Notes under the pieces: model-generated
The model's input: the letters and a program-made list of their open reading frames with translations, nothing else
The model's database searches: none
What the model was told of the DNA's origin: nothing
Source: Planctomycetales bacterium
GTDB lineage: Bacteria; Planctomycetota; Planctomycetia; Pirellulales; Lacipirellulaceae
Direction: 5' to 3'
DNA: 64,000 bases
Assembly: GCA_020427155.1 (NCBI GenBank)
Contig: JAGQOW010000013.1
Location: 1 to 64,000 of the forward strand
Position numbers and translations under genes: made by a program
Shown here: piece after piece, positions 1 to 64,000 of the stretch
How the letters are laid out: each line of letters starts with the position of its first letter
How positions within the stretch are numbered: position 1 is the first letter of the stretch

Positions 1-22
1 GATGCCGACTGTCATTGTTAGC

Positions 23-1942
23 CTATAATTTTTGTTCTTCAGTAGTCTCTGCCCGGTGCTCTACCGTCAGTCCGTGAAGGCCTTGAAGCCCAGGCAGGTC
101 GCTCCCGGAGTCTGCAGCCGCTTCGTCTCCTTCCGTTTCTTCCTGGGCCTTCTTGCTGATTACTTGATCGAGGCTGAGGTGAATCTTCTTGTAGACATCG
201 TTCGAGATGACGTAATACCAATCGCCAAACCGCTCGTTGAGCTGTCGAGTCTTATCCTGGCCGGACTTGATCTTCTCTTGATACTCATCGAGTTTTCGTT
301 GGTTTTCCGTTTCGATCGATTTACGCTCGGCGATGAGTTTTTCTAACTCGTCAGACGTTTCTTGCTCTGCTCCTTCGATTTCGTCAGTTGGTTCGGCATC
401 GTCACTGCCCGACTCGGCCTCTGTCACTTCATTGGAAGAGGAATCGTTTGTGTTGGAATTCTCATCAGAATTTTCTTCACTGGCCTCGCCGCTATCCGGC
501 TCGGCCTCAGCGGGTTCTTCTGATTCGGTTTCGGCAGTTGCCTCCTCTTCGGAACTATCGCCCTGGGCAGGTGTGGCGTCGGAATCCGCACTTTCGGCGG
601 TCTCAACCTCCTCGTCGGAGCCGACATCCTCCTGAGTTGCTTCATCTGCGGCGGGTGATTCGGTTTCTTCAGGTTGGTCGTTGGTGGCGTTTTCAGGCAG
701 CTCAGGGAGATCGTCGAGTTCAGGCTTCTCGACGGCCGCTTCGTTGAAACGTGCCATCACAAACAGGTAGCGCTGCACATCGTCGCCAGCTTCGGACGGC
801 GCTTCTTCGGAGTCTTCCACAGAAGGGGCAGCAGTTTGGCTGGCCAGCTTGAGGTTACCGAAGCGGAGAACGTATTCCACTCCGTTGGAGAGGGTGCAAA
901 TCACCTCGCCTTCGCTGGAGAGAATCTCGACATCGGAATCTTCGGCTACCTTGAGCGGGGCAAACCCGCGGTCGACCAGACTATTGATGGCCTCGTTGTT
1001 GTTCAGGAAATCGCTACCTGCCTTCAAATCGGCACTCAGACCGTCTGGCTTTCGTTCGACGTCGACCAGCAGCAAGTCATCGAGTCCGTTGCGCAACCCA
1101 TTGAGTGCTTCTTCGTTGAGTTCTTCGTCTTCGGCGATTTGGCGAGAGACAAAGGTCTCTTGATCAGGGTCAAATTGTTCCAAATTGTTGACAGTCCACT
1201 TCGAATCGGCACTATTGAACTGCAGCGCCATCTGCGCACGTCGATCCCAACTGACCTGCATCTGGATACCCCCGGCAGCGAGCACCGGTTGCAAAGTGGC
1301 TGAATAGTCGTTGATGCGAACATTGCGAATGTCGAGCGGATTGAGTTGCAGCAGATCGTCTTCGATCCAATCTTCGAACTGTGTCGAGAGTTTCTCGGGG
1401 TTGAGCTCGACCACATAGACAACATCCTGATTGGTATTGCGCACAAATCGTTGGCCCTCGGCGTCTTTGACAGGTTTGCCGATGATCATGTCGACCAGGT
1501 TCTCGCCGCTGGCGTCGGTCATAATCACTCGGGTGCCAACGCCTGCAGCGTTGGAGCCAAGATTGCCGGACGAGGGGTTGATGACTCCCAATTCACGGTG
1601 CTCGCTGGCGCTAGTTGCCGCGACTTTGAGAATCTGGCGGTCGATCAGGCACGTGGCGGCTTCGGCCATTTGCTCGGCCGCGTCGGCTGGATACCCTTGC
1701 TTAGAAGGGATGGTCCAGAGCCCTTCCTGGGCGGCGACTTCAAACTCGCTAGAAGTTGCTGTCTTGGCATCGAACTTGACGATCTTCAACCTCTTCGGAT
1801 CGTTCACTTCGAACTGGTTGAGTTTTTCACCGACAAACTCCTCGACGTCAAATGTATCTTCGCTGGGCTTGACGATAAAACCGAGCAGCAGCGATGCAGC
1901 TGCAATCGCGACAAAGGCGATGGTCTTAACCATTTCACTCAT
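23..1942 (-). CDS. DUF4340 domain protein with acidic linker
   Basis: 639 residues. A single N-terminal hydrophobic segment (about residues 5-22) anchors the protein in the membrane, followed by an extracytoplasmic DUF4340-type region (about 40-400). Residues about 410-560 are an extremely acidic Glu/Asp/Ser/Ala linker, then a charged coiled-coil-like stretch and a short domain. DUF4340 proteins are known to sit beside GldG-type ABC transport proteins; the role is not established. It is the last of three leftward genes (ATPase, permease-GldG, this one), 102 bases after the previous stop, so it probably works with that transporter. ATG at 1942 is used; an in-frame ATG lies three codons later. 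No clear SD. Confidence 0.8.
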   Translation of the reverse strand: MSEMVKTIAFVAIAAASLLLGFIVKPSEDTFDVEEFVGEKLNQFEVNDPKRLKIVKFDAKTATSSEFEVAAQEGLWTIPSKQGYPADAAEQMAEAATCLIDRQILKVAATSASEHRELGVINPSSGNLGSNAAGVGTRVIMTDASGENLVDMIIGKPVKDAEGQRFVRNTNQDVVYVVELNPEKLSTQFEDWIEDDLLQLNPLDIRNVRINDYSATLQPVLAAGGIQMQVSWDRRAQMALQFNSADSKWTVNNLEQFDPDQETFVSRQIAEDEELNEEALNGLRNGLDDLLLVDVERKPDGLSADLKAGSDFLNNNEAINSLVDRGFAPLKVAEDSDVEILSSEGEVICTLSNGVEYVLRFGNLKLASQTAAPSVEDSEEAPSEAGDDVQRYLFVMARFNEAAVEKPELDDLPELPENATNDQPEETESPAADEATQEDVGSDEEVETAESADSDATPAQGDSSEEEATAETESEEPAEAEPDSGEASEENSDENSNTNDSSSNEVTEAESGSDDAEPTDEIEGAEQETSDELEKLIAERKSIETENQRKLDEYQEKIKSGQDKTRQLNERFGDWYYVISNDVYKKIHLSLDQVISKKAQEETEGDEAAADSGSDLPGLQGLHGLTVEHRAETTEEQKL

Positions 1943-2044
1943 AGTACTTTATTCCGCTCTTAATGATCCAAGGAGCCACCAAAGAAACTTCTTCTAGCTA
2001 GGAATGCGTTTTCGTGATGTTTAGATAAAAAGGATATCTGCTGA

Positions 2045-4807
2045 TCATCGAAGTCTTGACTGGGCAATGCCTTCTCGTTCTGACTTGCGGCGGAGGAAGA
2101 AGACGTACAAGGCGACCAGCAGAGGAGGAATTGGCGGAACAAGAATCGCGTAAAGTTTGTATCGATCCTGGACGCCGCGCACTTCCTGTTCCATCTTGTA
2201 TCGTATCTGCTTGACTCTTCGGCTGCGTTCGGATTCGAGCGACTTGATGTCTGCCTGCAATCGAGCTTGCTCTTGGCGTCTGACCAGTTCCTTTTGCTGT
2301 TCACGAGCAGGCCCACTGAGCCCTTCGATCTTGTCTACTGCCGCGATCTTCTCTTCGAAGCTTTTTTGTGCATCTTGGATCTTCGATTCGATCTCTTTCA
2401 AAAAGGTTTCCTGATCGTCCTGTGCCGTCTTTCGATACTCCTGGGTGGCTTGGTCGATTTTTGCGAGGGTACGGTGCTTACGAGTTCGCTTGCGGATGTC
2501 GAGAAATCGCTCATCACCTGCCAGCGCATCGATGATGTTGAGGATAAAGGTAACATTTTGCGTGGCGGGCAGAAAATCACCGTCGCCGCTGGCACGAATC
2601 GCAAAGAAGTCTGGCAAGACCCAATCGATATCGGTTACGACTACCGCATTGATGTTAGCAAGCTTCTCTTCCGCCGAGGCGACTGCCGCGTCTTCTTCGG
2701 CGTTTTCTGCATCGTCGGCTGCATCTTCCAGCTTATCGTCCAGCGAGGCGGCGCCGGAAAGCAAAAGGTCTTCCTCAGTGAGGGTCCCGTGGATATGGGC
2801 AGCAAGGATGTATGAGTTGGTAGTGCGAATACGACCAAAGGCAGAGTTGCTTGGTTGACCACGGCGCAAAGCTCCTGCCGGGATGGTGCCCGAATTGTCG
2901 CTGCCGGTAACTGCGAGTTGTTCAAACTCGAGTTTAGAGTCTTCCGCTTTGACGAGTGAGCCGGGGTAGAGCAAGAGCAACTGGTTCATGCCCGAGGTGA
3001 TCGGCGAAGTTGTGTTCAGGGGCTCTTGCGCGCCGTTACCAGGATCGACGAAGATCCACTGCAAGTCGGCCATGGCGCGCACAGTCTGTTCGGGGCTATA
3101 TTCTTGCCAGACGACTTCGCTGGGTTCCATTTCCACGCCCAGCATTCGCCAGAGCTGGTTGATGTCGCCCTTGGGAATCGGTCCGCCGCCGCCGAACATA
3201 CCCATCATGCCCGGTTGTTGTCGAGGTTCAGCCGTCGCGGCGACATCTTGAGGAAAGAAGTGGGGGTGGGTGTCTTCAAGCAGTGCCACGGGAGTTCCGC
3301 CGCGGACCGCGTCGACCAGGTGGTCCATTTCTTGGGGGCCAAGCATCGAGGGCTGCACGACGAGCAGCACATCGTACGAGTCTTTGATTGGCTGCGACGG
3401 GTTGACGGGTTCGTCGTCGACCTCGTATTGCTTGCGAAGTTCGGTAATCAGAGGCCACTCACGCTGATGGTCGCTCGAAGGGTTGAGAAAAGGCATCCCG
3501 GTGTCGACGATGCCTACTTTATAGGATTTCTCTTGAGAGACGGTCGCGATCGAGCGCACGAGTTCGTATTCGACGGGCACGCCTTTGTCGAGAAACGGGA
3601 TGACAACCTTTCCCAGGCCCGAAGTAATAGCAGCGGCGAGAAAGAACTCTTCCTGCGAACGTTCGCGTCCTTTGGTAATGAGGACTTCCTGCGGCGTGAT
3701 ACCGTAGGTGGTCTCTGCAAGCACGGCTTCGGCGCCGTGGTTTTCGATTTCGTGTTTTGTCACCACCACTTTCCCGCCGCTGAGGGCTTGCAACTCGGCC
3801 AGGGTAGAAAGGAAGTTGAGTTTGGTGGCGGTATACTCGGTGGGAACCTGTGGGCTGACGTACGCGTCGATCTTGATCGTCTTGCTGTCTGGGTTGTTCC
3901 GCAGCTCACGTAGAATCGCGAGAGTGTCCTTGGAAAGCGAACTGAGTTGTTCGCTACTGATGTCTGCCCTCAGGGAGTTGCGACTTTGCACGATCTCGGT
4001 AACTCCCACGGCGAGGCAGAGCAAGGCGACCGTACGGATGAAGTAGTGCCCCAGCAATGCCCCGCCATTCTCACGGGCTTGCCAGTGCCGCTTGCCGATG
4101 AGAATCATGCTCAGATAAATCATCACGGCGGCGATCATGACGAAGTAAGTAACGCCCCCCAGGCTGATAACCCCTCGTTCGAAATCGCGAAACTGCTCAA
4201 GAGCACTCCAGCGACGAACAGTTTGAGCCATTACAGGATTCTTGACAAACCAGTCGGCCACACCAGCCAGCGCCAAGGGAAGGTTGAACAGCGTGCCCAG
4301 GATGAAACCGACGGTCAGGTTTTCGGTCAGGAACGATGCGACCATGCCGATGGCAATCATCGCAAAGCCGATGAACCAGTAACCGACGTAAGTGCTGACA
4401 AACAGACCGCCGTCAGGATCGCCCAAACCCCACTTGAAGACGAGAAAGATCGAGAACGCAGAGAACATGAGCGAGACGGTGAAGATAGCCACGCCAGCCA
4501 GGTACTTGCCGATCACGACGTCGAAGTCGCTGGCAGGCACCGTAAGCAAGAGTTCGTCGGTGCCTTGCCGACGTTCCTCAGCCCAGATGCTCATCGTGAT
4601 AGCCGGGATAAAGACGAGCATGATGAAGGGCAACCAGCGGCTGAGCTGATCAAGATTTGCCAGGTTGCTACTAAAGAACTCCGGCGGCCAAAACGTTGCC
4701 AGCGAGCTCAAGACGACGAAGACGCAAATGAAAACATAGCCCGTGGGGTTAGAAAAATAGCTCACGAAATCGCGTCGAAAAATCGATTTGAGAACGTTCC
4801 AGTTCAT
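2045..4807 (-). CDS. ABC transporter permease fused to GldG-type substrate domain
   Basis: 920 residues. Residues about 1-250 form an ABC-2-type permease with about six membrane segments and the family-typical stretch EERRQGTDELLLTVP. A further membrane helix (about 260-280) leads into a large GldG/IftG-like extracytoplasmic region (about 290-780). A charged coiled coil follows (about 790-880) and a final membrane helix near the C-terminus (LVALYVFFLRRK). In Bacteroidetes the permease (GldF) and GldG are separate proteins; here they are one chain. The ATPase gene lies 70 bases upstream and the DUF4340 gene downstream. Substrate is unknown; gliding itself should not be assumed. Confidence 0.85.
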   Translation of the reverse strand: MNWNVLKSIFRRDFVSYFSNPTGYVFICVFVVLSSLATFWPPEFFSSNLANLDQLSRWLPFIMLVFIPAITMSIWAEERRQGTDELLLTVPASDFDVVIGKYLAGVAIFTVSLMFSAFSIFLVFKWGLGDPDGGLFVSTYVGYWFIGFAMIAIGMVASFLTENLTVGFILGTLFNLPLALAGVADWFVKNPVMAQTVRRWSALEQFRDFERGVISLGGVTYFVMIAAVMIYLSMILIGKRHWQARENGGALLGHYFIRTVALLCLAVGVTEIVQSRNSLRADISSEQLSSLSKDTLAILRELRNNPDSKTIKIDAYVSPQVPTEYTATKLNFLSTLAELQALSGGKVVVTKHEIENHGAEAVLAETTYGITPQEVLITKGRERSQEEFFLAAAITSGLGKVVIPFLDKGVPVEYELVRSIATVSQEKSYKVGIVDTGMPFLNPSSDHQREWPLITELRKQYEVDDEPVNPSQPIKDSYDVLLVVQPSMLGPQEMDHLVDAVRGGTPVALLEDTHPHFFPQDVAATAEPRQQPGMMGMFGGGGPIPKGDINQLWRMLGVEMEPSEVVWQEYSPEQTVRAMADLQWIFVDPGNGAQEPLNTTSPITSGMNQLLLLYPGSLVKAEDSKLEFEQLAVTGSDNSGTIPAGALRRGQPSNSAFGRIRTTNSYILAAHIHGTLTEEDLLLSGAASLDDKLEDAADDAENAEEDAAVASAEEKLANINAVVVTDIDWVLPDFFAIRASGDGDFLPATQNVTFILNIIDALAGDERFLDIRKRTRKHRTLAKIDQATQEYRKTAQDDQETFLKEIESKIQDAQKSFEEKIAAVDKIEGLSGPAREQQKELVRRQEQARLQADIKSLESERSRRVKQIRYKMEQEVRGVQDRYKLYAILVPPIPPLLVALYVFFLRRKSEREGIAQSRLR

Positions 4808-4877
4808 GGTTGCCTAGATTCCTGTGAGATCTGGTTGTGTGTTCTAAGTGTGAGAGTTGATCGCGCCTAGCGAGTGA

Positions 4878-5645
4878 TTATCCTGCAGCAGTAAACTCGT
4901 AAAACTTTTCGTCCATCGCAGCAGGTTCGCTGCCCAATTGTTCCGGCGGACCGTCAAAGACCAATCGACCTTCGTTGATGAACAAGACGCGATTGCACAT
5001 GGCATGAACTTCTTGCAGGATATGGGTCGACAGCAGAATGGTCTTCGACTCGCCCAATTCGCGAATCATTCTCCGCACTTCGCGAATCTGGTTTGGATCG
5101 AGGCCAGCCGTGGGCTCGTCGAGAATCAGCACTTCGGGATCGTGAAGCAATGCCTGGGCCATTCCGACCCGTTGCCGATATCCTTTCGAGAGCTTTCCGA
5201 TGGGTTTGCCAATCACGGTTTCTAAATGGCAAGTATGGATGACCGATTCCATCCTGCGGTCGAGTTCCGCCGTCGAGAGCTGGCGTAAATGACCAAAGAA
5301 GTGCAGCAGGCTCCGGGGGGTCATATCTGCATAAAGCGGGCCATTTTCGGGTAGATACCCCAATCGACGGGCTCCCTCCAGGCGGTCGGTCGCCATGTTG
5401 AAGCCCGCGATACGAGCCTCTCCTTCCGAGGGGGCAAGATAGCCGGTGAGCAGTTTCATCGTCGTGCTCTTGCCGGCGCCGTTCGGGCCAAGAAAGGCTA
5501 CGACTTCTCCCCGATTGATCGAAAACGTAACATCTCGCGAAGCTGCGAAACTTCCGTAATACTTCGACAGCCCGAGGGCCTCGATCATCGGCTGAGCAGA
5601 GGACGCACCGTCGGTCGAATTCTCGTTAATCAACGTTTCACTCAT
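4878..5645 (-). CDS. ABC transporter ATP-binding protein (GldA/NatA-like)
   Basis: 255 residues, a complete ABC ATPase. Walker A is GPNGAGKST (about 53-61), the signature is LSKGYRQRVGMAQALL, Walker B is VLILDEPTAGLDP and the switch histidine is in LLSTHILQE. It should energise the fused permease-GldG protein encoded 70 bases downstream. It is the first gene of the leftward three-gene set; its promoter should lie in the 454-base spacer upstream. ATG at 5645; no strong SD. Confidence 0.9.
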   Translation of the reverse strand: MSETLINENSTDGASSAQPMIEALGLSKYYGSFAASRDVTFSINRGEVVAFLGPNGAGKSTTMKLLTGYLAPSEGEARIAGFNMATDRLEGARRLGYLPENGPLYADMTPRSLLHFFGHLRQLSTAELDRRMESVIHTCHLETVIGKPIGKLSKGYRQRVGMAQALLHDPEVLILDEPTAGLDPNQIREVRRMIRELGESKTILLSTHILQEVHAMCNRVLFINEGRLVFDGPPEQLGSEPAAMDEKFYEFTAAG

Positions 5646-6099
5646 CGAGATTACTTGCTCTGGGTCGTTAGAGAGAAATGGGTTCTTAACAAAGCAATAG
5701 GATCGTCAAAGCTAGTTCTATCGTCGCACCGGGAAACAACGGCTAAGCAATTCCTAGCGAGTTTGTCACTTGAACACGAGACCTATGCCACGTGTGAAAC
5801 TGGCGGGATGTACTAGAAGCAGCGTAGTCAGCACCCAAGCTCCCAAGGATGCCGGAGGCGATCTGGTGACACCGCTAGATGACAACCGGCGATTCGGACT
5901 CGGTAGCGACGCCTGGGGCCTTACCTGACAGTGTCAAAGTGGGCCGCTGAACCTGCTAGAGCGTAACCACTGAGACTCCCTTCTGTCTAGGCCTCGGCGT
6001 CGCCTCAGTCCATCTAGGTTCGCTACGATTCTGCTGCGACCATGGTTCGGAAACCGGGTAAGATATCGGAAATACTCGAATTCCACTTAGTTTTGCTGG
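5646..6099. other. Intergenic region without recognisable gene
   Basis: 454 bases between the nadB stop and the ABC ATPase start, both leftward. No convincing ORF, tRNA or terminator was seen. One short inverted repeat, TGACA-G-TGTCA, lies at 5926-5936. The region presumably carries the promoter of the transporter genes, but I could not point to a good -35/-10 pair. Confidence 0.4.
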
Positions 6100-7713
6100 C
6101 TATTCGGTCAATTCACCGTGGGAATCTATCCGTCGTTTCCAACTGGTATTGTCCATCTCGGGAAAATCGGTGCGATAGTGCACGCCCCGCGATTCCTCGC
6201 GCCGCAGCGCGGCATCGATCAGCACCCGGCAGACAGTAAGCATATTCTGCAGTTCCCAGCCGGCCGGATCGGGCAACTGGCGCGCCAAGGCATAGTGGCA
6301 CCAGCGGTCGATCGTCTGAGACGCCTGGCGCAGCTGCTCGCCCTCGCGACGTACCCCTGCTGCACGCCACATCAGGCTTTTCAAGGAATTGCGAATATCG
6401 ACCAGGTCGAGAGGTTCATCGTGCTCATCGATGGGAGGATTGCTAAGGGGAGTGGCCTGAAAGCAATCGGGCTCTTCCAACGCGGCTGCCGAAGCAGCTG
6501 CGCCGGCGTGGGCGCCGTAGACCAATCCTTCCAGCAGGCTGTTCGAAGCAAGACGATTGGCGCCATGCAAGCCGCTACTGGTCACTTCGCCTGAAGCGAA
6601 TAACCGCGGCAATGTCGAGCGTCCCTCTTGGTCGACCCGAACTCCGCCGATCATGTAGTGAGCTCCGGGCCGGACGGGGATAAGGTCGCGTGTGATGTCG
6701 ATGCCAAATTCGGCGCAACTCTTGGCAATTCCCGGAAACCGTTTGAGTGTGAGTTCGGGGCCCAGAGGTGAAAGGTCGAGATAGACGCACGGATGGCTTA
6801 GCTTGTCCATTTGGTCCACGATGGCTCGACTGACGATGTCGCGCGGCGCCAGCTCGGCGCGATCGTCGTAGTCGGGCATAAAACGTTCGCCATGGGCATT
6901 GACCAGGAGAGCGCCCTCGCCACGGACGGCTTCGGTGATAAGAGTACGGCTGCTGCCCGCAATGTAGAGCACGGTCGGGTGAAATTGCATAAATTCCATG
7001 TCCGACAGCTCGGCGCCAGCGCGATAGGCGATCGCATGGCCATCGCCCGTGGCTACGATCGGGTTGGTGGTTTCGCGGTAGATCTGCCCGGCGCCTCCTG
7101 TGCAGAGAATGGTCTGCTTGGCCCAGATGAAGGTCTTGCCGTGATACTTGTTCCACACAAGCGCCCCGCGGCACTCTCCCTCGTGGGTCAAGAGATCGAT
7201 CGTAAACGTGTTCTGCCAAATCTGGGCGGCGAGTTCTTCGCGGGCGCGTTTGATCATGGCCCGCATGATTTCTTTGCCGGTAGCATCTCCCAGGGCGTGG
7301 ACGATACGGTGGTGACTATGCCCACCTTCGCGTCCCAAAGTAAGTTCGCCCGCCTCGCTGTCGAAGACCGTACCCCATTGGATGAGCTGTCGGATATGCT
7401 CTGGCGCTTCGCGAACGACCATCTCGACGATCTTGGCATCGCAAAGGTCTGCACCTGCCGAGAGTGTATCGGCCACGTGACTTGCGAAGTCATCGTCGGG
7501 CGCTAGTACCCCGGCAATGCCTCCCTGGGCATAGGAGCTATTCGATTCTTTAAGTTGGTCTTTGGTGACCACAAGCGCCGAAAGGCGCGGATCGACGGCC
7601 ATTGTGGCGCGGAGTCCGGCGATCCCGCCGCCAATGATTAGCACATCGACAAAGTGATGAGGGATGCGCTTGGGATGAAAGGGGACGAGGTAACGAGGGA
7701 CATTTGTGCTCAT
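6100..7713 (-). CDS. nadB: L-aspartate oxidase
   Basis: 537 residues from the ATG at 7713. FAD-dependent oxidation of L-aspartate to iminoaspartate, the first step of de novo NAD synthesis (cytoplasm). Visible features are the FAD-binding GGGIAGLRA (about 28-36), the SSYAQGGIAGV motif, the HHRIVHALGDATG region, the substrate-site segments EFMQFHPT and RGEGALLVN, and GGVRVDQEGRSTLPRLFASGEV near the flavin. Length is normal for NadB. A TTG 18 bases upstream would extend the frame by six residues but is less likely. nadA and nadC are not in the window. Confidence 0.93.
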   Translation of the reverse strand: MSTNVPRYLVPFHPKRIPHHFVDVLIIGGGIAGLRATMAVDPRLSALVVTKDQLKESNSSYAQGGIAGVLAPDDDFASHVADTLSAGADLCDAKIVEMVVREAPEHIRQLIQWGTVFDSEAGELTLGREGGHSHHRIVHALGDATGKEIMRAMIKRAREELAAQIWQNTFTIDLLTHEGECRGALVWNKYHGKTFIWAKQTILCTGGAGQIYRETTNPIVATGDGHAIAYRAGAELSDMEFMQFHPTVLYIAGSSRTLITEAVRGEGALLVNAHGERFMPDYDDRAELAPRDIVSRAIVDQMDKLSHPCVYLDLSPLGPELTLKRFPGIAKSCAEFGIDITRDLIPVRPGAHYMIGGVRVDQEGRSTLPRLFASGEVTSSGLHGANRLASNSLLEGLVYGAHAGAAASAAALEEPDCFQATPLSNPPIDEHDEPLDLVDIRNSLKSLMWRAAGVRREGEQLRQASQTIDRWCHYALARQLPDPAGWELQNMLTVCRVLIDAALRREESRGVHYRTDFPEMDNTSWKRRIDSHGELTE

Positions 7714-7766
7714 GCCTCGATTGTCGCTCAAGATGGCGCAAGTTGCCAGACCTAACCAGCAGATGC

Positions 7767-10700
7767 CTACTCCGCATCTGCGGTAGCAGTACCTTTGACA
7801 TACGCGCGAAGATGTTGCTGATACTCTAGCGGAGTCTTGACGCGATACGAATCCTGCAGTTCGCGCAGCTTATCTTTGGCAGTTTGAGATTGAAAACCCG
7901 TGCGGCGGTCACTTCGCAAGCCAAGACTACGCAGTGCATCGTCAAGTTGTCGACGGGCGTTGCCTGCCTCGCTACCAGCGCCTTCGGCTTGCTGCTTGAG
8001 ATTCTTCCAGCGGTCGACAAACTGACGCAATTCGTCTGGAGTCCACCCTAGTTTTTCCAAAAGTTTTTCGTCGGTTTCCTGCTTCTTCAATTGGTCGTCC
8101 AACTTTTCGAGGATGAGATCGGTCTTCTTGCGCGCGTAATCGAGGTTAGCTTCGTCGCCCGGTTGGGTTTCTCCGCCAGGAGGAGGCAGAGAGCTCTTGC
8201 TGCCCATGCCATCGCCCCCAGGTTGCTGGCTAGCGGGGGAACTTTCGCCTTCGGGAGAGTCCTGTCCGGACGGTTGCCCTTCGCTCGGTTCACCTTCGCC
8301 TGGGGTGCTTTGCTGAGACTCGCCCTTTTCGCCCGAAGTTTCACTGCCAGACGAGTCAGCAGGTTTGTCTGCTTGTTTGCTGCTTTCGCCAGGTTGGCCT
8401 TCGTTCGACTCGCCCGTGGCGTCGTCTGCCTGCTCCTTGTTGCCGGGCTGTTGTGAATTTTCGCCTGCTCCCGGTTCGCCAGACTGGCCGCCCCCGTCGT
8501 CGGCAGGTTGGTTTTCACCAGCGCCGCCCTTGCCCTGGGCATCGGCCTGTTGGCCTGCTCCTTCTTGGCCGCCACCGGAGCGATCACCGCCTTGGCTGCC
8601 TTCGGAATCTGACTCGGTTTGACCCTCGCCTGCGGCAGGGGGCTCCTGGTCGTCTTGTTTGTCTCCGGAAGCGCTGTCGGCCTGTTTATCTCGGGGCTTC
8701 TTGTCGCCTTGCGCCTCGGTAGCGCCCTCGTTTTGGCCTGGGTTTTCCCCAGCACCTGCGGGGGCTTGTTCCGGCGACATTCGGCCATCGGGTCCGCCTT
8801 CTTCGCGGGACTCCGTGGCTTGCTCGTTGCCCTCGGGGTTTTGCTCTGCATTTGAGGCGCCTTCAGCCCCTGGGGCTTCAGCGTCGGTTTCTTGCTGCCG
8901 GCCTTCGTTTTCAGTAGACGCGCCTTCTTTGCCCGACGCCGCCGACTCGCTGTCTTCTCCTTGGTCGCCTTGGTCCGAGTCGGCTTTGCCGTCGGCTGCG
9001 CTCTGATCCTGCTGTGGTTGCTGTTGACCGCCTCTTTCCCCTTGGTTCGTTTTCTGCGCTTGTTGGTCTTGAGCTTGGCCTGTTTGCTCATCAAAGTGTT
9101 CGGCAATTCGGTCAAACGCCTCGCCATCGTCGTCGCCATCGGGCGACACTTTTTCTTGGCGATTGCCGTTCTCGCCGCCGGCGGAATTGTCGGAGGGGTT
9201 GCCCCCTTCTTCTTGCTGCTGCGAGCGGTTGTCTTCTTGCGACTGTGAGTTTTCGTTGCCTGCCGACTTGCCGCCGGACTGGCCCTCGGAGTCAGACGGC
9301 GACTCGTCGCTTGAATCGGTCGAGTTTCCTTCGCCCGCCTGTCCTCGCTGTTGCTGCTGTTCGTCGGACCCGCCTTCGCCATCTTGGCCAGCGCCGCTTT
9401 GACCTTGGCCTTGTTGGCCTTCATTGCCTTCTTGGCCGCTTTCACCTTCTGAACCGCCGGCCTCTCCCTGGTTGCTCTGGTCGGAGTCGGGTTGGCCTTT
9501 TTCGCCCGGCTGAGGAGAATCCTGGCCCTGTTCTCCCTCGCCTTGAGACTCAGACCTCTGCTGGCCATCTTCGCCGGGTCCTACCACGCGGATTCTTTGA
9601 TGTTTGGTATACGACAGATTCGCTTTGGGACGGCGGTTGTCCGCAGCGGCGCCCCAGTACTCCAGCACATCACCCACCTTCAGCTGCCGCTCCTCCGGGG
9701 TAAATTGGAGGCGACCTACGAATCGGCCCGTGTGGTTCTTGGCAAGTAACGATTCTTTGAGTACTTGTTGCCCAGCAAGTTCGCCCAGGATGGCAACGTT
9801 GCGTACCGCGAAGTCGGGGTCCCGCGCCTCGACTTCGATCACGACTTGTTCGTCGAGGCCGACGCTGACGATTTCCTCTTCGGGGCTTAGGATGCGAATC
9901 TCTGGTGCGTAGTCAGGCGTGACTTCAATCTGATACTTGGGGGGCAACTTGTTCCGCCGCCCCTCGGTTGTGACATATCGCAGGACGTAGCTTCCGTAAC
10001 GCGGCGTGCGCCGATCGTCGCGAAGTTCGAGCGGAAAGCTCACGGAAGCACGTAGTCCGTCGGCCTTCAGCATCAAATCATCCCGGCCGTCTGCTTCGAA
10101 GTCGACGTGGGCCGACTCGATTGGCTGATTTGCCAGCGCCGTGATCGTGACTACCGTCCCTTCGACGGCATGAATGTCGCCTGAGTGCTGTTCTTCGTGA
10201 GACGGGTAACCTGTGTAGTCGGGATAGTCGTATCGTACGCTCTGAACTACCAAAGTAGGTCGAGCGAAAACCGAGACCTGGTAGCGAGGCGAACGGGCAT
10301 CTCCGGCCTCGATCCAATAGACGAGGTCTTGTTGTACTCCGTCGCTTCCGGCCATGTGGCCTGGCAGTTTGGCTTTGAACTGCACCCCCCCCGTGGCGGC
10401 GGTCATGAGTATTTCTTGTTCGACGATCTGCTGGTCGGCGGTCGAGTAGAGCAGCCGGACAGGCTCGTCCGTCTCGAGCCCGAGCACTTCGGCCGCGACT
10501 TCGACCTGATCGCCCTTTGCGGTTTGTGTGTTACCCGGCGTGATGGCGCTAAGCTGCACTCGACTGGGAACGGTGATGTCGGACCAAGGAAGCAGCACGC
10601 GTCCGGCCGAGGCGACCAGGTCTTTGGGCGAGAGGATGCGGTAGAGAGCACATAACGCAACCACGGCGACCAGTATGTAACCAAGTCGCAGTACTGCCGA

Positions 10701-11189
10701 ACGATCGACGACCGACTCAATGGGCACCTGTGCCAGTCGTTGAGCCGCCTGTTGTTCGATTGCTTGGTAAACTTGTTGCGATAGCTGCCGCCGATGGCTT
10801 CTTAGAAGCAGCAAGTTGAGCAGGCTATTTTTGAGCGAAGGACTGCTTTTCTCAATTGCCAGCGCCGCGTAGGCGGGGTTGATCGGCTGATGCAGCAAGG
10901 GCCAAAAGACTTGCCAGCTGTACCAAGCCACTCCTAGCAGCAGCATAATAAACAAGGCGGCTCTGGCCGTGCTGTTCCAGCCGCCGGGGATGATCCAATG
11001 CTCAAGAACGGCTGTGGCGAGCAGAAACATCAGCACACCAATCACCAGCGTGATGGTCCCGGCGGCAAGGTCGACCATCTTGAGCGAGCGGCGGGTGCGG
11101 CGAATCTGCTCATCGACCAATCGTTCTCCCTTACGAGGGATTTCCTCGCTGGAGTATTGAGGCGGTCGGGGTTCAGTCACACTGGCCAT
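7767..11189 (-). CDS. Large DUF4175-like membrane protein with Gln/Gly/Ser/Glu-rich region
   Basis: 1140 residues. The N-terminal part has two membrane helices (about 40-65 and 80-100) and a third near 180. It is followed by beta-rich, probably extracytoplasmic, domains (about 200-530) that resemble the DUF4175 family. Residues about 536-1010 are almost entirely Gln, Gly, Ser, Glu, Asp, Ala and Pro, then a helical C-terminal domain of about 130 residues. DUF4175 proteins are uncharacterised. The repetitive region gives long open frames in other phases, which are artefacts. The gene lies between nadB (53-base gap) and the divergent lpxK; a consensus -10 box lies about 100 bases upstream. Confidence 0.8.
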   Translation of the reverse strand: MASVTEPRPPQYSSEEIPRKGERLVDEQIRRTRRSLKMVDLAAGTITLVIGVLMFLLATAVLEHWIIPGGWNSTARAALFIMLLLGVAWYSWQVFWPLLHQPINPAYAALAIEKSSPSLKNSLLNLLLLRSHRRQLSQQVYQAIEQQAAQRLAQVPIESVVDRSAVLRLGYILVAVVALCALYRILSPKDLVASAGRVLLPWSDITVPSRVQLSAITPGNTQTAKGDQVEVAAEVLGLETDEPVRLLYSTADQQIVEQEILMTAATGGVQFKAKLPGHMAGSDGVQQDLVYWIEAGDARSPRYQVSVFARPTLVVQSVRYDYPDYTGYPSHEEQHSGDIHAVEGTVVTITALANQPIESAHVDFEADGRDDLMLKADGLRASVSFPLELRDDRRTPRYGSYVLRYVTTEGRRNKLPPKYQIEVTPDYAPEIRILSPEEEIVSVGLDEQVVIEVEARDPDFAVRNVAILGELAGQQVLKESLLAKNHTGRFVGRLQFTPEERQLKVGDVLEYWGAAADNRRPKANLSYTKHQRIRVVGPGEDGQQRSESQGEGEQGQDSPQPGEKGQPDSDQSNQGEAGGSEGESGQEGNEGQQGQGQSGAGQDGEGGSDEQQQQRGQAGEGNSTDSSDESPSDSEGQSGGKSAGNENSQSQEDNRSQQQEEGGNPSDNSAGGENGNRQEKVSPDGDDDGEAFDRIAEHFDEQTGQAQDQQAQKTNQGERGGQQQPQQDQSAADGKADSDQGDQGEDSESAASGKEGASTENEGRQQETDAEAPGAEGASNAEQNPEGNEQATESREEGGPDGRMSPEQAPAGAGENPGQNEGATEAQGDKKPRDKQADSASGDKQDDQEPPAAGEGQTESDSEGSQGGDRSGGGQEGAGQQADAQGKGGAGENQPADDGGGQSGEPGAGENSQQPGNKEQADDATGESNEGQPGESSKQADKPADSSGSETSGEKGESQQSTPGEGEPSEGQPSGQDSPEGESSPASQQPGGDGMGSKSSLPPPGGETQPGDEANLDYARKKTDLILEKLDDQLKKQETDEKLLEKLGWTPDELRQFVDRWKNLKQQAEGAGSEAGNARRQLDDALRSLGLRSDRRTGFQSQTAKDKLRELQDSYRVKTPLEYQQHLRAYVKGTATADAE

Positions 11190-11290
11190 GGGTAGAGCGA
11201 TTTCGTGGGTGTAGGGCAGCAGGCCGGACGCCAGGCGGTCCGCAACTTGTCGAATGGCGGGGATTCTAGTCTGTCGGCAGTCTTTGCTTC

Positions 11291-11296
11291 ATTATA
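11291..11296 (-). promoter_or_regulatory. Consensus -10 box upstream of the DUF4175-like gene
   Basis: Leftward TATAAT, about 100 bases before the ATG at 11189, in the divergent spacer with lpxK. I found no good -35 at 16-18 bases, so only the -10 element is supported. Confidence 0.3.
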
Positions 11297-11363
11297 GGAG
11301 GCGAACGCCAGTTAGTAGACGGCAGCAGGCACAAATATGTTCCACCTGGGGTAGTGATAGCCG

Positions 11364-11381
11364 TGATTTTCCGGAAAATCA
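11364..11381. repeat. Perfect 18-bp palindrome upstream of lpxK
   Basis: TGATTTTCCGGAAAATCA has two perfect 9-base arms with no spacer. It lies 47 bases before the lpxK ATG in a 238-base divergent spacer. No T-run follows, so it reads more like a dimeric regulator site than a terminator. Confidence 0.5.
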
Positions 11382-11427
11382 TGACTTAAATCCGTCGTAG
11401 CGGCGACTCTCTGCGTAGTGCGACCCC

Positions 11428-12474
11428 ATGCTGAGCCCCACCAAGTTTCGCGACATTGTTAGCGGCCGCCAGGCCGGCTTGCTTGCTGCATCGCTGCGCG
11501 TCTTGCTGCGTCTGGCCGAGTTTCCCTACAGCTGGGCAATGCGTTTGAGGAACTGTTGGTACGACCGCGCGTTGGCCGAGTCTCACAGTGTCGATGCCCG
11601 GGTGATCAGCATTGGCAATCTCACTTTGGGGGGCACTGGCAAGACGCCGTTGGTTCAGTGGATTGGCCGCCGGCTGCAGAGACAGGAAGTGCGTTTCGCA
11701 ATCGTGAGCCGCGGTTACCGAGCCGCTCCCGCTGGTGTCAACGACGAAGCGCTGGAACTGCAATTGGCACTTCCCGATGTGCCTCACCACCAAGATCGCG
11801 ATCGCGTGGCAGCGGCTCGGGAGGTCATCAAACAATACCGATCGCAAGTGATCCTGTTGGACGACGGCTTCCAGCATCGCCGCCTGGCACGTGATCTCGA
11901 CGTAGTATTGCTCGATGCCACCGAGCCGTTTGGATTCGATCACGTTTTCCCTCGAGGTACTTTACGCGAACCGCTTGCCGGGCTCTCGCGCGCCGATGTC
12001 GTCGTGCTCAGCCGTGCCGATATGCTCGACGAGACCGCGCGTCGACAGGTGAGAGATCGCGTTGCTCGGTTAGCGCCCGATGTGCTTTGGTGCGAAATCG
12101 TCCATGGTCCCGACGAATTGATCAACACCCAGGGAGCGACTAGTCCTACGTCGACCCTGGCAGGAAAACGGGTGGCTGCGTTCAGCGGCATCGGCAACCC
12201 AGCCGGTTTTCGCCACACTCTGGCCACGCTCGACTGCGAGCTGATTGCCTGGCGAGAATATCCCGACCACCATCACTACACGTCAGAAGATATGGAATCG
12301 CTCGCCGAGTGGGCGGTCGGCGCGGACCTCGTGCTCTGCACTCGCAAAGATCTGGTCAAGCTTCACCACGCCGCGCTCGGCCGGGTGCCGCTCTGGGCTG
12401 TGAGCGTGGAACTTCGTTTCCTCGCCGGGCAGGAACTCCTTGAGTCAGCCCTGGACCAACTCATGGCAAGCTAG
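11428..12474 (+). CDS. lpxK: Tetraacyldisaccharide 4'-kinase
   Basis: 348 residues. Phosphorylates the 4' position of the lipid A disaccharide precursor at the inner membrane, a late step of lipid A synthesis. The P-loop GGTGKT is at residues 68-73, within the LpxK-typical ISIGNLTLGGTGKTP. The LLDDGFQHRRLARDLDVVLLD block is the second nucleotide/metal-binding region, and FSGIGNPAGF and DHHHYT are further family motifs. The hydrophobic N-terminus (about 17-30) fits membrane association. Other lpx genes are not adjacent. Its presence implies an LPS-type outer membrane. It converges on the following oxidoreductase gene with a 23-base gap. Confidence 0.95.
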   Translation: MLSPTKFRDIVSGRQAGLLAASLRVLLRLAEFPYSWAMRLRNCWYDRALAESHSVDARVISIGNLTLGGTGKTPLVQWIGRRLQRQEVRFAIVSRGYRAAPAGVNDEALELQLALPDVPHHQDRDRVAAAREVIKQYRSQVILLDDGFQHRRLARDLDVVLLDATEPFGFDHVFPRGTLREPLAGLSRADVVVLSRADMLDETARRQVRDRVARLAPDVLWCEIVHGPDELINTQGATSPTSTLAGKRVAAFSGIGNPAGFRHTLATLDCELIAWREYPDHHHYTSEDMESLAEWAVGADLVLCTRKDLVKLHHAALGRVPLWAVSVELRFLAGQELLESALDQLMAS

Positions 12475-12497
12475 GGTCCGTTTGCGGTTGAAGCTCT

Positions 12498-13844
12498 CTA
12501 CAGGGTCCATCCTTTGCGGTATTCGCGATGCAGAAGTTGCTGGGCGCGAGGCGAGTTGAGCGTCTTAAAGTTCTTGGCATCCCATTCAATGGTCTCGCCA
12601 CTTCGGTAGGAAGCAACGGCTAACAGTACCGCCTCGGTGAGTGCGCCAGCGTAGTCGAAGTTGCAGGTAGTGGCGCCGCCCGATTTGATCGCTTCGATCC
12701 ATTCATTGTGGTGGCCAATCGAACTGGCAAGGTAGGGCTCGGGAACCGTGAGTGCGGCGGCTTTTTCCTGCGGGAGCAATTGATGAGTTCCGTAGTTGGA
12801 AATAAGCGCCCCTTTTTCGCCGATGAAGAGTTGGCCGCTGTTCCAGTCGATCGGCTTTCCTTGTTCGTCCTTGATCTCATAAGTAGAGAGGATCTCTGGC
12901 CTCTTCCCGCCGTCGTACCAGGTCATCTTGACAGGCGGCAACTCGCCCCGGGCTGCATAGTCGTAGTTGACGACAATGCCCGAGGTGGCTGCTTCGGCCT
13001 GAGGCTCGGGGCCTGTTGCCGAGATGCGAGTGGGGTGCTTTAGCTTTAGCGCCCAATGGGCCAGATCCATATAGTGGCAACCGAAGTCGCCGAGCCCGCC
13101 ATTGCCGTAGTCCCAAAACCAGCGCCAATGGAAGGGGTGGACGGTTTGCGCTTCGCCGCTGATTCGACTTTCGACATATTCGCGTTTCGGCGCCGGGCCG
13201 AGCCACAGGTCCCAATCGACGTGTTCGGGCTTGGCGTGGCCTGTGGTCAGTACCGCGCCGCTGTAGTCGACGCTGACCCAGACGTGAACTTCTCGCACAG
13301 GGCCGATCGTGCCGCTCTCGACGATTTCGACGACTCGGCGGTAGTTGTCGCCGGCGTGAATCTGGTTGCCCATTTGGGTGACGAGATTATTCTGGGCAGC
13401 CAGTTCGGCCAGCTTGCGTGCTTCGTAGACGGTGTGGGTCAGCGGTTTTTCGCAGTAGGTGTGCTTGCCCATCCGCATGGCCATCGCGGCAGCGGGTGCG
13501 TGCGTGTGATCGGGGGTAGCGACAATGACCCCGTCGATCTTTTCGGCTTCCTTTTCGAGCATTACTCGAAAGTCGCGATATTTGCGTGCTCCGGAGTATG
13601 TAGTTGCTGCCGCGTCGAGAAAGTTGGCATCGACATCCGCTAGAGCGACAAGGTTCTGGCTTGCGCAGCCCTGAATATTGGCAGCCGCACGGTTTCCCGT
13701 GCCGATTGCAGCCAGGTTGAGTTTCTCGAGCGAAGATTTTGACGCCAGGGCAGGGCGGGGGTTCACATACCAGGCCGTCGCTGCTGCTGTGCCGGCAAGC
13801 ACGCTTCGTTCGAGAAAGCGACGTCGAGTGAGTTGGCCGGCCAT
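12498..13844 (-). CDS. Gfo/Idh/MocA-family oxidoreductase with Tat signal
   Basis: 448 residues. The N-terminus has a twin-arginine signal (RRRFLERSVLAGTAAA) ending near PRPALA, so the protein is probably exported folded with its NAD(P) cofactor. The Rossmann part follows (LAAIGTGNRAAANIQG, then GVIVATPDHTHAPAA and the conserved EKPLTHTVYEARKL). The C-terminal alpha/beta domain contains GNGGLGDFGCHYMDLAHWAL, typical of planctomycete members. Sugar or polyol substrates are usual for the family; the actual one is unknown. The start is supported by GGAGG seven bases upstream. Confidence 0.88.
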   Translation of the reverse strand: MAGQLTRRRFLERSVLAGTAAATAWYVNPRPALASKSSLEKLNLAAIGTGNRAAANIQGCASQNLVALADVDANFLDAAATTYSGARKYRDFRVMLEKEAEKIDGVIVATPDHTHAPAAAMAMRMGKHTYCEKPLTHTVYEARKLAELAAQNNLVTQMGNQIHAGDNYRRVVEIVESGTIGPVREVHVWVSVDYSGAVLTTGHAKPEHVDWDLWLGPAPKREYVESRISGEAQTVHPFHWRWFWDYGNGGLGDFGCHYMDLAHWALKLKHPTRISATGPEPQAEAATSGIVVNYDYAARGELPPVKMTWYDGGKRPEILSTYEIKDEQGKPIDWNSGQLFIGEKGALISNYGTHQLLPQEKAAALTVPEPYLASSIGHHNEWIEAIKSGGATTCNFDYAGALTEAVLLAVASYRSGETIEWDAKNFKTLNSPRAQQLLHREYRKGWTL

Positions 13845-14059
13845 GTGAGCCTCCGGGAGGTGGGGAAAATAGTAGAAAAAAAAGTTGCTGAGAGATTTCA
13901 GGTAAGTTAAACGAGATTGTACTTGCAGGCAAGTTTTCCTGGGATACGAGCCAAGCTCCTGCTAAACTGTGGGTCGCTTCGAGCCGTCCCACCGAATTGT
14001 CCTACCTAAGACCCTGACTACTGCTGCCTCGAACCAGCAAAGTTCCCAGGAGAAAATCA

Positions 14060-16111
14060 GTGTTTAAGATTACCCGACTCGAAGAGAAGGCTAGGAAGTT
14101 CATTCCACTCACTGCCTATGGGCTACTGTTGGCAATGGTGCAGTGTGCAGGTGGAGCCGAGATTTCGCGCGGGCCGTATGTCCAATGCGCGACCCCCAAT
14201 TCGGTAGTGATTGTGTGGCGGACAACTAGCCCGACTGCTCCGTCGGTCAGGGTGGGTAAGTCGCTGGAGTCGCTCGGCCAGCAAGTGGGAGGGGAAGCGA
14301 TCACTATGCGAGTTTCGGCAGACGTTGATGCGCCGGAGAATGTCCCACGTCTCTACAAAGAGCCTGCCGAGGAAGCAAACAAACGTGATCCCAACGAAGA
14401 TGATCCTTCAACCGTACCCGGCACGTATCAATATGAAGCGCACGTCGAGCAACTGGAGCCGGCTACGCGCTATTTTTACGGTGTGTTCGACGGTGAGCAT
14501 CGCTTGGCGGGCGGCGATGCGCAACACTACTTCGAAACTTCTCCTGTGAGAGGTAGCAAAGCGGATTTACGCATTTGGGTCGTAGGCGACTCGGGCACAG
14601 GCGAACATGATCAGAAGGAAGTGCATCGCGCGATGCAGGAGTATACTCAGGAGACTAAACGCGAGCTTGACCTTTATCTTCACGTTGGCGACATGGCCTA
14701 TGGCGATGGGACCGATGTCCAGTTTCAGCGAAATTTTTTCGACATCTACCAGCCGACGTTGCGTCATACGGTTTGCTGGCCCACGATGGGTAACCACGAA
14801 GGCTATACGTCGCGCGGCATTTCAGGATTCGGACCTTACTACGACTCCTATGTGGTGCCGACTGCCGCGGAGGCTGGCGGCTTGGCCTCGGGAACTGAAG
14901 CCTATTACTCGTTCGATATTGCCGACGTCCACTTTGTCTGTCTCGATTCGCACGATCTCGATCGAACGCCCGATGGCGCAATGGCCCGGTGGTTGGTCGC
15001 CGACCTGGAAGAGGCGCAAGGCAACTGGCTCATCGCCTTCTGGCATCATCCTCCGTACACCAAGGGCTCGCACGATAGCGATAAGGAAGGGCAGCTTATT
15101 GAAATGCGCACCCACATCATGCCGATTCTCGAAGCCAGTGGCGTCGATATCGTGCTGACGGGCCACTCGCACATTTACGAGCGCAGCATGCTGATCGACG
15201 GCGCCTATGCTACGCCTACGGTTGCCGAGGGGGTGGTTGTCGACGATGGCGATGGGCATCCGCAAGGCGACGGTCCGTATCGCAAGAGCGAGGGATTAAA
15301 TCCCCATGAGGGGACCGTCTCGATCGTGACCGGCCATGGCGGCGCCAGCCTGAGTCGCCGGGGGACGATGCCGATCATGCGCGAAATCATCGTCGAGCAC
15401 GGCTCGGTCATCCTCGATATCAAGGGCGATACGCTGACTGGCACGATGGTCAACAAAAACACCGTCGAGCGCGATGTATTCGGCATAGTCAAGCGGGGCA
15501 AAGTCAAGGTTACGCATCTCGACAATCCTTGGCAGCCGATACACGATCTTTCTGAGATCACAGTGTTTCGGATGGCATGGCAAGACGTTACGACAGGGCA
15601 AACACCCGCCGACTGGAGCGTTGTTCGGGGCTCTCGTGGAACGCTGACGGTCGAAGCCTCGGGAGAGAAGAAACAGCTTGCTGTTCACAGCGAGGCAGAA
15701 GCGGTAATCGCGCTGTATAAAGACTTTGACGACTACATCGGAGAGTACGAAACAAGGTTTGAGTTCTCTGCGGATTCTCCTTCGCCAGCCGGGCTGGTAT
15801 TTGCTTTCCAGGATCCGCAGAACTACTACGCGTATCGACTCAGCGCCAAGAGCAAGACTGGAGAGATGGTTCGTTGCGTCAACGGTATTGAGGTTGTCAT
15901 GGCGAGCCGCCCGATTGATGTCGATTTCGAAAAGCCAATTAAAGTGGAAATCGAACCGCTGAAAAAACTGATCGAAGTCCAATTGAATGACGACCTGGAG
16001 TACTCGGTGAAACTTGACGAGCCGTTGCCTCCTGGCAAACTGGGCGTGATGGCCGGCGCAGGCAGCGAGGCGAACTACCAGTACCTGGCGATTCAACGAG
16101 GTGGGCCATGA
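14060..16111 (+). CDS. Secreted purple-acid-phosphatase-like metallophosphoesterase
   Basis: 683 residues from GTG at 14060, preceded by AGGAG at optimal distance. A hydrophobic signal segment (about 16-33) is followed by a fibronectin-like N-terminal domain (about 35-165). The metallophosphoesterase core carries the full set of metal motifs: VVGDSGTG, HVGDMAYGDG, MGNHEGY, HHPPY and GHSHIYERS. A C-terminal beta-sandwich (about 500-683) resembles the concanavalin-like domain (DUF1080 type) used for carbohydrate contact. The enzyme should hydrolyse phosphomonoesters outside the cytoplasm. Its stop overlaps the start of the TPR gene (ATGA), implying translational coupling. Confidence 0.85.
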   Translation: MFKITRLEEKARKFIPLTAYGLLLAMVQCAGGAEISRGPYVQCATPNSVVIVWRTTSPTAPSVRVGKSLESLGQQVGGEAITMRVSADVDAPENVPRLYKEPAEEANKRDPNEDDPSTVPGTYQYEAHVEQLEPATRYFYGVFDGEHRLAGGDAQHYFETSPVRGSKADLRIWVVGDSGTGEHDQKEVHRAMQEYTQETKRELDLYLHVGDMAYGDGTDVQFQRNFFDIYQPTLRHTVCWPTMGNHEGYTSRGISGFGPYYDSYVVPTAAEAGGLASGTEAYYSFDIADVHFVCLDSHDLDRTPDGAMARWLVADLEEAQGNWLIAFWHHPPYTKGSHDSDKEGQLIEMRTHIMPILEASGVDIVLTGHSHIYERSMLIDGAYATPTVAEGVVVDDGDGHPQGDGPYRKSEGLNPHEGTVSIVTGHGGASLSRRGTMPIMREIIVEHGSVILDIKGDTLTGTMVNKNTVERDVFGIVKRGKVKVTHLDNPWQPIHDLSEITVFRMAWQDVTTGQTPADWSVVRGSRGTLTVEASGEKKQLAVHSEAEAVIALYKDFDDYIGEYETRFEFSADSPSPAGLVFAFQDPQNYYAYRLSAKSKTGEMVRCVNGIEVVMASRPIDVDFEKPIKVEIEPLKKLIEVQLNDDLEYSVKLDEPLPPGKLGVMAGAGSEANYQYLAIQRGGP

Positions 16112-16935
16112 GTCGAGCGAACCAATTGCGGAGCGTCTGGTTGGCCTATGTGACGCTGGCGTGCTCGCAATTCGCCTGCGCGCACCATAGCCCGTCGGAG
16201 GTCATTGAGGCACTGACTGAGCAGATGGTCGCTGGCCAAGGAACCGCTTCCTTGTTGATCCGTCGCGGCGACGAATATCGCGCGATATGCGACGAGCAAT
16301 CGGCTGCGATCGACTACCAGGCGGCACTCGAATTGGAACCAGGCTCGCTGCCCGCGCTCTACGGACTGGCTCACGCCTGCTTCCGCCTGCAACTTCCAGA
16401 CAAGGCCAGCAGCGCCTGCCAGCGAGCGATCGCCGTGGCTCGCAACCCGGACGAAGCAGGGGCTTTTCATGCCTTGCTGGCGCGCATCCGTGAGCAAGAG
16501 ACTGATTGGAGCCAGGCTTTGAATGAGTGGCAGAAATCTCTCGAATCTTCTAAGCCCGAAGTCGACTGGTATCTGGGCAAAGCGCGGGTGTTGAGCAAAC
16601 TAGACCGCGATCAGGCTGCTCGTGACTCGCTGGAAATAGCAATCAAGCGAAACCCGAGTGTGGTGTTGCAACGTGCATGGATTCGGTCACTCATCCATTG
16701 CGGTGCAGCAAGTGAAGCTTCCCTGGTAATTGAGGAAGGCCTGAGTCGTGCGCGCTGGAAAGGTTCGTGGCTTCTGCTACGGGCTCAGCTGGAGCTTTCG
16801 CAAGACAAGCTGGCAGCAGCCCGACACGACGCTGCCAGGGCTTTGCAGGAGATCGATGCTCGCTTGGAACAGAACCCTGGGAATCCCTGGCTTATTGCCG
16901 ATCGCCAGCAAGTGTTGACCATACTAGTGGACTAG
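16108..16935 (+). CDS. Secreted TPR-repeat protein
   Basis: 275 residues. A signal-like N-terminus ends near CSQFACAHH, followed by about five tetratricopeptide-like helical pairs (for example IDYQAALELEPGSLPALYGL and SLEIAIKRNPSVVLQRAW). TPRs are protein-binding scaffolds. The start codon overlaps the upstream phosphatase stop by four bases, so the two are probably made together and may interact. Catalytic motifs are absent. Confidence 0.75.
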   Translation: MSRANQLRSVWLAYVTLACSQFACAHHSPSEVIEALTEQMVAGQGTASLLIRRGDEYRAICDEQSAAIDYQAALELEPGSLPALYGLAHACFRLQLPDKASSACQRAIAVARNPDEAGAFHALLARIREQETDWSQALNEWQKSLESSKPEVDWYLGKARVLSKLDRDQAARDSLEIAIKRNPSVVLQRAWIRSLIHCGAASEASLVIEEGLSRARWKGSWLLLRAQLELSQDKLAAARHDAARALQEIDARLEQNPGNPWLIADRQQVLTILVD

Positions 16936-16970
16936 AAAGCGAGCCTGCGTTTAATTCTGGAATCAATATC

Positions 16971-17369
16971 ATGCGCTACCTTGTCGAAGCTACGGTGAAG
17001 CCAGGTTGCGAACATTCGTTGTTGTCGGCAATCGACAATGGTACTCTCGGGCGAGGCTCGGTTGCCGGCGGCGAGTATCTGCGCAACATGGCTACGGCCA
17101 GGATCTCTGAAGAGGGCGTCGTCTCTTGGGTCGAAGTCTGCTATTGCTGCGAACCGTTGCAGGAAGAACGCCCCTACTGGGAAACGCACTTTGACCTACT
17201 CAGAGTCAGGAATGCGCATGCACGGAAGAACTGCCGTCACGAGAACGGCATCGAGCCGCGCGCTTGTGAACAATGCGATTGCACCGCGAAGCTCGAGGAG
17301 CGTTTGGCAGCGCAAGGCCAAAGATTCATCGATGCCCTGCGCGAGAAACTCTTGCGGCCAGAAGACTGA
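16971..17369 (+). CDS. Conserved hypothetical Cys-rich protein
   Basis: 132 residues from ATG at 16971. The open frame extends further upstream inside the TPR gene in another phase, but that part is not coding. The start is MRYLVEATVKPGC; the middle holds WVEVCYCCEPLQEERPYW, and NCRHENGIEPRACEQCDC supplies a Cys cluster that could bind a metal. From memory, similar proteins occur in cyanobacteria, but I cannot check this. It lies 35 bases after the TPR gene on the same strand and may belong to that operon. Function unknown. Confidence 0.7.
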   Translation: MRYLVEATVKPGCEHSLLSAIDNGTLGRGSVAGGEYLRNMATARISEEGVVSWVEVCYCCEPLQEERPYWETHFDLLRVRNAHARKNCRHENGIEPRACEQCDCTAKLEERLAAQGQRFIDALREKLLRPED

Positions 17370-17427
17370 GTGGCGGAAAAGCGAGGTTCAGGCCGCCGCT
17401 GGCAAGAGAGCGAATCCCTGTTGCCAG

Positions 17428-17787
17428 TCACTTTGCGGGACGCACTTCGATGTTGTTGATCAGTCGTTCGTACTCCAGCACGCCCATCGCGGCGTGTTGT
17501 GCAATCTGCTTCGAGTAGTAGGTGCTGCAGAGTCCTTCGAGAACAACGGCATTTTCTGATACGTAGACCTTTAAGTCCCGAATGCGGCATGGCAAACGCG
17601 ATTCTATGCGCTGCAGGATGCAATCTGCTAATTGCTCGGCATGGGTCTCAGAGATCAGCGCGGAGGCATCGAGCGACGATCTCCGCAGGTTGTTTCGTTC
17701 GGCCACGGCGTAAGTGATGCCTGAAAAGAGCTTAGACGCCGATGTAGAATTCATGTCAGGTTGCTTCCGGTCAACAGAATAAATCAT
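17428..17787 (-). CDS. BON-domain protein
   Basis: 119 residues. The C-terminal two thirds form a BON domain (RIESRLPCRIRDLKVYVSEN, then VVLEGLCSTYYSKQIAQ and the ending YERLINNIEV), a fold linked to phospholipid or envelope association. There is no obvious signal peptide. The start at 17787 was chosen over an ATG 18 bases upstream because GGAGG sits exactly seven bases before it. A sigma-70-like promoter lies about 50 bases upstream. Confidence 0.75.
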   Translation of the reverse strand: MIYSVDRKQPDMNSTSASKLFSGITYAVAERNNLRRSSLDASALISETHAEQLADCILQRIESRLPCRIRDLKVYVSENAVVLEGLCSTYYSKQIAQHAAMGVLEYERLINNIEVRPAK

Positions 17788-17837
17788 CTCCAAACCTCCG
17801 TGCACGCACTTCGGTAGTTAGATTGGCGCCCATTGCC

Positions 17838-17867
17838 AATCTATCCCGCTCTGCATCTACGGGTCAA
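17838..17867 (-). promoter_or_regulatory. Sigma-70-type promoter of the BON gene
   Basis: Leftward -35 TTGACC (17862-17867), an 18-base spacer and -10 TAGATT (17838-17843). An A/T-rich stretch immediately upstream could act as an UP element. The predicted start near 17831 gives a leader of about 44 bases containing the GGAGG ribosome site. Confidence 0.5.
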
Positions 17868-17956
17868 CACGAACTGGAGTTTGTTAAAAAATCTTTACAA
17901 ATGGAAAGAAAAGAATAGCCTGGGTATAGCACTGCAAGCTGGGTGGTGAGGCAGGC

Positions 17957-18616
17957 TCAGGAGAGCTTTTTCAGCTCAACTAGTTTCGCAATGACTTGGT
18001 TTGATAGCTCAGCAGGCGACTGGCAATTGGCATCGAGAACGAGTTCAGGGTGTTCTGGCGGCTCGTAAGGTGCATTGATTCCCGTGAAATTGCTGATCTC
18101 TCCAGCACGTGCCTTTTGGTAGAGTCCCTTGGGATCGCGCGATTCGCACACCTCCAGCGAGGCATCGACGAATACCTCGATAAAATCGCCGGGCGACATG
18201 CTGGCACGCACCGCGTCACGATCTGCCCTATACGGGCTGACGAAGGCGGTAAGTGTGATCAGGCCTGCATCGCACAGCAGGCCGGCCACGGCCCCGACGC
18301 GGCGGATGTTCTCTTCGCGGTCCTGCTTCCCGAATCCTAGTCCAAAGCGAGCGCCAAACTCTTCGCCGTATCGTTCGGCCAAAATCTGCGGAGTAGCGTT
18401 CAGCCCATGTCGGACATTGTCGCCGTCGAGCACATAGGTGTGCATGCCCCGCTGGTGCAGCAGATGATCGACCAGGTTGGCAACGGTGCTTTTCCCTGAA
18501 CCGCTCAGTCCGGTAAACCAAACCACACAGCCGCGATGTTTGTTCAGTTTCTCGCGATCTTCACGCGAAATTGCGTGCTCGTGCCAAACAACAATGGGTT
18601 CGTTCGGGTCAGGCAT
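17957..18616 (-). CDS. cysC: Adenylylsulfate kinase
   Basis: 219 residues. ATP-dependent phosphorylation of APS to PAPS in sulfate activation. The P-loop is GLSGSGKST (36-44). [10 protein letters not shown], the arginine-rich [13 protein letters not shown] and the segment [13 protein letters not shown] are APS-binding family motifs, with [19 protein letters not shown] towards the end. Length is typical. Sulfurylase genes are not adjacent; a stand-alone cysC suggests PAPS for sulfation as well as assimilation (inference). Confidence 0.93.
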
Positions 18617-18755
18617 TATCCAGGGCTCTCAAGGCGTTAATGTGCTTTGGAAGGAGCAAAACAGCTGATCAGGGAAGATAGCGGACGATCTGTGTATTCT
18701 GACTAGAATTCTCAAGGTGAGTTTACGTGGATTAACGGCTTAAACCACACGCTCG

Positions 18756-19850
18756 TCAGTCGGCAATGCCGGCTAGTTCGCACAGGTTGGCAGAAAGCAC
18801 TGGTTGGGGGCAACTCCAGACGAGAAAGAACAGCGCCTCGCGGCACCAGCGACCGGCGAGATGGCCCAGGACGTAGCCGGTGCCTTTGGCCGCCGCCAGG
18901 GCTGCTTGCGACGTCCGCAGAGCCAGACTGTTGGCTTTCTGACGAAGTTGCTCGGTCGAGCAATCGGGCTCGCCTCGCACAACGGCAAATAGTCTGTCGA
19001 GCGTTTGACGATGGTCCTCGCGCAATGCGGCCAGCGCTGGTTCCAGGTCGGGCCTTCGTTCTGATTCGCTTGCCAGATAGTCGATCGCGGCCGCAGATAA
19101 TCCCAGGGCGAGGGTCGAGGTCTCGTGTCCGCCGGTGCTGGCACCGATGCCCTGCAACATGACATTCTCCGTCGGGCCGGCCAGCACGAACTCGTTGTCG
19201 ACAAAGACGCTATCCAGTCGTAGCTCTCCTGTACGGCTGGCAGAGACTCCGACCAGTTGCGCCGGTTCAGGCGCCGAGACGCCCGGCAACTCAGTCGGCA
19301 GCGCCACGAGCAATTGCTTTTCGGTCGGGGCATCGTCGATCATCAAGGTGGCGCCAATCACCACGTGGTCGGCTTCGGCAGCGCCGGTTACCCACGGGCT
19401 GAGACCGTCGAGCACAAACCCGCCTGTAGACTGGGTTGCCCGCAATACCGGGCGTGCCAGATGGCGTCGGCTGGTGGTGAGGTGAGAAATACCCACAGTA
19501 GCAAAGATCGATCCTTGGGCCAACTCCGGCAGCAGGCGTTCTTTGAGCGTCTGATTCGTACTGCTGGCAATGCGCCGGCACGCGCCGGTTCGCTGGGTAA
19601 GTATAAATGTGGTCGTCAGGCATGCACTACTTAAGGCGAGGTAGCCGCGTACTACGGCCTCGGTTTCCCAGCCTTGGCCGCCCCACTGAGGGTCGACAAA
19701 CCATTCGTACACACCGTAGTCGGCGCAGAGCTGCAGTTGCTCGGCGGGCCACTGTTCGGTTCGGTCCATGCCGTCGGCTAGCTTGGCAAGCTCGACGCGA
19801 AGCTGGTCTAAGGCCAGATCGTCGGGCGAAGTGATTCTTGTGGCAGGCAT
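18756..19850 (-). CDS. Acyl-CoA dehydrogenase family protein
   Basis: 364 residues. Shows the acyl-CoA dehydrogenase order: a helical N-terminal domain with the WGGQGWETEAVVRGYLALS segment, a beta domain with FVLDGLSPWVTGAAEADHVV, and a C-terminal helical domain. It is shorter than the usual 380-400 residues, and I could not identify the catalytic glutamate with confidence, so it may act on unusual substrates or be a non-canonical member. No beta-oxidation partners are nearby. Confidence 0.75.
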   Translation of the reverse strand: MPATRITSPDDLALDQLRVELAKLADGMDRTEQWPAEQLQLCADYGVYEWFVDPQWGGQGWETEAVVRGYLALSSACLTTTFILTQRTGACRRIASSTNQTLKERLLPELAQGSIFATVGISHLTTSRRHLARPVLRATQSTGGFVLDGLSPWVTGAAEADHVVIGATLMIDDAPTEKQLLVALPTELPGVSAPEPAQLVGVSASRTGELRLDSVFVDNEFVLAGPTENVMLQGIGASTGGHETSTLALGLSAAAIDYLASESERRPDLEPALAALREDHRQTLDRLFAVVRGEPDCSTEQLRQKANSLALRTSQAALAAAKGTGYVLGHLAGRWCREALFFLVWSCPQPVLSANLCELAGIAD

Positions 19851-20076
19851 GACTTAGCGGAAGTGTAAGCAGTCGAAGTTGCGCAATTGCAAGGACCATT
19901 GTAACGTTGAAGGTTCTTGTCGGCTATTGGCCGAGCACGCACCCCTAGTGACTCGATTCGCGGGCCTTGCCGCGTTCCAAAAAGTTGGGCTTCAGCTTTT
20001 GGATTGTCGGCGAGTTGCTGCTATGCTGTGAGCTACGAATTGTTCGCTTACTTGGCCAGACAGGGAATCTCCGAAC

Positions 20077-21714
20077 GTGAAGATCGATACCGAAGCTAGA
20101 GCACTGAGCGTAAAGACTGTTATTTGGGCGGCGGTATTTAGTGCAGCATACTTCGCAGCCGCTGGAGCTTTGCAGGCCGAGACAGCAAGGGGCGTGGTAT
20201 TCGACGATCGCAATTCCAATGGTAGCCGCGATGCGGGGGAGCCGGGTATCGCGGGCGTACACGTTTCTAACGGCGTCGAAGTCGTTACGACCGACGCCCA
20301 GGGCAAGTACGAGATCGGAGTCGATGACGATACGATCATTCACGTTATCAAGCCACGGGACTGGAAGACTCGGATCGACGAGTTGAATCTGCCGCGTTTC
20401 TATTACATCCACAAGCCGGCCGGTTCGCCGGACGCCGGCTTCAAGTTTCGTGGCGTAGAACCGACGGGACCATTGCCCGAATCGGTCGATTTTCCGCTGA
20501 CCGCTTCGCCCGATCCTGAGGAGTTTACGGTCATCTTGGTGGGCGATCCACAGCCTTATAGCCGAGAGCAAGTCAGGTTTTACGCCAACGATGTGATTGC
20601 CGAACTGGTAGATACTGAGGCCGTGTTCGGCATGTCGATGGGCGACATCGTAGGCGACGATCTCACGCTCTTCGATGCGGTGAACGCTGTGCAGGGGGTC
20701 GTGGGTATTCCGTGGTATAACGTGATGGGCAATCACGATATCAACTACAGCGCGCCGAACGATCAATACTCCGATGAGACGTTCGAACGAGTTTATGGGC
20801 CGGCCAACTACGCCTTTCAATATGGGCCGATCCACTTCATTGTGCTCGACAATGTCCGCTGGATTGCGGCGACGAAAGAGATCAAAGGACACTATGAAGC
20901 GCGGCTCAGCGAAGATCAGCTGAAGTTTGTAGAAAACTATGCTGGGCGCGTGTCGCGCAAAGATCGCATTGTCGTTTGCGTGCACATTCCACTGACTCAC
21001 ATGGACAACGAGGGCACCCAAGAGTTTCCGGAACTGCTGAAGATTCTTTCCGGCCACCCCCACACGCTTTCGTTTTCGGCCCATACCCATCGGAACGACC
21101 ACTTCTTTTCAGGATCGGAGCAAGGCTATACGCCGACGGAGGCCACTGAGCATCATCACCACAACGTGGTAACGGGCTCGGGCAGTTGGTGGCGAGGCAT
21201 CAAAGACACGCGAGGTATACCGCTGACGCCGATGGCCGATGGGGCCCCGAACGGGTACGTCATCGCTACTTTTCACGGCACGCAATACCGCTTGCGATAT
21301 AAGGGAGCTCACATGCCGGAGGACTACCAGATTGCGGTCCATACGCAGGAAGTAGTCGATGTGGCAGACACCGCGGCGGCCCAGGTCGTGGCCAATGTCT
21401 TCAACGGCAGCGCGAAGAACAAGGTGCGGATGCGCGTACGTGGGCACGGCGATTGGATCACCATGGATCGCATTCCGCAGACCGATCCTGCGTATGAAGC
21501 GGCTTATCAGCGCGACGTAGCGACAGCCGACGGCAAACGCGATGTTCTGCCGGCGCCGAGAATCTCGGGGCATATCTGGAGCGCGCAGCTGCCGGCGGCA
21601 ATTGCTCGTGGCGTGCATATTCTGGAAGTGGAGTCGACCGACATGTTTGGCCAGGTCGATCGGGGCATTCGCCTTATCGACATCGACGAGGTAGCAAAGG
21701 CCGGGGAAAAATAG
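20077..21714 (+). CDS. Secreted calcineurin-like metallophosphoesterase
   Basis: 545 residues from GTG at 20077 (AGGGAA upstream). A signal peptide ends near ALQAE. Next is an Ig-like/SdrD-B-type domain (GVVFDDRNSNGSRDAGEPGI), then the phosphoesterase core with VGDPQPY, MGDIVGDDL, VMGNHDINY, CVHIPLTH and SAHTHRND. The C-terminal beta domain (about 385-545) matches the accessory domain of this family. It should act on phosphoesters in the periplasm or outside. It is unrelated in architecture to the purple-acid-phosphatase-like protein encoded 4 kb away. A weak promoter (TTGGAT, 17 bases, TATGCT) lies about 55 bases upstream. Confidence 0.85.
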   Translation: MKIDTEARALSVKTVIWAAVFSAAYFAAAGALQAETARGVVFDDRNSNGSRDAGEPGIAGVHVSNGVEVVTTDAQGKYEIGVDDDTIIHVIKPRDWKTRIDELNLPRFYYIHKPAGSPDAGFKFRGVEPTGPLPESVDFPLTASPDPEEFTVILVGDPQPYSREQVRFYANDVIAELVDTEAVFGMSMGDIVGDDLTLFDAVNAVQGVVGIPWYNVMGNHDINYSAPNDQYSDETFERVYGPANYAFQYGPIHFIVLDNVRWIAATKEIKGHYEARLSEDQLKFVENYAGRVSRKDRIVVCVHIPLTHMDNEGTQEFPELLKILSGHPHTLSFSAHTHRNDHFFSGSEQGYTPTEATEHHHHNVVTGSGSWWRGIKDTRGIPLTPMADGAPNGYVIATFHGTQYRLRYKGAHMPEDYQIAVHTQEVVDVADTAAAQVVANVFNGSAKNKVRMRVRGHGDWITMDRIPQTDPAYEAAYQRDVATADGKRDVLPAPRISGHIWSAQLPAAIARGVHILEVESTDMFGQVDRGIRLIDIDEVAKAGEK

Positions 21715-21934
21715 CCTGAGGCTTTTTCGTTGAAAGAGCCGCTATTGCCCAGTATGGCAAAAGGCAATTTGAAAGATACCAGCTGGCGGTTGGTTGTACC
21801 GCGCTGTACCGGCCACTCTTTCTGCCGGACTAACAGCCCGCACAACCGTTAAAGGCGGAATGCTATAGTTGTAGTGCGGTCATCTGTACTTCGACTGCCA
21901 TGTTTCGACTTGCCTGGATCTCGTAAGAGGATGG

Positions 21935-22963
21935 ATGTCTATGAATCCTGAATTGGTGAATACTCCGAGCGTAAGCGTCCCGCCAGCGGTGGCGGGGACA
22001 AGAGAAGACGGCTTTCAAGCGGTCGACGCGCTGCTGAGTCGCTTGGATAAACTACACAGTTCGCCGGTGGTTGCGCTCCAAGTTATGGAGCTGACCAAAG
22101 ATCCTGATTTCGAGATGAGCGACGTTGCCAGGTGTTTGGACAACGATCCTGCTTTGGCGGCTTCGATTTTGCGATTGGTCAATTCTTCCTACTACGGCCT
22201 TTCTCAGCCAGTGACGAGTTTGCCGCATGCGGTAACCTATCTGGGGCGTGGGCCGTTGCGCCTGGCAGTCTTGAGTTTCGGGCTGGTGAAGACCTTCGTC
22301 ACCGGCGCTCCGGCACAATTGCATCAGATGTACTGGAAACGCTCGCTGACGATGGCATCCGCAGCCAGGAAATGCGCAGAAATGTCAGACGATCTCGCGT
22401 CGCATCCCGACTCAGCGTTTGCTGCAGGTTTGCTGGCCGATTTGGGGATGCTTGTTCTGGCACAGCTCGAAACCGAGCGGTATCTCGAGCTTGCTGAGGA
22501 ACCGGACCATACGATTCAGTTGGTCAAGAAGGAACGAGAAGAGTTTGGTTTCGATCACCTGCTGGTAGGCCAGCGCTTGTTGTTGAAATGGGACTTGCCG
22601 AGTCCGTTGATCGAAGCCGTGGCGTCGCACCATACGTACTTGCCGATTTCGCCGTCGCTGAACCATATTCTCCTTGCCGCAAACCTGCTGACCGAAGTGC
22701 TGTGGAATCCGGCAAGCGACTACATGCCTCTGCTGCAGCAGGTTTTGATTCGGCGCATGGGGCTGGGGGTCGACGATCTGATTACTCTGGCCTTGGCCAC
22801 CCAAACGGCGATGGCCGAGAGCATGGAGATCTTCGGCGTCCGGTTAGACGGAGAAATCGATTTGGAAGCCGTCGAACAGCAAGCGCGAGAACAATTCGAG
22901 CAGGCTGCACTTGATTCGGAAGACTATCTCGGAGGGCTTGAGACGCTAGTAACGGTCTTGTGA
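21935..22963 (+). CDS. HDOD-domain protein
   Basis: 342 residues. An HDOD domain (about 28-240) is recognisable from LHSSPVVALQVMELTKDP, then ILRLVNSSYYGL and the AVTYLGRGPLRLAVLSF stretch. HDOD proteins are HD-GYP/HD relatives usually lacking the catalytic HD residues and are linked to signalling. There is no fused kinase, CheY or diguanylate cyclase domain. Two in-frame ATGs (21935 and 21941) both fall near the AAGAGG ribosome site; the first is used here. Confidence 0.82.
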   Translation: MSMNPELVNTPSVSVPPAVAGTREDGFQAVDALLSRLDKLHSSPVVALQVMELTKDPDFEMSDVARCLDNDPALAASILRLVNSSYYGLSQPVTSLPHAVTYLGRGPLRLAVLSFGLVKTFVTGAPAQLHQMYWKRSLTMASAARKCAEMSDDLASHPDSAFAAGLLADLGMLVLAQLETERYLELAEEPDHTIQLVKKEREEFGFDHLLVGQRLLLKWDLPSPLIEAVASHHTYLPISPSLNHILLAANLLTEVLWNPASDYMPLLQQVLIRRMGLGVDDLITLALATQTAMAESMEIFGVRLDGEIDLEAVEQQAREQFEQAALDSEDYLGGLETLVTVL

Positions 22964-22968
22964 CAATA

Positions 22969-22999
22969 GATCCCTGGGCTGATTTGATGCGCAGGGATC
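22969..22999. terminator. Stem-loop between convergent genes
   Basis: GATCCCTG (22969-22976) pairs with CAGGGATC (22992-22999) across a 15-base loop, directly after the HDOD stop and before the convergent secreted-protein gene. There is no T-run, so intrinsic termination is uncertain. Confidence 0.35.
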
Positions 23000-23055
23000 A
23001 ATAAAACACTACCCATCGCATTCGTTCCGACCCGTAGCGCAAGTAGACGGAAGGT

Positions 23056-24327
23056 CTATTTCGTCTCCTCGCCGGGGCGATCCGACTCGGCCAGGCGGAC
23101 CATTTTCCAGACTTGCGACTCGTTGGGTCCAAAGTGGACCAGGACCTCGGTTTCGTCTTTCGTAAGGTTGTAGATGCTTGTTTCCATCACCATGTCAGGG
23201 TTCTTGCTCTCGGGAGCGTACCAGGCAGCCCGTTGGGTCTCCGCATCGACATAGCCTTCAACGTCATAACTGACGCCTGTGGTTTCGTTGTAGAACGTGC
23301 CGGAGATAACAGAGTCTTTGCTGATCGCCAGTTGCAGGTACATTTGGCTAGCGCCGACGTCGCTGCTGGTGAGTGCGAAAACTCCCAGCGGCAGCCACTC
23401 CGTATCCTCAGCCGCTGCTTCCGTAATCGGCGGCGCCGATTCTGCTATCGTCGAGGCTTCCTCGTAGTACTGCTGGGCAGTACCGTACTGTTGTCCGTCG
23501 ACATACACAGTATCGCCTTCGTAGTAAACCGAGCCGCCTGCGCCATAGGTATAATAAACAGGTTGTGTCCATCGGCCTACGACCCATCCGGTGAGTCCCG
23601 CCACGGTTGCCGGACGCCACCAATAACCGGGACGATAGTGCCCATACCCCGGATGGTTGGGATTCCAGGGGCGATTGTAGCCAGGACGATGGGGCCGATA
23701 GCCTGCGTAAGGAGGTCGGGTGCCGGGTGGCCGTACGTTTGGCCGATCGCCCGGCCTGTTAGGCCGGCCACCTACGCCAGGTCCTCCTGGGCCTTGGCCA
23801 GGAACTCTGGCAGGCAAGGTTGTCGCGCCCGATTCGAACCAACTGGGCATGTCTGGCCGCTGTCCTGGATGATTGCCAATTCTGGACTGGATTTGGTCGC
23901 GCGTGGGAACTCGGTTCATGCCTCCTGAAGTGCCAGGTCGTGATATGCCTCCTGGGACGCCTGTTGCTGGTCGAGTAGCGGGTCTGTTGGTCGGCTGATC
24001 TAGAAAGCCTCCTCCCGGGCGTGGTCCGGACGTTGGCAGTTGACCGGGCCGCGAGACCGCGGGTGAACGGTTTCCCTGTCCTTGCTGTAGGCGTTGTCCA
24101 CTGGGCCGTTGCGAAGGCACCCCCGAGGGTCGCTGCATTTGTGGACGGCTCTGAGAAGGAGTCCGGCTCATCGAAGGCGAACGATTCATGGCCGCCGAGC
24201 GACCGCCCCCGCCCCTGGAGCCTCCGGCTCGGCTACCACCTCCGCGACGTTGGGCAAAGAGATCGGTATTTGCTCCGAGAATGACAATCAGAACGGCGAT
24301 CAGGATTCGCAAAGAAAGTTTCTTCAT
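23056..24327 (-). CDS. Secreted Gly/Arg/Pro-rich protein
   Basis: 423 residues. A clear signal peptide (MKKLSLRILIAVLIVILGA...FAQ) leads to a basic low-complexity region (about 27-235) rich in Gly, Arg, Pro, Ser and Gln, with repeated PGY/RPG/YRP motifs. A Tyr-rich module (VYYTYGAGGSVYYEGDTVYV) follows, then a beta-rich C-terminal domain (about 300-420). The Tyr-rich module is common in planctomycete envelope proteins. Function unknown; the basic tail could bind envelope polyanions (inference). Confidence 0.7.
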   Translation of the reverse strand: MKKLSLRILIAVLIVILGANTDLFAQRRGGGSRAGGSRGGGGRSAAMNRSPSMSRTPSQSRPQMQRPSGVPSQRPSGQRLQQGQGNRSPAVSRPGQLPTSGPRPGGGFLDQPTNRPATRPATGVPGGISRPGTSGGMNRVPTRDQIQSRIGNHPGQRPDMPSWFESGATTLPARVPGQGPGGPGVGGRPNRPGDRPNVRPPGTRPPYAGYRPHRPGYNRPWNPNHPGYGHYRPGYWWRPATVAGLTGWVVGRWTQPVYYTYGAGGSVYYEGDTVYVDGQQYGTAQQYYEEASTIAESAPPITEAAAEDTEWLPLGVFALTSSDVGASQMYLQLAISKDSVISGTFYNETTGVSYDVEGYVDAETQRAAWYAPESKNPDMVMETSIYNLTKDETEVLVHFGPNESQVWKMVRLAESDRPGEETK

Positions 24328-24422
24328 GGGAGTGATTCCTGCCTCAGTATTCCAGTGGGCTGGCCAAGCGATCGGGCGGGGCCGACCTCTCGGTACAGGG
24401 AGTTATCATTCGTCGAGCAGAA

Positions 24423-25025
24423 TTACTTTTCCTCTGGCGTTGCTTCTGCTGTCGGCGAAGTCTTTTCCTCTGGCGGTCCATCGGACTCTCGGCGAGTGAT
24501 GGTCACCTCTTCAACATTCGGCAAAAGCTCGCCATCGAGCTCGCGATTGACCGACTGCCAGCGAATAGTATTTTCGTCGACTACGGTATACACGTTGAGC
24601 GAAGAAGCAAGTTCGCCTGTTGACAAAACGAATTGGGTCTTCACCATCCAGCGATTGCCATCCCGCGTCCACAAGCCTTCGCCAAAACCTCCTTCGGAAT
24701 CAAACGTCCATGATTGAATCTGCTGTGTTGCGGCATTCCACCCGATGACTTGGGTCCCTTCGAGCACCACCTGATTGTCTGCAGTGACAGCAAACGAACG
24801 ATTCAGAAAGCTACGGTTTCTGGTCCAGTGGCAAACTGCAGAGATTCCCTGCTCGCTATCCGCTTCGCCCCATTCGCCAACCATCCAGGCCAACTGCTCC
24901 AAACCCATTTCTTCAGCGGGCTGCGTCTCTTCGGCTTCTTGAGCCAAGACTGGTACAGTCCCGAGCAGGCCAATGCAGACAACGGCAAAACTAACTCGTG
25001 TGAAACAACAGGGTGTTAATGTCAT
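24423..25025 (-). CDS. Secreted lipocalin-like hypothetical protein
   Basis: 200 residues. A signal peptide ends near PVLAQ. The body contains MVGEWGEADSEQGISAVCHW, GTQVIGWNAATQQIQSW and FDSEGGFGEGLWTRDGNRW, a beta-barrel type domain. In planctomycetes I recall this domain fused behind a SnoaL-like domain; here it stands alone. The C-terminus is a short acidic/Pro tail. Ligand and role are unknown. Confidence 0.65.
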   Translation of the reverse strand: MTLTPCCFTRVSFAVVCIGLLGTVPVLAQEAEETQPAEEMGLEQLAWMVGEWGEADSEQGISAVCHWTRNRSFLNRSFAVTADNQVVLEGTQVIGWNAATQQIQSWTFDSEGGFGEGLWTRDGNRWMVKTQFVLSTGELASSLNVYTVVDENTIRWQSVNRELDGELLPNVEEVTITRRESDGPPEEKTSPTAEATPEEK

Positions 25026-25305
25026 GACAGCTACTTTTTGCTGAGGTAGGAATTGCTGCTGGCCATTTAAAGATGACGATAGTATCAGTAGTTAATTGTT
25101 GCAGGGCGGACAGGCAAAGACAACGCGCGGTCAGATTCTCGTAGAAAACTGCTTCCCAAGCGGCGCAGATTCTCGCCGCAAAGCGGCTTACCGGCTGGCT
25201 GATATTGGGCGAACCCTCTGAGGACGCGCTTAAGTTCGACGCAGCCGGCGCGCGACTGTCTTGGAAAAGGCGGTTGACCAATAGCGATGTGACGAACGGA
25301 GCGGG

Positions 25306-27510
25306 TTACGGCATATTCATCTTCGCGCTGACCCCGCCGGCGGCAACCAGATAGGAGTGCTTCACATAGTCCATAACCATGCGATGCGCGCTGAAGCGGG
25401 CGGCTAGGGTAGCGATTGAGTTGGTCATCCGCTCGATCCACTGGCGAGGCAAACCATCGGCGTCCCGTTTGTAGAACAACGGAATCACTTCCTGGCTAAG
25501 TACGCGCAGCAATTCTTCCGCGTCGCGCTGGTCGCCGATTTCGGTGTCGACATGTTGGGTGCCGTGGCCGATGGCAAATCCGTTCTTGCCATTAAAAGCT
25601 TCGGCCCACCAGCCGTCGAGCACCGAGCAGTTCAGTCCGCCATTGAGGACGACTTTTTGGCCGCTGGTGCCCGAAGCCTCCAATGGTCGTCTTGGATTGT
25701 TCAGCCAGACATCGACACCCTGGATCAGGTGCCGCCCGACGTTGATGTCGTAGTCTTCGATAAAGACAATACGACCGGCGAACTTGGGGTCATGACGAAG
25801 GTTGGCGATTCTCTGGATCAGTTTCTTGCCGGGCTCGTCGGCCGGATGTGCTTTGCCGGCAAAAATAAACTGCACTGGCCGGTTGGAATCGTTAACCAAC
25901 TGTGCAAAACTGTCGAGATTCCTCAGGAACAGGTCGGCTCGCTTGTAGGTGGCAAAGCGACGCGCAAATCCGATCGTGAGGGCAGCCGGATCGAGAACGT
26001 TCCTCGCGGCCTCGATCGCATTTTCGTTTTCGTCGCGGTGCCGGCATTGACGGCTCATGCGTCTGCGGACGAACTCCAAAAGGCGGCTTTTCAGCGCATT
26101 GTGAGTTTCCCAAAGTTCGCCAGGGTCGACTTCATAGATCTTTTGCCAGACCTCGGTGTTGCCCATTTGATGCTGCCAGTTGGCTCCCAGGTATTTGTCG
26201 TACAGCGACTGCATAGGATAGGCCAGCCAACTCGGCACATGCACGCCGTTGGTGATATGGCCGATAGGAATTTCCTCTTCGACCCGCCAGGGCCAGAGAT
26301 GAGCCCACATACGTCGTGAAACGTAGCCATGCAGCGAACTGACGGCGTTTGCGCGTCGCGATAGCTTCAAGCCAATAACGGTCATGCAGAATGATTCGCC
26401 TTCGTTCTGCGGCTCGACGCGGCCAAGGCCCATCAATTGCTCTCTGGAAATGCCCAACTGCTGGCGGAGAGGTCCCAAATGCTCCTCGACCAGATCCGCT
26501 CCGAAGCGATCGTGACCTGCAGGAACTGGGGTATGGGTGGTGAAGACGGTTCTCTGGGCGACTTCTCGCAGCGCGTCGTCAAAGGACAGGCCATCGTCGC
26601 TCATCCGTTCGCGAATCACTTCGAGTGGAGCAAAGGCGCTATGACCTTCATTCAGGTGATAAACCCCCGGGAAGATGCCCAAGGCACGTAGCGCCTTCAC
26701 GCCCCCGACCCCGAGAACCAGTTCCTGTCGAATCCGTGTGCGGACGTCGCCGCCGTAAAGTCGCGAAGTGAGCTCGCGATCTTCGGGTCGATTGCCCTCT
26801 ACGTCGCAGTCGAGCAAATACAATGGCACTCGACCGACCCGCATCAACCAAACCTTCGCTTCCAGCTGGCCATCCAGGGTATCGATAAACACAGAAATCG
26901 GTTGTCCCTGAGCGTCGCGCGCAGGTTCCATGGCCAGGTTTTCGACCTTGGTGTCGAGGTATTCCTCGTATTGCAAGCCGTTGATATCCAGTCGTTGCTT
27001 GAAATAGCCTTGGTCGTAAAAAAGACCGATCGCTACCAGCGGTACTCCCAACCCGCTGGCACTCTTGATGTGATCGCCCGACAAGACGCCCAGTCCGCCT
27101 GAGTAAATGGGCACCGATTCGTGGATGCCAAACTCAGCGGAGAAATACGCGACCGGGCTGGAGCCAAGCACCCCTGCCTCTCTTGCTCCCCAGGTTGTTT
27201 GGGAGTTGCTCAAATACTCTTTCAGACGCCGGTGTGCTTGATTGATTCGAGTGTAAAGCACCATCTCCGAAGCGCGCTGGGCCAACTGGTCCGGGGTCAT
27301 TTCCGACAACAGGGCAACGGGGTTGTGGTCGAGTTGTCGCCAGCGCACTGGATCGAGGTCGCGAAACAGATTCACGACTTCAGGATGCCAACTCCACCAG
27401 AGATTATTGGCGACAGCGGTGCACTTGTCATAAAGAGCGAGAGGCGTAACTTCGGTCCAGTTCTCGCGCGAGGTTCTCTCCTCCGTAGGAGGGATTTCTG
27501 TTTGGCTCAT
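25306..27510 (-). CDS. glgP: Alpha-glucan phosphorylase
   Basis: 734 residues. Phosphorolysis of glycogen/maltodextrin to glucose-1-phosphate. It has the N-terminal DUF3417 segment (NNLWWSWHPEVVNLFRDLD) typical of the short, non-MalP bacterial phosphorylases, then YFSAEFGIHESVPIYSGGLG and HLNEGHSAF. The pyridoxal-phosphate lysine is Lys619 in EASGTSGQKVVLNGG. Length fits this subfamily. It stands alone and is divergent from metF. AGGAAA lies 11 bases before the ATG. Confidence 0.93.
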   Translation of the reverse strand: MSQTEIPPTEERTSRENWTEVTPLALYDKCTAVANNLWWSWHPEVVNLFRDLDPVRWRQLDHNPVALLSEMTPDQLAQRASEMVLYTRINQAHRRLKEYLSNSQTTWGAREAGVLGSSPVAYFSAEFGIHESVPIYSGGLGVLSGDHIKSASGLGVPLVAIGLFYDQGYFKQRLDINGLQYEEYLDTKVENLAMEPARDAQGQPISVFIDTLDGQLEAKVWLMRVGRVPLYLLDCDVEGNRPEDRELTSRLYGGDVRTRIRQELVLGVGGVKALRALGIFPGVYHLNEGHSAFAPLEVIRERMSDDGLSFDDALREVAQRTVFTTHTPVPAGHDRFGADLVEEHLGPLRQQLGISREQLMGLGRVEPQNEGESFCMTVIGLKLSRRANAVSSLHGYVSRRMWAHLWPWRVEEEIPIGHITNGVHVPSWLAYPMQSLYDKYLGANWQHQMGNTEVWQKIYEVDPGELWETHNALKSRLLEFVRRRMSRQCRHRDENENAIEAARNVLDPAALTIGFARRFATYKRADLFLRNLDSFAQLVNDSNRPVQFIFAGKAHPADEPGKKLIQRIANLRHDPKFAGRIVFIEDYDINVGRHLIQGVDVWLNNPRRPLEASGTSGQKVVLNGGLNCSVLDGWWAEAFNGKNGFAIGHGTQHVDTEIGDQRDAEELLRVLSQEVIPLFYKRDADGLPRQWIERMTNSIATLAARFSAHRMVMDYVKHSYLVAAGGVSAKMNMP

Positions 27511-27989
27511 GGCAGTAAGTTTCCTGTTCAGTGCGCCCAGCTGCTTCCAGCACCAGAACTGGTTGAGTCAACTGAGCAAACTGTATGATGGCGGCCATCT
27601 GGGCCGCATGGTTGTAAAGCTGTTTAGGCAAGCTGCCTGGAACTGCCGGGATTATAGCGTAAGGCCGTAAATAGGCGATGCGAATATCTCGGCCAAGAGT
27701 CGGCGGATCAGACGCTCCCCCTCAGGGATGGGGGCCGGCTGTGGGAAGCCGCGGTGTGCGCCATTTCCGCAGTTTTCCTAGTTTTCGGGCGATCGGGAAG
27801 GGAGCCAATTGCCAGGGGTGTGCTACTGGCGTCAGAAGGAGAGAAGCTGTTTCTTGCCGGACATCGGCACGGTTTCTCTCGTTCTCAGCTAGCAGCCGTT
27901 CATTGCAGAGCCGGGTACGAGTTCGTAGATTGGGGCTGGATACGCGGGTTTGACGACGAGAAGAAGCCTTTTGGAGATGACCCACACTG
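27511..27989. other. Divergent glgP-metF spacer
   Basis: 479 bases with no convincing gene; short open frames here have no coding character. A leftward consensus TATAAT at 27651-27656 could be the -10 box for glgP (no good -35). A short inverted repeat, AGGCA-AGC-TGCCT, lies at 27626-27638. I looked for a cobalamin or S-adenosylmethionine riboswitch before metF and did not find one. Confidence 0.35.
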
Positions 27990-28862
27990 ATGACGCTTGC
28001 CCAGGCATACGGTCCCGGAAGATTCGGGCTTTCTTTCGAGCTATTCCCCCCCAAGACCACTGCAGGGGTGGATAGCCTGTTTAAGCATGTGGGCCGACTC
28101 GTGGCCTACGATCCGAGCTACATTACCTGCACCTATGGAGCAGGGGGCACCACGCAGGATCGTACATTGGATGTCATTGCCGAGGTCCACGAGAGGTATG
28201 GACTGCCTGTTGCGACGCATCTGACCTGTGTGGGACGGACGCCCAGCCAGTTGAAGGAATACTTGGAGTCGGCTGTCGAACGCGGCGTCGAGAATGTCGT
28301 TGCTCTCAGGGGCGATCCGCCTCAGGGGGAAACTGAATTCCGCCCGGTCGACGGAGGATTCTCCTATGCCAACGAACTGGTCGAGTTTGTCCGCCGCGAG
28401 TTTCGCGAGATGGGAATCGCCGTTGGCGGGTACCCCGAGGTGCACCAGCAAGCTCCGAGCGCCGAGGTCGATTTGCAGAACCTCAAACGTAAGGTCGACG
28501 CCGGCGCCGACGTCGTCATAACCCAGTTGTTTTATGACAACCACGATTTTTTCGATTTCCGGGAGCGTTGCGAACGGGCGGGAATCCGGGTTCCGATCGT
28601 CCCGGGACTCTTGCCTGTGACCAATGGCGGGCAAGTGCAGCGGATTGCCTCGCTGTGCGGCGCCAAACTGCCGCCGCAGTTCGTAACAGATTTGGAGAAG
28701 TATGCCGACGACCCTGAGGGGCAATTCGAGGTCGGCGTCGAACAAGCCACCAGACAGACCGCCGAGTTGCTATCGGCTGGCGTGCCCGGCATTCACTTCT
28801 ACGTGCTGAACAAGTCGGCAGCCACAGAACGCGTGTTATCCAGTGTCAAACTGCCGAGGTAG
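27990..28862 (+). CDS. metF: Methylenetetrahydrofolate reductase
   Basis: 290 residues. FAD-dependent reduction of 5,10-methylene-THF to 5-methyl-THF for methionine synthesis. Recognised by FELFPPKT near the start, ITCTYGAGGTTQDRTLD, THLTCVG, NVVALRGDPP, GGYPEVH, KVDAGADVVITQLFYD and PIVPGLLPV, in the order of the family. Length is typical of bacterial MetF. The kinase gene begins seven bases after its stop, so the two are probably co-transcribed. Confidence 0.95.
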   Translation: MTLAQAYGPGRFGLSFELFPPKTTAGVDSLFKHVGRLVAYDPSYITCTYGAGGTTQDRTLDVIAEVHERYGLPVATHLTCVGRTPSQLKEYLESAVERGVENVVALRGDPPQGETEFRPVDGGFSYANELVEFVRREFREMGIAVGGYPEVHQQAPSAEVDLQNLKRKVDAGADVVITQLFYDNHDFFDFRERCERAGIRVPIVPGLLPVTNGGQVQRIASLCGAKLPPQFVTDLEKYADDPEGQFEVGVEQATRQTAELLSAGVPGIHFYVLNKSAATERVLSSVKLPR

Positions 28863-28869
28863 ATCGCAG

Positions 28870-30381
<1,512 letters not shown>

Positions 30382-30401
30382 CTTTCTGCTCCCTGCTGGC
30401 T

Positions 30402-30427
30402 GGAGCGATTCTTTGAATCAATGCTCC
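30402..30427. terminator. Stem-loop after the kinase gene
   Basis: GGAGC-GATTC, a TTT loop, GAATC, a three-base bulge and GCTCC form a 10-pair hairpin 20 bases after the kinase stop. No T-run follows, so it is only a possible terminator. The stop codon of the small leftward ORF lies inside it. Confidence 0.35.
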
Positions 30428-30516
30428 GAACGGCTCCAGACGACAATCTGGCCAATCAATGCCCAGAGGGACACGAAGACGATAGCGGCCGTGAACTGTA
30501 AGACCTGAATTGTCAT
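30418..30516 (-). CDS. Possible 32-residue single-pass membrane peptide
   Basis: Predicted peptide of 32 residues starting MTIQVLQFTAAIVF, with one continuous hydrophobic helix (about 8-27) and a short charged C-terminus (WSRSEH). GAGG lies five bases before the ATG. It sits alone in an otherwise gene-free 471-base gap. Composition fits a real small membrane protein, but the length is near what chance allows and no homologue can be checked. Confidence 0.4.
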   Translation of the reverse strand: MTIQVLQFTAAIVFVSLWALIGQIVVWSRSEH

Positions 30517-30852
30517 AGCGCCTCGGTAGAAGTGATCGAGTAGCTTCGACCTTAGCGAAGCCTCGACCTGGTCGAATTTGCACTCCTCTTACTTCGTCTT
30601 GCTGCCGCTGCTGGCGGCACTCTGTCCAGGCTTCCCATTACCGATTGCCTAGGTGGCATAACGGTTCGAAGCGTCGCCAGCCGATTGTGACCGCACCAGG
30701 TGTGCTAGGGGCGAGCCAGCAGGAATAGGCCATTTCAGGGGGGTACAGAAATAGTGTACAAATGTATATTTTTTGGCCACCGTTTATGCTAGATTTCTGT
30801 TCTGTCGAAGCCCATTTTGCTTCCCCGCAGGGGACCTCAGGAGGACAGAACA
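30517..30852. other. Spacer with inverted-repeat candidate operator
   Basis: 336 bases without a gene. Near the downstream end is GTACA-N7-TGTAC (30743-30759), followed at once by TGTATA and a T-run, 94 bases before the acidic-protein start. It is a plausible regulator site. I could not define a convincing -35/-10 pair. Confidence 0.35.
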
Positions 30853-31074
30853 GTGACCCAAGAGCCCGATTCCAATTTTATCGAACCGGCAGAAGACCAA
30901 GCTTTCGATTGGGACGACCGCGCACCTGCCGAGCCCGCAGACGACCGTTGGGACGCCTTTTTGGCCGATGACGATCAACTCGATCCGCTACCCGAGCCAG
31001 GTGACTTCTGGATCGATTCTGACGGCCATTTCGACGAGTCGGCTGGCTGCCAAGAGCCACTTTGCGCCAACTGA
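30853..31074 (+). CDS. Small acidic hypothetical protein
   Basis: 73 residues from GTG at 30853, chosen because AGGAGG lies eight bases upstream; an in-frame codon at 30817 has no such site. The protein is very acidic, rich in Asp, Glu and Pro (for example WDAFLADDDQLDPLPEPGD), with no membrane segment. It precedes the HTH/zinc gene by 31 bases on the same strand. Function unknown; it could be a partner that masks the basic HTH protein (inference). Confidence 0.6.
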   Translation: MTQEPDSNFIEPAEDQAFDWDDRAPAEPADDRWDAFLADDDQLDPLPEPGDFWIDSDGHFDESAGCQEPLCAN

Positions 31075-31105
31075 GTCCCAATCCTTTGTCCCCGGAGACG
31101 CTACC

Positions 31106-31432
31106 ATGTTGCCCCTTGCGCTGGTCGAGGAGATTCGTCGCCTGCTCGACGAAGGACAGCTATCGCATCGCAAGATTGCCGCCAAGTTGAATGTTAGTCG
31201 CGGGACGGTCGGGGCGATTGCCAGCGGTCGCCGTGGGATTTACGGTCGAGAGCCCGATCTCTCGAGCAACGTCCTGCCTTGCCAGGATTTGACGCCCGAG
31301 CGCTGCTCCAGTTGCGGGGCCATGGTCTACAAACCCTGTGTGCTCTGCAATGCCCGAGCGTACCAAAGTCGTCAACAGCGGCTCTTGCTGTTGGCCAGAC
31401 CCCGTAGCGGCAATCGGCGGCGAGTGGCCTGA
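31106..31432 (+). CDS. Small HTH protein with Cys4 zinc-ribbon-like tail
   Basis: 108 residues from ATG at 31106 with GGAG eight bases upstream. The N-terminal part is a helix-turn-helix (VEEIRRLLDEGQLSHRKIAA, then LNVSRGTVGAIASGRRGIYG), like those of small DNA-binding regulators or recombinase C-termini. The second part carries CSSCGAMVYKPCVLC, two CxxC pairs that probably bind zinc, followed by a basic tail. It is likely a DNA-binding regulator; the target may be its own upstream region (inference). Confidence 0.7.
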   Translation: MLPLALVEEIRRLLDEGQLSHRKIAAKLNVSRGTVGAIASGRRGIYGREPDLSSNVLPCQDLTPERCSSCGAMVYKPCVLCNARAYQSRQQRLLLLARPRSGNRRRVA

Positions 31433-31529
31433 CAGCGGTCGAGTGGTTTTCTTGCAGCAGTTGAATCTGCTAGGCTGAGGCACTTGTTGTGCTCAAAGCA
31501 GTGGGTATCTCGTTCCAGCAAGGTTATCG

Positions 31530-33314
31530 ATGATGAAGCCTGGTGTCCGAAAGCTTGTCCGGTACTTTTTGAGGGTGGTCATGGCACTGCTTTGCTTGCC
31601 GTGGGGCGTGCCTGACGTCTCAGCGAATGAGGCGGCCAGCGAGCAATTTGCCAAGCTGCTCGATGAGATGTGGGAATTCGAGCTGCGCGAGTCCCCTCTG
31701 TTTGCTACTTCGGTAGGCGACCATCGCTTTGACGATCGATTGAAATCGGTGTCGTTGGCCGACAGCGAGCGCCGTAACAAGGCTCAGGAAGCATTCCTGC
31801 AGCGGCTTGAGGCGATCGACCGCGAGCAGTTGGAGCCCGACGATCGGATGAATCACGACATCATGAGCCGGCAATTGCGCGACGATTTGGCGGAGCACCG
31901 CTTTGGGAGCCATCTGACTCCGGTGACCCAGCGCAGCGGATTTCACATTAGTTTTCCTGAGTTGCCTCAAGACGTGCCGCTTCATACGGCCGCAGAGCAC
32001 GAGAATTATATCGCACGCCTGCGGGCATTTGGCAGTTATGCCGACGGCCACATGGAACTCATGCGGGCGGGCATTGGGGCCGAGTTGGTGTTGCCGGCCG
32101 TTGTGCTCGAGGGCTGGGAGGCAACGGTCGATGCCCAGATTGTCGATGACCCGACCGAGAGCTTATTCTACAAGCCCTTCTTGAAGTTCCCTGCGACGGT
32201 TGCTGCAAACGAGCATGCGCGGCTGAGGAAGGAAGCGAGCGAGGCGATAGCTGGGGTGATCGTGCCGACCTACCAGCGGTTTCGCAGGTTCATGTCTGAA
32301 GAGTATGTACCGCGAGCACGAAGTTCGATCGGTGCTTCGGCGCTGCCCGGCGGGCGCGACTTTTATCGGCATCGTGTGCGAAAGTACACGACGCTAGATA
32401 CGACGCCCGAGGAAGTCCACCAAATCGGTTTGGCGGAAGTCAAACGCATCCGCGGCGAAATGGACGAGATTATTCGTCGTGTCGAGTTTGATGGGGACTT
32501 TGCTGCTTTTACCACATTCCTGCGCGAGGACCCGCAGTTCTATGCGAAGACTTCTGAAGAACTGTTGAAAGAGGTTGCCTTTGTACTGAAGACGATGGAT
32601 GGCCAACTGCCAACGCTCTTTGGCTCGCTGCCCAGGATGACGTATGGAGTGCGGGAAGTGCCCGCCTACGTGGCGCCGCGAAGCACGGCAGCCTACTACG
32701 AGCGGCCCAGTGGCGACGGTACCAAGGCCGGCTTTTTCTTTATGAATACGTATAACCTCAGCAGTCGGCCGTTGTATACGGTTGCGGCACTATCGCTCCA
32801 CGAGGCAGTGCCGGGGCATCATCTGCAGATTGCGCTGCAGCAGGAACTGGAAGATTTGCCCAACTTCCGCCGCTACAGCGGGTTTACCGCTTTTGTCGAG
32901 GGGTGGGCTCTTTACGCCGAGCGGCTGGGGCTCGAAGTCGGCATCTACGATGATCCGTACAGCGATTTTGGCCGGCTCACGATGGAAGTCTGGCGCGCCG
33001 GCCGATTGGTCGTTGACACGGGGATTCACTACTTTGGCTGGACACGCCAGCAGGCGATCGATTTCTTGACCGACAATTCGGCGATGTCGGCGCACAACAT
33101 TCGCGCCGAAGTCGACCGCTACATCAGTTGGCCTGGCCAGGCGTTGGCCTACAAGACGGGCGAAATGAAGATTCGCGAGCTGCGCGCCCTGGCGGAGAAG
33201 CAATTGGGCGAAAACTTTGACATTCGCGAGTTTCACGATGTCGTGCTACGCAGCGGCGGCATTCCACTCGATGTGTTGGAAGCAAACGTCAAGGCGTGGC
33301 TCGAAACCAAGTAG
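31530..33314 (+). CDS. DUF885 family metallopeptidase-like protein
   Basis: 594 residues. A signal-like N-terminus ends near PDVSA. The body is a DUF885 protein with the zinc-binding-type motif HEAVPGHH and the downstream EGWALYAERLG, plus TYNLSSRPLYTVAALSLHEA before the site. DUF885 members are thought to be exported zinc peptidases; specificity is unknown. The protein is full-length. Two adjacent ATGs (31530 and 31533) could start it. Confidence 0.85.
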   Translation: MMKPGVRKLVRYFLRVVMALLCLPWGVPDVSANEAASEQFAKLLDEMWEFELRESPLFATSVGDHRFDDRLKSVSLADSERRNKAQEAFLQRLEAIDREQLEPDDRMNHDIMSRQLRDDLAEHRFGSHLTPVTQRSGFHISFPELPQDVPLHTAAEHENYIARLRAFGSYADGHMELMRAGIGAELVLPAVVLEGWEATVDAQIVDDPTESLFYKPFLKFPATVAANEHARLRKEASEAIAGVIVPTYQRFRRFMSEEYVPRARSSIGASALPGGRDFYRHRVRKYTTLDTTPEEVHQIGLAEVKRIRGEMDEIIRRVEFDGDFAAFTTFLREDPQFYAKTSEELLKEVAFVLKTMDGQLPTLFGSLPRMTYGVREVPAYVAPRSTAAYYERPSGDGTKAGFFFMNTYNLSSRPLYTVAALSLHEAVPGHHLQIALQQELEDLPNFRRYSGFTAFVEGWALYAERLGLEVGIYDDPYSDFGRLTMEVWRAGRLVVDTGIHYFGWTRQQAIDFLTDNSAMSAHNIRAEVDRYISWPGQALAYKTGEMKIRELRALAEKQLGENFDIREFHDVVLRSGGIPLDVLEANVKAWLETK

Positions 33315-33380
33315 CCGCGTACTCCCAACATCGAGCCGCAACCGTATGCGTCCGACGCTCAGCTTGGTATTGGGGCACGC

Positions 33381-34193
33381 TCAAACTAATACCTCAGCAT
33401 AGGAATCTGCCCTGGGAGGCGGCGCCTTGGCCTGATCGTCTGCAAAGGCGGCCCAAGTGCTGACAATCAAGTAAAGCACCAGCAAGAGCCACCAGCTGAG
33501 AATCACGACTTGGGGGGGGTCGAAACCTACGGCGTGCAGCACCAGACCCGAGAGGGCGATCAGCCCCAGTAGCATGGCGGCGTTTTGAGGGCCCCCCACT
33601 ACTTGCACGAGCCCCATCAGCACGGCGGCAACCGTGAATGCGCCGAACATTTCTTTTAGCGAGAATGAGAATTCAGTTCGCGGTTCTCGATAGGGCTCGT
33701 CGATGGGAATCGTTATCGAGGCGGGTGGGGCTGGCGTTGCAGCGACCTCTAGTGTCACGCCGCCGTCTTCTGCTGCGCGCTGCGCTGCGATTTTCGCGCG
33801 CAACTCTGCATAAGCTTGCTCGCGCTGTGCCCGTTGTCGTCGTTCGCTTCGAATCACATACCACCAGCCCGCGGCAACCGTCGTTGCGATAGCCGCAAGG
33901 ACTGCCGTGCAGCCATCGGTAAGCTGCTGCACGGTCATCACCACCGACAAGGCTGCCGTCGCTATCAGTAAATGGCGAATGCTGAACCGAAAGTTCTTAA
34001 TCTCACCGAAATCAACCGGGTCGGATGTCTCGGATTCGCGATGCAACTCGCTGATATCGATCGAGTCTTCGGCAGCACGAGTCTTCTCGATTGTTCGGCG
34101 GCGCTGATGCTCTAAGATCTCCGGATCAATCGGTTCGAGTTCGAGCTCGTCGTCGAAGTCGTCCGGTTCGTCGGCTGGATTGTGCTCAGTCAT
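33381..34193 (-). CDS. Hypothetical five-helix membrane protein
   Basis: 270 residues. An acidic cytoplasmic N-terminus (about 1-65) precedes FRFSIRHLLIATAALSVVM, a segment typical of planctomycete membrane proteins. Two helices follow, then a charged loop rich in Arg/Ala/Glu and three more helices in the last 90 residues. No catalytic motif. It converges with the DUF885 gene and is divergent from the glycosyltransferase. Function unknown. Confidence 0.65.
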   Translation of the reverse strand: MTEHNPADEPDDFDDELELEPIDPEILEHQRRRTIEKTRAAEDSIDISELHRESETSDPVDFGEIKNFRFSIRHLLIATAALSVVMTVQQLTDGCTAVLAAIATTVAAGWWYVIRSERRQRAQREQAYAELRAKIAAQRAAEDGGVTLEVAATPAPPASITIPIDEPYREPRTEFSFSLKEMFGAFTVAAVLMGLVQVVGGPQNAAMLLGLIALSGLVLHAVGFDPPQVVILSWWLLLVLYLIVSTWAAFADDQAKAPPPRADSYAEVLV

Positions 34194-34343
34194 CGCCGTA
34201 GAGAGGTGAGGGTTTGCTGGGGGGATCGGCGCCTATTGTCATGGGTTGAGGCGGATTTCGCAATATTTCCTCCTTGCCGTGCGACTCGCCTCTTGCGACG
34301 ATTCAGCGTTCGCAGCAGGTCAACTGGCGGAGAGGCACTTGGA

Positions 34344-35588
34344 ATGAGGATCATAATGACTGCCTTGGGAAGCTACGGTGACGTGCATCCCATCATCGGG
34401 CTGGGAACAGCACTCAGGGCCCGCGGGCATGAGGTCTTTGTCATTTCCAACCCCTATTTCCAGACAATCATCGAATCGGCAGGTCTCAAACTGTTGCCTT
34501 TAGGGACAGAAGAAGAATACGAGGCACTGGCCCGGCACAAAGATCTGTGGGACCCGTTTCGCGGACCGCAATTCGTCTTGCGGTCGTCCATCGAAATGGG
34601 CTTGCGGCCGATCTATCGGCTGCTCGAGGCGAACTGCCTGCCAGGCGAAACTGTTCTCGTGGCGCATTGTCTCGACATGACCAGCCGCATCTTTCAGGAA
34701 AAGCATGGAGTGCCGTTGGCCAGCGTTCATTTTGCCCCGGTCGGTCTCCGCAGCTTTCACCAATCGGCAAAGATGTTTGGCATGATCATGGCCGATTGGA
34801 CCCCGCGGTGGTTTCGCAAGGCTCAATACTGGATGGCAGATCGGATGTTTATCGATCCGATACTTGGCGGCCAGATCAATGGGTTGCGTGGCGAGCTTGG
34901 TTTACCGCCGGTCAGCGGCATCATGCGGCAGTGGTATTTTTCGCCACAGCTGGTACTCGGGCTGTTTCCTGAATGGTTTGCCCCTGCGCAGCCAGATTGG
35001 CCCGCCAACACGCGACTCACCAGTTTTCCGCTCTGGGACGATTCGGCGACGACCGAACTGCCGGCAGAGGTGACTCGGTTTCTGAACTCGGGCGATCCGC
35101 CGCTGGTATTTGCTCCCGGCTCGGCGATGACCGCAGGGGAAGAGTTCTTCGAGGCAGCAGTCGACGCCTGCCTGCGATTAGGGAAACGCGGGGTTCTGCT
35201 TACGAAATACCCTGAGCAACTGCCCAAGAGTTTGCCCGACGGGGTAGTTCACTTTTCGTTTGTGCCTTTCAGCCAATTGCTACCCCACTCAGCGGCGCTG
35301 ATTCATCATGGCGGCATCGGCACGAGCGCGCAAGGCCTTGCCGCAGGCATCCCGCACCTGGTTATGCCGATTGCATTTGATCAGCTAGACAATGCAACGA
35401 GGCTCAAGCGCCTGGGCGTCGCCGACTTTATTCGCAGGAAAAAGTTTCGCGGCCCGCGATTGGCGAAGGCGATCGACCGCCTGCTCGCCTCGGAATCAAC
35501 GCAGGACAATTGCCGTCGCTGGGCCACAGAACTCGATGCCGATGAAGCGCTCACCGAATCTTGCGAACTGATCGAACAGATTCGGTAG
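34344..35588 (+). CDS. UGT/MurG-like glycosyltransferase
   Basis: 414 residues. Start at ATG 34344 with GGAGAGG upstream; the longer open frame from 34182 overlaps the neighbouring gene's start and is unlikely. The N-terminal GT-B fold begins with MTALGSYGDVHPIIGLGTAL. The nucleotide-sugar-binding C-terminal domain has FAPGSAM and HHGGIGTSAQGLAAGIPHLV followed by PIAFDQLDNA. This matches GT family 1 enzymes that glycosylate lipids or secondary metabolites; acceptor unknown. Confidence 0.87.
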   Translation: MRIIMTALGSYGDVHPIIGLGTALRARGHEVFVISNPYFQTIIESAGLKLLPLGTEEEYEALARHKDLWDPFRGPQFVLRSSIEMGLRPIYRLLEANCLPGETVLVAHCLDMTSRIFQEKHGVPLASVHFAPVGLRSFHQSAKMFGMIMADWTPRWFRKAQYWMADRMFIDPILGGQINGLRGELGLPPVSGIMRQWYFSPQLVLGLFPEWFAPAQPDWPANTRLTSFPLWDDSATTELPAEVTRFLNSGDPPLVFAPGSAMTAGEEFFEAAVDACLRLGKRGVLLTKYPEQLPKSLPDGVVHFSFVPFSQLLPHSAALIHHGGIGTSAQGLAAGIPHLVMPIAFDQLDNATRLKRLGVADFIRRKKFRGPRLAKAIDRLLASESTQDNCRRWATELDADEALTESCELIEQIR

Positions 35589-35669
35589 CTGGATATCGCA
35601 AAGGCTTTAGCCAATCTTGCCCCACTCTGATTCTGTTGCAGATTCATCTACGCTAACCTGGAACACAAT

Positions 35670-36407
35670 CTAATAGCGCACGTTGGGTTGGGTTTGTTGC
35701 ACAGTGCGAGTCTCGGTCGGAGATGGAGCCGCCTGGGTGGTGACCGCTGTGGCTGCTTGCAGCGAAGCGATGCGTGCCGAGATTTCAGGCTGAAAACGAT
35801 TGACCGCGAGTGAACGTTGGTAGTTGGCGAGCGCCTGCTGGGTGTCTCCCGAGAGTTCGCGTAATCGCCCTAGCGCGGTAAGAGCGCGGCTATTGTGCGG
35901 ATCGATCGCCAGGGCTTCAACCAATCGTGCTGAAGCTTGAGGGATATTGTTGGTTTCTTCCAGCAGTCGCGCCAGTTCGATACGAGGCTCGGCCAGCCCC
36001 GGGCTTCGAGAGGCCCATCCTTCGAGCAGGCGGAACGAGGCGTCGCGACGGTCGGTTTCAGACAACAGTACAGCAAGGCCTCGGTAGCACTCGGCGTGAT
36101 CGGGGTTGTACTCCAGGCATTGGTTGTACAGTTGCTCGGCTTGCAGCAGGTACTCTTGTCGGTTGTAGAGTTTGCCGTTCTTGTGCATGGCCGAGGCCAG
36201 GTTGTAGTAACCGTCGGCATCGTTGGGATTGCTGGCGATAGCCCTCTGAAACTGTTCGGCTGCTTGCACGTAGTTGCCGTTTTGGTAGAGCCGCACGCCT
36301 TCGGAGTTCAACGCGTGGGTAGTGACATTGCTGCAGCCTACCAGCGTCGGCCCGAGGGCCGTGAGAAGAACCACCAGAGAGAGTTTCAGCGGTGAATGGC
36401 AAATCAT
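35670..36407 (-). CDS. TPR lipoprotein
   Basis: 245 residues from ATG at 36407, chosen because the next residues form a lipoprotein signal ending in the lipobox LVGC. A 43-residue upstream extension of the open frame would bury it. The mature part holds about five TPR units (EGVRLYQNGNYVQAAEQFQR, AIDPHNSRALTALGRLREL). The C-terminal tail is Thr/Gln/Pro-rich. It is probably an envelope-anchored scaffold. Confidence 0.75.
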   Translation of the reverse strand: MICHSPLKLSLVVLLTALGPTLVGCSNVTTHALNSEGVRLYQNGNYVQAAEQFQRAIASNPNDADGYYNLASAMHKNGKLYNRQEYLLQAEQLYNQCLEYNPDHAECYRGLAVLLSETDRRDASFRLLEGWASRSPGLAEPRIELARLLEETNNIPQASARLVEALAIDPHNSRALTALGRLRELSGDTQQALANYQRSLAVNRFQPEISARIASLQAATAVTTQAAPSPTETRTVQQTQPNVRY

Positions 36408-36785
36408 GACGGATGGCGCACTCGGTCGTGCGTGTTCGTATTTCTTGCTCGATGAAAGTGCTCGAAAGCGGCTTCGAGCTTCCCGTTCCCCAGAGAGAAG
36501 CGGCGGAACGTTACCAGTCGGCCCGGCCGGACGCAACCCGGATCAACCAGACCGACAGAGGAGGCTAGCAGCTCCTAGGGAACCTTGGTCGCAGACCGTG
36601 TAGCCGTGAGGTTTGGCCAAACCGGAATATCCGTACCAGCCGGCAGATTTACGCAAACCGGATATTTTCTCTGGTCGCTCTATTTTACTCAGGCGGTATT
36701 CCGATCCTTGCTAGCGTCAGAGGTAGTTTTCTCACCCTAGCGACCTGCCCGACCCCCGGGCCACCCCTGCAGGAGTACCCTCCCC
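36408..36785. other. Spacer with tandem palindromes
   Basis: 378 bases between divergent genes. It contains GGTTTGGCCAAACC (36610-36623, a perfect palindrome) abutting GGAATATCC (36624-36632). The word AAACCGGA recurs at 36619-36626 and 36655-36662, in both cases followed by A/T-rich sequence. These look like regulator sites for one of the flanking genes. No gene is visible. Confidence 0.45.
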
Positions 36786-37274
36786 ATGCCAGCCAAGAAG
36801 TCTGCCGCCAAGAAGACGACTCGATCTCCCAAAGTCAAGAAAGCTGTCAGCTCCAAAACAAAATCGCAAAAAGCAGGCGACCGGGAGGTGACGATCGATC
36901 GCCGCTTGCCAGCAGATCGACGAGATAAAGAAACCGCAGGTCCTGCAGCTGAACGTCGCAAGAAAGTCCAACGCCGCCGTCAAATCGACCCGACAACCTG
37001 CGAACGAGACTACACCGAACATGAAGTTGAGTTCATGAATGCGATGGACGAGTACAAACGCAAGAGTGGGCGGATGTTTCCCACATGTAGCGAAGTATTG
37101 GAAGTAATTCGCGGTTTGGGGTACGTCAAACTCACGCCTGCCGAACTCGCCCTGTATGAGGCGAATCAAGGGGAAGCCGACGATCAACCCAATAGCGACA
37201 TCTCGTCCAGCAGTAGCGAGTTTGAAGCAAGCGACGAATCGGAAGAGTTGGTCACGAACGGCTGGACCCTCTGA
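36786..37274 (+). CDS. Conserved hypothetical basic protein
   Basis: 162 residues; AGGAG lies ten bases upstream of the ATG. The N-terminus (1-75) is Lys/Arg/Ala-rich like a nucleic-acid-binding tail. The middle (about 76-125) is a compact helical domain, [20 protein letters not shown] then [20 protein letters not shown], which looks like the conserved core. A short acidic/Ser tail ends the protein. It is followed by a strong terminator. DNA binding is an inference from composition only. Confidence 0.65.
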
Positions 37275-37313
37275 GTACCCGCTCGGATGCTCCAAGCGGG
37301 CAAAGGGTAAGCA

Positions 37314-37353
37314 AAAAAACGGCAACCTCCACTGGTAGGAGGTTGCCGTTTTT
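37314..37353. terminator. Bidirectional intrinsic terminator
   Basis: An A-run, then CGGCAACCTCC (37320-37330), a 7-base loop, GGAGGTTGCCG (37338-37348) and a T-run. The 11-pair G/C-rich stem has A's on one side and T's on the other, so it works for both the rightward basic-protein gene and the leftward 85-residue gene that converges on it. Confidence 0.9.
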
Positions 37354-37381
37354 GCGATTTCCTAGCACGGCTGGCCGCAGG

Positions 37382-37639
37382 CTAATTGCCGTGGATGTCG
37401 GCCATGATGTCACGGAGTTCGTTGGCCGACACGTCGGCTAGCTGCTTGCCCTTGCGATCGAGATGCTCATTGATCTTTACGGCAGTTTCTTGCATAAGCC
37501 CATGGGTGTCGGACGAGCCGCCAGCCAGCAAAAAATTGGGGCCTCGGGTGATTCGCTTCTGCCCATCCTCGGCGTCGAAAGCCAAGCCAAGCAATGCCGC
37601 ATCAGGTCGCTTTCTATTATTAGGTCGACGTGCATTCAT
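37382..37639 (-). CDS. Small conserved hypothetical protein
   Basis: 85 residues with a basic N-terminus (MNARRPNNRKRP) and a soluble core (LLGLAFDAEDGQKRITRGPN, then NFLLAGGSSDTHGLMQE). No signal or membrane segment. It begins 27 bases after the FHA gene stop on the same strand, so it is probably in one transcript with it and ends at the bidirectional terminator. Function unknown. Confidence 0.6.
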   Translation of the reverse strand: MNARRPNNRKRPDAALLGLAFDAEDGQKRITRGPNFLLAGGSSDTHGLMQETAVKINEHLDRKGKQLADVSANELRDIMADIHGN

Positions 37640-37666
37640 ATCTTGGAAGCAAAATATCAGTTGCGG

Positions 37667-38365
37667 CTAGCTGCGCCGATTCCAGTTGCGAAGTGCTGCG
37701 GCTGCAGCGTCACGGCTGTCTTTCGTGGGAGGCTCGGTTGCCCTCGGGGGCAACTTGCCAGGAGGTTGCTTTTTCTTGTCCTTGCCTTTCGAAGCTTTTT
37801 CTTCGGCCGGCGCAGGCTTGTCGACCAAGTCGGGCGTCAGGGTATGTTGAGCATCTTTAGATTCGGCTTCCTCGGCCAGTTTTGCCTGGACTGCATTTGT
37901 GTCGTCCATGCTGAGCGTCTGTGTTTCGGTAGCCGCTTGAATTGGCTTGTCCGGCTCGAGCAGCCACCGCGAAATATCATCTTCTTCAAAATGGCGATCA
38001 ATCTTTTCAGCGGTTCGGTCAACGGCATCTGCAACTGATTTCACATGGGGCCGTTTCTCGTTGTTGATGCCGTGAGTAATGGTCAAGAGAAAATGCAGCG
38101 GACCAACGATGATTTCGTCGCCCGAGGAGAGTTCAACTTCTCCTTCGGTCTTCTTGCCGTTGACAAGCGTGCCATTGCGGCTGCCGAGATCTTTGATCGA
38201 AACCGTGGCGCCGTGACGCGAAATGAGGCAGTGCTTCCGACTGACAGCGGTGCTACCAGCGCAGAGATGGCATTTGGAGCTTCGGCCAATCAAGAACTGG
38301 TCTTTCTTGATGGCAATTTTGGTGCCGTGTTTGGCGCCTTCCAGCACTTTGAGAATCACATCCAT
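37667..38365 (-). CDS. FHA-domain protein
   Basis: 232 residues from the ATG at 38365; the open frame has another ATG 33 bases upstream, and neither has a good SD. The FHA domain (about 5-100) keeps the phosphothreonine-binding residues: FLIGRSSKCHL, VSRKHCLI and LGSRNGTLVNGKK. The rest is a long charged linker rich in Lys, Pro, Glu and Ala with a basic end. It is likely a phospho-dependent adaptor for a Ser/Thr kinase such as the one encoded at 28.9 kb (inference). Confidence 0.82.
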   Translation of the reverse strand: MDVILKVLEGAKHGTKIAIKKDQFLIGRSSKCHLCAGSTAVSRKHCLISRHGATVSIKDLGSRNGTLVNGKKTEGEVELSSGDEIIVGPLHFLLTITHGINNEKRPHVKSVADAVDRTAEKIDRHFEEDDISRWLLEPDKPIQAATETQTLSMDDTNAVQAKLAEEAESKDAQHTLTPDLVDKPAPAEEKASKGKDKKKQPPGKLPPRATEPPTKDSRDAAAAALRNWNRRS

Positions 38366-38702
38366 AGTCGTTACTACGAGAGTCGGCCCATGAGCCAATC
38401 GCGTGAACGATCCCCCCCACAGGGTCGTCTGCGAACAGCGGACGCCCCAGCCCTCCTCGCTTCAAGCAAGACAGGAAGCCCAGTGCGTCGCGACGTCCGC
38501 CAATTCCACAATATCACGCGATTCGCGAAGAAGATAGCAAAACTGGCGACTTTCCGCATGGAATTCTATCCTCTTAAGCCCCACCAAGTACCCCTCGCAT
38601 GAGGGGTGCCTGGCTTCCGATGCGGTTGGTTTTGTGTGAGGAACTGCCACTCGGTTATTTGTGCATCCAGTTGGTGTTATCGGCTGCCTGCTCCAGAGTC
38701 CG
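38366..38702. other. Spacer with compact hairpin
   Basis: 337 bases between the end of the gcv-lipM operon and the FHA gene, both leftward. ACCCCTC-GCAT-GAGGGGT (38590-38607) forms a tight hairpin about 95 bases after the transferase stop. It may mark the operon end, although no T-run follows. No gene is seen. Confidence 0.4.
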
Positions 38703-39545
38703 TTAGCGTCGTCTCGACCAACTACTGTCACGATAGCGGTTTGCGGCAATAGCCGCTGCTCTTTCATAGCAAGCTGTAGCAGCATCTTGATGCAAGCTAA
38801 CACCTAGCGCAATAGCAAGGGCCTGAGGCATGCTTTCGATTATCTCTGCCGGCGACAGGCTTGACTGGAGCAAGTCATTGATACCGGGCAGATCGGGCGC
38901 CATGAGCGAGCGATTAAGCAGCAGACTCCCGTGTTGTAGGACGACGCCACGCCGCCGTCGCTGAGCGCTGCCCAATATTTTGTAGTCGAGCGAATTGCCC
39001 GATTGCTTCGTCGGGCGAAGGAGAACATCCCCTGGAGATCGGCGTTGAAAGCAGAGGAATGGTTCCGCAGTCTGCTCGACTGGTGCCGATTGTACACAGC
39101 TTTTGAATTGCCATTCAGTCGCCACGGAGGAAAGCAATCGCTCCAGCAATCCGATGATCGCCTGGTGTACTGTGCGATAGAGCGTCTGGGTGTCGCGAGC
39201 GAACGGATGCGCTGCGGGGAGCACGATGCTGTAGGTGAGTTCGCGGTCGTGCAGAATTGCCCCACCACCGCTCCATCGCCTGACTACCTCGGCAGCGAGG
39301 CTCGACGAATGTTGAATGCGATCTTCGTGCCGCTGGAAGTATCCTAACGACAGGGTAGGGCTTTGCCACTGGTAAAGCCGCAGGGTAGGTGTCTCGGTTT
39401 GCGCGGTCTCGATCAGCAATGCCTCGTCGACGGCCATATTCCAAGCGCCGTCGGCAGGTGGATCAATCAGCAATCGGCAGACGGAACTCTGATCGTCGGT
39501 TTCGATTGCTTGAGTGGTGATGGGCTCGACCATGGAGGCTCTCAT
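38703..39545 (-). CDS. Lipoate-protein ligase/octanoyltransferase family (LipM-like)
   Basis: 280 residues from ATG at 39545; GTG at 39551 and ATG at 39533 are alternatives. Features of the cofactor transferase fold are visible: WNMAVDEALL, RRWSGGGAILHDRELTYSI, a Cys in FLCFQRR where LipM-type octanoyltransferases have their nucleophile, and KILGSAQRRRRGVVLQHGSL. It probably moves octanoyl (or lipoyl) groups to GcvH. It lies 39 bases downstream of gcvPB in the glycine cleavage operon, which strongly supports that role. LipM versus LplA cannot be settled by eye. Confidence 0.8.
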   Translation of the reverse strand: MRASMVEPITTQAIETDDQSSVCRLLIDPPADGAWNMAVDEALLIETAQTETPTLRLYQWQSPTLSLGYFQRHEDRIQHSSSLAAEVVRRWSGGGAILHDRELTYSIVLPAAHPFARDTQTLYRTVHQAIIGLLERLLSSVATEWQFKSCVQSAPVEQTAEPFLCFQRRSPGDVLLRPTKQSGNSLDYKILGSAQRRRRGVVLQHGSLLLNRSLMAPDLPGINDLLQSSLSPAEIIESMPQALAIALGVSLHQDAATACYERAAAIAANRYRDSSWSRRR

Positions 39546-39584
39546 TTGCACACCGTCGATAAGAGATCGAGCCCTGCAGCAACG

Positions 39585-41036
39585 CTATTCTGGATAAGAG
39601 AGCACAGGCTGGCGAGCTGCTCGCACTTCGTCGGGGCGGCTGACGGCGGTAGTATGGGGTGCGTCGTGCAGCAAGTCGGCGTCTTCCTCCGTGATGCGAA
39701 ACAATGTTTCCGCGAAAGCATCGAGCGTCTCTTTGCTCTCGGTTTCGGTTGGTTCGATCATCATCGCTTCGGGCACGGTCAGCGGGAAATAAACAGTCGG
39801 AGCATGATAGCCAAAATCGAGCAACCGCTTGGCCAGATCCATGGCCGAAATTTTCTTGTCGCGCCGGAGGTCGCTTGCCGAGGCCACGAACTCGTGCATG
39901 CAGCGATGGCCTTGAGGGACTGGCAGAATGTGTTTTACACGACTCAGCAAATAGTTGGCATTGAGTACAGCATTTTCGGAGACCCGGCGCAGCCCGTCTG
40001 GCCCATGCGTACGAATGTAGGCGTAGGCGCGCAACAAGACTCCGACGTTGCCAAAAAACGCACGGACGCGACCGATCGTTTTCGGCCGGTCGTAGTCCAG
40101 TACGAATTGATCACCAAGTGTTTTCACGATCGGCGTGGGCAGATACGGGGCCAATTTTTCAGTAACGCAAATGGGTCCCGCCCCAGGGCCGCCGCCACCA
40201 TGGGGACCGCTAAAGGTCTTGTGGGGATTGTAGTGCTGCATGTCTGCACCGAAATCGCCGGGTCGCGCAACTCCAAGGATCGCGTTCATGTTGGCGCCGT
40301 CCAGGTAGATCAGTCCGCCAACTTTGTGTACCCGATCGGCAATCACCTGCATGTTGGGCTCGAACAGACCGAGCGTGCTGGGATTGGTGATCATCAGCAC
40401 GGCCACATGCTCGTCGAGTTTGGTTTCCAGGTCGTCGAGGTCGACGAATCCGTCGGCAGTTGTCTTGAGTGTGACAGCGTCAAATCCTCCCATAGCCGCG
40501 CTGGCCGGGTTAGTCCCGTGGGCGTTGTCAGGGACGAGCACTTTGGTGCGGCTTTCACCCAAGTCGCGGAAGTATGCGGCTGCGACCAGCAGGGCTGCGA
40601 GTTCGCCATGAGCACCGGCAGCGGGTTGCAGGGAGCAGGCCTCAAGACCGGATATCTCCTGCAGCATCTCCTGCATCTCGTAAAGCATCTGCAGCATCCC
40701 CTGCAGGGTCTCGGCAGGTTGGTAGGGATGCAAGTCGGCAAAGGCGGGCATTGCGGCTGCACGTTCGTTTCGCTTGGGGTTGTACTTCATCGTACACGAA
40801 CCCAGAGGGTAAAAGTGGGTGTCGACCGACATGTTTTGCGTCGAGAGATTGACAAAGTGGCGGATCACCGCCGGCTCGGAGAGCTCAGGTAGGGCAGGGG
40901 GGGTGGCCGCGATTGAAGCAGCAGGCAATAAGTCAGCCACATTGTGCTCGGGCACATCACACGCTGGCAACCGAGCAGCACGACGGCCTGATCGCGAAAG
41001 TTCGAAAATTGTTTGCGTGTCGCGAGTATTCTTCAT
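39585..41036 (-). CDS. gcvPB: Glycine dehydrogenase (decarboxylating) subunit 2
   Basis: 483 residues. C-terminal half of the P-protein of the glycine cleavage system, which decarboxylates glycine and passes the aminomethyl group to lipoyl-GcvH. The pyridoxal-phosphate lysine is Lys273 in YNPHKTFSGPHGGGG. SCTMKYNPKRNE, DNAHGTNPASAAMGGFD and LDGANMNAILGVARPG are family motifs. It begins four bases after gcvPA, as expected for the split two-subunit enzyme. Confidence 0.96.
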   Translation of the reverse strand: MKNTRDTQTIFELSRSGRRAARLPACDVPEHNVADLLPAASIAATPPALPELSEPAVIRHFVNLSTQNMSVDTHFYPLGSCTMKYNPKRNERAAAMPAFADLHPYQPAETLQGMLQMLYEMQEMLQEISGLEACSLQPAAGAHGELAALLVAAAYFRDLGESRTKVLVPDNAHGTNPASAAMGGFDAVTLKTTADGFVDLDDLETKLDEHVAVLMITNPSTLGLFEPNMQVIADRVHKVGGLIYLDGANMNAILGVARPGDFGADMQHYNPHKTFSGPHGGGGPGAGPICVTEKLAPYLPTPIVKTLGDQFVLDYDRPKTIGRVRAFFGNVGVLLRAYAYIRTHGPDGLRRVSENAVLNANYLLSRVKHILPVPQGHRCMHEFVASASDLRRDKKISAMDLAKRLLDFGYHAPTVYFPLTVPEAMMIEPTETESKETLDAFAETLFRITEEDADLLHDAPHTTAVSRPDEVRAARQPVLSYPE

Positions 41037-41040
41037 GGGA

Positions 41041-42408
41041 TTAGACTTCGGCAGTGACTTTTGTTTCGGAGTTGGCCAACGAATGAACCAGGCTGTCGAT
41101 CTCTGCTTTCGTGCGTTTCTCGGTCACTGCGACCAAGAAGCAGTCTGCCAGTTGCGGATACCACTGCCCCAGCGGGATGCCGGCGAGAAAACCATTGTCC
41201 AGGGCGGAGCTTAACAATTCAGCGACCTGGTTTTCCGCATCGCGAATGACGAACTCTTTGAAAGTGGGCACTGGGAACGCCAGCGAGAAACGATCTAGCT
41301 TGCAGAGTTGTTCGGCCGCATAGTGCGATTTTTGCAGGCAGAGATTAGCCGTCTCTCGCAAGCCCTGCGGGCCCAGCTGTGCCAGGTAGGCTGTCGCTCG
41401 CAGGGCAAAGAGCCCTTGATTGGTACAGACGTTGCTAGTTGCTTTCTCGCGGCGAATATGTTGTTCGCGCGTCTGCATGGTGAGCACGTAACAGTCGTTC
41501 CCTCGGCGATCGACCGTTTTGCCGGCGATACGGCCAGGCATCCGGCGAACCAGGCTTTTGTCGCAAGCCATAATTCCGAGAAACGGCCCGCCATAAGACA
41601 TTGGCGTTCCCAGAGTATGGCCCTCGGCTACGGCAATGTTCGCGCCGTAGTCGCCGGGGCGACGCAGGATCCCCAAACTCAACGGATCGAACACCGAGAT
41701 CAACAGCGAGCCGGCCGCCGCAGTAATCTCAGCCACACGATATGCGTCTTCCACGCAACCAAAGAAGTTTGGTTGTTGCAGCACGACGGCAGCAACTTCT
41801 TCGTCGACTGCCGCGGCCAGAAGGTCGGGGTCGACCACTCCCGTAGGAGTTTCGAGCGTGACTACCTCGGTTTCGAGGTTTTCCAGGTAGGTCGCAATCG
41901 TCGAGCGATATTCGGGATGCAAGCATTCAGGTACGACAACTTTGCCGAACCGCCTTGTCGAGCTGGTGGCCATCAGCACCGCTTCGGCGGCTGCGCTGGC
42001 TCCGTCGTAGAGACTGGCATTCGAGATGTCCATGCCGGTCAGCCGGGTGATAAGCGACTGGTACTCAAACACCGCTTGCAGATTGCCCTGGCTCGCTTCA
42101 GCCTGGTAAGGCGTGTAGGAAGTATAGAACTCGCTGCGCGAGCCGATGGTATCAACCACCGCAGGTACGAAATGATCGTAGCAGCCACCGCCCAGAAAGC
42201 AGACCAACTCGCCAGCATGTCGGTTCCGGCTGGCCAGCAGGCGCAACTGCTGGTCGAGTTCCATCTCGGAAAGCGCCGGGGGCAGGTTGAGAGGACGATC
42301 AAGTTGCAGGTAAGCTGGAATCGGGTCGAAGAGTTCGTCGATCGATCCAGCGCCGATTGCCTCGAGCATCGCCCGTTGGTCTTCGGGAGTGTTGTAAAGG
42401 TAGGGCAT
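41041..42408 (-). CDS. gcvPA: Glycine dehydrogenase (decarboxylating) subunit 1
   Basis: 455 residues. N-terminal half of the split P-protein. Recognised by MPYLYNTPEDQRAML at the start, FLGGGCYDHFVPAVVD, FYTSYTPYQAEASQG, NASLYDGASAAAEAVLM and TNQGLFALRATAYL. It pairs with GcvPB to form the active enzyme. The 79-base gap to gcvH contains a 7-base periodic repeat that runs to within four bases of the ATG. Confidence 0.96.
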   Translation of the reverse strand: MPYLYNTPEDQRAMLEAIGAGSIDELFDPIPAYLQLDRPLNLPPALSEMELDQQLRLLASRNRHAGELVCFLGGGCYDHFVPAVVDTIGSRSEFYTSYTPYQAEASQGNLQAVFEYQSLITRLTGMDISNASLYDGASAAAEAVLMATSSTRRFGKVVVPECLHPEYRSTIATYLENLETEVVTLETPTGVVDPDLLAAAVDEEVAAVVLQQPNFFGCVEDAYRVAEITAAAGSLLISVFDPLSLGILRRPGDYGANIAVAEGHTLGTPMSYGGPFLGIMACDKSLVRRMPGRIAGKTVDRRGNDCYVLTMQTREQHIRREKATSNVCTNQGLFALRATAYLAQLGPQGLRETANLCLQKSHYAAEQLCKLDRFSLAFPVPTFKEFVIRDAENQVAELLSSALDNGFLAGIPLGQWYPQLADCFLVAVTEKRTKAEIDSLVHSLANSETKVTAEV

Positions 42409-42411
42409 GAT

Positions 42412-42446
42412 TGGTGAATGACGAATTAGAAATATAGGATGAAGAA
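42412..42446. repeat. Heptamer tandem repeat before gcvPA
   Basis: Five consecutive 7-base units read TGGTGAA, TGACGAA, TTAGAAA, TATAGGA and TGAAGAA on the plus strand. The shared form is roughly TGNNGAA. They fill the gcvH-gcvPA spacer and end just before the gcvPA start. The first two units are the clearest; later ones are degenerate. Confidence 0.45.
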
Positions 42447-42487
42447 GGGAAAGAATGTTGCTGCGTCAGACTCTCACTTGGCCTTCA

Positions 42488-42877
42488 TCATTCGGCACAT
42501 TGCTTCTGGTAGGCGGCGTAGTCGAGCAGGTTGGCGAGGCCTGCTTCGTCGCTGATCTTGATTTTGGCAATCCAGCCGGAGCCGTAAGGATCGCTGCCCA
42601 GTGTTTCCAGGGCATCAGGCAACGTGTCGTTGACGGCGATGACCCTGCCGGCAACGGGCGAGTAAATATCGCTGACCGCTTTGACCGATTCCACTTCGCA
42701 AAAAGGTTGCTCGGCTTCAACTTGTTGACCGACCTTTGGCAGATCGATATAGACCAGATCGGTCAGCGCCTCGACGGCGAATGCCGAAATCCCTACGGTC
42801 GCGATTTTGGCTCCGTCTTGTTCAGCAACAGCGACCCATTCGTGAGTTTTTGCATAACTTAGTTCTTCAGGATTCAT
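42488..42877 (-). CDS. gcvH: Glycine cleavage system H protein
   Basis: 129 residues. Lipoyl carrier that shuttles the aminomethyl group between P, T and L proteins. The lipoylated lysine is Lys66 in EVESVKAVSDIYSP. The start at 42877 (MNPEELSYAKTHEW) was preferred to a codon 24 bases upstream because GAGGAG lies ten bases before it and the family starts there. Its lipoyl group may be supplied through the transferase encoded at the end of this operon. Confidence 0.96.
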   Translation of the reverse strand: MNPEELSYAKTHEWVAVAEQDGAKIATVGISAFAVEALTDLVYIDLPKVGQQVEAEQPFCEVESVKAVSDIYSPVAGRVIAVNDTLPDALETLGSDPYGSGWIAKIKISDEAGLANLLDYAAYQKQCAE

Positions 42878-42937
42878 AATTCGGTGGCTCCTCGCAAGCA
42901 CTCAGCTAGGGATGTTTGGTCGTGATTCTTCGGATCG

Positions 42938-42958
42938 CTGAGAGCCAGTAGCTGACAG
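42938..42958. repeat. Heptamer tandem repeat in the gcvT-gcvH spacer
   Basis: Three 7-base units, CTGAGAG, CCAGTAG and CTGACAG, abut the gcvT stop codon. The first and third differ at one base; the middle one is degenerate. The phase and unit length match the other spacer repeats, but the word differs. Confidence 0.4.
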
Positions 42959-44077
42959 CTATTTCCCACGTTCGTAAAACGGCAGCGGTACCACCTTGGC
43001 AGGGTACTGCTTGCCGCGAATATCGATGTCGAGTGAAGTACCGGCCGCCGCCGCTGTCGACTTCACGTAACCCATGGCGATTGGCTGGTCGAACGTCGGC
43101 GAAAAAGTGCCGCTCGTGACCGTGCCGACGGGCTCTTCGCCGCGCCAGATTGAACAACTTTCACGTGGCACTCGCCGATCTTCGAGTTGCAGGCCCACGC
43201 GGACCGTCTGGTTGGTTTTTCCTGCTGCTTCGATCGCTTGTTTGCCGATGAATTCCCGGTCACGCAGATTGATCGCGAAATCAAGTCCTGCTTCTACGGG
43301 GTTGATTTGATCTGAGAGCTCGTGTCCATACAGCGGCATGCCTGCTTCCAGTCGCAATGTATCGCGAGCAGCCAGTCCTACGGCACGTCCGCCGACGCGC
43401 TCTGCCGCATCGATCAACTGCTGCCAAATGCCGACGATCTTGTCGGCATCGCAGATCAGCTCGCCTCCGTCTTCCCCCGTATAGCCGGTGCGGCTGACAA
43501 AGCACTCGACACCGGCCACTTCCATCAGCTGCCCCGTGTAGTAACGCATCGACGTAAGTTCGAATGGCGTGAAAGAGTCGAGTATCTCGATCGCCTTCGG
43601 CCCCTGCAGGGCAATCATGGCATAGTCGATCGTCTTGTCGCGTACTTCGACTGAATGGCCGCCAGCGTGACTTTCAAGCCAAGCGACGATTTTTGCACGA
43701 TTACTGGCGTTCACGACCAGAGCGAGTCCTGGCGGATCGTCGTCGCCAAGTACCGCTCGATAAGCGAGCACGTCGTCGAGGATGCCTCCGGTTTCATTGC
43801 AAACCAGCGAATAGCGAATCTGATGCGGCCGCATGTCGACGATTTTGCGGGTGAGCAACGAATCGAGAAACGCCGAGGAATCGGGGCCGTCGATCAGCAA
43901 TCGGCCCATGTGCGAGATGTCGAACAGGCCGACAGCTTGCCGCGTAGCCAGGTGCTCTTCGACAATCGACGAGTACTGCACCGGCATCGACCAGCCGGCA
44001 AAATCGACCATCCGCCCGCCGTGGGCGACGTGCCAATCGTGCAGCGGCGTTTTTAGCAGTGGTTCGGTTGTCGACAT
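42959..44077 (-). CDS. gcvT: Aminomethyltransferase (glycine cleavage T protein)
   Basis: 372 residues from ATG at 44077 (MSTTEPLLKTPLHDWH); a longer frame exists but family length fits this start. Transfers the methylene group from aminomethyl-GcvH to tetrahydrofolate, releasing ammonia. Motifs include DFAGWSMPVQY, DISHMGRLLIDGPD, SRTGYTGEDGGELI and the C-terminal SGTFSPTFDQPIAMGYV. It is the first gene of the operon. A possible -10 box, TAGAAT, lies at 44118-44123 with a weak -35. Confidence 0.95.
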   Translation of the reverse strand: MSTTEPLLKTPLHDWHVAHGGRMVDFAGWSMPVQYSSIVEEHLATRQAVGLFDISHMGRLLIDGPDSSAFLDSLLTRKIVDMRPHQIRYSLVCNETGGILDDVLAYRAVLGDDDPPGLALVVNASNRAKIVAWLESHAGGHSVEVRDKTIDYAMIALQGPKAIEILDSFTPFELTSMRYYTGQLMEVAGVECFVSRTGYTGEDGGELICDADKIVGIWQQLIDAAERVGGRAVGLAARDTLRLEAGMPLYGHELSDQINPVEAGLDFAINLRDREFIGKQAIEAAGKTNQTVRVGLQLEDRRVPRESCSIWRGEEPVGTVTSGTFSPTFDQPIAMGYVKSTAAAAGTSLDIDIRGKQYPAKVVPLPFYERGK

Positions 44078-44244
44078 GGATAGGTTTCTGAATGCGAGAT
44101 CGGCAATAGACCGAGCCATTCTAACGGTTTGAGGGCAAGCTTCTAGGGGCCGAGGCTTCGACTAGCAATGCAAACTGAGATTCACCTTGCGAATTTTCTG
44201 CCCGAAGCAGATGGTGATGCAGGCTAGCAATTGCCGCCGCGGGT

Positions 44245-46506
44245 CTAGCGACGTTTCTTGCGTCTTTTCGTCCCCTTGACGGGCTTGCCGCGTTTAGCTG
44301 AGGAAGGTCGTTTTGCCGGCGTGTGGACGCTATCGCCTATTTTGCCAAGCAACCGGAAATCGAGTTCCCGCCGCTCAACGTCGACCGACGCTACGGCCAC
44401 CTGGACCGCGTCGCCCAGCCGATAGGTATTGCCAGAACGAAATCCTTGAATGACATGGCCCACCTTGTCGTATTTGTAGTAGTCGTCCGACAACGCACTG
44501 ATGTGCACGAATCCCTCGGCTGGCAGTTCGGTGCCCATGACAAACAGGCCAAAGCTTTCGACTCCAGTGACAATGCCTTCGAGTTTGGCGCCGACTTTGT
44601 CTTCCAGATAGTGCAAGAGCTTGACTTTATTGAGTTCGCGTTCCGCCTCGGTTGCCCGCTGTTCGCGTTCGCTGCAGTGGTCTCCCAGCGAGAGTAGATC
44701 GTCGAAATGTTGTTCAGGCGGTTTGCCTCGGTTGACGGCGTCGATCAGTCGATGGATCGTCAAATCGGGATAACGGCGAATGGGGGAGGTGAAGTGGCAG
44801 TAACAGCCGCTTGCCAAGGCGTAGTGCCCCTCTTCCTCGGGGCTGTAGACGGCCCGTTGCATGGAACGGAGTACGGCGTAGTTGACCGCGCGCTCGCGCG
44901 AGTCGCCTTTCACGTCGTTCAAGAGAGCCTGTAGGGCAAATCGGCTCTCCAGGCTGTCGGTCTCCAAGTGAAGTTCTTTGACGAACTCGTTCAGCGACTT
45001 TAGTTTCCGAGGGTCGGGCGAACCGTGAACTCGGCGGAGGAACAGCACTCCCTTGTCGAACAGCATCTCGGCCACGGCGATGTTGGCAGCCAGCATGAAC
45101 TCTTCGATGATCTGATGGCTTTCGGTGTTTTCCTCCAGATGGGCCCCGACGACCTTGCCTTCTGAGTTAAGATCGATTTCCAGCTCCGGCATCGAGAGCT
45201 CGAGCGCGCCTTGTTTCATGCGTCGCTCACGCAGCATCATCGCCAACTCGTGCATGCCACATAGCAGCTTGTGTACCGGCGGCGCGAGTTTCCGCTTCCA
45301 CAGCGAGCGGTCGGCCAGGAATTGGTCGACTTCTTCATAGGTAAACCGGCGACAACTCTTGATCGCGCTCTTGTAGACATCAGTCGCGATCCTCTGGCCC
45401 TCGGGACTGAATTCGATACGCGCAGTCATTGCGTATCGCACTTTGTCTGGCTGCAGGCTGGCCAGATTGTTCGAAATGATTTCCGGCAGCATGGGGATTA
45501 CCTGATCGGGCAGGTAGACACTGGTGGCTCGATCTTTTGCCTCTCGGTCCAATGCGGACTTCGGGCGAACAAAGTGCGAGACGTCTGCAATGTGGACTCC
45601 GAGCAGCCAGTGGCCGTTGTCGAGCCGGTCGAGCGAAATCGCATCGTCAAAATCCCGCGCTGTGGCCGGATCGATCGTGATGATCGTCTCGCCTGTGAGA
45701 TCCTTGCGCCGACCGGTGATCGACTCGTCGAACTTCTCGGCCTGCTTGCGCGCATTCTCGAGTGAGGCGTCGTCGAAATCTCCGGGCAGGTTGAACTCGT
45801 GAATGACCGAAAGCGTGTCGACCCCTGGCTGACCGCGCTGACCGAGAATCGAGACAATTACTCCTTCGCCGTCGCGAACTTGCGAAGGAAACCGCACCAT
45901 CTCGACGACAACTTTGTCGTCAGCCTGCGCACCTTTGGCGCCGGGATCTCCGACATAGATCGGTTTGGCGAAAACTTTGCCGTCTACCTGGACGAGCCCC
46001 ATACCCGATTTAACGAAATAGGTGCCGACGAAGCGATTGTTCGCTCGCTCGACGACATCGATAACGCGTCCCTCCGGTTTGCCCATCCGATCGCGCTTGC
46101 TGCTAATTCGCAAACGTACGATGTCGCCATTGGTTGCGTCGCCGGTCGCGCTGGCAGGAACAAAAATGTCCGCATCGCGGCCCTCGGCCGCAGGAGTGCC
46201 CTCGGGACGAACGAAACCGAAGCCCGCCGTCGCTCGGCGAAAGGTTCCGAGCACGTGTTTCGAGGAACTGCGGCGCGTCGGCGCCTCGCCAACTTTTACG
46301 GCCGGATGGTTCGTCTTTACCGGACAAACCAGGTGGCTCGGCCCGTAGGCGAGACGGCCTGCTTTGACCAGCAGCTTGATCGCGCGTTTGACCTTCGAGA
46401 AATCGTCGCCTGCCAGCCCCAGTTTCTTGCAGATCACCCTCGGCTTTACCGGGCGATACTTGGGGTCGTTCACATGGCGAAGAATCGCATCGTCAAGTTG
46501 AGACAT
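44245..46506 (-). CDS. rnr: Ribonuclease R
   Basis: 753 residues from ATG at 46506; a TTG three codons upstream is less likely. A processive 3'-5' exoribonuclease. Domain order is an N-terminal winged-helix-like part, cold-shock OB domains (RRATAGFGFVRPEG), and the RNB catalytic domain with the metal-binding TIDPATARDFDDAISL and LGVHIADVSHFVRP. It ends with an S1 domain (LEGIVTGVESFGLFVMGTEL) and a basic Lys/Arg tail. Length and order are those of RNase R rather than RNase II. Confidence 0.94.
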   Translation of the reverse strand: MSQLDDAILRHVNDPKYRPVKPRVICKKLGLAGDDFSKVKRAIKLLVKAGRLAYGPSHLVCPVKTNHPAVKVGEAPTRRSSSKHVLGTFRRATAGFGFVRPEGTPAAEGRDADIFVPASATGDATNGDIVRLRISSKRDRMGKPEGRVIDVVERANNRFVGTYFVKSGMGLVQVDGKVFAKPIYVGDPGAKGAQADDKVVVEMVRFPSQVRDGEGVIVSILGQRGQPGVDTLSVIHEFNLPGDFDDASLENARKQAEKFDESITGRRKDLTGETIITIDPATARDFDDAISLDRLDNGHWLLGVHIADVSHFVRPKSALDREAKDRATSVYLPDQVIPMLPEIISNNLASLQPDKVRYAMTARIEFSPEGQRIATDVYKSAIKSCRRFTYEEVDQFLADRSLWKRKLAPPVHKLLCGMHELAMMLRERRMKQGALELSMPELEIDLNSEGKVVGAHLEENTESHQIIEEFMLAANIAVAEMLFDKGVLFLRRVHGSPDPRKLKSLNEFVKELHLETDSLESRFALQALLNDVKGDSRERAVNYAVLRSMQRAVYSPEEEGHYALASGCYCHFTSPIRRYPDLTIHRLIDAVNRGKPPEQHFDDLLSLGDHCSEREQRATEAERELNKVKLLHYLEDKVGAKLEGIVTGVESFGLFVMGTELPAEGFVHISALSDDYYKYDKVGHVIQGFRSGNTYRLGDAVQVAVASVDVERRELDFRLLGKIGDSVHTPAKRPSSAKRGKPVKGTKRRKKRR

Positions 46507-46576
46507 CACACACAATGTTGAATAGATAGGGAGGGGCCAATCGCCACGATCTGACAGATTGCCGGAGCAAGAAGCA

Positions 46577-47557
46577 TTAATCTCGATTTTCTGGTTTGTA
46601 CAGCTTTCGACCTAGTTGCGTGTAATACTGCGTCCAATTGCTGTCGGTATTAGGGCAATCGTTCATCAGCTGAGTGAAGCTTGCCAGCTTGGCATCGAGA
46701 TTATCGAGTTGGTGTAGGGCGATCGCTTCAAGCGTCATCGGCAACTTACTGCTTCCATAGGCGTACTCGCCGTGGTGGCTGATAATCAGATGCTTCAGCT
46801 CCAATAGCAGCCGTTCGGGAAACGGTTGGCCATCTTGTGAAACAACCTTTCGTACGCGCTCGTCGAGCATCGTGATGCCGAGTGTCATGTGACCCAGCAA
46901 TTGTCCCGCATCGCTATAGGCGATGTCGCGCTCATAAGTGAGTTCTTCGACCTTGGCAGCATCGTGCAAGAAGGCACCCATCAGCAGCTTGTCCTGGTCA
47001 AGTTGAGGATAACGCGGGACGACTAGCAGCACCAATTCCGACAGGCTGAGCACATGTTCCAGCAGTCCGCCCTGGTAAGCGTGGTGATTTTTCATGCCGG
47101 CAGGCGCCCGGCAAAACTTCTCCATGAATTGTTCGTCGCCCAGGAAGGCGTTGACCAGCCGTGACAAGGGGGGCGACTTGATACCCTGAAGAATCTCAGT
47201 GAGCCTGCCGCGCATCTTGTCCACGTCGGCCGTTTGCAGGGTCACAAAGTCGGATTCCTCCACTTCGTCGGGGCGTGCTTTGCGAATCCGGTTGGCAATC
47301 AGTTGCATATTGCCCTGGAACAGCTGCGTTGCTCCCTCGACGTGAACATAGTCGCCGTTGTCAAACGTACGGTAGTCGCTATCGGTCGCATTCCACATGC
47401 GGGCGTTAACCGCCCCGCTGCGATCAGACAGATCTACCTGCAAATACAGATTTCCGTTGCGGTTGGGCCGTAGCTGCTTGTCGGAAGCGAGAAACACCTG
47501 GCTCACCGATTCATTGTGAGACAACTGGCTAACAAAGCGACGGGTATCGGAAGACAT
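46577..47557 (-). CDS. YhaM-like 3'-5' exoribonuclease
   Basis: 326 residues. An OB-fold nucleic-acid-binding domain (LYLQVDLSDRSGAVNARMWN, about 35-105) is followed by an HD phosphohydrolase domain with HHAYQGGLLEHVLSL and GAFLHDAAKVEEL. This is the arrangement of YhaM. It sits 70 bases upstream of rnr on the same strand, so two RNA 3'-5' exonucleases are probably expressed together. Confidence 0.87.
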   Translation of the reverse strand: MSSDTRRFVSQLSHNESVSQVFLASDKQLRPNRNGNLYLQVDLSDRSGAVNARMWNATDSDYRTFDNGDYVHVEGATQLFQGNMQLIANRIRKARPDEVEESDFVTLQTADVDKMRGRLTEILQGIKSPPLSRLVNAFLGDEQFMEKFCRAPAGMKNHHAYQGGLLEHVLSLSELVLLVVPRYPQLDQDKLLMGAFLHDAAKVEELTYERDIAYSDAGQLLGHMTLGITMLDERVRKVVSQDGQPFPERLLLELKHLIISHHGEYAYGSSKLPMTLEAIALHQLDNLDAKLASFTQLMNDCPNTDSNWTQYYTQLGRKLYKPENRD

Positions 47558-47746
47558 AGGAAGTCGTCGGGGAAGAAGTCAGGTTCAAGGTATCTGAAGC
47601 AGCCAGCGAATCGGCGCATTGCCGAATCAAGCCAACCATCCTACCAGAAATCGAAACCTGTCGCGGGGGGCAGGGCGCTGCGATTCTCTCCCGGCATCGA
47701 TTGCACTAGAATGCAGCCCCAGCACGTGGCACCGACGCCAAGGCCC

Positions 47747-47781
47747 CGACCACTGACCTCCGACCACTCACCATTGACTAT
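47747..47781. repeat. Heptamer tandem repeat at the proS start
   Basis: Five units, CGACCAC, TGACCTC, CGACCAC, TCACCAT and TGACTAT, run without a gap into the proS ATG (47780). The first and third are identical. This is the clearest period-7 array in the window and occupies the place where a ribosome site would be expected. Confidence 0.6.
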
Positions 47782-49285
47782 GGCCAAGAACCCCAAAAAT
47801 GCAATTACTCCCACCCGTGCCGAAAACTACCCCGAGTGGTACCAGCAAGTGGTAAAAGCCGCCGATCTGGCCGAAACCTCCGACGTGCGCGGCTGCATGG
47901 TCATCAAACCATGGGGATATGCGATTTGGGAGAACATCCAGCGAAAGCTCGACGCGATGTTCAAAGCGACCGGTCACGAGAATGCCTATTTCCCGCTGTT
48001 TATCCCGATGAGCTTCTTGGAAAAGGAAGCCGAGCACGTCGAGGGATTTGCCAAGGAATGTGCCGTCGTGACCCATCATCGGCTCGAGCCCAACCCTGAG
48101 GGCGGACTCCAGCCAGCTTCTTCGGCCAAGCTCGAAGAGCCGCTCATTGTTCGACCCACGAGCGAAACGATTATCGGCGCAACGTTCTCGCGTTGGATCG
48201 AGTCGTACCGCGATCTGCCGATCTTGATCAATCAGTGGGCCAATGTCGTTCGCTGGGAGCTGCGTACTCGGATGTTTCTTCGCACTACCGAGTTTTTGTG
48301 GCAGGAGGGGCATACGGTCCACGCGACGGCCGAAGAGGCCGAACAGGAAACGCGACAGATGCTCGACGTCTATGCCGAGTTTGCCGAGCAGACGATGGCG
48401 ATGCCGGTCATCAAGGGCGAGAAGACCGAGGGCGAGCGGTTTCCCGGAGCGGTCGCCACCTACAGCATCGAGGCCATGATGCAGGATCGCAAGGCGCTGC
48501 AGGCAGGGACCTCGCACTTCCTGGGGCAAAACTTTGCCAAAGCCCAGGAAATCAAGTTCCAGGATCCCTCGGGCGACCTGGTCTATGCTTGGACCACTTC
48601 GTGGGGTGTATCGACGCGTCTGGTCGGCGGATTGATCATGACCCACAGCGACGATGACGGCCTGGTGCTGCCGCCCAAGCTGGCGCCTGCGCACGTGGTC
48701 ATTCTGCCAATCTATCGCGACGATGCCGAGCGAGCCGAGGTGCTGGCGTATTGCGAATCACTCCAAGCCGATTTGACGGCACAACGATACGACGACGAGC
48801 CGGTGCGGGTACGAATCGACGACCGTGATGTCCGGGGCGGCGAGAAGAAGTGGCACTGGGTCAAACGGGGCGTACCGATTCGGCTGGAAGTCGGCCCTCG
48901 CGACGTAGCGGCTGGCAAGGTGTTTGCATCGCGGCGCGATCTCGGCGGCAAAGGCGAAGGCGTCGAACGGGCAGCATTTGTCGCCAATGTTTCGTCGACA
49001 CTTGAAGAGATCCAAACCGCCTTGTTCGAACGTGCTGCCGTTGCTCGCTCGGAGGCGACCGTGAAGATCGATACATTGGCCGATTTCGAAGCGTTCTTTG
49101 CCGACTCAGCACCTGGCGGGCTCGCCTACTGCCATTTTGTTGACGGTCCGGCAATGGAAGCGAAGCTCAAAGAGCTCAAGGTGACGGCACGCTGCGTTCC
49201 GATCGATTGTGATGAAGAAGCAGGCAAGTGTATCTTCTCGGGGCAAACAAGCTTGCGCCGGGGAGTGTTTGCCAGGGCGTATTGA
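47780..49285 (+). CDS. proS: Prolyl-tRNA synthetase, archaeal/eukaryote type
   Basis: 501 residues from ATG at 47780; the open frame extends 88 codons upstream into spacer and the divergent gene. Class II synthetase charging tRNA-Pro. Motif 2/3 regions are visible (RPTSETIIGATFSRWIESYR, INQWANVVRWELRTRMFLRT, TEFLWQEGHTVHAT). It lacks the insertion domain of the long bacterial form and carries the C-terminal extra domain ending in a Tyr (FARAY). The type is that found in archaea, eukaryotes and some bacteria. No SD: heptamer repeats lie directly upstream. Confidence 0.92.
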   Translation: MAKNPKNAITPTRAENYPEWYQQVVKAADLAETSDVRGCMVIKPWGYAIWENIQRKLDAMFKATGHENAYFPLFIPMSFLEKEAEHVEGFAKECAVVTHHRLEPNPEGGLQPASSAKLEEPLIVRPTSETIIGATFSRWIESYRDLPILINQWANVVRWELRTRMFLRTTEFLWQEGHTVHATAEEAEQETRQMLDVYAEFAEQTMAMPVIKGEKTEGERFPGAVATYSIEAMMQDRKALQAGTSHFLGQNFAKAQEIKFQDPSGDLVYAWTTSWGVSTRLVGGLIMTHSDDDGLVLPPKLAPAHVVILPIYRDDAERAEVLAYCESLQADLTAQRYDDEPVRVRIDDRDVRGGEKKWHWVKRGVPIRLEVGPRDVAAGKVFASRRDLGGKGEGVERAAFVANVSSTLEEIQTALFERAAVARSEATVKIDTLADFEAFFADSAPGGLAYCHFVDGPAMEAKLKELKVTARCVPIDCDEEAGKCIFSGQTSLRRGVFARAY

Positions 49286-49381
49286 GAATTTCATACTTTC
49301 GGTTGGCAGTGGTCCTCCAGCGAATGGAGTGTAACAAGCCGGCCAAAGTCCCAGTCGGACCGTCACGCGGCTAAAGGCACT

Positions 49382-49915
49382 ATGGGCGACATCAACGATC
49401 CTCACGCGGCCCTACTGATCATTGCCGTCTGTAGCCGCTACCAGGAAGCATTTGCCTGGACCCAGCAACAAGCTTGCGAACACTTTGGCCCCCTGCGTGC
49501 GGAGAGCCCCTTTTTCGAGTTTGTCGAGACTAACTACTACGAAGCCACAATGGGCACGGACCTGAAGAAGCGATTCTTCACCTTCCAAAACCTGATCGAT
49601 CCCGGCGAGTTGCCGCAGATCAAACGATTGACCAACGAGTGGGAATTGCGGTACGCCCAACAGAGCGAGCACAAAGAGCCGCGGCCCTTGAATCTCGATC
49701 CTGGTTATTTGACGCTGGCCAAGTTGGTGCTGGCATCGACCAAGGACTATGCCCACCGCATCTACCTGCGCGATGGCATTTACGCCGAGGTGACTTTGAA
49801 CTATCGCCACGGCGGCTGGAAGCACGGCGAATGGACGTTTCCTGATTATCGCCGCGAGGATTATCAGGAGTTCTTTTCCAGTTGTCGGCAGGACCTTCGT
49901 CCTGCGACAAATTGA
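49382..49915 (+). CDS. DUF4416 family protein
   Basis: 177 residues. The segments AAL-LIIAVCSRYQEAF, FFEFVETNYYEATMGTDLKK and LDPGYLTLAKLVLASTKDYA are the hallmarks of DUF4416, a small cytoplasmic family of unknown function; YAHRIYLRDGIYAEVTLNY follows. No signal or membrane segment. It is co-directional with the DUF1573 gene, whose probable -35 box overlaps this stop codon. Confidence 0.8.
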   Translation: MGDINDPHAALLIIAVCSRYQEAFAWTQQQACEHFGPLRAESPFFEFVETNYYEATMGTDLKKRFFTFQNLIDPGELPQIKRLTNEWELRYAQQSEHKEPRPLNLDPGYLTLAKLVLASTKDYAHRIYLRDGIYAEVTLNYRHGGWKHGEWTFPDYRREDYQEFFSSCRQDLRPATN

Positions 49916-49941
49916 CGTTAGCGCAAGTCGTAAGATAGAAT
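49912..49941 (+). promoter_or_regulatory. Promoter placing the start at the DUF1573 ATG
   Basis: -35 TTGACG (49912-49917), an 18-base spacer and -10 TAGAAT (49936-49941). Each box matches the sigma-70 consensus at five of six positions. Only six bases separate the -10 from the ATG at 49948, so the transcript would begin at or next to the start codon. The -35 covers the stop codon of the preceding gene. Confidence 0.5.
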
Positions 49942-49947
49942 GCTGAC

Positions 49948-51114
49948 ATGAAGACACTTGGAATCCTTGTCGTATGCTCAACCGCGGTAGGCTTGGGCTT
50001 GGGCACTGCGCTGGCATACATGCAGGTCCGCCCCGTCGCACCGCCACGCAAGCCCCTTCCCCCTGTTCAAAGCGGCGCGCCTGCTCCGCCGGTAGACAAT
50101 TCGGCGCCGCGGGCTGAAATGCCAGAAACGGTTTTTGAGTTTGGGACCATCGAATTGGGGGCGACGCGGTCGCACGATTTCGAGATTCGCAATGCGGGTG
50201 GCGCCCCGCTGACCATCAAGGTGGGTAGTACCACCTGCAAATGCACCGTCGGAAGCCTGACGACCAACGAAATCCCGCCGGGAGAATCTACTAAGATTAA
50301 TCTGGAATGGGTAGCCAAACCGGCCCCCGGGCCTTTTCGCCATGGAGCGACGCTGATCACCAACGATCCGCTTCAGTCGCAGATTGAATTGACGGTCGAA
50401 GGAACGATCGTTGCCTCCTCGTTTCTTCTCTCCCCCATGGAATTGTACTATGGAACTCTCCAGGCAGGATCCGAAAAGATGGCTGCGATCGACCTGCTAT
50501 CCTTTGTTGACCAAGAGATAGAGATTCGTAGTCATGAGGTTTCAGAGAACTTGAGCTCTCAAATCGAGGTTCAATTCGAGCCTCTTGCGCAGGACCAATT
50601 GACCGAAGCCGACGCACGGAGCGGTATCGCGATTAGAGCTAATTTTCAGGCTGGTAAGACCATCGGGCCCTTGCGCGGCACGCTGACTTTGCATACCAAC
50701 TTCGAGAATGCTGAGAAGTTGGTGGTACCGATTGGCGCCAATGTGGTCGGCGATATTTCGATCTATGGTGCGGGCTGGCGGGCACAGCAAGGTTTGCTCC
50801 ACTTGGGTGCAGTTCACAGCTCGGAAGGAAAGTCAGTGCGTTTGAATCTGGCAGTTCGAGGCCAATACGCGCAAGCTACCGAATTCGAAGTCGGCAGTGT
50901 TGATCCGCCTGAACTGAAAGTGGCTCTGGGCGAACGGCGCCAGATGAGCGATACACTAGTGCATATTCCGCTGGTCGTCGAAGTGCCAGCGGGTACGCCT
51001 GCGATGGTCCGTCTTGGCGAGCCGGTTAGTTCTGATGCCGAGATCGTCCTGCGCACGACCCACCCCGAAACACCAGAAGTGCGGCTTCGCGTTCAGTTTG
51101 CCGTGAGTCAGTAG
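49948..51114 (+). CDS. DUF1573 domain membrane-anchored protein
   Basis: 388 residues. The N-terminal hydrophobic segment (about 4-25) is a signal anchor, followed by a Pro-rich linker. The DUF1573 domain (about 55-150) holds FEFGTIELGATRSHDFEIRN and the cysteine pair in STTCKCTVGSL. A second Ig-like beta region makes up the remainder. DUF1573 is an ASH/Ig-like extracytoplasmic fold. The tetrahaem gene follows 111 bases downstream, so an envelope electron-transfer context is possible (inference). No SD. Confidence 0.85.
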   Translation: MKTLGILVVCSTAVGLGLGTALAYMQVRPVAPPRKPLPPVQSGAPAPPVDNSAPRAEMPETVFEFGTIELGATRSHDFEIRNAGGAPLTIKVGSTTCKCTVGSLTTNEIPPGESTKINLEWVAKPAPGPFRHGATLITNDPLQSQIELTVEGTIVASSFLLSPMELYYGTLQAGSEKMAAIDLLSFVDQEIEIRSHEVSENLSSQIEVQFEPLAQDQLTEADARSGIAIRANFQAGKTIGPLRGTLTLHTNFENAEKLVVPIGANVVGDISIYGAGWRAQQGLLHLGAVHSSEGKSVRLNLAVRGQYAQATEFEVGSVDPPELKVALGERRQMSDTLVHIPLVVEVPAGTPAMVRLGEPVSSDAEIVLRTTHPETPEVRLRVQFAVSQ

Positions 51115-51225
51115 CCTGCAGAGGTTGCTAGCTCTGAAGTTGTGCTGGTCGGCAATCCCTTCAAACGCTACCATTGCAGCCTGCGAGATAACGACCGGCA
51201 ACGATTCTTCAGGGTAGCTAGCAAC

Positions 51226-52809
51226 ATGCGATTTCCGGAAAAACTCTCCTGGCAGCGTTCATTGGTGTTCTGCTTGGCAGGTGGACTGAGCTGTTCGCCG
51301 CTTGGCTATTCTCAAGAGGTGATTCAGCAGGTCGAGGCCGTGATCGATCAAGCTTCGCAGCAGGAGGCCGCAGCCGAGCAAATCAATGACCCAGTTTTGA
51401 GAAACGGACCGATCTTCGTCGATTGGCCAAAGCCGCAAGTCGCGATCCTCTTCTCGGGAGAACTTAACGGCTATCTCGAGCCTTGCGGTTGCGCAGGTCT
51501 CGACAATCAAAAGGGAGGACTCAAGCGACGTCAGACGTTAATCCGCCAACTCGAAGCAAAACAGTGGCCAGTAGTTTCGTTCGATATGGGAGGCCAGATA
51601 CGTCGGCTTGGACCCCAAGGCGAGATTAAGTACCGCTACGTTATCGAGTCGCTCACCAAACTGGGCTACTCGGCCATCGGATTGGGGGAACGCGAGCTGC
51701 AAATCGACGCCAATTACTTGACTTATGTCCTCTCAAACTACGAGCAAGACGCCAACCCCGTCGTTTCGGCCAACATCAGTATTATCGACCCTAGTATCGG
51801 ACTGAGCAGTCGCTACCGGGTGATTCAGGTGAAGGGGAAGAAAATAGGAGTCACTTCGGTTCTCGGCAAGAAGTATCAGTCCGAAATACAGGATGTCAGC
51901 GATATTGTGAGCACCGATCCGGTGGCAGCCCTGGAAGAACTAATGCCCACGCTTATGGCCGAAGGATGCGACTTGCTCGTGTTGCTAGCTCATGCTGATC
52001 CTGACGAAGCCAGGGAACTCTCCCGGCAATTTCCCCAATTTCAAATGGTTGCCACGACAGGCGGAGCCGAGATTCCTCCTAAAGAGGCTCGCAAGATCGA
52101 AGGTTCCGAGGCCCATCTGATTGAAGTCGGTCACAAGGGAATGTATGTGGCCGTCGTCGGCCTTTTCGACGATGTCGAGCAACCCTTTCGTTACCAGAGA
52201 GTGCCACTGGACCATCGCTTCAAAGACTCTGATGAAATGCAAGCCATGTTGACCGCCTATCAGAACGAGTTGAAGAACATGGGACTCGAAGGCCTGGGCT
52301 TATTGGGCCTGAAACACTCGACCGATAGTTTCGTAGGCAGCGAGGTCTGCGCCGATTGCCATACCTCGGCGACAGAAGTCTTTGAAATGACGCCACATGC
52401 CCATGCGACCGACACGCTGGTCATGCTGGATCCTCCGCGTCAATACGATCCCGAGTGTTTAAGCTGCCACGTGACCGGTTGGGAACCACAAGAGTATTTT
52501 CCCTATATGTCTGGATATCGCAGCCTGGAAAAAACTCCTCATTTAGTGGGTAACGGCTGTGAAAACTGTCACGGGCCAGGAGCGGCTCACGTTGCCGCAG
52601 AGAGCGGTGAAGAAGAACTCAGCGAATCCGAGATCGAGAGTCTACGTTCGGCCATGCGGTTGGAAGTCGTCGAGAACGAAGGGAATCTGGACGGCCAAGA
52701 ATTAGGAGTTGTGGTTAAGAATTGCCTCCGCTGCCACGATCTCGATAACAGCCCTGCATTCGACTTCCAGCAGTACTGGCCCAAAGTCGCCCACCCAGGC
52801 AAAGACTAG
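51226..52809 (+). CDS. Tetrahaem c-type cytochrome fused to degenerate metallophosphatase domain
   Basis: 527 residues from ATG at 51226; a signal peptide (about 1-30) supports this over the GTG 84 bases upstream. Residues about 65-370 follow the 5'-nucleotidase/metallophosphoesterase fold. However, the first metal motif is replaced (SGELNGYLEPCGCAG), the usual GD reads DMGG, and GNHE reads GERE, so catalysis is doubtful. The C-terminal 160 residues carry four CxxCH haem sites: CADCH (about 374), CLSCH (about 411), CENCH (about 445) and CLRCH (about 500). Likely a periplasmic electron carrier. Confidence 0.85.
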   Translation: MRFPEKLSWQRSLVFCLAGGLSCSPLGYSQEVIQQVEAVIDQASQQEAAAEQINDPVLRNGPIFVDWPKPQVAILFSGELNGYLEPCGCAGLDNQKGGLKRRQTLIRQLEAKQWPVVSFDMGGQIRRLGPQGEIKYRYVIESLTKLGYSAIGLGERELQIDANYLTYVLSNYEQDANPVVSANISIIDPSIGLSSRYRVIQVKGKKIGVTSVLGKKYQSEIQDVSDIVSTDPVAALEELMPTLMAEGCDLLVLLAHADPDEARELSRQFPQFQMVATTGGAEIPPKEARKIEGSEAHLIEVGHKGMYVAVVGLFDDVEQPFRYQRVPLDHRFKDSDEMQAMLTAYQNELKNMGLEGLGLLGLKHSTDSFVGSEVCADCHTSATEVFEMTPHAHATDTLVMLDPPRQYDPECLSCHVTGWEPQEYFPYMSGYRSLEKTPHLVGNGCENCHGPGAAHVAAESGEEELSESEIESLRSAMRLEVVENEGNLDGQELGVVVKNCLRCHDLDNSPAFDFQQYWPKVAHPGKD

Positions 52810-52866
52810 CCTTGGTGGATTTCCTATTGCCGACGAACGGGTCAGTCGCGCAGGAACACTCGCCGG

Positions 52867-53625
52867 TCACTCGTTGCTCTGCTCGAGCTCTTCCATTACA
52901 TCGTCAGGAATGTTGAAGTTTGCGGCAACTTTCTGGACATCGTCGTGATCGTCTAGCTGTTCCATGAGCTTGAGGACCTTTTTGGCGGTTTCAACGTCGA
53001 GATCGATGGTGTCGGTGGGAATGCGATTGAGATCGCTCATCTCGATTTCGATCCCCGCGTTGCCGAGTTCTTCCTGTAGATTGCCGAATGAATCGGGATC
53101 AGAGATAACTTCGAATTTACCGTCGACTAGTTTCACGTCCTCGGCGCCGGCTTCCATCGCCAATTCGAGCAGCTTTTCTTCCTCGACTTGTTCGCAATCG
53201 ATTACCACGATCCCTTTGCGCTCAAACATCCAGGCGACACAACCCGTGGCACCCAGTTTTCCGCCTGCAATTTCGAAGATCTTGCGTACTTCAGGCGCCG
53301 TTCGATTTCGGTTGTCGGTGAGTATTTCGCAGAGCACAGCGACCCCGCCGGGGCCATAGCCTTCGTAGAGTGCTTCGTCGAAGCTTTCACCTTCGAGTTC
53401 GCCACTTCCTTTCTTAATTGCCCGTTCAATATTGTCTTTGGGCATACTGACGGCTTTCGCGTCGTTGATGGCGTAGCGCAACCGCAGATTGGTATCAGGG
53501 TCTCCGCCTCCCATCTTGGCAGCGACTATGATTGCCTTGGAGAGCTTACTCCAGACCTTCCCCCGTTTATTGTCGATCAGGGCCTTCTTGTGCTTGATGC
53601 CTGCCCAGTGAGAATGTCCGGCCAT
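52867..53625 (-). CDS. yebC: YebC/PmpR family protein
   Basis: 252 residues. Begins with the invariant MAGHSHWAGIKHKKALIDNK and continues with YEGYGPGGVAVLCEILTDNR, both diagnostic. Members act in transcriptional control and, by recent work on the family, in relieving ribosome stalling. Length is typical. It has its own consensus -10 box in the 57-base gap from the preceding gene. Confidence 0.95.
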   Translation of the reverse strand: MAGHSHWAGIKHKKALIDNKRGKVWSKLSKAIIVAAKMGGGDPDTNLRLRYAINDAKAVSMPKDNIERAIKKGSGELEGESFDEALYEGYGPGGVAVLCEILTDNRNRTAPEVRKIFEIAGGKLGATGCVAWMFERKGIVVIDCEQVEEEKLLELAMEAGAEDVKLVDGKFEVISDPDSFGNLQEELGNAGIEIEMSDLNRIPTDTIDLDVETAKKVLKLMEQLDDHDDVQKVAANFNIPDDVMEELEQSNE

Positions 53626-53654
53626 GAATTAGAGTTCAAAAGTAGGAGTCGAGA

Positions 53655-53681
53655 ATTATATGACGTTGTCCTCTATGCCAA
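53655..53681 (-). promoter_or_regulatory. Promoter of yebC
   Basis: Leftward -35 TTGGCA (53676-53681) and a perfect -10 TATAAT (53655-53660), but the spacer is only 15 bases. Predicted leader about 23 bases without an SD. The -10 is strong; the pairing is less certain. Confidence 0.4.
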
Positions 53682-53682
53682 T

Positions 53683-54702
53683 CTACCTTGGCTTGCGCTT
53701 CGTCGGCCGCTTCGTGGTCGTCTTTTTCTTCTTTTTGACGACCTTCTTAGCAGGCTTCGACTTGGCAACCTTCTTCTTTTTCTTCACCACTTTTTTCGGA
53801 GCGGCTTTTTTCTTGGTAGTCTTCTTCTTCCCGACCGAAGTGACTTTGGCGGCAGCTTTAGCTACCTTTTTCTTCTTCGCGACGACCGCGGCTGCCTCCT
53901 TTTTGCTGGAGTCGCTCTTAGCTTTGGCTTCGGCTGCAGCCTTAGCCGCCGCAGCCTTCGCCGTAGCCTCAGCCTTTGCTGCAGCTTCGGCTTCTTTCGC
54001 TTCTTGTTCGGCCTTTTTGGAAACTCGCTTAGGTAGGCGGCTTTTGCAGTCGGGGTCGATTTCCAAGAGGATCTTGCGAATGCCCGGCCCGTACGGACTC
54101 CGCTGCAATTCGACGCCCAATTGGTGCAGTAGCGATCCGACTTCGATCCCTTTCGATTTGGGGACAGCGCGTTCGAGCCCGGGTACCCGGCCCTGTTTGG
54201 CTTCACTCTCCGAGATCACTCCCACTACCTGCATTGCAGTCAGCAATCCTTGGTTGACCGGAATCGAGTGCCCTCCCAGAGCATTCTGCGTGACATAGGA
54301 GACGGTAAAGTCGGTCGAGCCGTTGTATTTCTGAAGTTGCTTCGTCGTTTGGCCAATGTTCTGCTTTTTGAGCGGTTCCAGATCGAAAGAGTAATGGGTC
54401 TCGAAGACGCTTTGCAGAACTCGCTTCAGTCGGGTTGCAGCCTCTAAAGGGTCGTTTAACGGCTTCATCAAGTCTGTCAACTCTCGAATCGAAGTTACCC
54501 GTACCTCATTCCAGTCGTAATACTCCTGAGATAGCGACTCAAAAACCTTTTCGGTCGGTTCGTGTAACGAAGTTTCGAGGCAGCAAGAAAAAAGTAAGTG
54601 TTCAAGGAGGCTGCGCTCCTTGGGTGGCTCTACGGGCTTGAAATTGCGTCGAACGACTTTCAGAACTTTACTAATCTGAGCTGCGCGGTTATTGCTCGCC
54701 AT
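53683..54702 (-). CDS. Endonuclease III-like protein with histone H1-like basic tail
   Basis: 339 residues. Residues about 1-210 follow the HhH-GPD (endonuclease III) helical fold. Where the glycosylase has the helix-hairpin-helix and catalytic Lys/Asp, this protein reads STDFTVSYVTQNALGG then HSIPVNQG; the expected Asp is Asn and the C-terminal four-Cys iron-sulfur motif is absent. Residues about 225-339 are Lys/Ala/Pro-rich, like a histone H1 tail. It is likely a DNA-binding, non-catalytic protein (inference). Between rbfA and yebC. Confidence 0.7.
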   Translation of the reverse strand: MASNNRAAQISKVLKVVRRNFKPVEPPKERSLLEHLLFSCCLETSLHEPTEKVFESLSQEYYDWNEVRVTSIRELTDLMKPLNDPLEAATRLKRVLQSVFETHYSFDLEPLKKQNIGQTTKQLQKYNGSTDFTVSYVTQNALGGHSIPVNQGLLTAMQVVGVISESEAKQGRVPGLERAVPKSKGIEVGSLLHQLGVELQRSPYGPGIRKILLEIDPDCKSRLPKRVSKKAEQEAKEAEAAAKAEATAKAAAAKAAAEAKAKSDSSKKEAAAVVAKKKKVAKAAAKVTSVGKKKTTKKKAAPKKVVKKKKKVAKSKPAKKVVKKKKKTTTKRPTKRKPR

Positions 54703-54808
54703 CGGCGGGGGTCTCTATTGGGAAAACGAGGAAAGGAAAAAGTGTTCTGAATGATACTTGGGCTTTAAGAAGATGTTGAACCTAGCGAGGTACTGAGTAT
54801 TGACGGAC

Positions 54809-55213
54809 TTACTCCAATTCCGAAGCTTCGAATTCAGCCGACTCTAGCGAATCGCCAGGAGGCGGGGGCTCTGGGGGGAGCACTTCGTTGAGCATCTTGG
54901 CGAGGGCAATCGACTTCTTGACGCCCTGATCAATTTCAAACCGCAATCGTGGCGTGTATCTTGTATCAATCCTGCGAGCCACTTTCTGTTGCAGGTATCC
55001 TGCCGAACTACGCAGCCCCTCCAAGCAGAGCCGTTGGGCAGTTTCGTCTCCCATGATCGAGACGTGTACCTTCGCATTGCGCATGTCCGCCGATACCTCG
55101 ACATACGTAACCGTGACGCCAGCAATACGCGGGTCCTTCAGTTCGGCAAGGATAGCCATGCTGACCACTTCACGAATCGCTTGAGCCGCTTTTTGCACGC
55201 GTCGGGAAGTCAT
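54809..55213 (-). CDS. rbfA: Ribosome-binding factor A
   Basis: 134 residues. Assists 16S rRNA maturation in the 30S subunit. The KH-like fold is recognised from RRVQKAAQAIREVVSMAIL, LKDPRIAGVTVTYVEVSADM and the AKVHVSIMG strand, with the RYTPRLRFEIDQGVKKS stretch near the end. A short acidic C-terminus follows. Position after infB is the common bacterial order nusA-infB-rbfA. Confidence 0.94.
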   Translation of the reverse strand: MTSRRVQKAAQAIREVVSMAILAELKDPRIAGVTVTYVEVSADMRNAKVHVSIMGDETAQRLCLEGLRSSAGYLQQKVARRIDTRYTPRLRFEIDQGVKKSIALAKMLNEVLPPEPPPPGDSLESAEFEASELE

Positions 55214-55362
55214 CGTTGCCGTAGATTCTGGTGGAATAACTGGTGAAAACAGGCTGGAGTGGGCAGGGCTGCTTGATTCTAAAAAACTGGGAGTCTAGGG
55301 TTACGCGGGTCGCCTAGAGTAATTGGAGACCGATCGCGCTGCCTGCCAGGTTCGTTATGGGG

Positions 55363-58110
55363 CTATTGGCTCACGGAATCGTCGAATGTACGGCCTATTT
55401 CGTCTATGCGATAGACTTCGAGGAGGTCCCCTTCTTTCACGTCGTTGAAACCGGCTAACTTGATTCCACACTCCATTCCCTCGCGCACTTCCTTGGTATC
55501 GTCTTTCTCGCGTTTCAGGGTATCGATCGGGTAATCTCCAACTATCGTATTGTCGCGGATGACCCGAGCCCGCCCGTTTCGTTCGATCGATCCTGCCAAC
55601 ACGCGGCAACCGGCGATGGTTCCAACGCGACTAATCTTGTAAGTCTGTTGGACCAGGGCTCGGCCAAGGTCGACTTCGCGCTGTTCAGGAGCCAGCAGGC
55701 CCTCCAGGGCCGCCTTCAGCTCCTCGGTGATCTTGTAAATGATCTGATAACGTTTGATTTGCACGCCTTTTTTATCGGCCAGCAGGCGAGCACTTTCTTC
55801 GGCGACGACGTTAAAGCCAAGGATAATGGCATCAGAAGCATCAGCCAAGGTGACATCAGCATCGGTAATACCGCCGACCGAAGCCTGTAGAAGTTTTATC
55901 TTGACCTCAGGGTGTTCCAGCTTCAGCAGCTCTTTCTGAATGGCCTCGATCGATCCGCGAACGTCGGCTCGGAGGATGAGGTTGAGCGTTTGCACCTCGT
56001 CGGTCCCTTCGAGTCGATCGAAAAGATTCTCGAGCGTGACGTGTTGGATGCCCACGCCCAGGGTGTTGGCCCGCTCGTTCTCCAGCCGCGACTCGGCAAT
56101 TGCCCGCGCCGCGCTAATGTCGTCGAGCACATAGAAATGTTCGCCGGCAGCAGGAGCCGTATCGAGGCCAATGAGGTTGACAGGCGTGCTGGGCCCTGCC
56201 TCCTCCAGGCGTCGATCCGACTGCAGGGTCTCGTACATCGCCTTGACGCGACCGTAAGCTTGTCCGCAAACAACTACGTCGCCGACGCGCAGCGTTCCGT
56301 TCTGCACGATCACTTTCGCCACTACGCCGCGCCCCGATTCTTGCTGAGCTTCCAGGCAAGTCCCCAAGGCATGCCGCTTGGGATTGGCCTTGTACTCGTG
56401 CAACTCGGCAACAGTCAGTAAGGTCTCGATCAGGTCGTCGATGCCATCGCCGGTGATGGCACTGGTCTTAACGACTTCCACATCGCCGCCCCATTCGCTT
56501 GGCAACAAGTCGTTGGCAGCAAGGCCCTGCATCGCGCGGTTAATGTCGACGCCAGGGAGGTCGACTTTGTTCATTGCCACGACGATCGGGACTTCTGCGG
56601 CGCGAGCATGACTGATTGCCTCCTCGGTCTGAGGCATTACCCCGTCGTCTGCAGCAACTACCAGCACGGCAATGTCGGTGACGTTAGCTCCCCGTGCTCG
56701 CATTTCAGTAAAAGCTTCATGGCCAGGCGTGTCGACAAACGATATCTGGCGACCTTCGCGATCGATCGCGTAGGCACGTATATGTTGCGTGATTCCGCCG
56801 CTTTCTCCGCTTACCACGTCGGTATGGATAATCCGGTCCAACAGCGAAGTCTTGCCGTGATCGACATGTCCCAGGAAAGTAATTACTGGAGGACGAGGGG
56901 CGAGGTCTTCCTCTTTATCCTCCTGCTCCAGAATTCCTTCCAGCGTTTTATCTTCGAAGCTGACCGATTCCTTGAGTTCTATATTGACATCCAACTCAGC
57001 TGCTACGAGTTCGGTCAATTCGGGTTCCATCACGGCGGTGATCGATGTCATAACGCCTTCTTCCATGAGAATGCGTAGAATCTGACTTGCAGGTACGCCG
57101 GCGGCTTCGGAGAACTCTCGGACGGTACATGGAAGCTGGAGCGCAACTTTCGTCTTCCGTGGGGCAGCCGTGCTGACCCCCGACTTCTTGCTACGACGGA
57201 ATGTGCGACGAGGCCGGTCGTCTGACTGCTCTCGCTTCGAAGACTGCCGTTGCCGTCCCAGCTGACGCTGTTCGCGGCCGCCCAGCATCGGAGCAGAGTC
57301 GCTGGCGGCGCCTCTGCTTTTGCCTCGGCGATGCCGAGGTTTTCCTTCGGCATCCTCATCTGCAGCCTCGGCTTCTCTTTCCCTTCTGGCGAGCTCGAGC
57401 GTTTCTTCATGCCGCCGGAGATGGGCTGACAGCGGTTTGGCTCCAGTTTTGCCCGCTCGCAAGGCGTCGGCAGGCAGCCGCATATCCGGCTTTTGAGTCG
57501 GTTCTTCCGAGCCTTTCGCCTTGGCGGGCGTAGTGCCTTGGTCAACGGCAGGGATCGGTGCGAGTTTGATGGCTGGCCTGCTGCGCTGCGTCCCACCCGA
57601 CGCAGGTTTCGCTTCCCCACTGGAGGGCGGCGATCCGCTAAGCGTGGGAAGCTTGCCCGTTACATTCCCGGGGCCGATGTAATCCTCTCGCTTCATCACA
57701 CCGGCGAGCGGCCCCGGCGATCGAGATTCTAGAGACTTCGTCTGCTCCGCTTCGACAGATTCGACAGACGCTGCTTCCTCCACGTCGGTGTCCTGAGCAG
57801 CAGACTGCGCCGACTTGCGAATTCCGGCCAGGGGCGACTTGGGGCGGGAAGTGTTGATTACCGGCATTTTGCCGGTTCGCGCTGCCGGAGAACTAGGTCG
57901 CTCGGGAGCAGCCGGGGCGTTGCTCGGCTTTGCGCGACCCGCCGTTGAACTGGGTGTCGCCAAGAAGTTGCGCAGCTTGTCAACTTCTTCGTCGGAAAGA
58001 CTTGCTAGGGCAGAACCCTTGCCAGTGATACCTGCCTTTGCACAGACATCGACCAGCTCTTTGCTGTCAACCTTCAATTCCTTCGCTAACGCATAAATGC
58101 GGGTGGCCAA
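55363..58110 (-). CDS. infB: Translation initiation factor IF-2
   Basis: 915 residues. GTPase that brings initiator tRNA to the 30S subunit. The TTG at 58110 is preferred because GGAG lies nine bases upstream and the product then starts with the IF2 N-terminal motif [19 protein letters not shown]; another TTG 48 bases upstream has no SD. A long charged/Pro linker (about 60-300) precedes the GTPase domain with [22 protein letters not shown] and NKVDLPG. Domains III-IV follow (VGGITDADV near residue 775). Second gene of the nusA operon. Confidence 0.95.
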
Positions 58111-58267
58111 AACAGAATTCTCCGTGCGAGCCAGCGCTGAGGCCGGTTCAATAGACAAATTATCAGGGGCGGCGCTCGCTCGCGGTTACCATAGCTTAAC
58201 AGGACATCATAACGAACGTCCTCCAACAGCTGCGCCAGTAGGGACTACCAAGGCTACTACTACTAAC

Positions 58268-59683
58268 TTACTCTGGCTCGCCAGCGGCAGGGCTGGCGGG
58301 GACCTCCGTCTTCTTCTCGTCGATCTCTTCTTGGGCTGACGCTAAAGCCTCGCTCGCGGTTGGCTCGGTCAATTCGTCGTCTGACGCAGAAGCGATCTCG
58401 GGCTCCTCTTCCTGAGAGCCCTCCTCTTCAACTTCAGCCTCACTCTCGCGTTCTGCGGCCTCGATCGCTGCCTCTTCCTCAGCGGCCTGTCGATCTTGGT
58501 CTCGCTTCGTCTTTCGGGCTTCGGCGGCAGCGATCTCCGCTTCTGCAGCATGGGCTTCTGCTTGTTCGACCACCCTATCAACCTGCTCAGGGGACAAACC
58601 TCCCATCGCCATCAATGCGTCGGGCTCGATAATGGACAGATCGTCGTAACTAAGGAAACCCTCTTCGACGAGCCGTTCGGCCAACTCGACTTCGACTCCC
58701 TCGATCAAGCTGAAACCTTGCACGGCGCGGTCGATCGATTCAGCCAGTTCTTCTTGGGTCATAATCTCGATGTCCCAACCAGAGAGTTTGCTGGCCAAAC
58801 GCACATTCTGACCCCGTCGGCCAATTGCCAAGGACAACTGGTCTTCTCGTACCAGCACAATCGCCCGGCCCAACATTTTACAAAGGATAACTTGCTCAAC
58901 CTCGGCGGGTTGCAAGGCATTGGGAATCAATATTTCGAGGTTATCGTCCCAGCGAACGATGTCGATCCGCTCTCCTGAGAGTTCATCGACAATATTCTTG
59001 ATTCGATTGCCACGCACACCGACGCAGGCGCCGACACAGTCGACCCGCTGGTCGCTGCTGCTGACGGCGACCTTCGAACGATAGCCAGGTTCGCGTGACA
59101 TGGCGCGGACTTCGATCACGCCGTCGATGATTTCAGGGATCTCTTGCTCAAAAAGCCGTTGTACCAACTGTGGACGCGCCCTGCTAAGGATCACCTTGAC
59201 GCGGCTACCGGATTTCCTCACTTCGAATACAGTTGCTCGTACACGCTCGTTGACGTGGTGAGTTTCGCCGGGAATCTGTTCGCTACGAGGCAGTATCGCC
59301 TCGACGTTAGACAACGTGACCGTTGCCGCGCCGCCTTCATAGCGTTGGATCACGCCGCTTACCATCTCTCCGATCAGCTCGTGATACTCCTCGTAAAGCG
59401 AATCGCGTTCCGCTTCACGGATCTTCTGGATCATCACCTGCTTTGCTGTCTGAGCCCCGATACGACCGACGGTTTCCTCAGAGTCGAGTTCCTCTCCATC
59501 GCAGGAGGCTGCGATGGCGCCACTCTCGCGGTCGATCTTTACTTCGATCTCCGCTTCTTCGCCATAGTGTTTCTTGGCCGCAGAGACAAGAGCGGCTTCG
59601 ATGCCCTCGAAGACGATTTCCTTGTCAATATTCTTGTCGCGATGAATAGCATCGACGATTCTCAGCACTTCACTGGCGTTCAT
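58268..59683 (-). CDS. nusA: Transcription termination/antitermination factor NusA
   Basis: 471 residues. N-terminal RNA-polymerase-binding domain, then S1 ([20 protein letters not shown]), and KH domains with [20 protein letters not shown] and [21 protein letters not shown] helix-hairpin-helix region and a long Glu/Ala-rich acidic tail (about 375-471) close the protein. Upstream of infB by 157 bases. rimP, the usual upstream neighbour, is not present. Confidence 0.95.
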
Positions 59684-60048
59684 GGGATTGGATACTCCAC
59701 GGCGTATTTCGCCCGCCGCTTGGCAAACCAGGTTGTCATATTAAAAAACGGTCGGCTGGGAATCGGGCTGGCATCCTCGCAAGGAGCATTCCCGTCCAAT
59801 TCCCGCACGACGAGCCCAGACACTCACCCCGGCCTCCTTCACAGGCTGATCGGAATGCGCCCAAACTCCTTTTGCGAAACGAACTTAAAGCGGTTCGCAA
59901 TCTAGCCACGATAACGGTCGGTTTTTGGGGTGTCAAGCCGCCGATGTGGACATCAGCCCGGCTCCCGATGACTGCGATTGGGCTGGCTCTAAGTGTGATG
60001 AGGGCGAAAGCAACGTGTCCGATTTGCCCATTCGGAGCTGATTGAGAG
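59684..60048. other. nusA leader and upstream spacer
   Basis: 365 bases between nusA and the FabF-like gene end, both leftward. They contain the nusA promoter and a leader of about 218 bases. No rimP or other gene is seen. Two weak heptamers (GAGCTGA, TTGAGAG at 60035-60048) abut the FabF-like stop. Confidence 0.4.
59908..59936 (-). promoter_or_regulatory. Sigma-70-type promoter of the nusA operon
   Basis: Leftward -35 TTGACA (59931-59936, perfect), an exact 17-base spacer and -10 TATCGT (59908-59913). Predicted start near 59901, giving a leader of about 218 bases before the nusA ATG, long enough for autoregulation. It should drive nusA-infB-rbfA. Confidence 0.6.
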
Positions 60049-61374
60049 CTAATCTGCCTGCCGCACAACTACCGCAGCCGCTTGGGCTTGGGGTGTTACG
60101 CTTAGCTTCAGGAAGCTGGAGCCCGCCGAGTGGTCGCTATCTCGCGTGACGGCCAAAGGGGCTTGAGGGTCGGGAACTTCGAAGTTCAGTGTGCGGAAGA
60201 GACGTCCCTGGTGAAGCGCCAGGGTGCTGGCCACCAACTCCACGATCCCGCTACCGGCTCCTAGGTTGCCGAAATAGCTTTTCGCGGCGACGACGGGCAC
60301 CTGGGACGCCTTTGGACCTAGTGCTTCGAGGAGAGCCTGGGCTTCCTCGGCGTCGCAGGCGGTTGTGGCCAAGCCGTGAGCACTGATATGCCCAAGCTGC
60401 TGGGCATTCAGCTGAGCCTCGGCCAGTGCCGACTTCGCCGCGTTGGCCAACGCCTTACCGCGCTGACCTTCGAGATTCGAATTGGTCACAACACTGCTGC
60501 CAGAACCGACGACTACGCCGTAAATGGTAGCACCACGACGCTTCGCCGCTTCCAGCTCCTCCAGCACAATTGCGCCAGCTCCTTCGCCCACCACCATTCC
60601 AGTCCGGTTGAGGTCGAACGGACGTGAAGCCGCCGCGGGCTCATATTCCGGGTTAGCGAGCTGTTCCGTTTGCACTGCGTGTACTGTCTTAAAAGAGTGG
60701 ATGCGAGTCCCTGTAGCGCCGGCAATCATGATATCGGCATGCCCGCGCTGGATGGTCTGTGCCGCTTCTCGGACCGCCATCAATCCAGCAATTTCGCGGA
60801 GCGTAAGTGAATTGTTGGGTCCGCGGAGATCATTGAGGATTGCAATATGGCTAGCGGGCATGTTGGGCAGATACTTCAGCATCCAAAGCGGATTCATCTC
60901 GGCCAGGCCCTCATGGCCCCACATCTCGTAGCATACTTCACCCTCGCGTGCACCGCATTTGATCATGCCGTCGGTAAAGTCGCTGGGTGGGCTAAGCATG
61001 TAGTCGCTGCCGAATACGATTCCCGCACGTTCTGGGTCGATCGCACCGTCCGAGAAGTGGGCGTGTGCCACTGCCTGCTGGGCCGCAGCAACCCCCATCA
61101 TCGTCTCGCGGCACATCACTTTCAGCGCTTTACGAATGGCCTTCTTTTGGTCCTTCGGTAAATCGCCGAAGTTGTCGATTTCTCCGGTGAACTGTCGAGC
61201 CTCGCCCCCAAATCGAACGCGACCCTCCAGCGGCGGAAGCAGGGAAAGCGGCTCCACGCCGCTGCGACCTGCGGAGATCGCATCCCACATTTCTGCAGCA
61301 GAGTTGCCCAACGGGCATACGACGCCCAGTCCCGTGATGGCAACGCTTTGATTCTGGTTCGAAGTAGCGGGCAT
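60049..61374 (-). CDS. Beta-ketoacyl synthase-like protein without catalytic Cys (KS-beta type)
   Basis: 441 residues from ATG at 61374; an upstream GTG adds 18 residues and is less likely. The thiolase fold of FabF is clear (VAITGLGVVCPLGNSAAEMW, SRPFDLNRTGMVVGEGAGAI, AHGLATTACDAEEAQAL). Where FabF has its nucleophilic Cys the aligned residue is Glu194 (RGPNNSLTLREIAG), and the second His is Asn370 (KSYFGN); His333 remains. This is the pattern of a chain-length-factor or decarboxylating partner. An intact FabF is encoded nearby. Confidence 0.83.
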   Translation of the reverse strand: MPATSNQNQSVAITGLGVVCPLGNSAAEMWDAISAGRSGVEPLSLLPPLEGRVRFGGEARQFTGEIDNFGDLPKDQKKAIRKALKVMCRETMMGVAAAQQAVAHAHFSDGAIDPERAGIVFGSDYMLSPPSDFTDGMIKCGAREGEVCYEMWGHEGLAEMNPLWMLKYLPNMPASHIAILNDLRGPNNSLTLREIAGLMAVREAAQTIQRGHADIMIAGATGTRIHSFKTVHAVQTEQLANPEYEPAAASRPFDLNRTGMVVGEGAGAIVLEELEAAKRRGATIYGVVVGSGSSVVTNSNLEGQRGKALANAAKSALAEAQLNAQQLGHISAHGLATTACDAEEAQALLEALGPKASQVPVVAAKSYFGNLGAGSGIVELVASTLALHQGRLFRTLNFEVPDPQAPLAVTRDSDHSAGSSFLKLSVTPQAQAAAVVVRQAD

Positions 61375-61429
61375 AGGAGGAATTCGGAGCTCGATGTTCA
61401 GTGAGAAGTTGGCCAAGCAGTGGGACACT

Positions 61430-61464
61430 AACCTACCGCCTATCGCCTCCGACCTCCAGCCTTA
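61430..61464. repeat. Heptamer tandem repeat upstream of the KS-beta-like gene
   Basis: Five units on the plus strand: AACCTAC, CGCCTAT, CGCCTCC, GACCTCC and AGCCTTA. All share CCT at positions 3-5. The array occupies the spacer before the start of the ketosynthase-like gene. The unit length and lack of gaps match the repeats near proS and gcvPA, with a different word. Confidence 0.5.
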
Positions 61465-61571
61465 TTGATCCTTGCGCGGCGAATGAGCCACTGCCACAAT
61501 CGATTTCCCGATGGGAGGCAGCGAGTTGAGGCGGTGGTACGGGATCATTTCGAGCGCGATGATCTATAGAA

Positions 61572-62846
61572 TCAGTACCGCCCGTGATACGTTTGATCGA
61601 TGCGGCTGGTCGTCAGCGTCGGGCTGGCGCCACTTGGCAGGTTGGCCGTAACAGGACCACGGCTTTCGACAAACAGCAGGGCATCGGCCCGCGGTGGGTT
61701 TTTCGGCAGCGGTAGGGCGTCGGTCAATAAATTGGGCTTCGATGGGCCGGGCGTAGCGACGACCCCCATGCTCAGTAGTAGTACTTGGTCGGTGGGCCAG
61801 CGGAATCGCTCGTGTAGCTGTACCATCGTCATTTGGGGAACCTGGCACTCGGCCCGCTGGTTAGGGGCGATTGTCGAGGGAACCTCCAATTTGACCGAAA
61901 GCATCTTTTCGACTTGAGCCAATCGAACCTTCACAACCGCGTCGACGGTTTTCGTATCCAGCGCAAGCAGGGGACTAAACTCTAACGAAAAACCCTCGTC
62001 CAACTGGCCAAGCTCAGGCTGGTAGCCGGGCCAGGTTTGGTCGGTGCGGACAATGCCCTTGGTATATGAGCGAGCTTTCATCGAAGAAACGACCAGCGAC
62101 TCTCCGTTCCTGACCATCTGATGCGGCGGATTGTGCTCGCGGTAGTCGGTGCGGCGTTTCAGATCTGCCATCAGCAGCGCGGCATCCTCCTTGGCCATCA
62201 TCCAGCCCTGAACGCCCGGCGATTGCACCGGAATTGGAGTCATCAGCGGCAAAGCCCGGGTGCGCCAGTTGGGATTCTGAATTGTGATGATTCGCAAACC
62301 AAAACCATGATTCTCGGCCAACGAATTCACAAACCGGTCGACGATGTCGGCCACGACCGCTTGCATCTGGGGCGTGTGATACACACGCAATACCCGTTCG
62401 TCTGCGCTAAGCAGTCCGACCGGCGTCGAGTGCCAAGCTTCGTAACCCGTTTCACGAAGGATCCAATCGACAATCCCCTGTTCCGGGTGGCTCGAGTTTT
62501 GAATCCGCAACGAATAGGGACTGATGTCGTATTCGCGCCAGACTTGACCATGTTCGTTTGGAAGTGTTCCGCTCCCCTTGGTTACCTGGGCGCGTGTTGC
62601 CCGTAATCCAGCGACAGGGGATGAGGCCTCGGTAGTTGGTGTTACCGGGCTTTCGCTAACAGTCGAGTTGCGCGCGTCAGCCGTGTATCGGGGCCGCTCG
62701 CCCGCTGTGGCCGATGTCTCTTGAGGAGCGCGCCAACCTGAGGCTCCAAGCCTTTCGACGCCGCTATCGAGGGCCGCTTGCTGGGAGTAGGTAGAAGTCG
62801 TGGCCAGCAAAGTGAACGAAACAAATGTCGCGATGCGAGGGTGCAT
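61572..62846 (-). CDS. Secreted hypothetical protein with secretin-N-like segment
   Basis: 424 residues from ATG at 62846, fixed by AGGAG eight bases upstream; a longer frame of 22 codons has no such site. A signal peptide ends near STYSQ. A low-complexity region (about 25-95) precedes a domain with SADERVLRVYHTPQMQAVVA and DIVDRFV, resembling the short N-domains of secretins. A long beta-rich C-terminus follows. Not a secretin pore. It lies between two ketosynthase genes; function unknown. Confidence 0.65.
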   Translation of the reverse strand: MHPRIATFVSFTLLATTSTYSQQAALDSGVERLGASGWRAPQETSATAGERPRYTADARNSTVSESPVTPTTEASSPVAGLRATRAQVTKGSGTLPNEHGQVWREYDISPYSLRIQNSSHPEQGIVDWILRETGYEAWHSTPVGLLSADERVLRVYHTPQMQAVVADIVDRFVNSLAENHGFGLRIITIQNPNWRTRALPLMTPIPVQSPGVQGWMMAKEDAALLMADLKRRTDYREHNPPHQMVRNGESLVVSSMKARSYTKGIVRTDQTWPGYQPELGQLDEGFSLEFSPLLALDTKTVDAVVKVRLAQVEKMLSVKLEVPSTIAPNQRAECQVPQMTMVQLHERFRWPTDQVLLLSMGVVATPGPSKPNLLTDALPLPKNPPRADALLFVESRGPVTANLPSGASPTLTTSRIDQTYHGRY

Positions 62847-62999
62847 CGGATTATCTCCTAGTGGGAAGAGTGATAGAGGGCGGGGAGTATAGGAAGGCGC
62901 CCCACAGACCACAAGGCGGGCAATCGAAACGCTAGCGAGATGGAAGCACTAGCAATCAGGATGAAAGAGGAGTCAGCTTTCGCGCAGGGTCCACCTCAG

Positions 63000-64000
63000 C
63001 TAGCTAAATTGGCCGGCCACAATCGAGGCATTGTGGCCGCCGAAACCGAAGCTGTTGCTCATGACCCGTCTGACTTCCCGCTCGTGCGGGACATTGGGGG
63101 TGTAGTTCAGATCGCAGTCGGGGTCGGGAGTTTCGTAATTGATCGTCGGGGGAATCGTCTGCTCGCGGATTGCTAGCAAGCTCAAGATCAATTCCACACC
63201 GCCGCTGGCGCCAAGCAAATGTCCCAACTGGCTCTTCGTGCTCGAGACATTGAGCTTGTAGGCGTGGTCCTCAAAGACCCGCTTGATGGCAATCGTCTCG
63301 GCTTTGTCGCCCAGCGGAGTACTGGTGCCGTGGGCGTTGATATAGTCGATATCGGTCGGATTCAACTTGGCGCTGCGGAGGGCCTCGCTCATTGCCCGGG
63401 CTGCTCCGCTTCCCTCGGCATCAGGCTGAGTAATGTGGCCGGCATCGGCACTGGCGCCGTAGCCAAGGATTTCGCAATAGATTCTCGCTCCGCGCGCTTT
63501 TGCGTGTTCGAGCTCTTCGAATACCAAAACTCCAGCGCCTTCCGAGAGGACAAACCCGTCGCGATCGGCATCGAAGGGGCGGCTGGCGCCAGTTGGATCA
63601 TCGTGTCTCGTAGACAGGGCCTTCATGTTCGCAAAACCGCTCATGCCGATGGGAGTAACGGCCGCTTCGGTGCCGCCAGTAATCATCACATCGACTTCGT
63701 CGTATTGGATCGCCTTGAAGGCGTCGCCCATCGCGTTTGTTGCACTAGCGCAGGCAGTCGCCACGGCATAGTTGGGCCCTCGCAATCCAAAGCAAATCGA
63801 AAGATGGCCGCTAGCCGCGTTGAGCATCAGTTTCGGGATCGTGAACGCCGAGACTTTGTCGGGGCCCTTGAGAATGAGCCGCTTTTCCTGCGATTCGACC
63901 TCGTTGAGCCCGCCAATGCCAGAGCCCATCACGACGCCTACCCGATAGGGATCGCATTTGGAGAAGTCGATGCCCGAGTCGCTCACGGCATCGATACCCG
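63000..64000 (-). CDS. fabF: 3-oxoacyl-ACP synthase II, 5' end outside the window
   Basis: At least 333 residues; the frame runs off the right edge, so the true start is not visible. It catalyses chain elongation in type II fatty acid synthesis. The active-site Cys is in NYAVATACASATNAMG; both His are present (AHGTSTPLGDKAE and KSQLGHLLGASGGVE), as is SNSFGFGGHN at the end. All catalytic residues are intact, in contrast to the nearby KS-beta-like protein with which it may pair. Leftward, 153 bases upstream of the secreted-protein gene. Confidence 0.92.
   Translation of the reverse strand, partial: GIDAVSDSGIDFSKCDPYRVGVVMGSGIGGLNEVESQEKRLILKGPDKVSAFTIPKLMLNAASGHLSICFGLRGPNYAVATACASATNAMGDAFKAIQYDEVDVMITGGTEAAVTPIGMSGFANMKALSTRHDDPTGASRPFDADRDGFVLSEGAGVLVFEELEHAKARGARIYCEILGYGASADAGHITQPDAEGSGAARAMSEALRSAKLNPTDIDYINAHGTSTPLGDKAETIAIKRVFEDHAYKLNVSSTKSQLGHLLGASGGVELILSLLAIREQTIPPTINYETPDPDCDLNYTPNVPHEREVRRVMSNSFGFGGHNASIVAGQFS

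Follow-up and report, generated by a model that had tools for sequence, protein, structure and literature searches.

A gene at positions 53683-54702 on the minus strand of the analysed window (the whole 64,000-nt stretch of planctomycete DNA) encodes a 339-aa protein in which an HhH-GPD-like core is joined to a basic tail. What would a planctomycete use such a protein for? Does it repair DNA, detect damaged DNA, structure the nucleoid, or serve another nucleic acid altogether?

The gene and its fold

The open reading frame occupies exactly 53683-54702 and starts with ATG. When 84,980 species genomes were searched with the single sequence, 22 relatives came up, all of them in Planctomycetota records. 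The 17 that share 66-81% core identity also have the same start, core, and C-terminus conserved. Plasmid relatives were looked for and none was found. A pseudogene or a chance open reading frame is ruled out by this conservation, together with dN/dS and synteny. Two long plus-strand open frames (53188-54036 and 53660-54298) overlap the gene and its tail in the opposite orientation; the composition of the coding strand, rich in Lys codons, accounts for both, and there is no evidence that either is a gene. No description of an HhH-GPD family located after rbfA in Planctomycetota was found in the literature.

The core (residues 1-220; 54043-54702, minus strand) adopts the endonuclease III fold in an AlphaFold2 model of high confidence (pLDDT 94.8, pTM 0.90). 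The best Foldseek match of the modelled core is Deinococcus EndoIII-1 (8a5f, E 7.8e-7), and its nearest structure by Z is EndoIII-3 (4uob; Z 17.7, rmsd 3.8 over 215 residues in VIA-align). Further evidence comes from a profile of 34 relatives compared with the PDB, which matched EndoIII-1 (E 1.8e-15), ROS1 (6e-9), and EndoIII-3 (6e-7). Profile and predicted structure thus place the protein in the HhH-GPD superfamily at the level of its two-domain helical fold, and the resemblance to endonuclease III proposed in the initial annotation is borne out. Curated family models hardly register the protein. Pfam PF00730 (HhH-GPD) gave no credible match to it at the curated cut-off and matched 3 of the 34 family members weakly (best E 0.034), and NCBIfam NF053634 (monofunctional DNA glycosylase, DR2438) matched it weakly, with 18.7 bits (E 0.001) against a cut-off of 400. 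The core is nearly neutral, with a net charge of +2.

Active site and family signature

The residues that define endonuclease III (nth) as an enzyme are not in place. In an alignment to EndoIII-1, F132 (54304-54306, minus strand) stands where the catalytic Lys would be (EndoIII Lys120). The catalytic Asp (EndoIII Asp138) is replaced by N150, the last residue of the segment H145-S-I-P148-V-N150 (54250-54267, minus strand), whose His and Pro are near-invariant. The Fe-S loop C-x6-C-x2-C-x5-C is absent, and the GxG of the HhH hairpin reads NGST. The initial annotation had described the Lys/Asp pair and the Fe-S cysteines as missing from their places, which is true of this protein; judged from its sequence, it appears to have no functional endonuclease III site.

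The relatives differ in what they have lost. The Lys site is never Lys in 116 relatives and is nearly always aromatic (F 82, Y 24; F/Y 106). The Asp site is more varied (D 77, N 22, S 8, T 3, and G 2 across 116 relatives), and 35 of the 39 relatives without Asp carry N, S, T, or G there. It is Asn throughout the clade of the 339-aa protein. In a tree built without the Lys and Asp columns, the Asp state changed at least eight times within the family, or nine times when paralogs were included. Loss of the Asp therefore stands for the 339-aa protein but not as a family trait; it is lineage-specific, with Asp kept in most relatives. The four-cysteine Fe-S motif is kept in only 8 of the 117 relatives compared, and the second Gly of the hairpin GxG in only 3 of 117. 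Four deep-lineage relatives (L048, L052, L054, and L125) keep the Fe-S cysteines, but their Lys site is occupied by H, W, or D and their Asp site by D, T, or S; from their sequences, they are possible intermediates in the loss of the catalytic residues.

What maintains the Asp position if not catalysis? In the AlphaFold2 model the site lies immediately N-terminal to a predicted helix, and Asn, Ser, Thr, Gly, and Asp are the usual helix N-cap residues. This suggests that helix capping, rather than catalysis, constrains the position.

At the same time, the family has acquired a signature of its own, DxN[ED]xRV and HxxP, in which D63, N65, R68, V69, H145, and P148 are nearly invariant. Its first part is D63-W-N65-E66-V-R68-V69 (54496-54516, minus strand). 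N65 is found in 115 of 117 relatives, R68 in 117 of 117, and H145 in 105 of 117, and these residues have no counterpart in DrEndoIII1. Three close pairs within the Asn-bearing clade gave core dN/dS values of 0.02-0.07, and tail dN/dS is 0.11-0.12 in pairs inside the same clade. The near-invariant signature and the low core values indicate a working protein. In other words, the protein is strongly constrained despite the loss of the catalytic pair.

One could argue that the family still consists of monofunctional DNA glycosylases, at least where Asp is kept, with the tail aiding scanning along DNA and the D-to-N clade being an exception or using another catalytic residue. Monofunctional HhH glycosylases characteristically combine an aromatic residue at the Lys site with the Asp, and this counts against a non-catalytic family; a MutY of the same phylum (L140) has Tyr at the Lys site, and the weak NCBIfam match is to a monofunctional glycosylase model. 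The Asp-keeping lineages might, on these sequence grounds, be such enzymes still. As an account of the family, however, this is improbable: the Asp-site changes run nearly always to helix-capping residues, relaxed constraint was not seen where it was tested (the Asn-bearing clade pairs), and both the Fe-S motif and the HhH glycines are mostly lost.

Known members of the superfamily show how far the protein has departed from them. Deinococcus radiodurans EndoIII-1 (DR2438) and EndoIII-3, its best sequence and structure matches, have the fold in common with it but retain the Lys, the Asp, and the [4Fe-4S] cluster and have no Lys-rich C-terminal tail. The plant 5-methylcytosine glycosylases DME/ROS1, the second-best profile match, have a similar DW..R stretch; unlike the planctomycete protein, they are active bifunctional enzymes with an Fe-S cluster and extra domains. 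A clusterless MutY (PDB 8uuc) likewise has the HhH-GPD fold without the Fe-S cluster, but it is an active adenine glycosylase, unlike the role proposed here.

A fold of this kind can bind without cutting. DrEndoIII3 has a strong affinity for damaged DNA and retains its catalytic Lys and Asp, yet shows no detectable activity (PMC9268735), and it sets a precedent for an EndoIII fold that binds damaged DNA with no activity detected (PMC9268735; PMC10523315). By analogy, the planctomycete protein could be a non-catalytic damage sensor that recruits other proteins once bound to a lesion or an abasic site, and EndoIII-3 is its nearest structure. We regard this as unlikely, because the planctomycete family has not kept the residues that DrEndoIII3 keeps and no repair gene adjoins the gene at this locus.

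Ordinary Nth and MutY genes are present in the genome as well, together with one that is MagIII-like. Base excision repair can therefore do without the protein, and the idea that the gene after rbfA had replaced the cell's own EndoIII is ruled out. In a tree the family branches apart from its Nth, MutY, and MagIII-like paralogs, with deep branches poorly supported and a few long, uncertain members (L136, L139). The own-genome MutY-like protein (L002:1360-2463) has Glu, in ILETNTVRL, at the catalytic Asp position; MutY normally has the catalytic Asp in ILDGNV. Since repair is covered by these other genes, a non-catalytic nucleic-acid-binding role is favoured. The protein is probably a pseudo-glycosylase: an EndoIII-type HhH-GPD fold that would serve Planctomycetota as a non-catalytic, nucleic-acid-binding housekeeping protein. 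The observations behind this reading are the fold, the absence of both catalytic residues and the Fe-S motif from the lineage, strong purifying selection, phylum-wide retention, the fixed place after rbfA, and the basic tail.

The basic tail

The tail comprises residues 226-339 (114 residues) and has a net charge of +37. The initial annotation had called the last 115 residues a Lys/Ala/Pro tail; the basic tail is there, but Lys/Ala describes it better (36% Lys, 26% Ala), as Pro makes up only 4%. The full-length model predicts a long Ala/Lys/Glu helix after the core (residues 229-271; 53890-54018, minus strand) and disorder from about residue 267. The disordered part (residues 272-339; 53686-53889, minus strand) is 46% Lys, contains no acidic residue, has a net charge of +34, and ends in KRKPR. 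Relatives translated to their ends have a C-terminal extension that is Lys-rich in nearly all, and a terminal [KR]KP[RK] is retained in 19 aligned members. With a tail defined as a net charge of +8 or more in 40 residues, 98 of 117 relatives have one; under a stricter limit of +12 or more, 77 do. The combination of core and basic tail was thus correctly noted in the 339-aa protein but is not universal, as 19 of the 117 have no clear basic tail. Any association between Fe-S loss and tail gain would rest on only 3-5 independent pairs. Genome-wide Lys-rich composition is ruled out as the tail's cause, because 316 kb sampled from this genome contain 248 open reading frames and none of them has a comparable tail; no other open reading frame of the window has one either.

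Tails of Lys, Ala, and Pro occur in several bacterial proteins, including AlgP, PhaF, chlamydial Hc1/Hc2, and HU with H1-like tails. Their tail composition is like that of the planctomycete protein, but their folded domains are different or lacking. In a rival view, the tail compacts DNA as it does in H1-like, AlgP-like, and tailed HU proteins, with the core as a DNA docking module. The fold does belong to a DNA-binding enzyme (Foldseek, VIA-align) and the tail is H1-like. Planctomycete nucleoids are condensed, and a histone homologue was not found in them (PMC3440768). Tomography of Gemmata showed particles of unknown identity on DNA, which leaves room for a nucleoid protein without supporting one directly (PMC3440768). 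A nucleoid-structuring role is nevertheless rather unlikely, given that the hairpin glycines for backbone contact are mostly lost, that the core is so little charged, and that the conserved neighbourhood is translational.

Having lost its catalytic residues and carrying a Lys-rich tail, the protein probably works as a binder of DNA or RNA and not as a repair enzyme. The folded core would supply specificity through the new conserved set of D63, N65, E66, R68, F100, H145, and P148, and the disordered tail would add charge-driven affinity to phosphate backbones.

Neighbourhood and distribution in the phylum

The gene is embedded in a one-strand series of genes for transcription and translation. 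On the minus strand, nusA (58268-59683) is followed by infB, encoding translation initiation factor IF-2 (55363-58158), by rbfA, encoding the 30S ribosome-binding factor (54809-55213), by the HhH-GPD gene, and by a yebC family gene (52867-53625), with gaps of 109, 149, 106, and 57 bp. From rbfA to yebC, a scan of the minus strand detected nothing resembling a terminator, although scans of this kind are weak evidence. The arrangement is widely conserved. Among 115 testable loci, 107 have rbfA as the immediate upstream neighbour in the same orientation, covering 24 family-level labels, and yebC is often downstream across the phylum. The eight loci without upstream rbfA belong to deep lineages, and five of them have yebC directly downstream.

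Given this position, a role in the nucleoid is no more likely than one with RNA or ribosomes, and the suggestion in the initial annotation of a nucleoid-structuring or damage-sensing function gained no direct support. The neighbourhood bears only indirectly on the pseudo-glycosylase role, which would involve production together with NusA, IF-2, RbfA, and YebC. Among possible targets we put RNA, the ribosome during assembly or translation, or the transcription-translation interface first, with slightly less than an even chance. Chromosomal DNA in general comes next, as a possibility that deserves some weight, and DNA binding is plausible. More specifically, and tentatively, the protein could be a ribosome-assembly or transcription-translation factor, in which a DNA-repair fold with a histone H1-like tail was recruited to RNA biology.

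The family was surveyed with its profile in 148 Planctomycetota genomes at least 95% complete, taking E 0.001 or better as a match. It was matched in 118 of them, including six weak matches (E above 1e-15). By their sequences these six may be ordinary paralogs, as L145 is, which would leave about 112 genomes. The taxonomic survey that the initial annotation had called for therefore reveals something broader than the single fusion it described, namely an unnamed family across most of the phylum, present in about 112-118 of the 148 genomes. Family code f45 accounts for 17 of the 20 genomes without a match that are listed (ten further genomes also gave no match). The slot after infB/rbfA held no distant ortholog in two f45 genomes and one f53 genome, and the missing slot in G360 is a contig end.

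If the pseudo-glycosylase reading is true, the family is a clear case of a DNA glycosylase fold retained without its catalytic residues over hundreds of millions of years or longer. The family is almost universal in the phylum, tied to core translation genes, and outside Pfam and NCBIfam at their cut-offs. It offers a specific, single-copy target for studying what an HhH-GPD protein does for planctomycetes, and its losses of Lys, Asp, Fe-S motif, and hairpin form a natural series for tracing evolution from enzyme to binder.

Some loci showed further features. In one f45 genome (L173, G122), infB and rbfA are separated by a small DUF503-like gene of 103 aa (242-553), and the slot after rbfA, elsewhere that of the HhH-GPD gene, is taken by a hisG-like gene (1017-1889). 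In L166 (G360:C152:81189-82937), the infB match has one in-frame TGA near the contig end, which is either a sequencing error or real.
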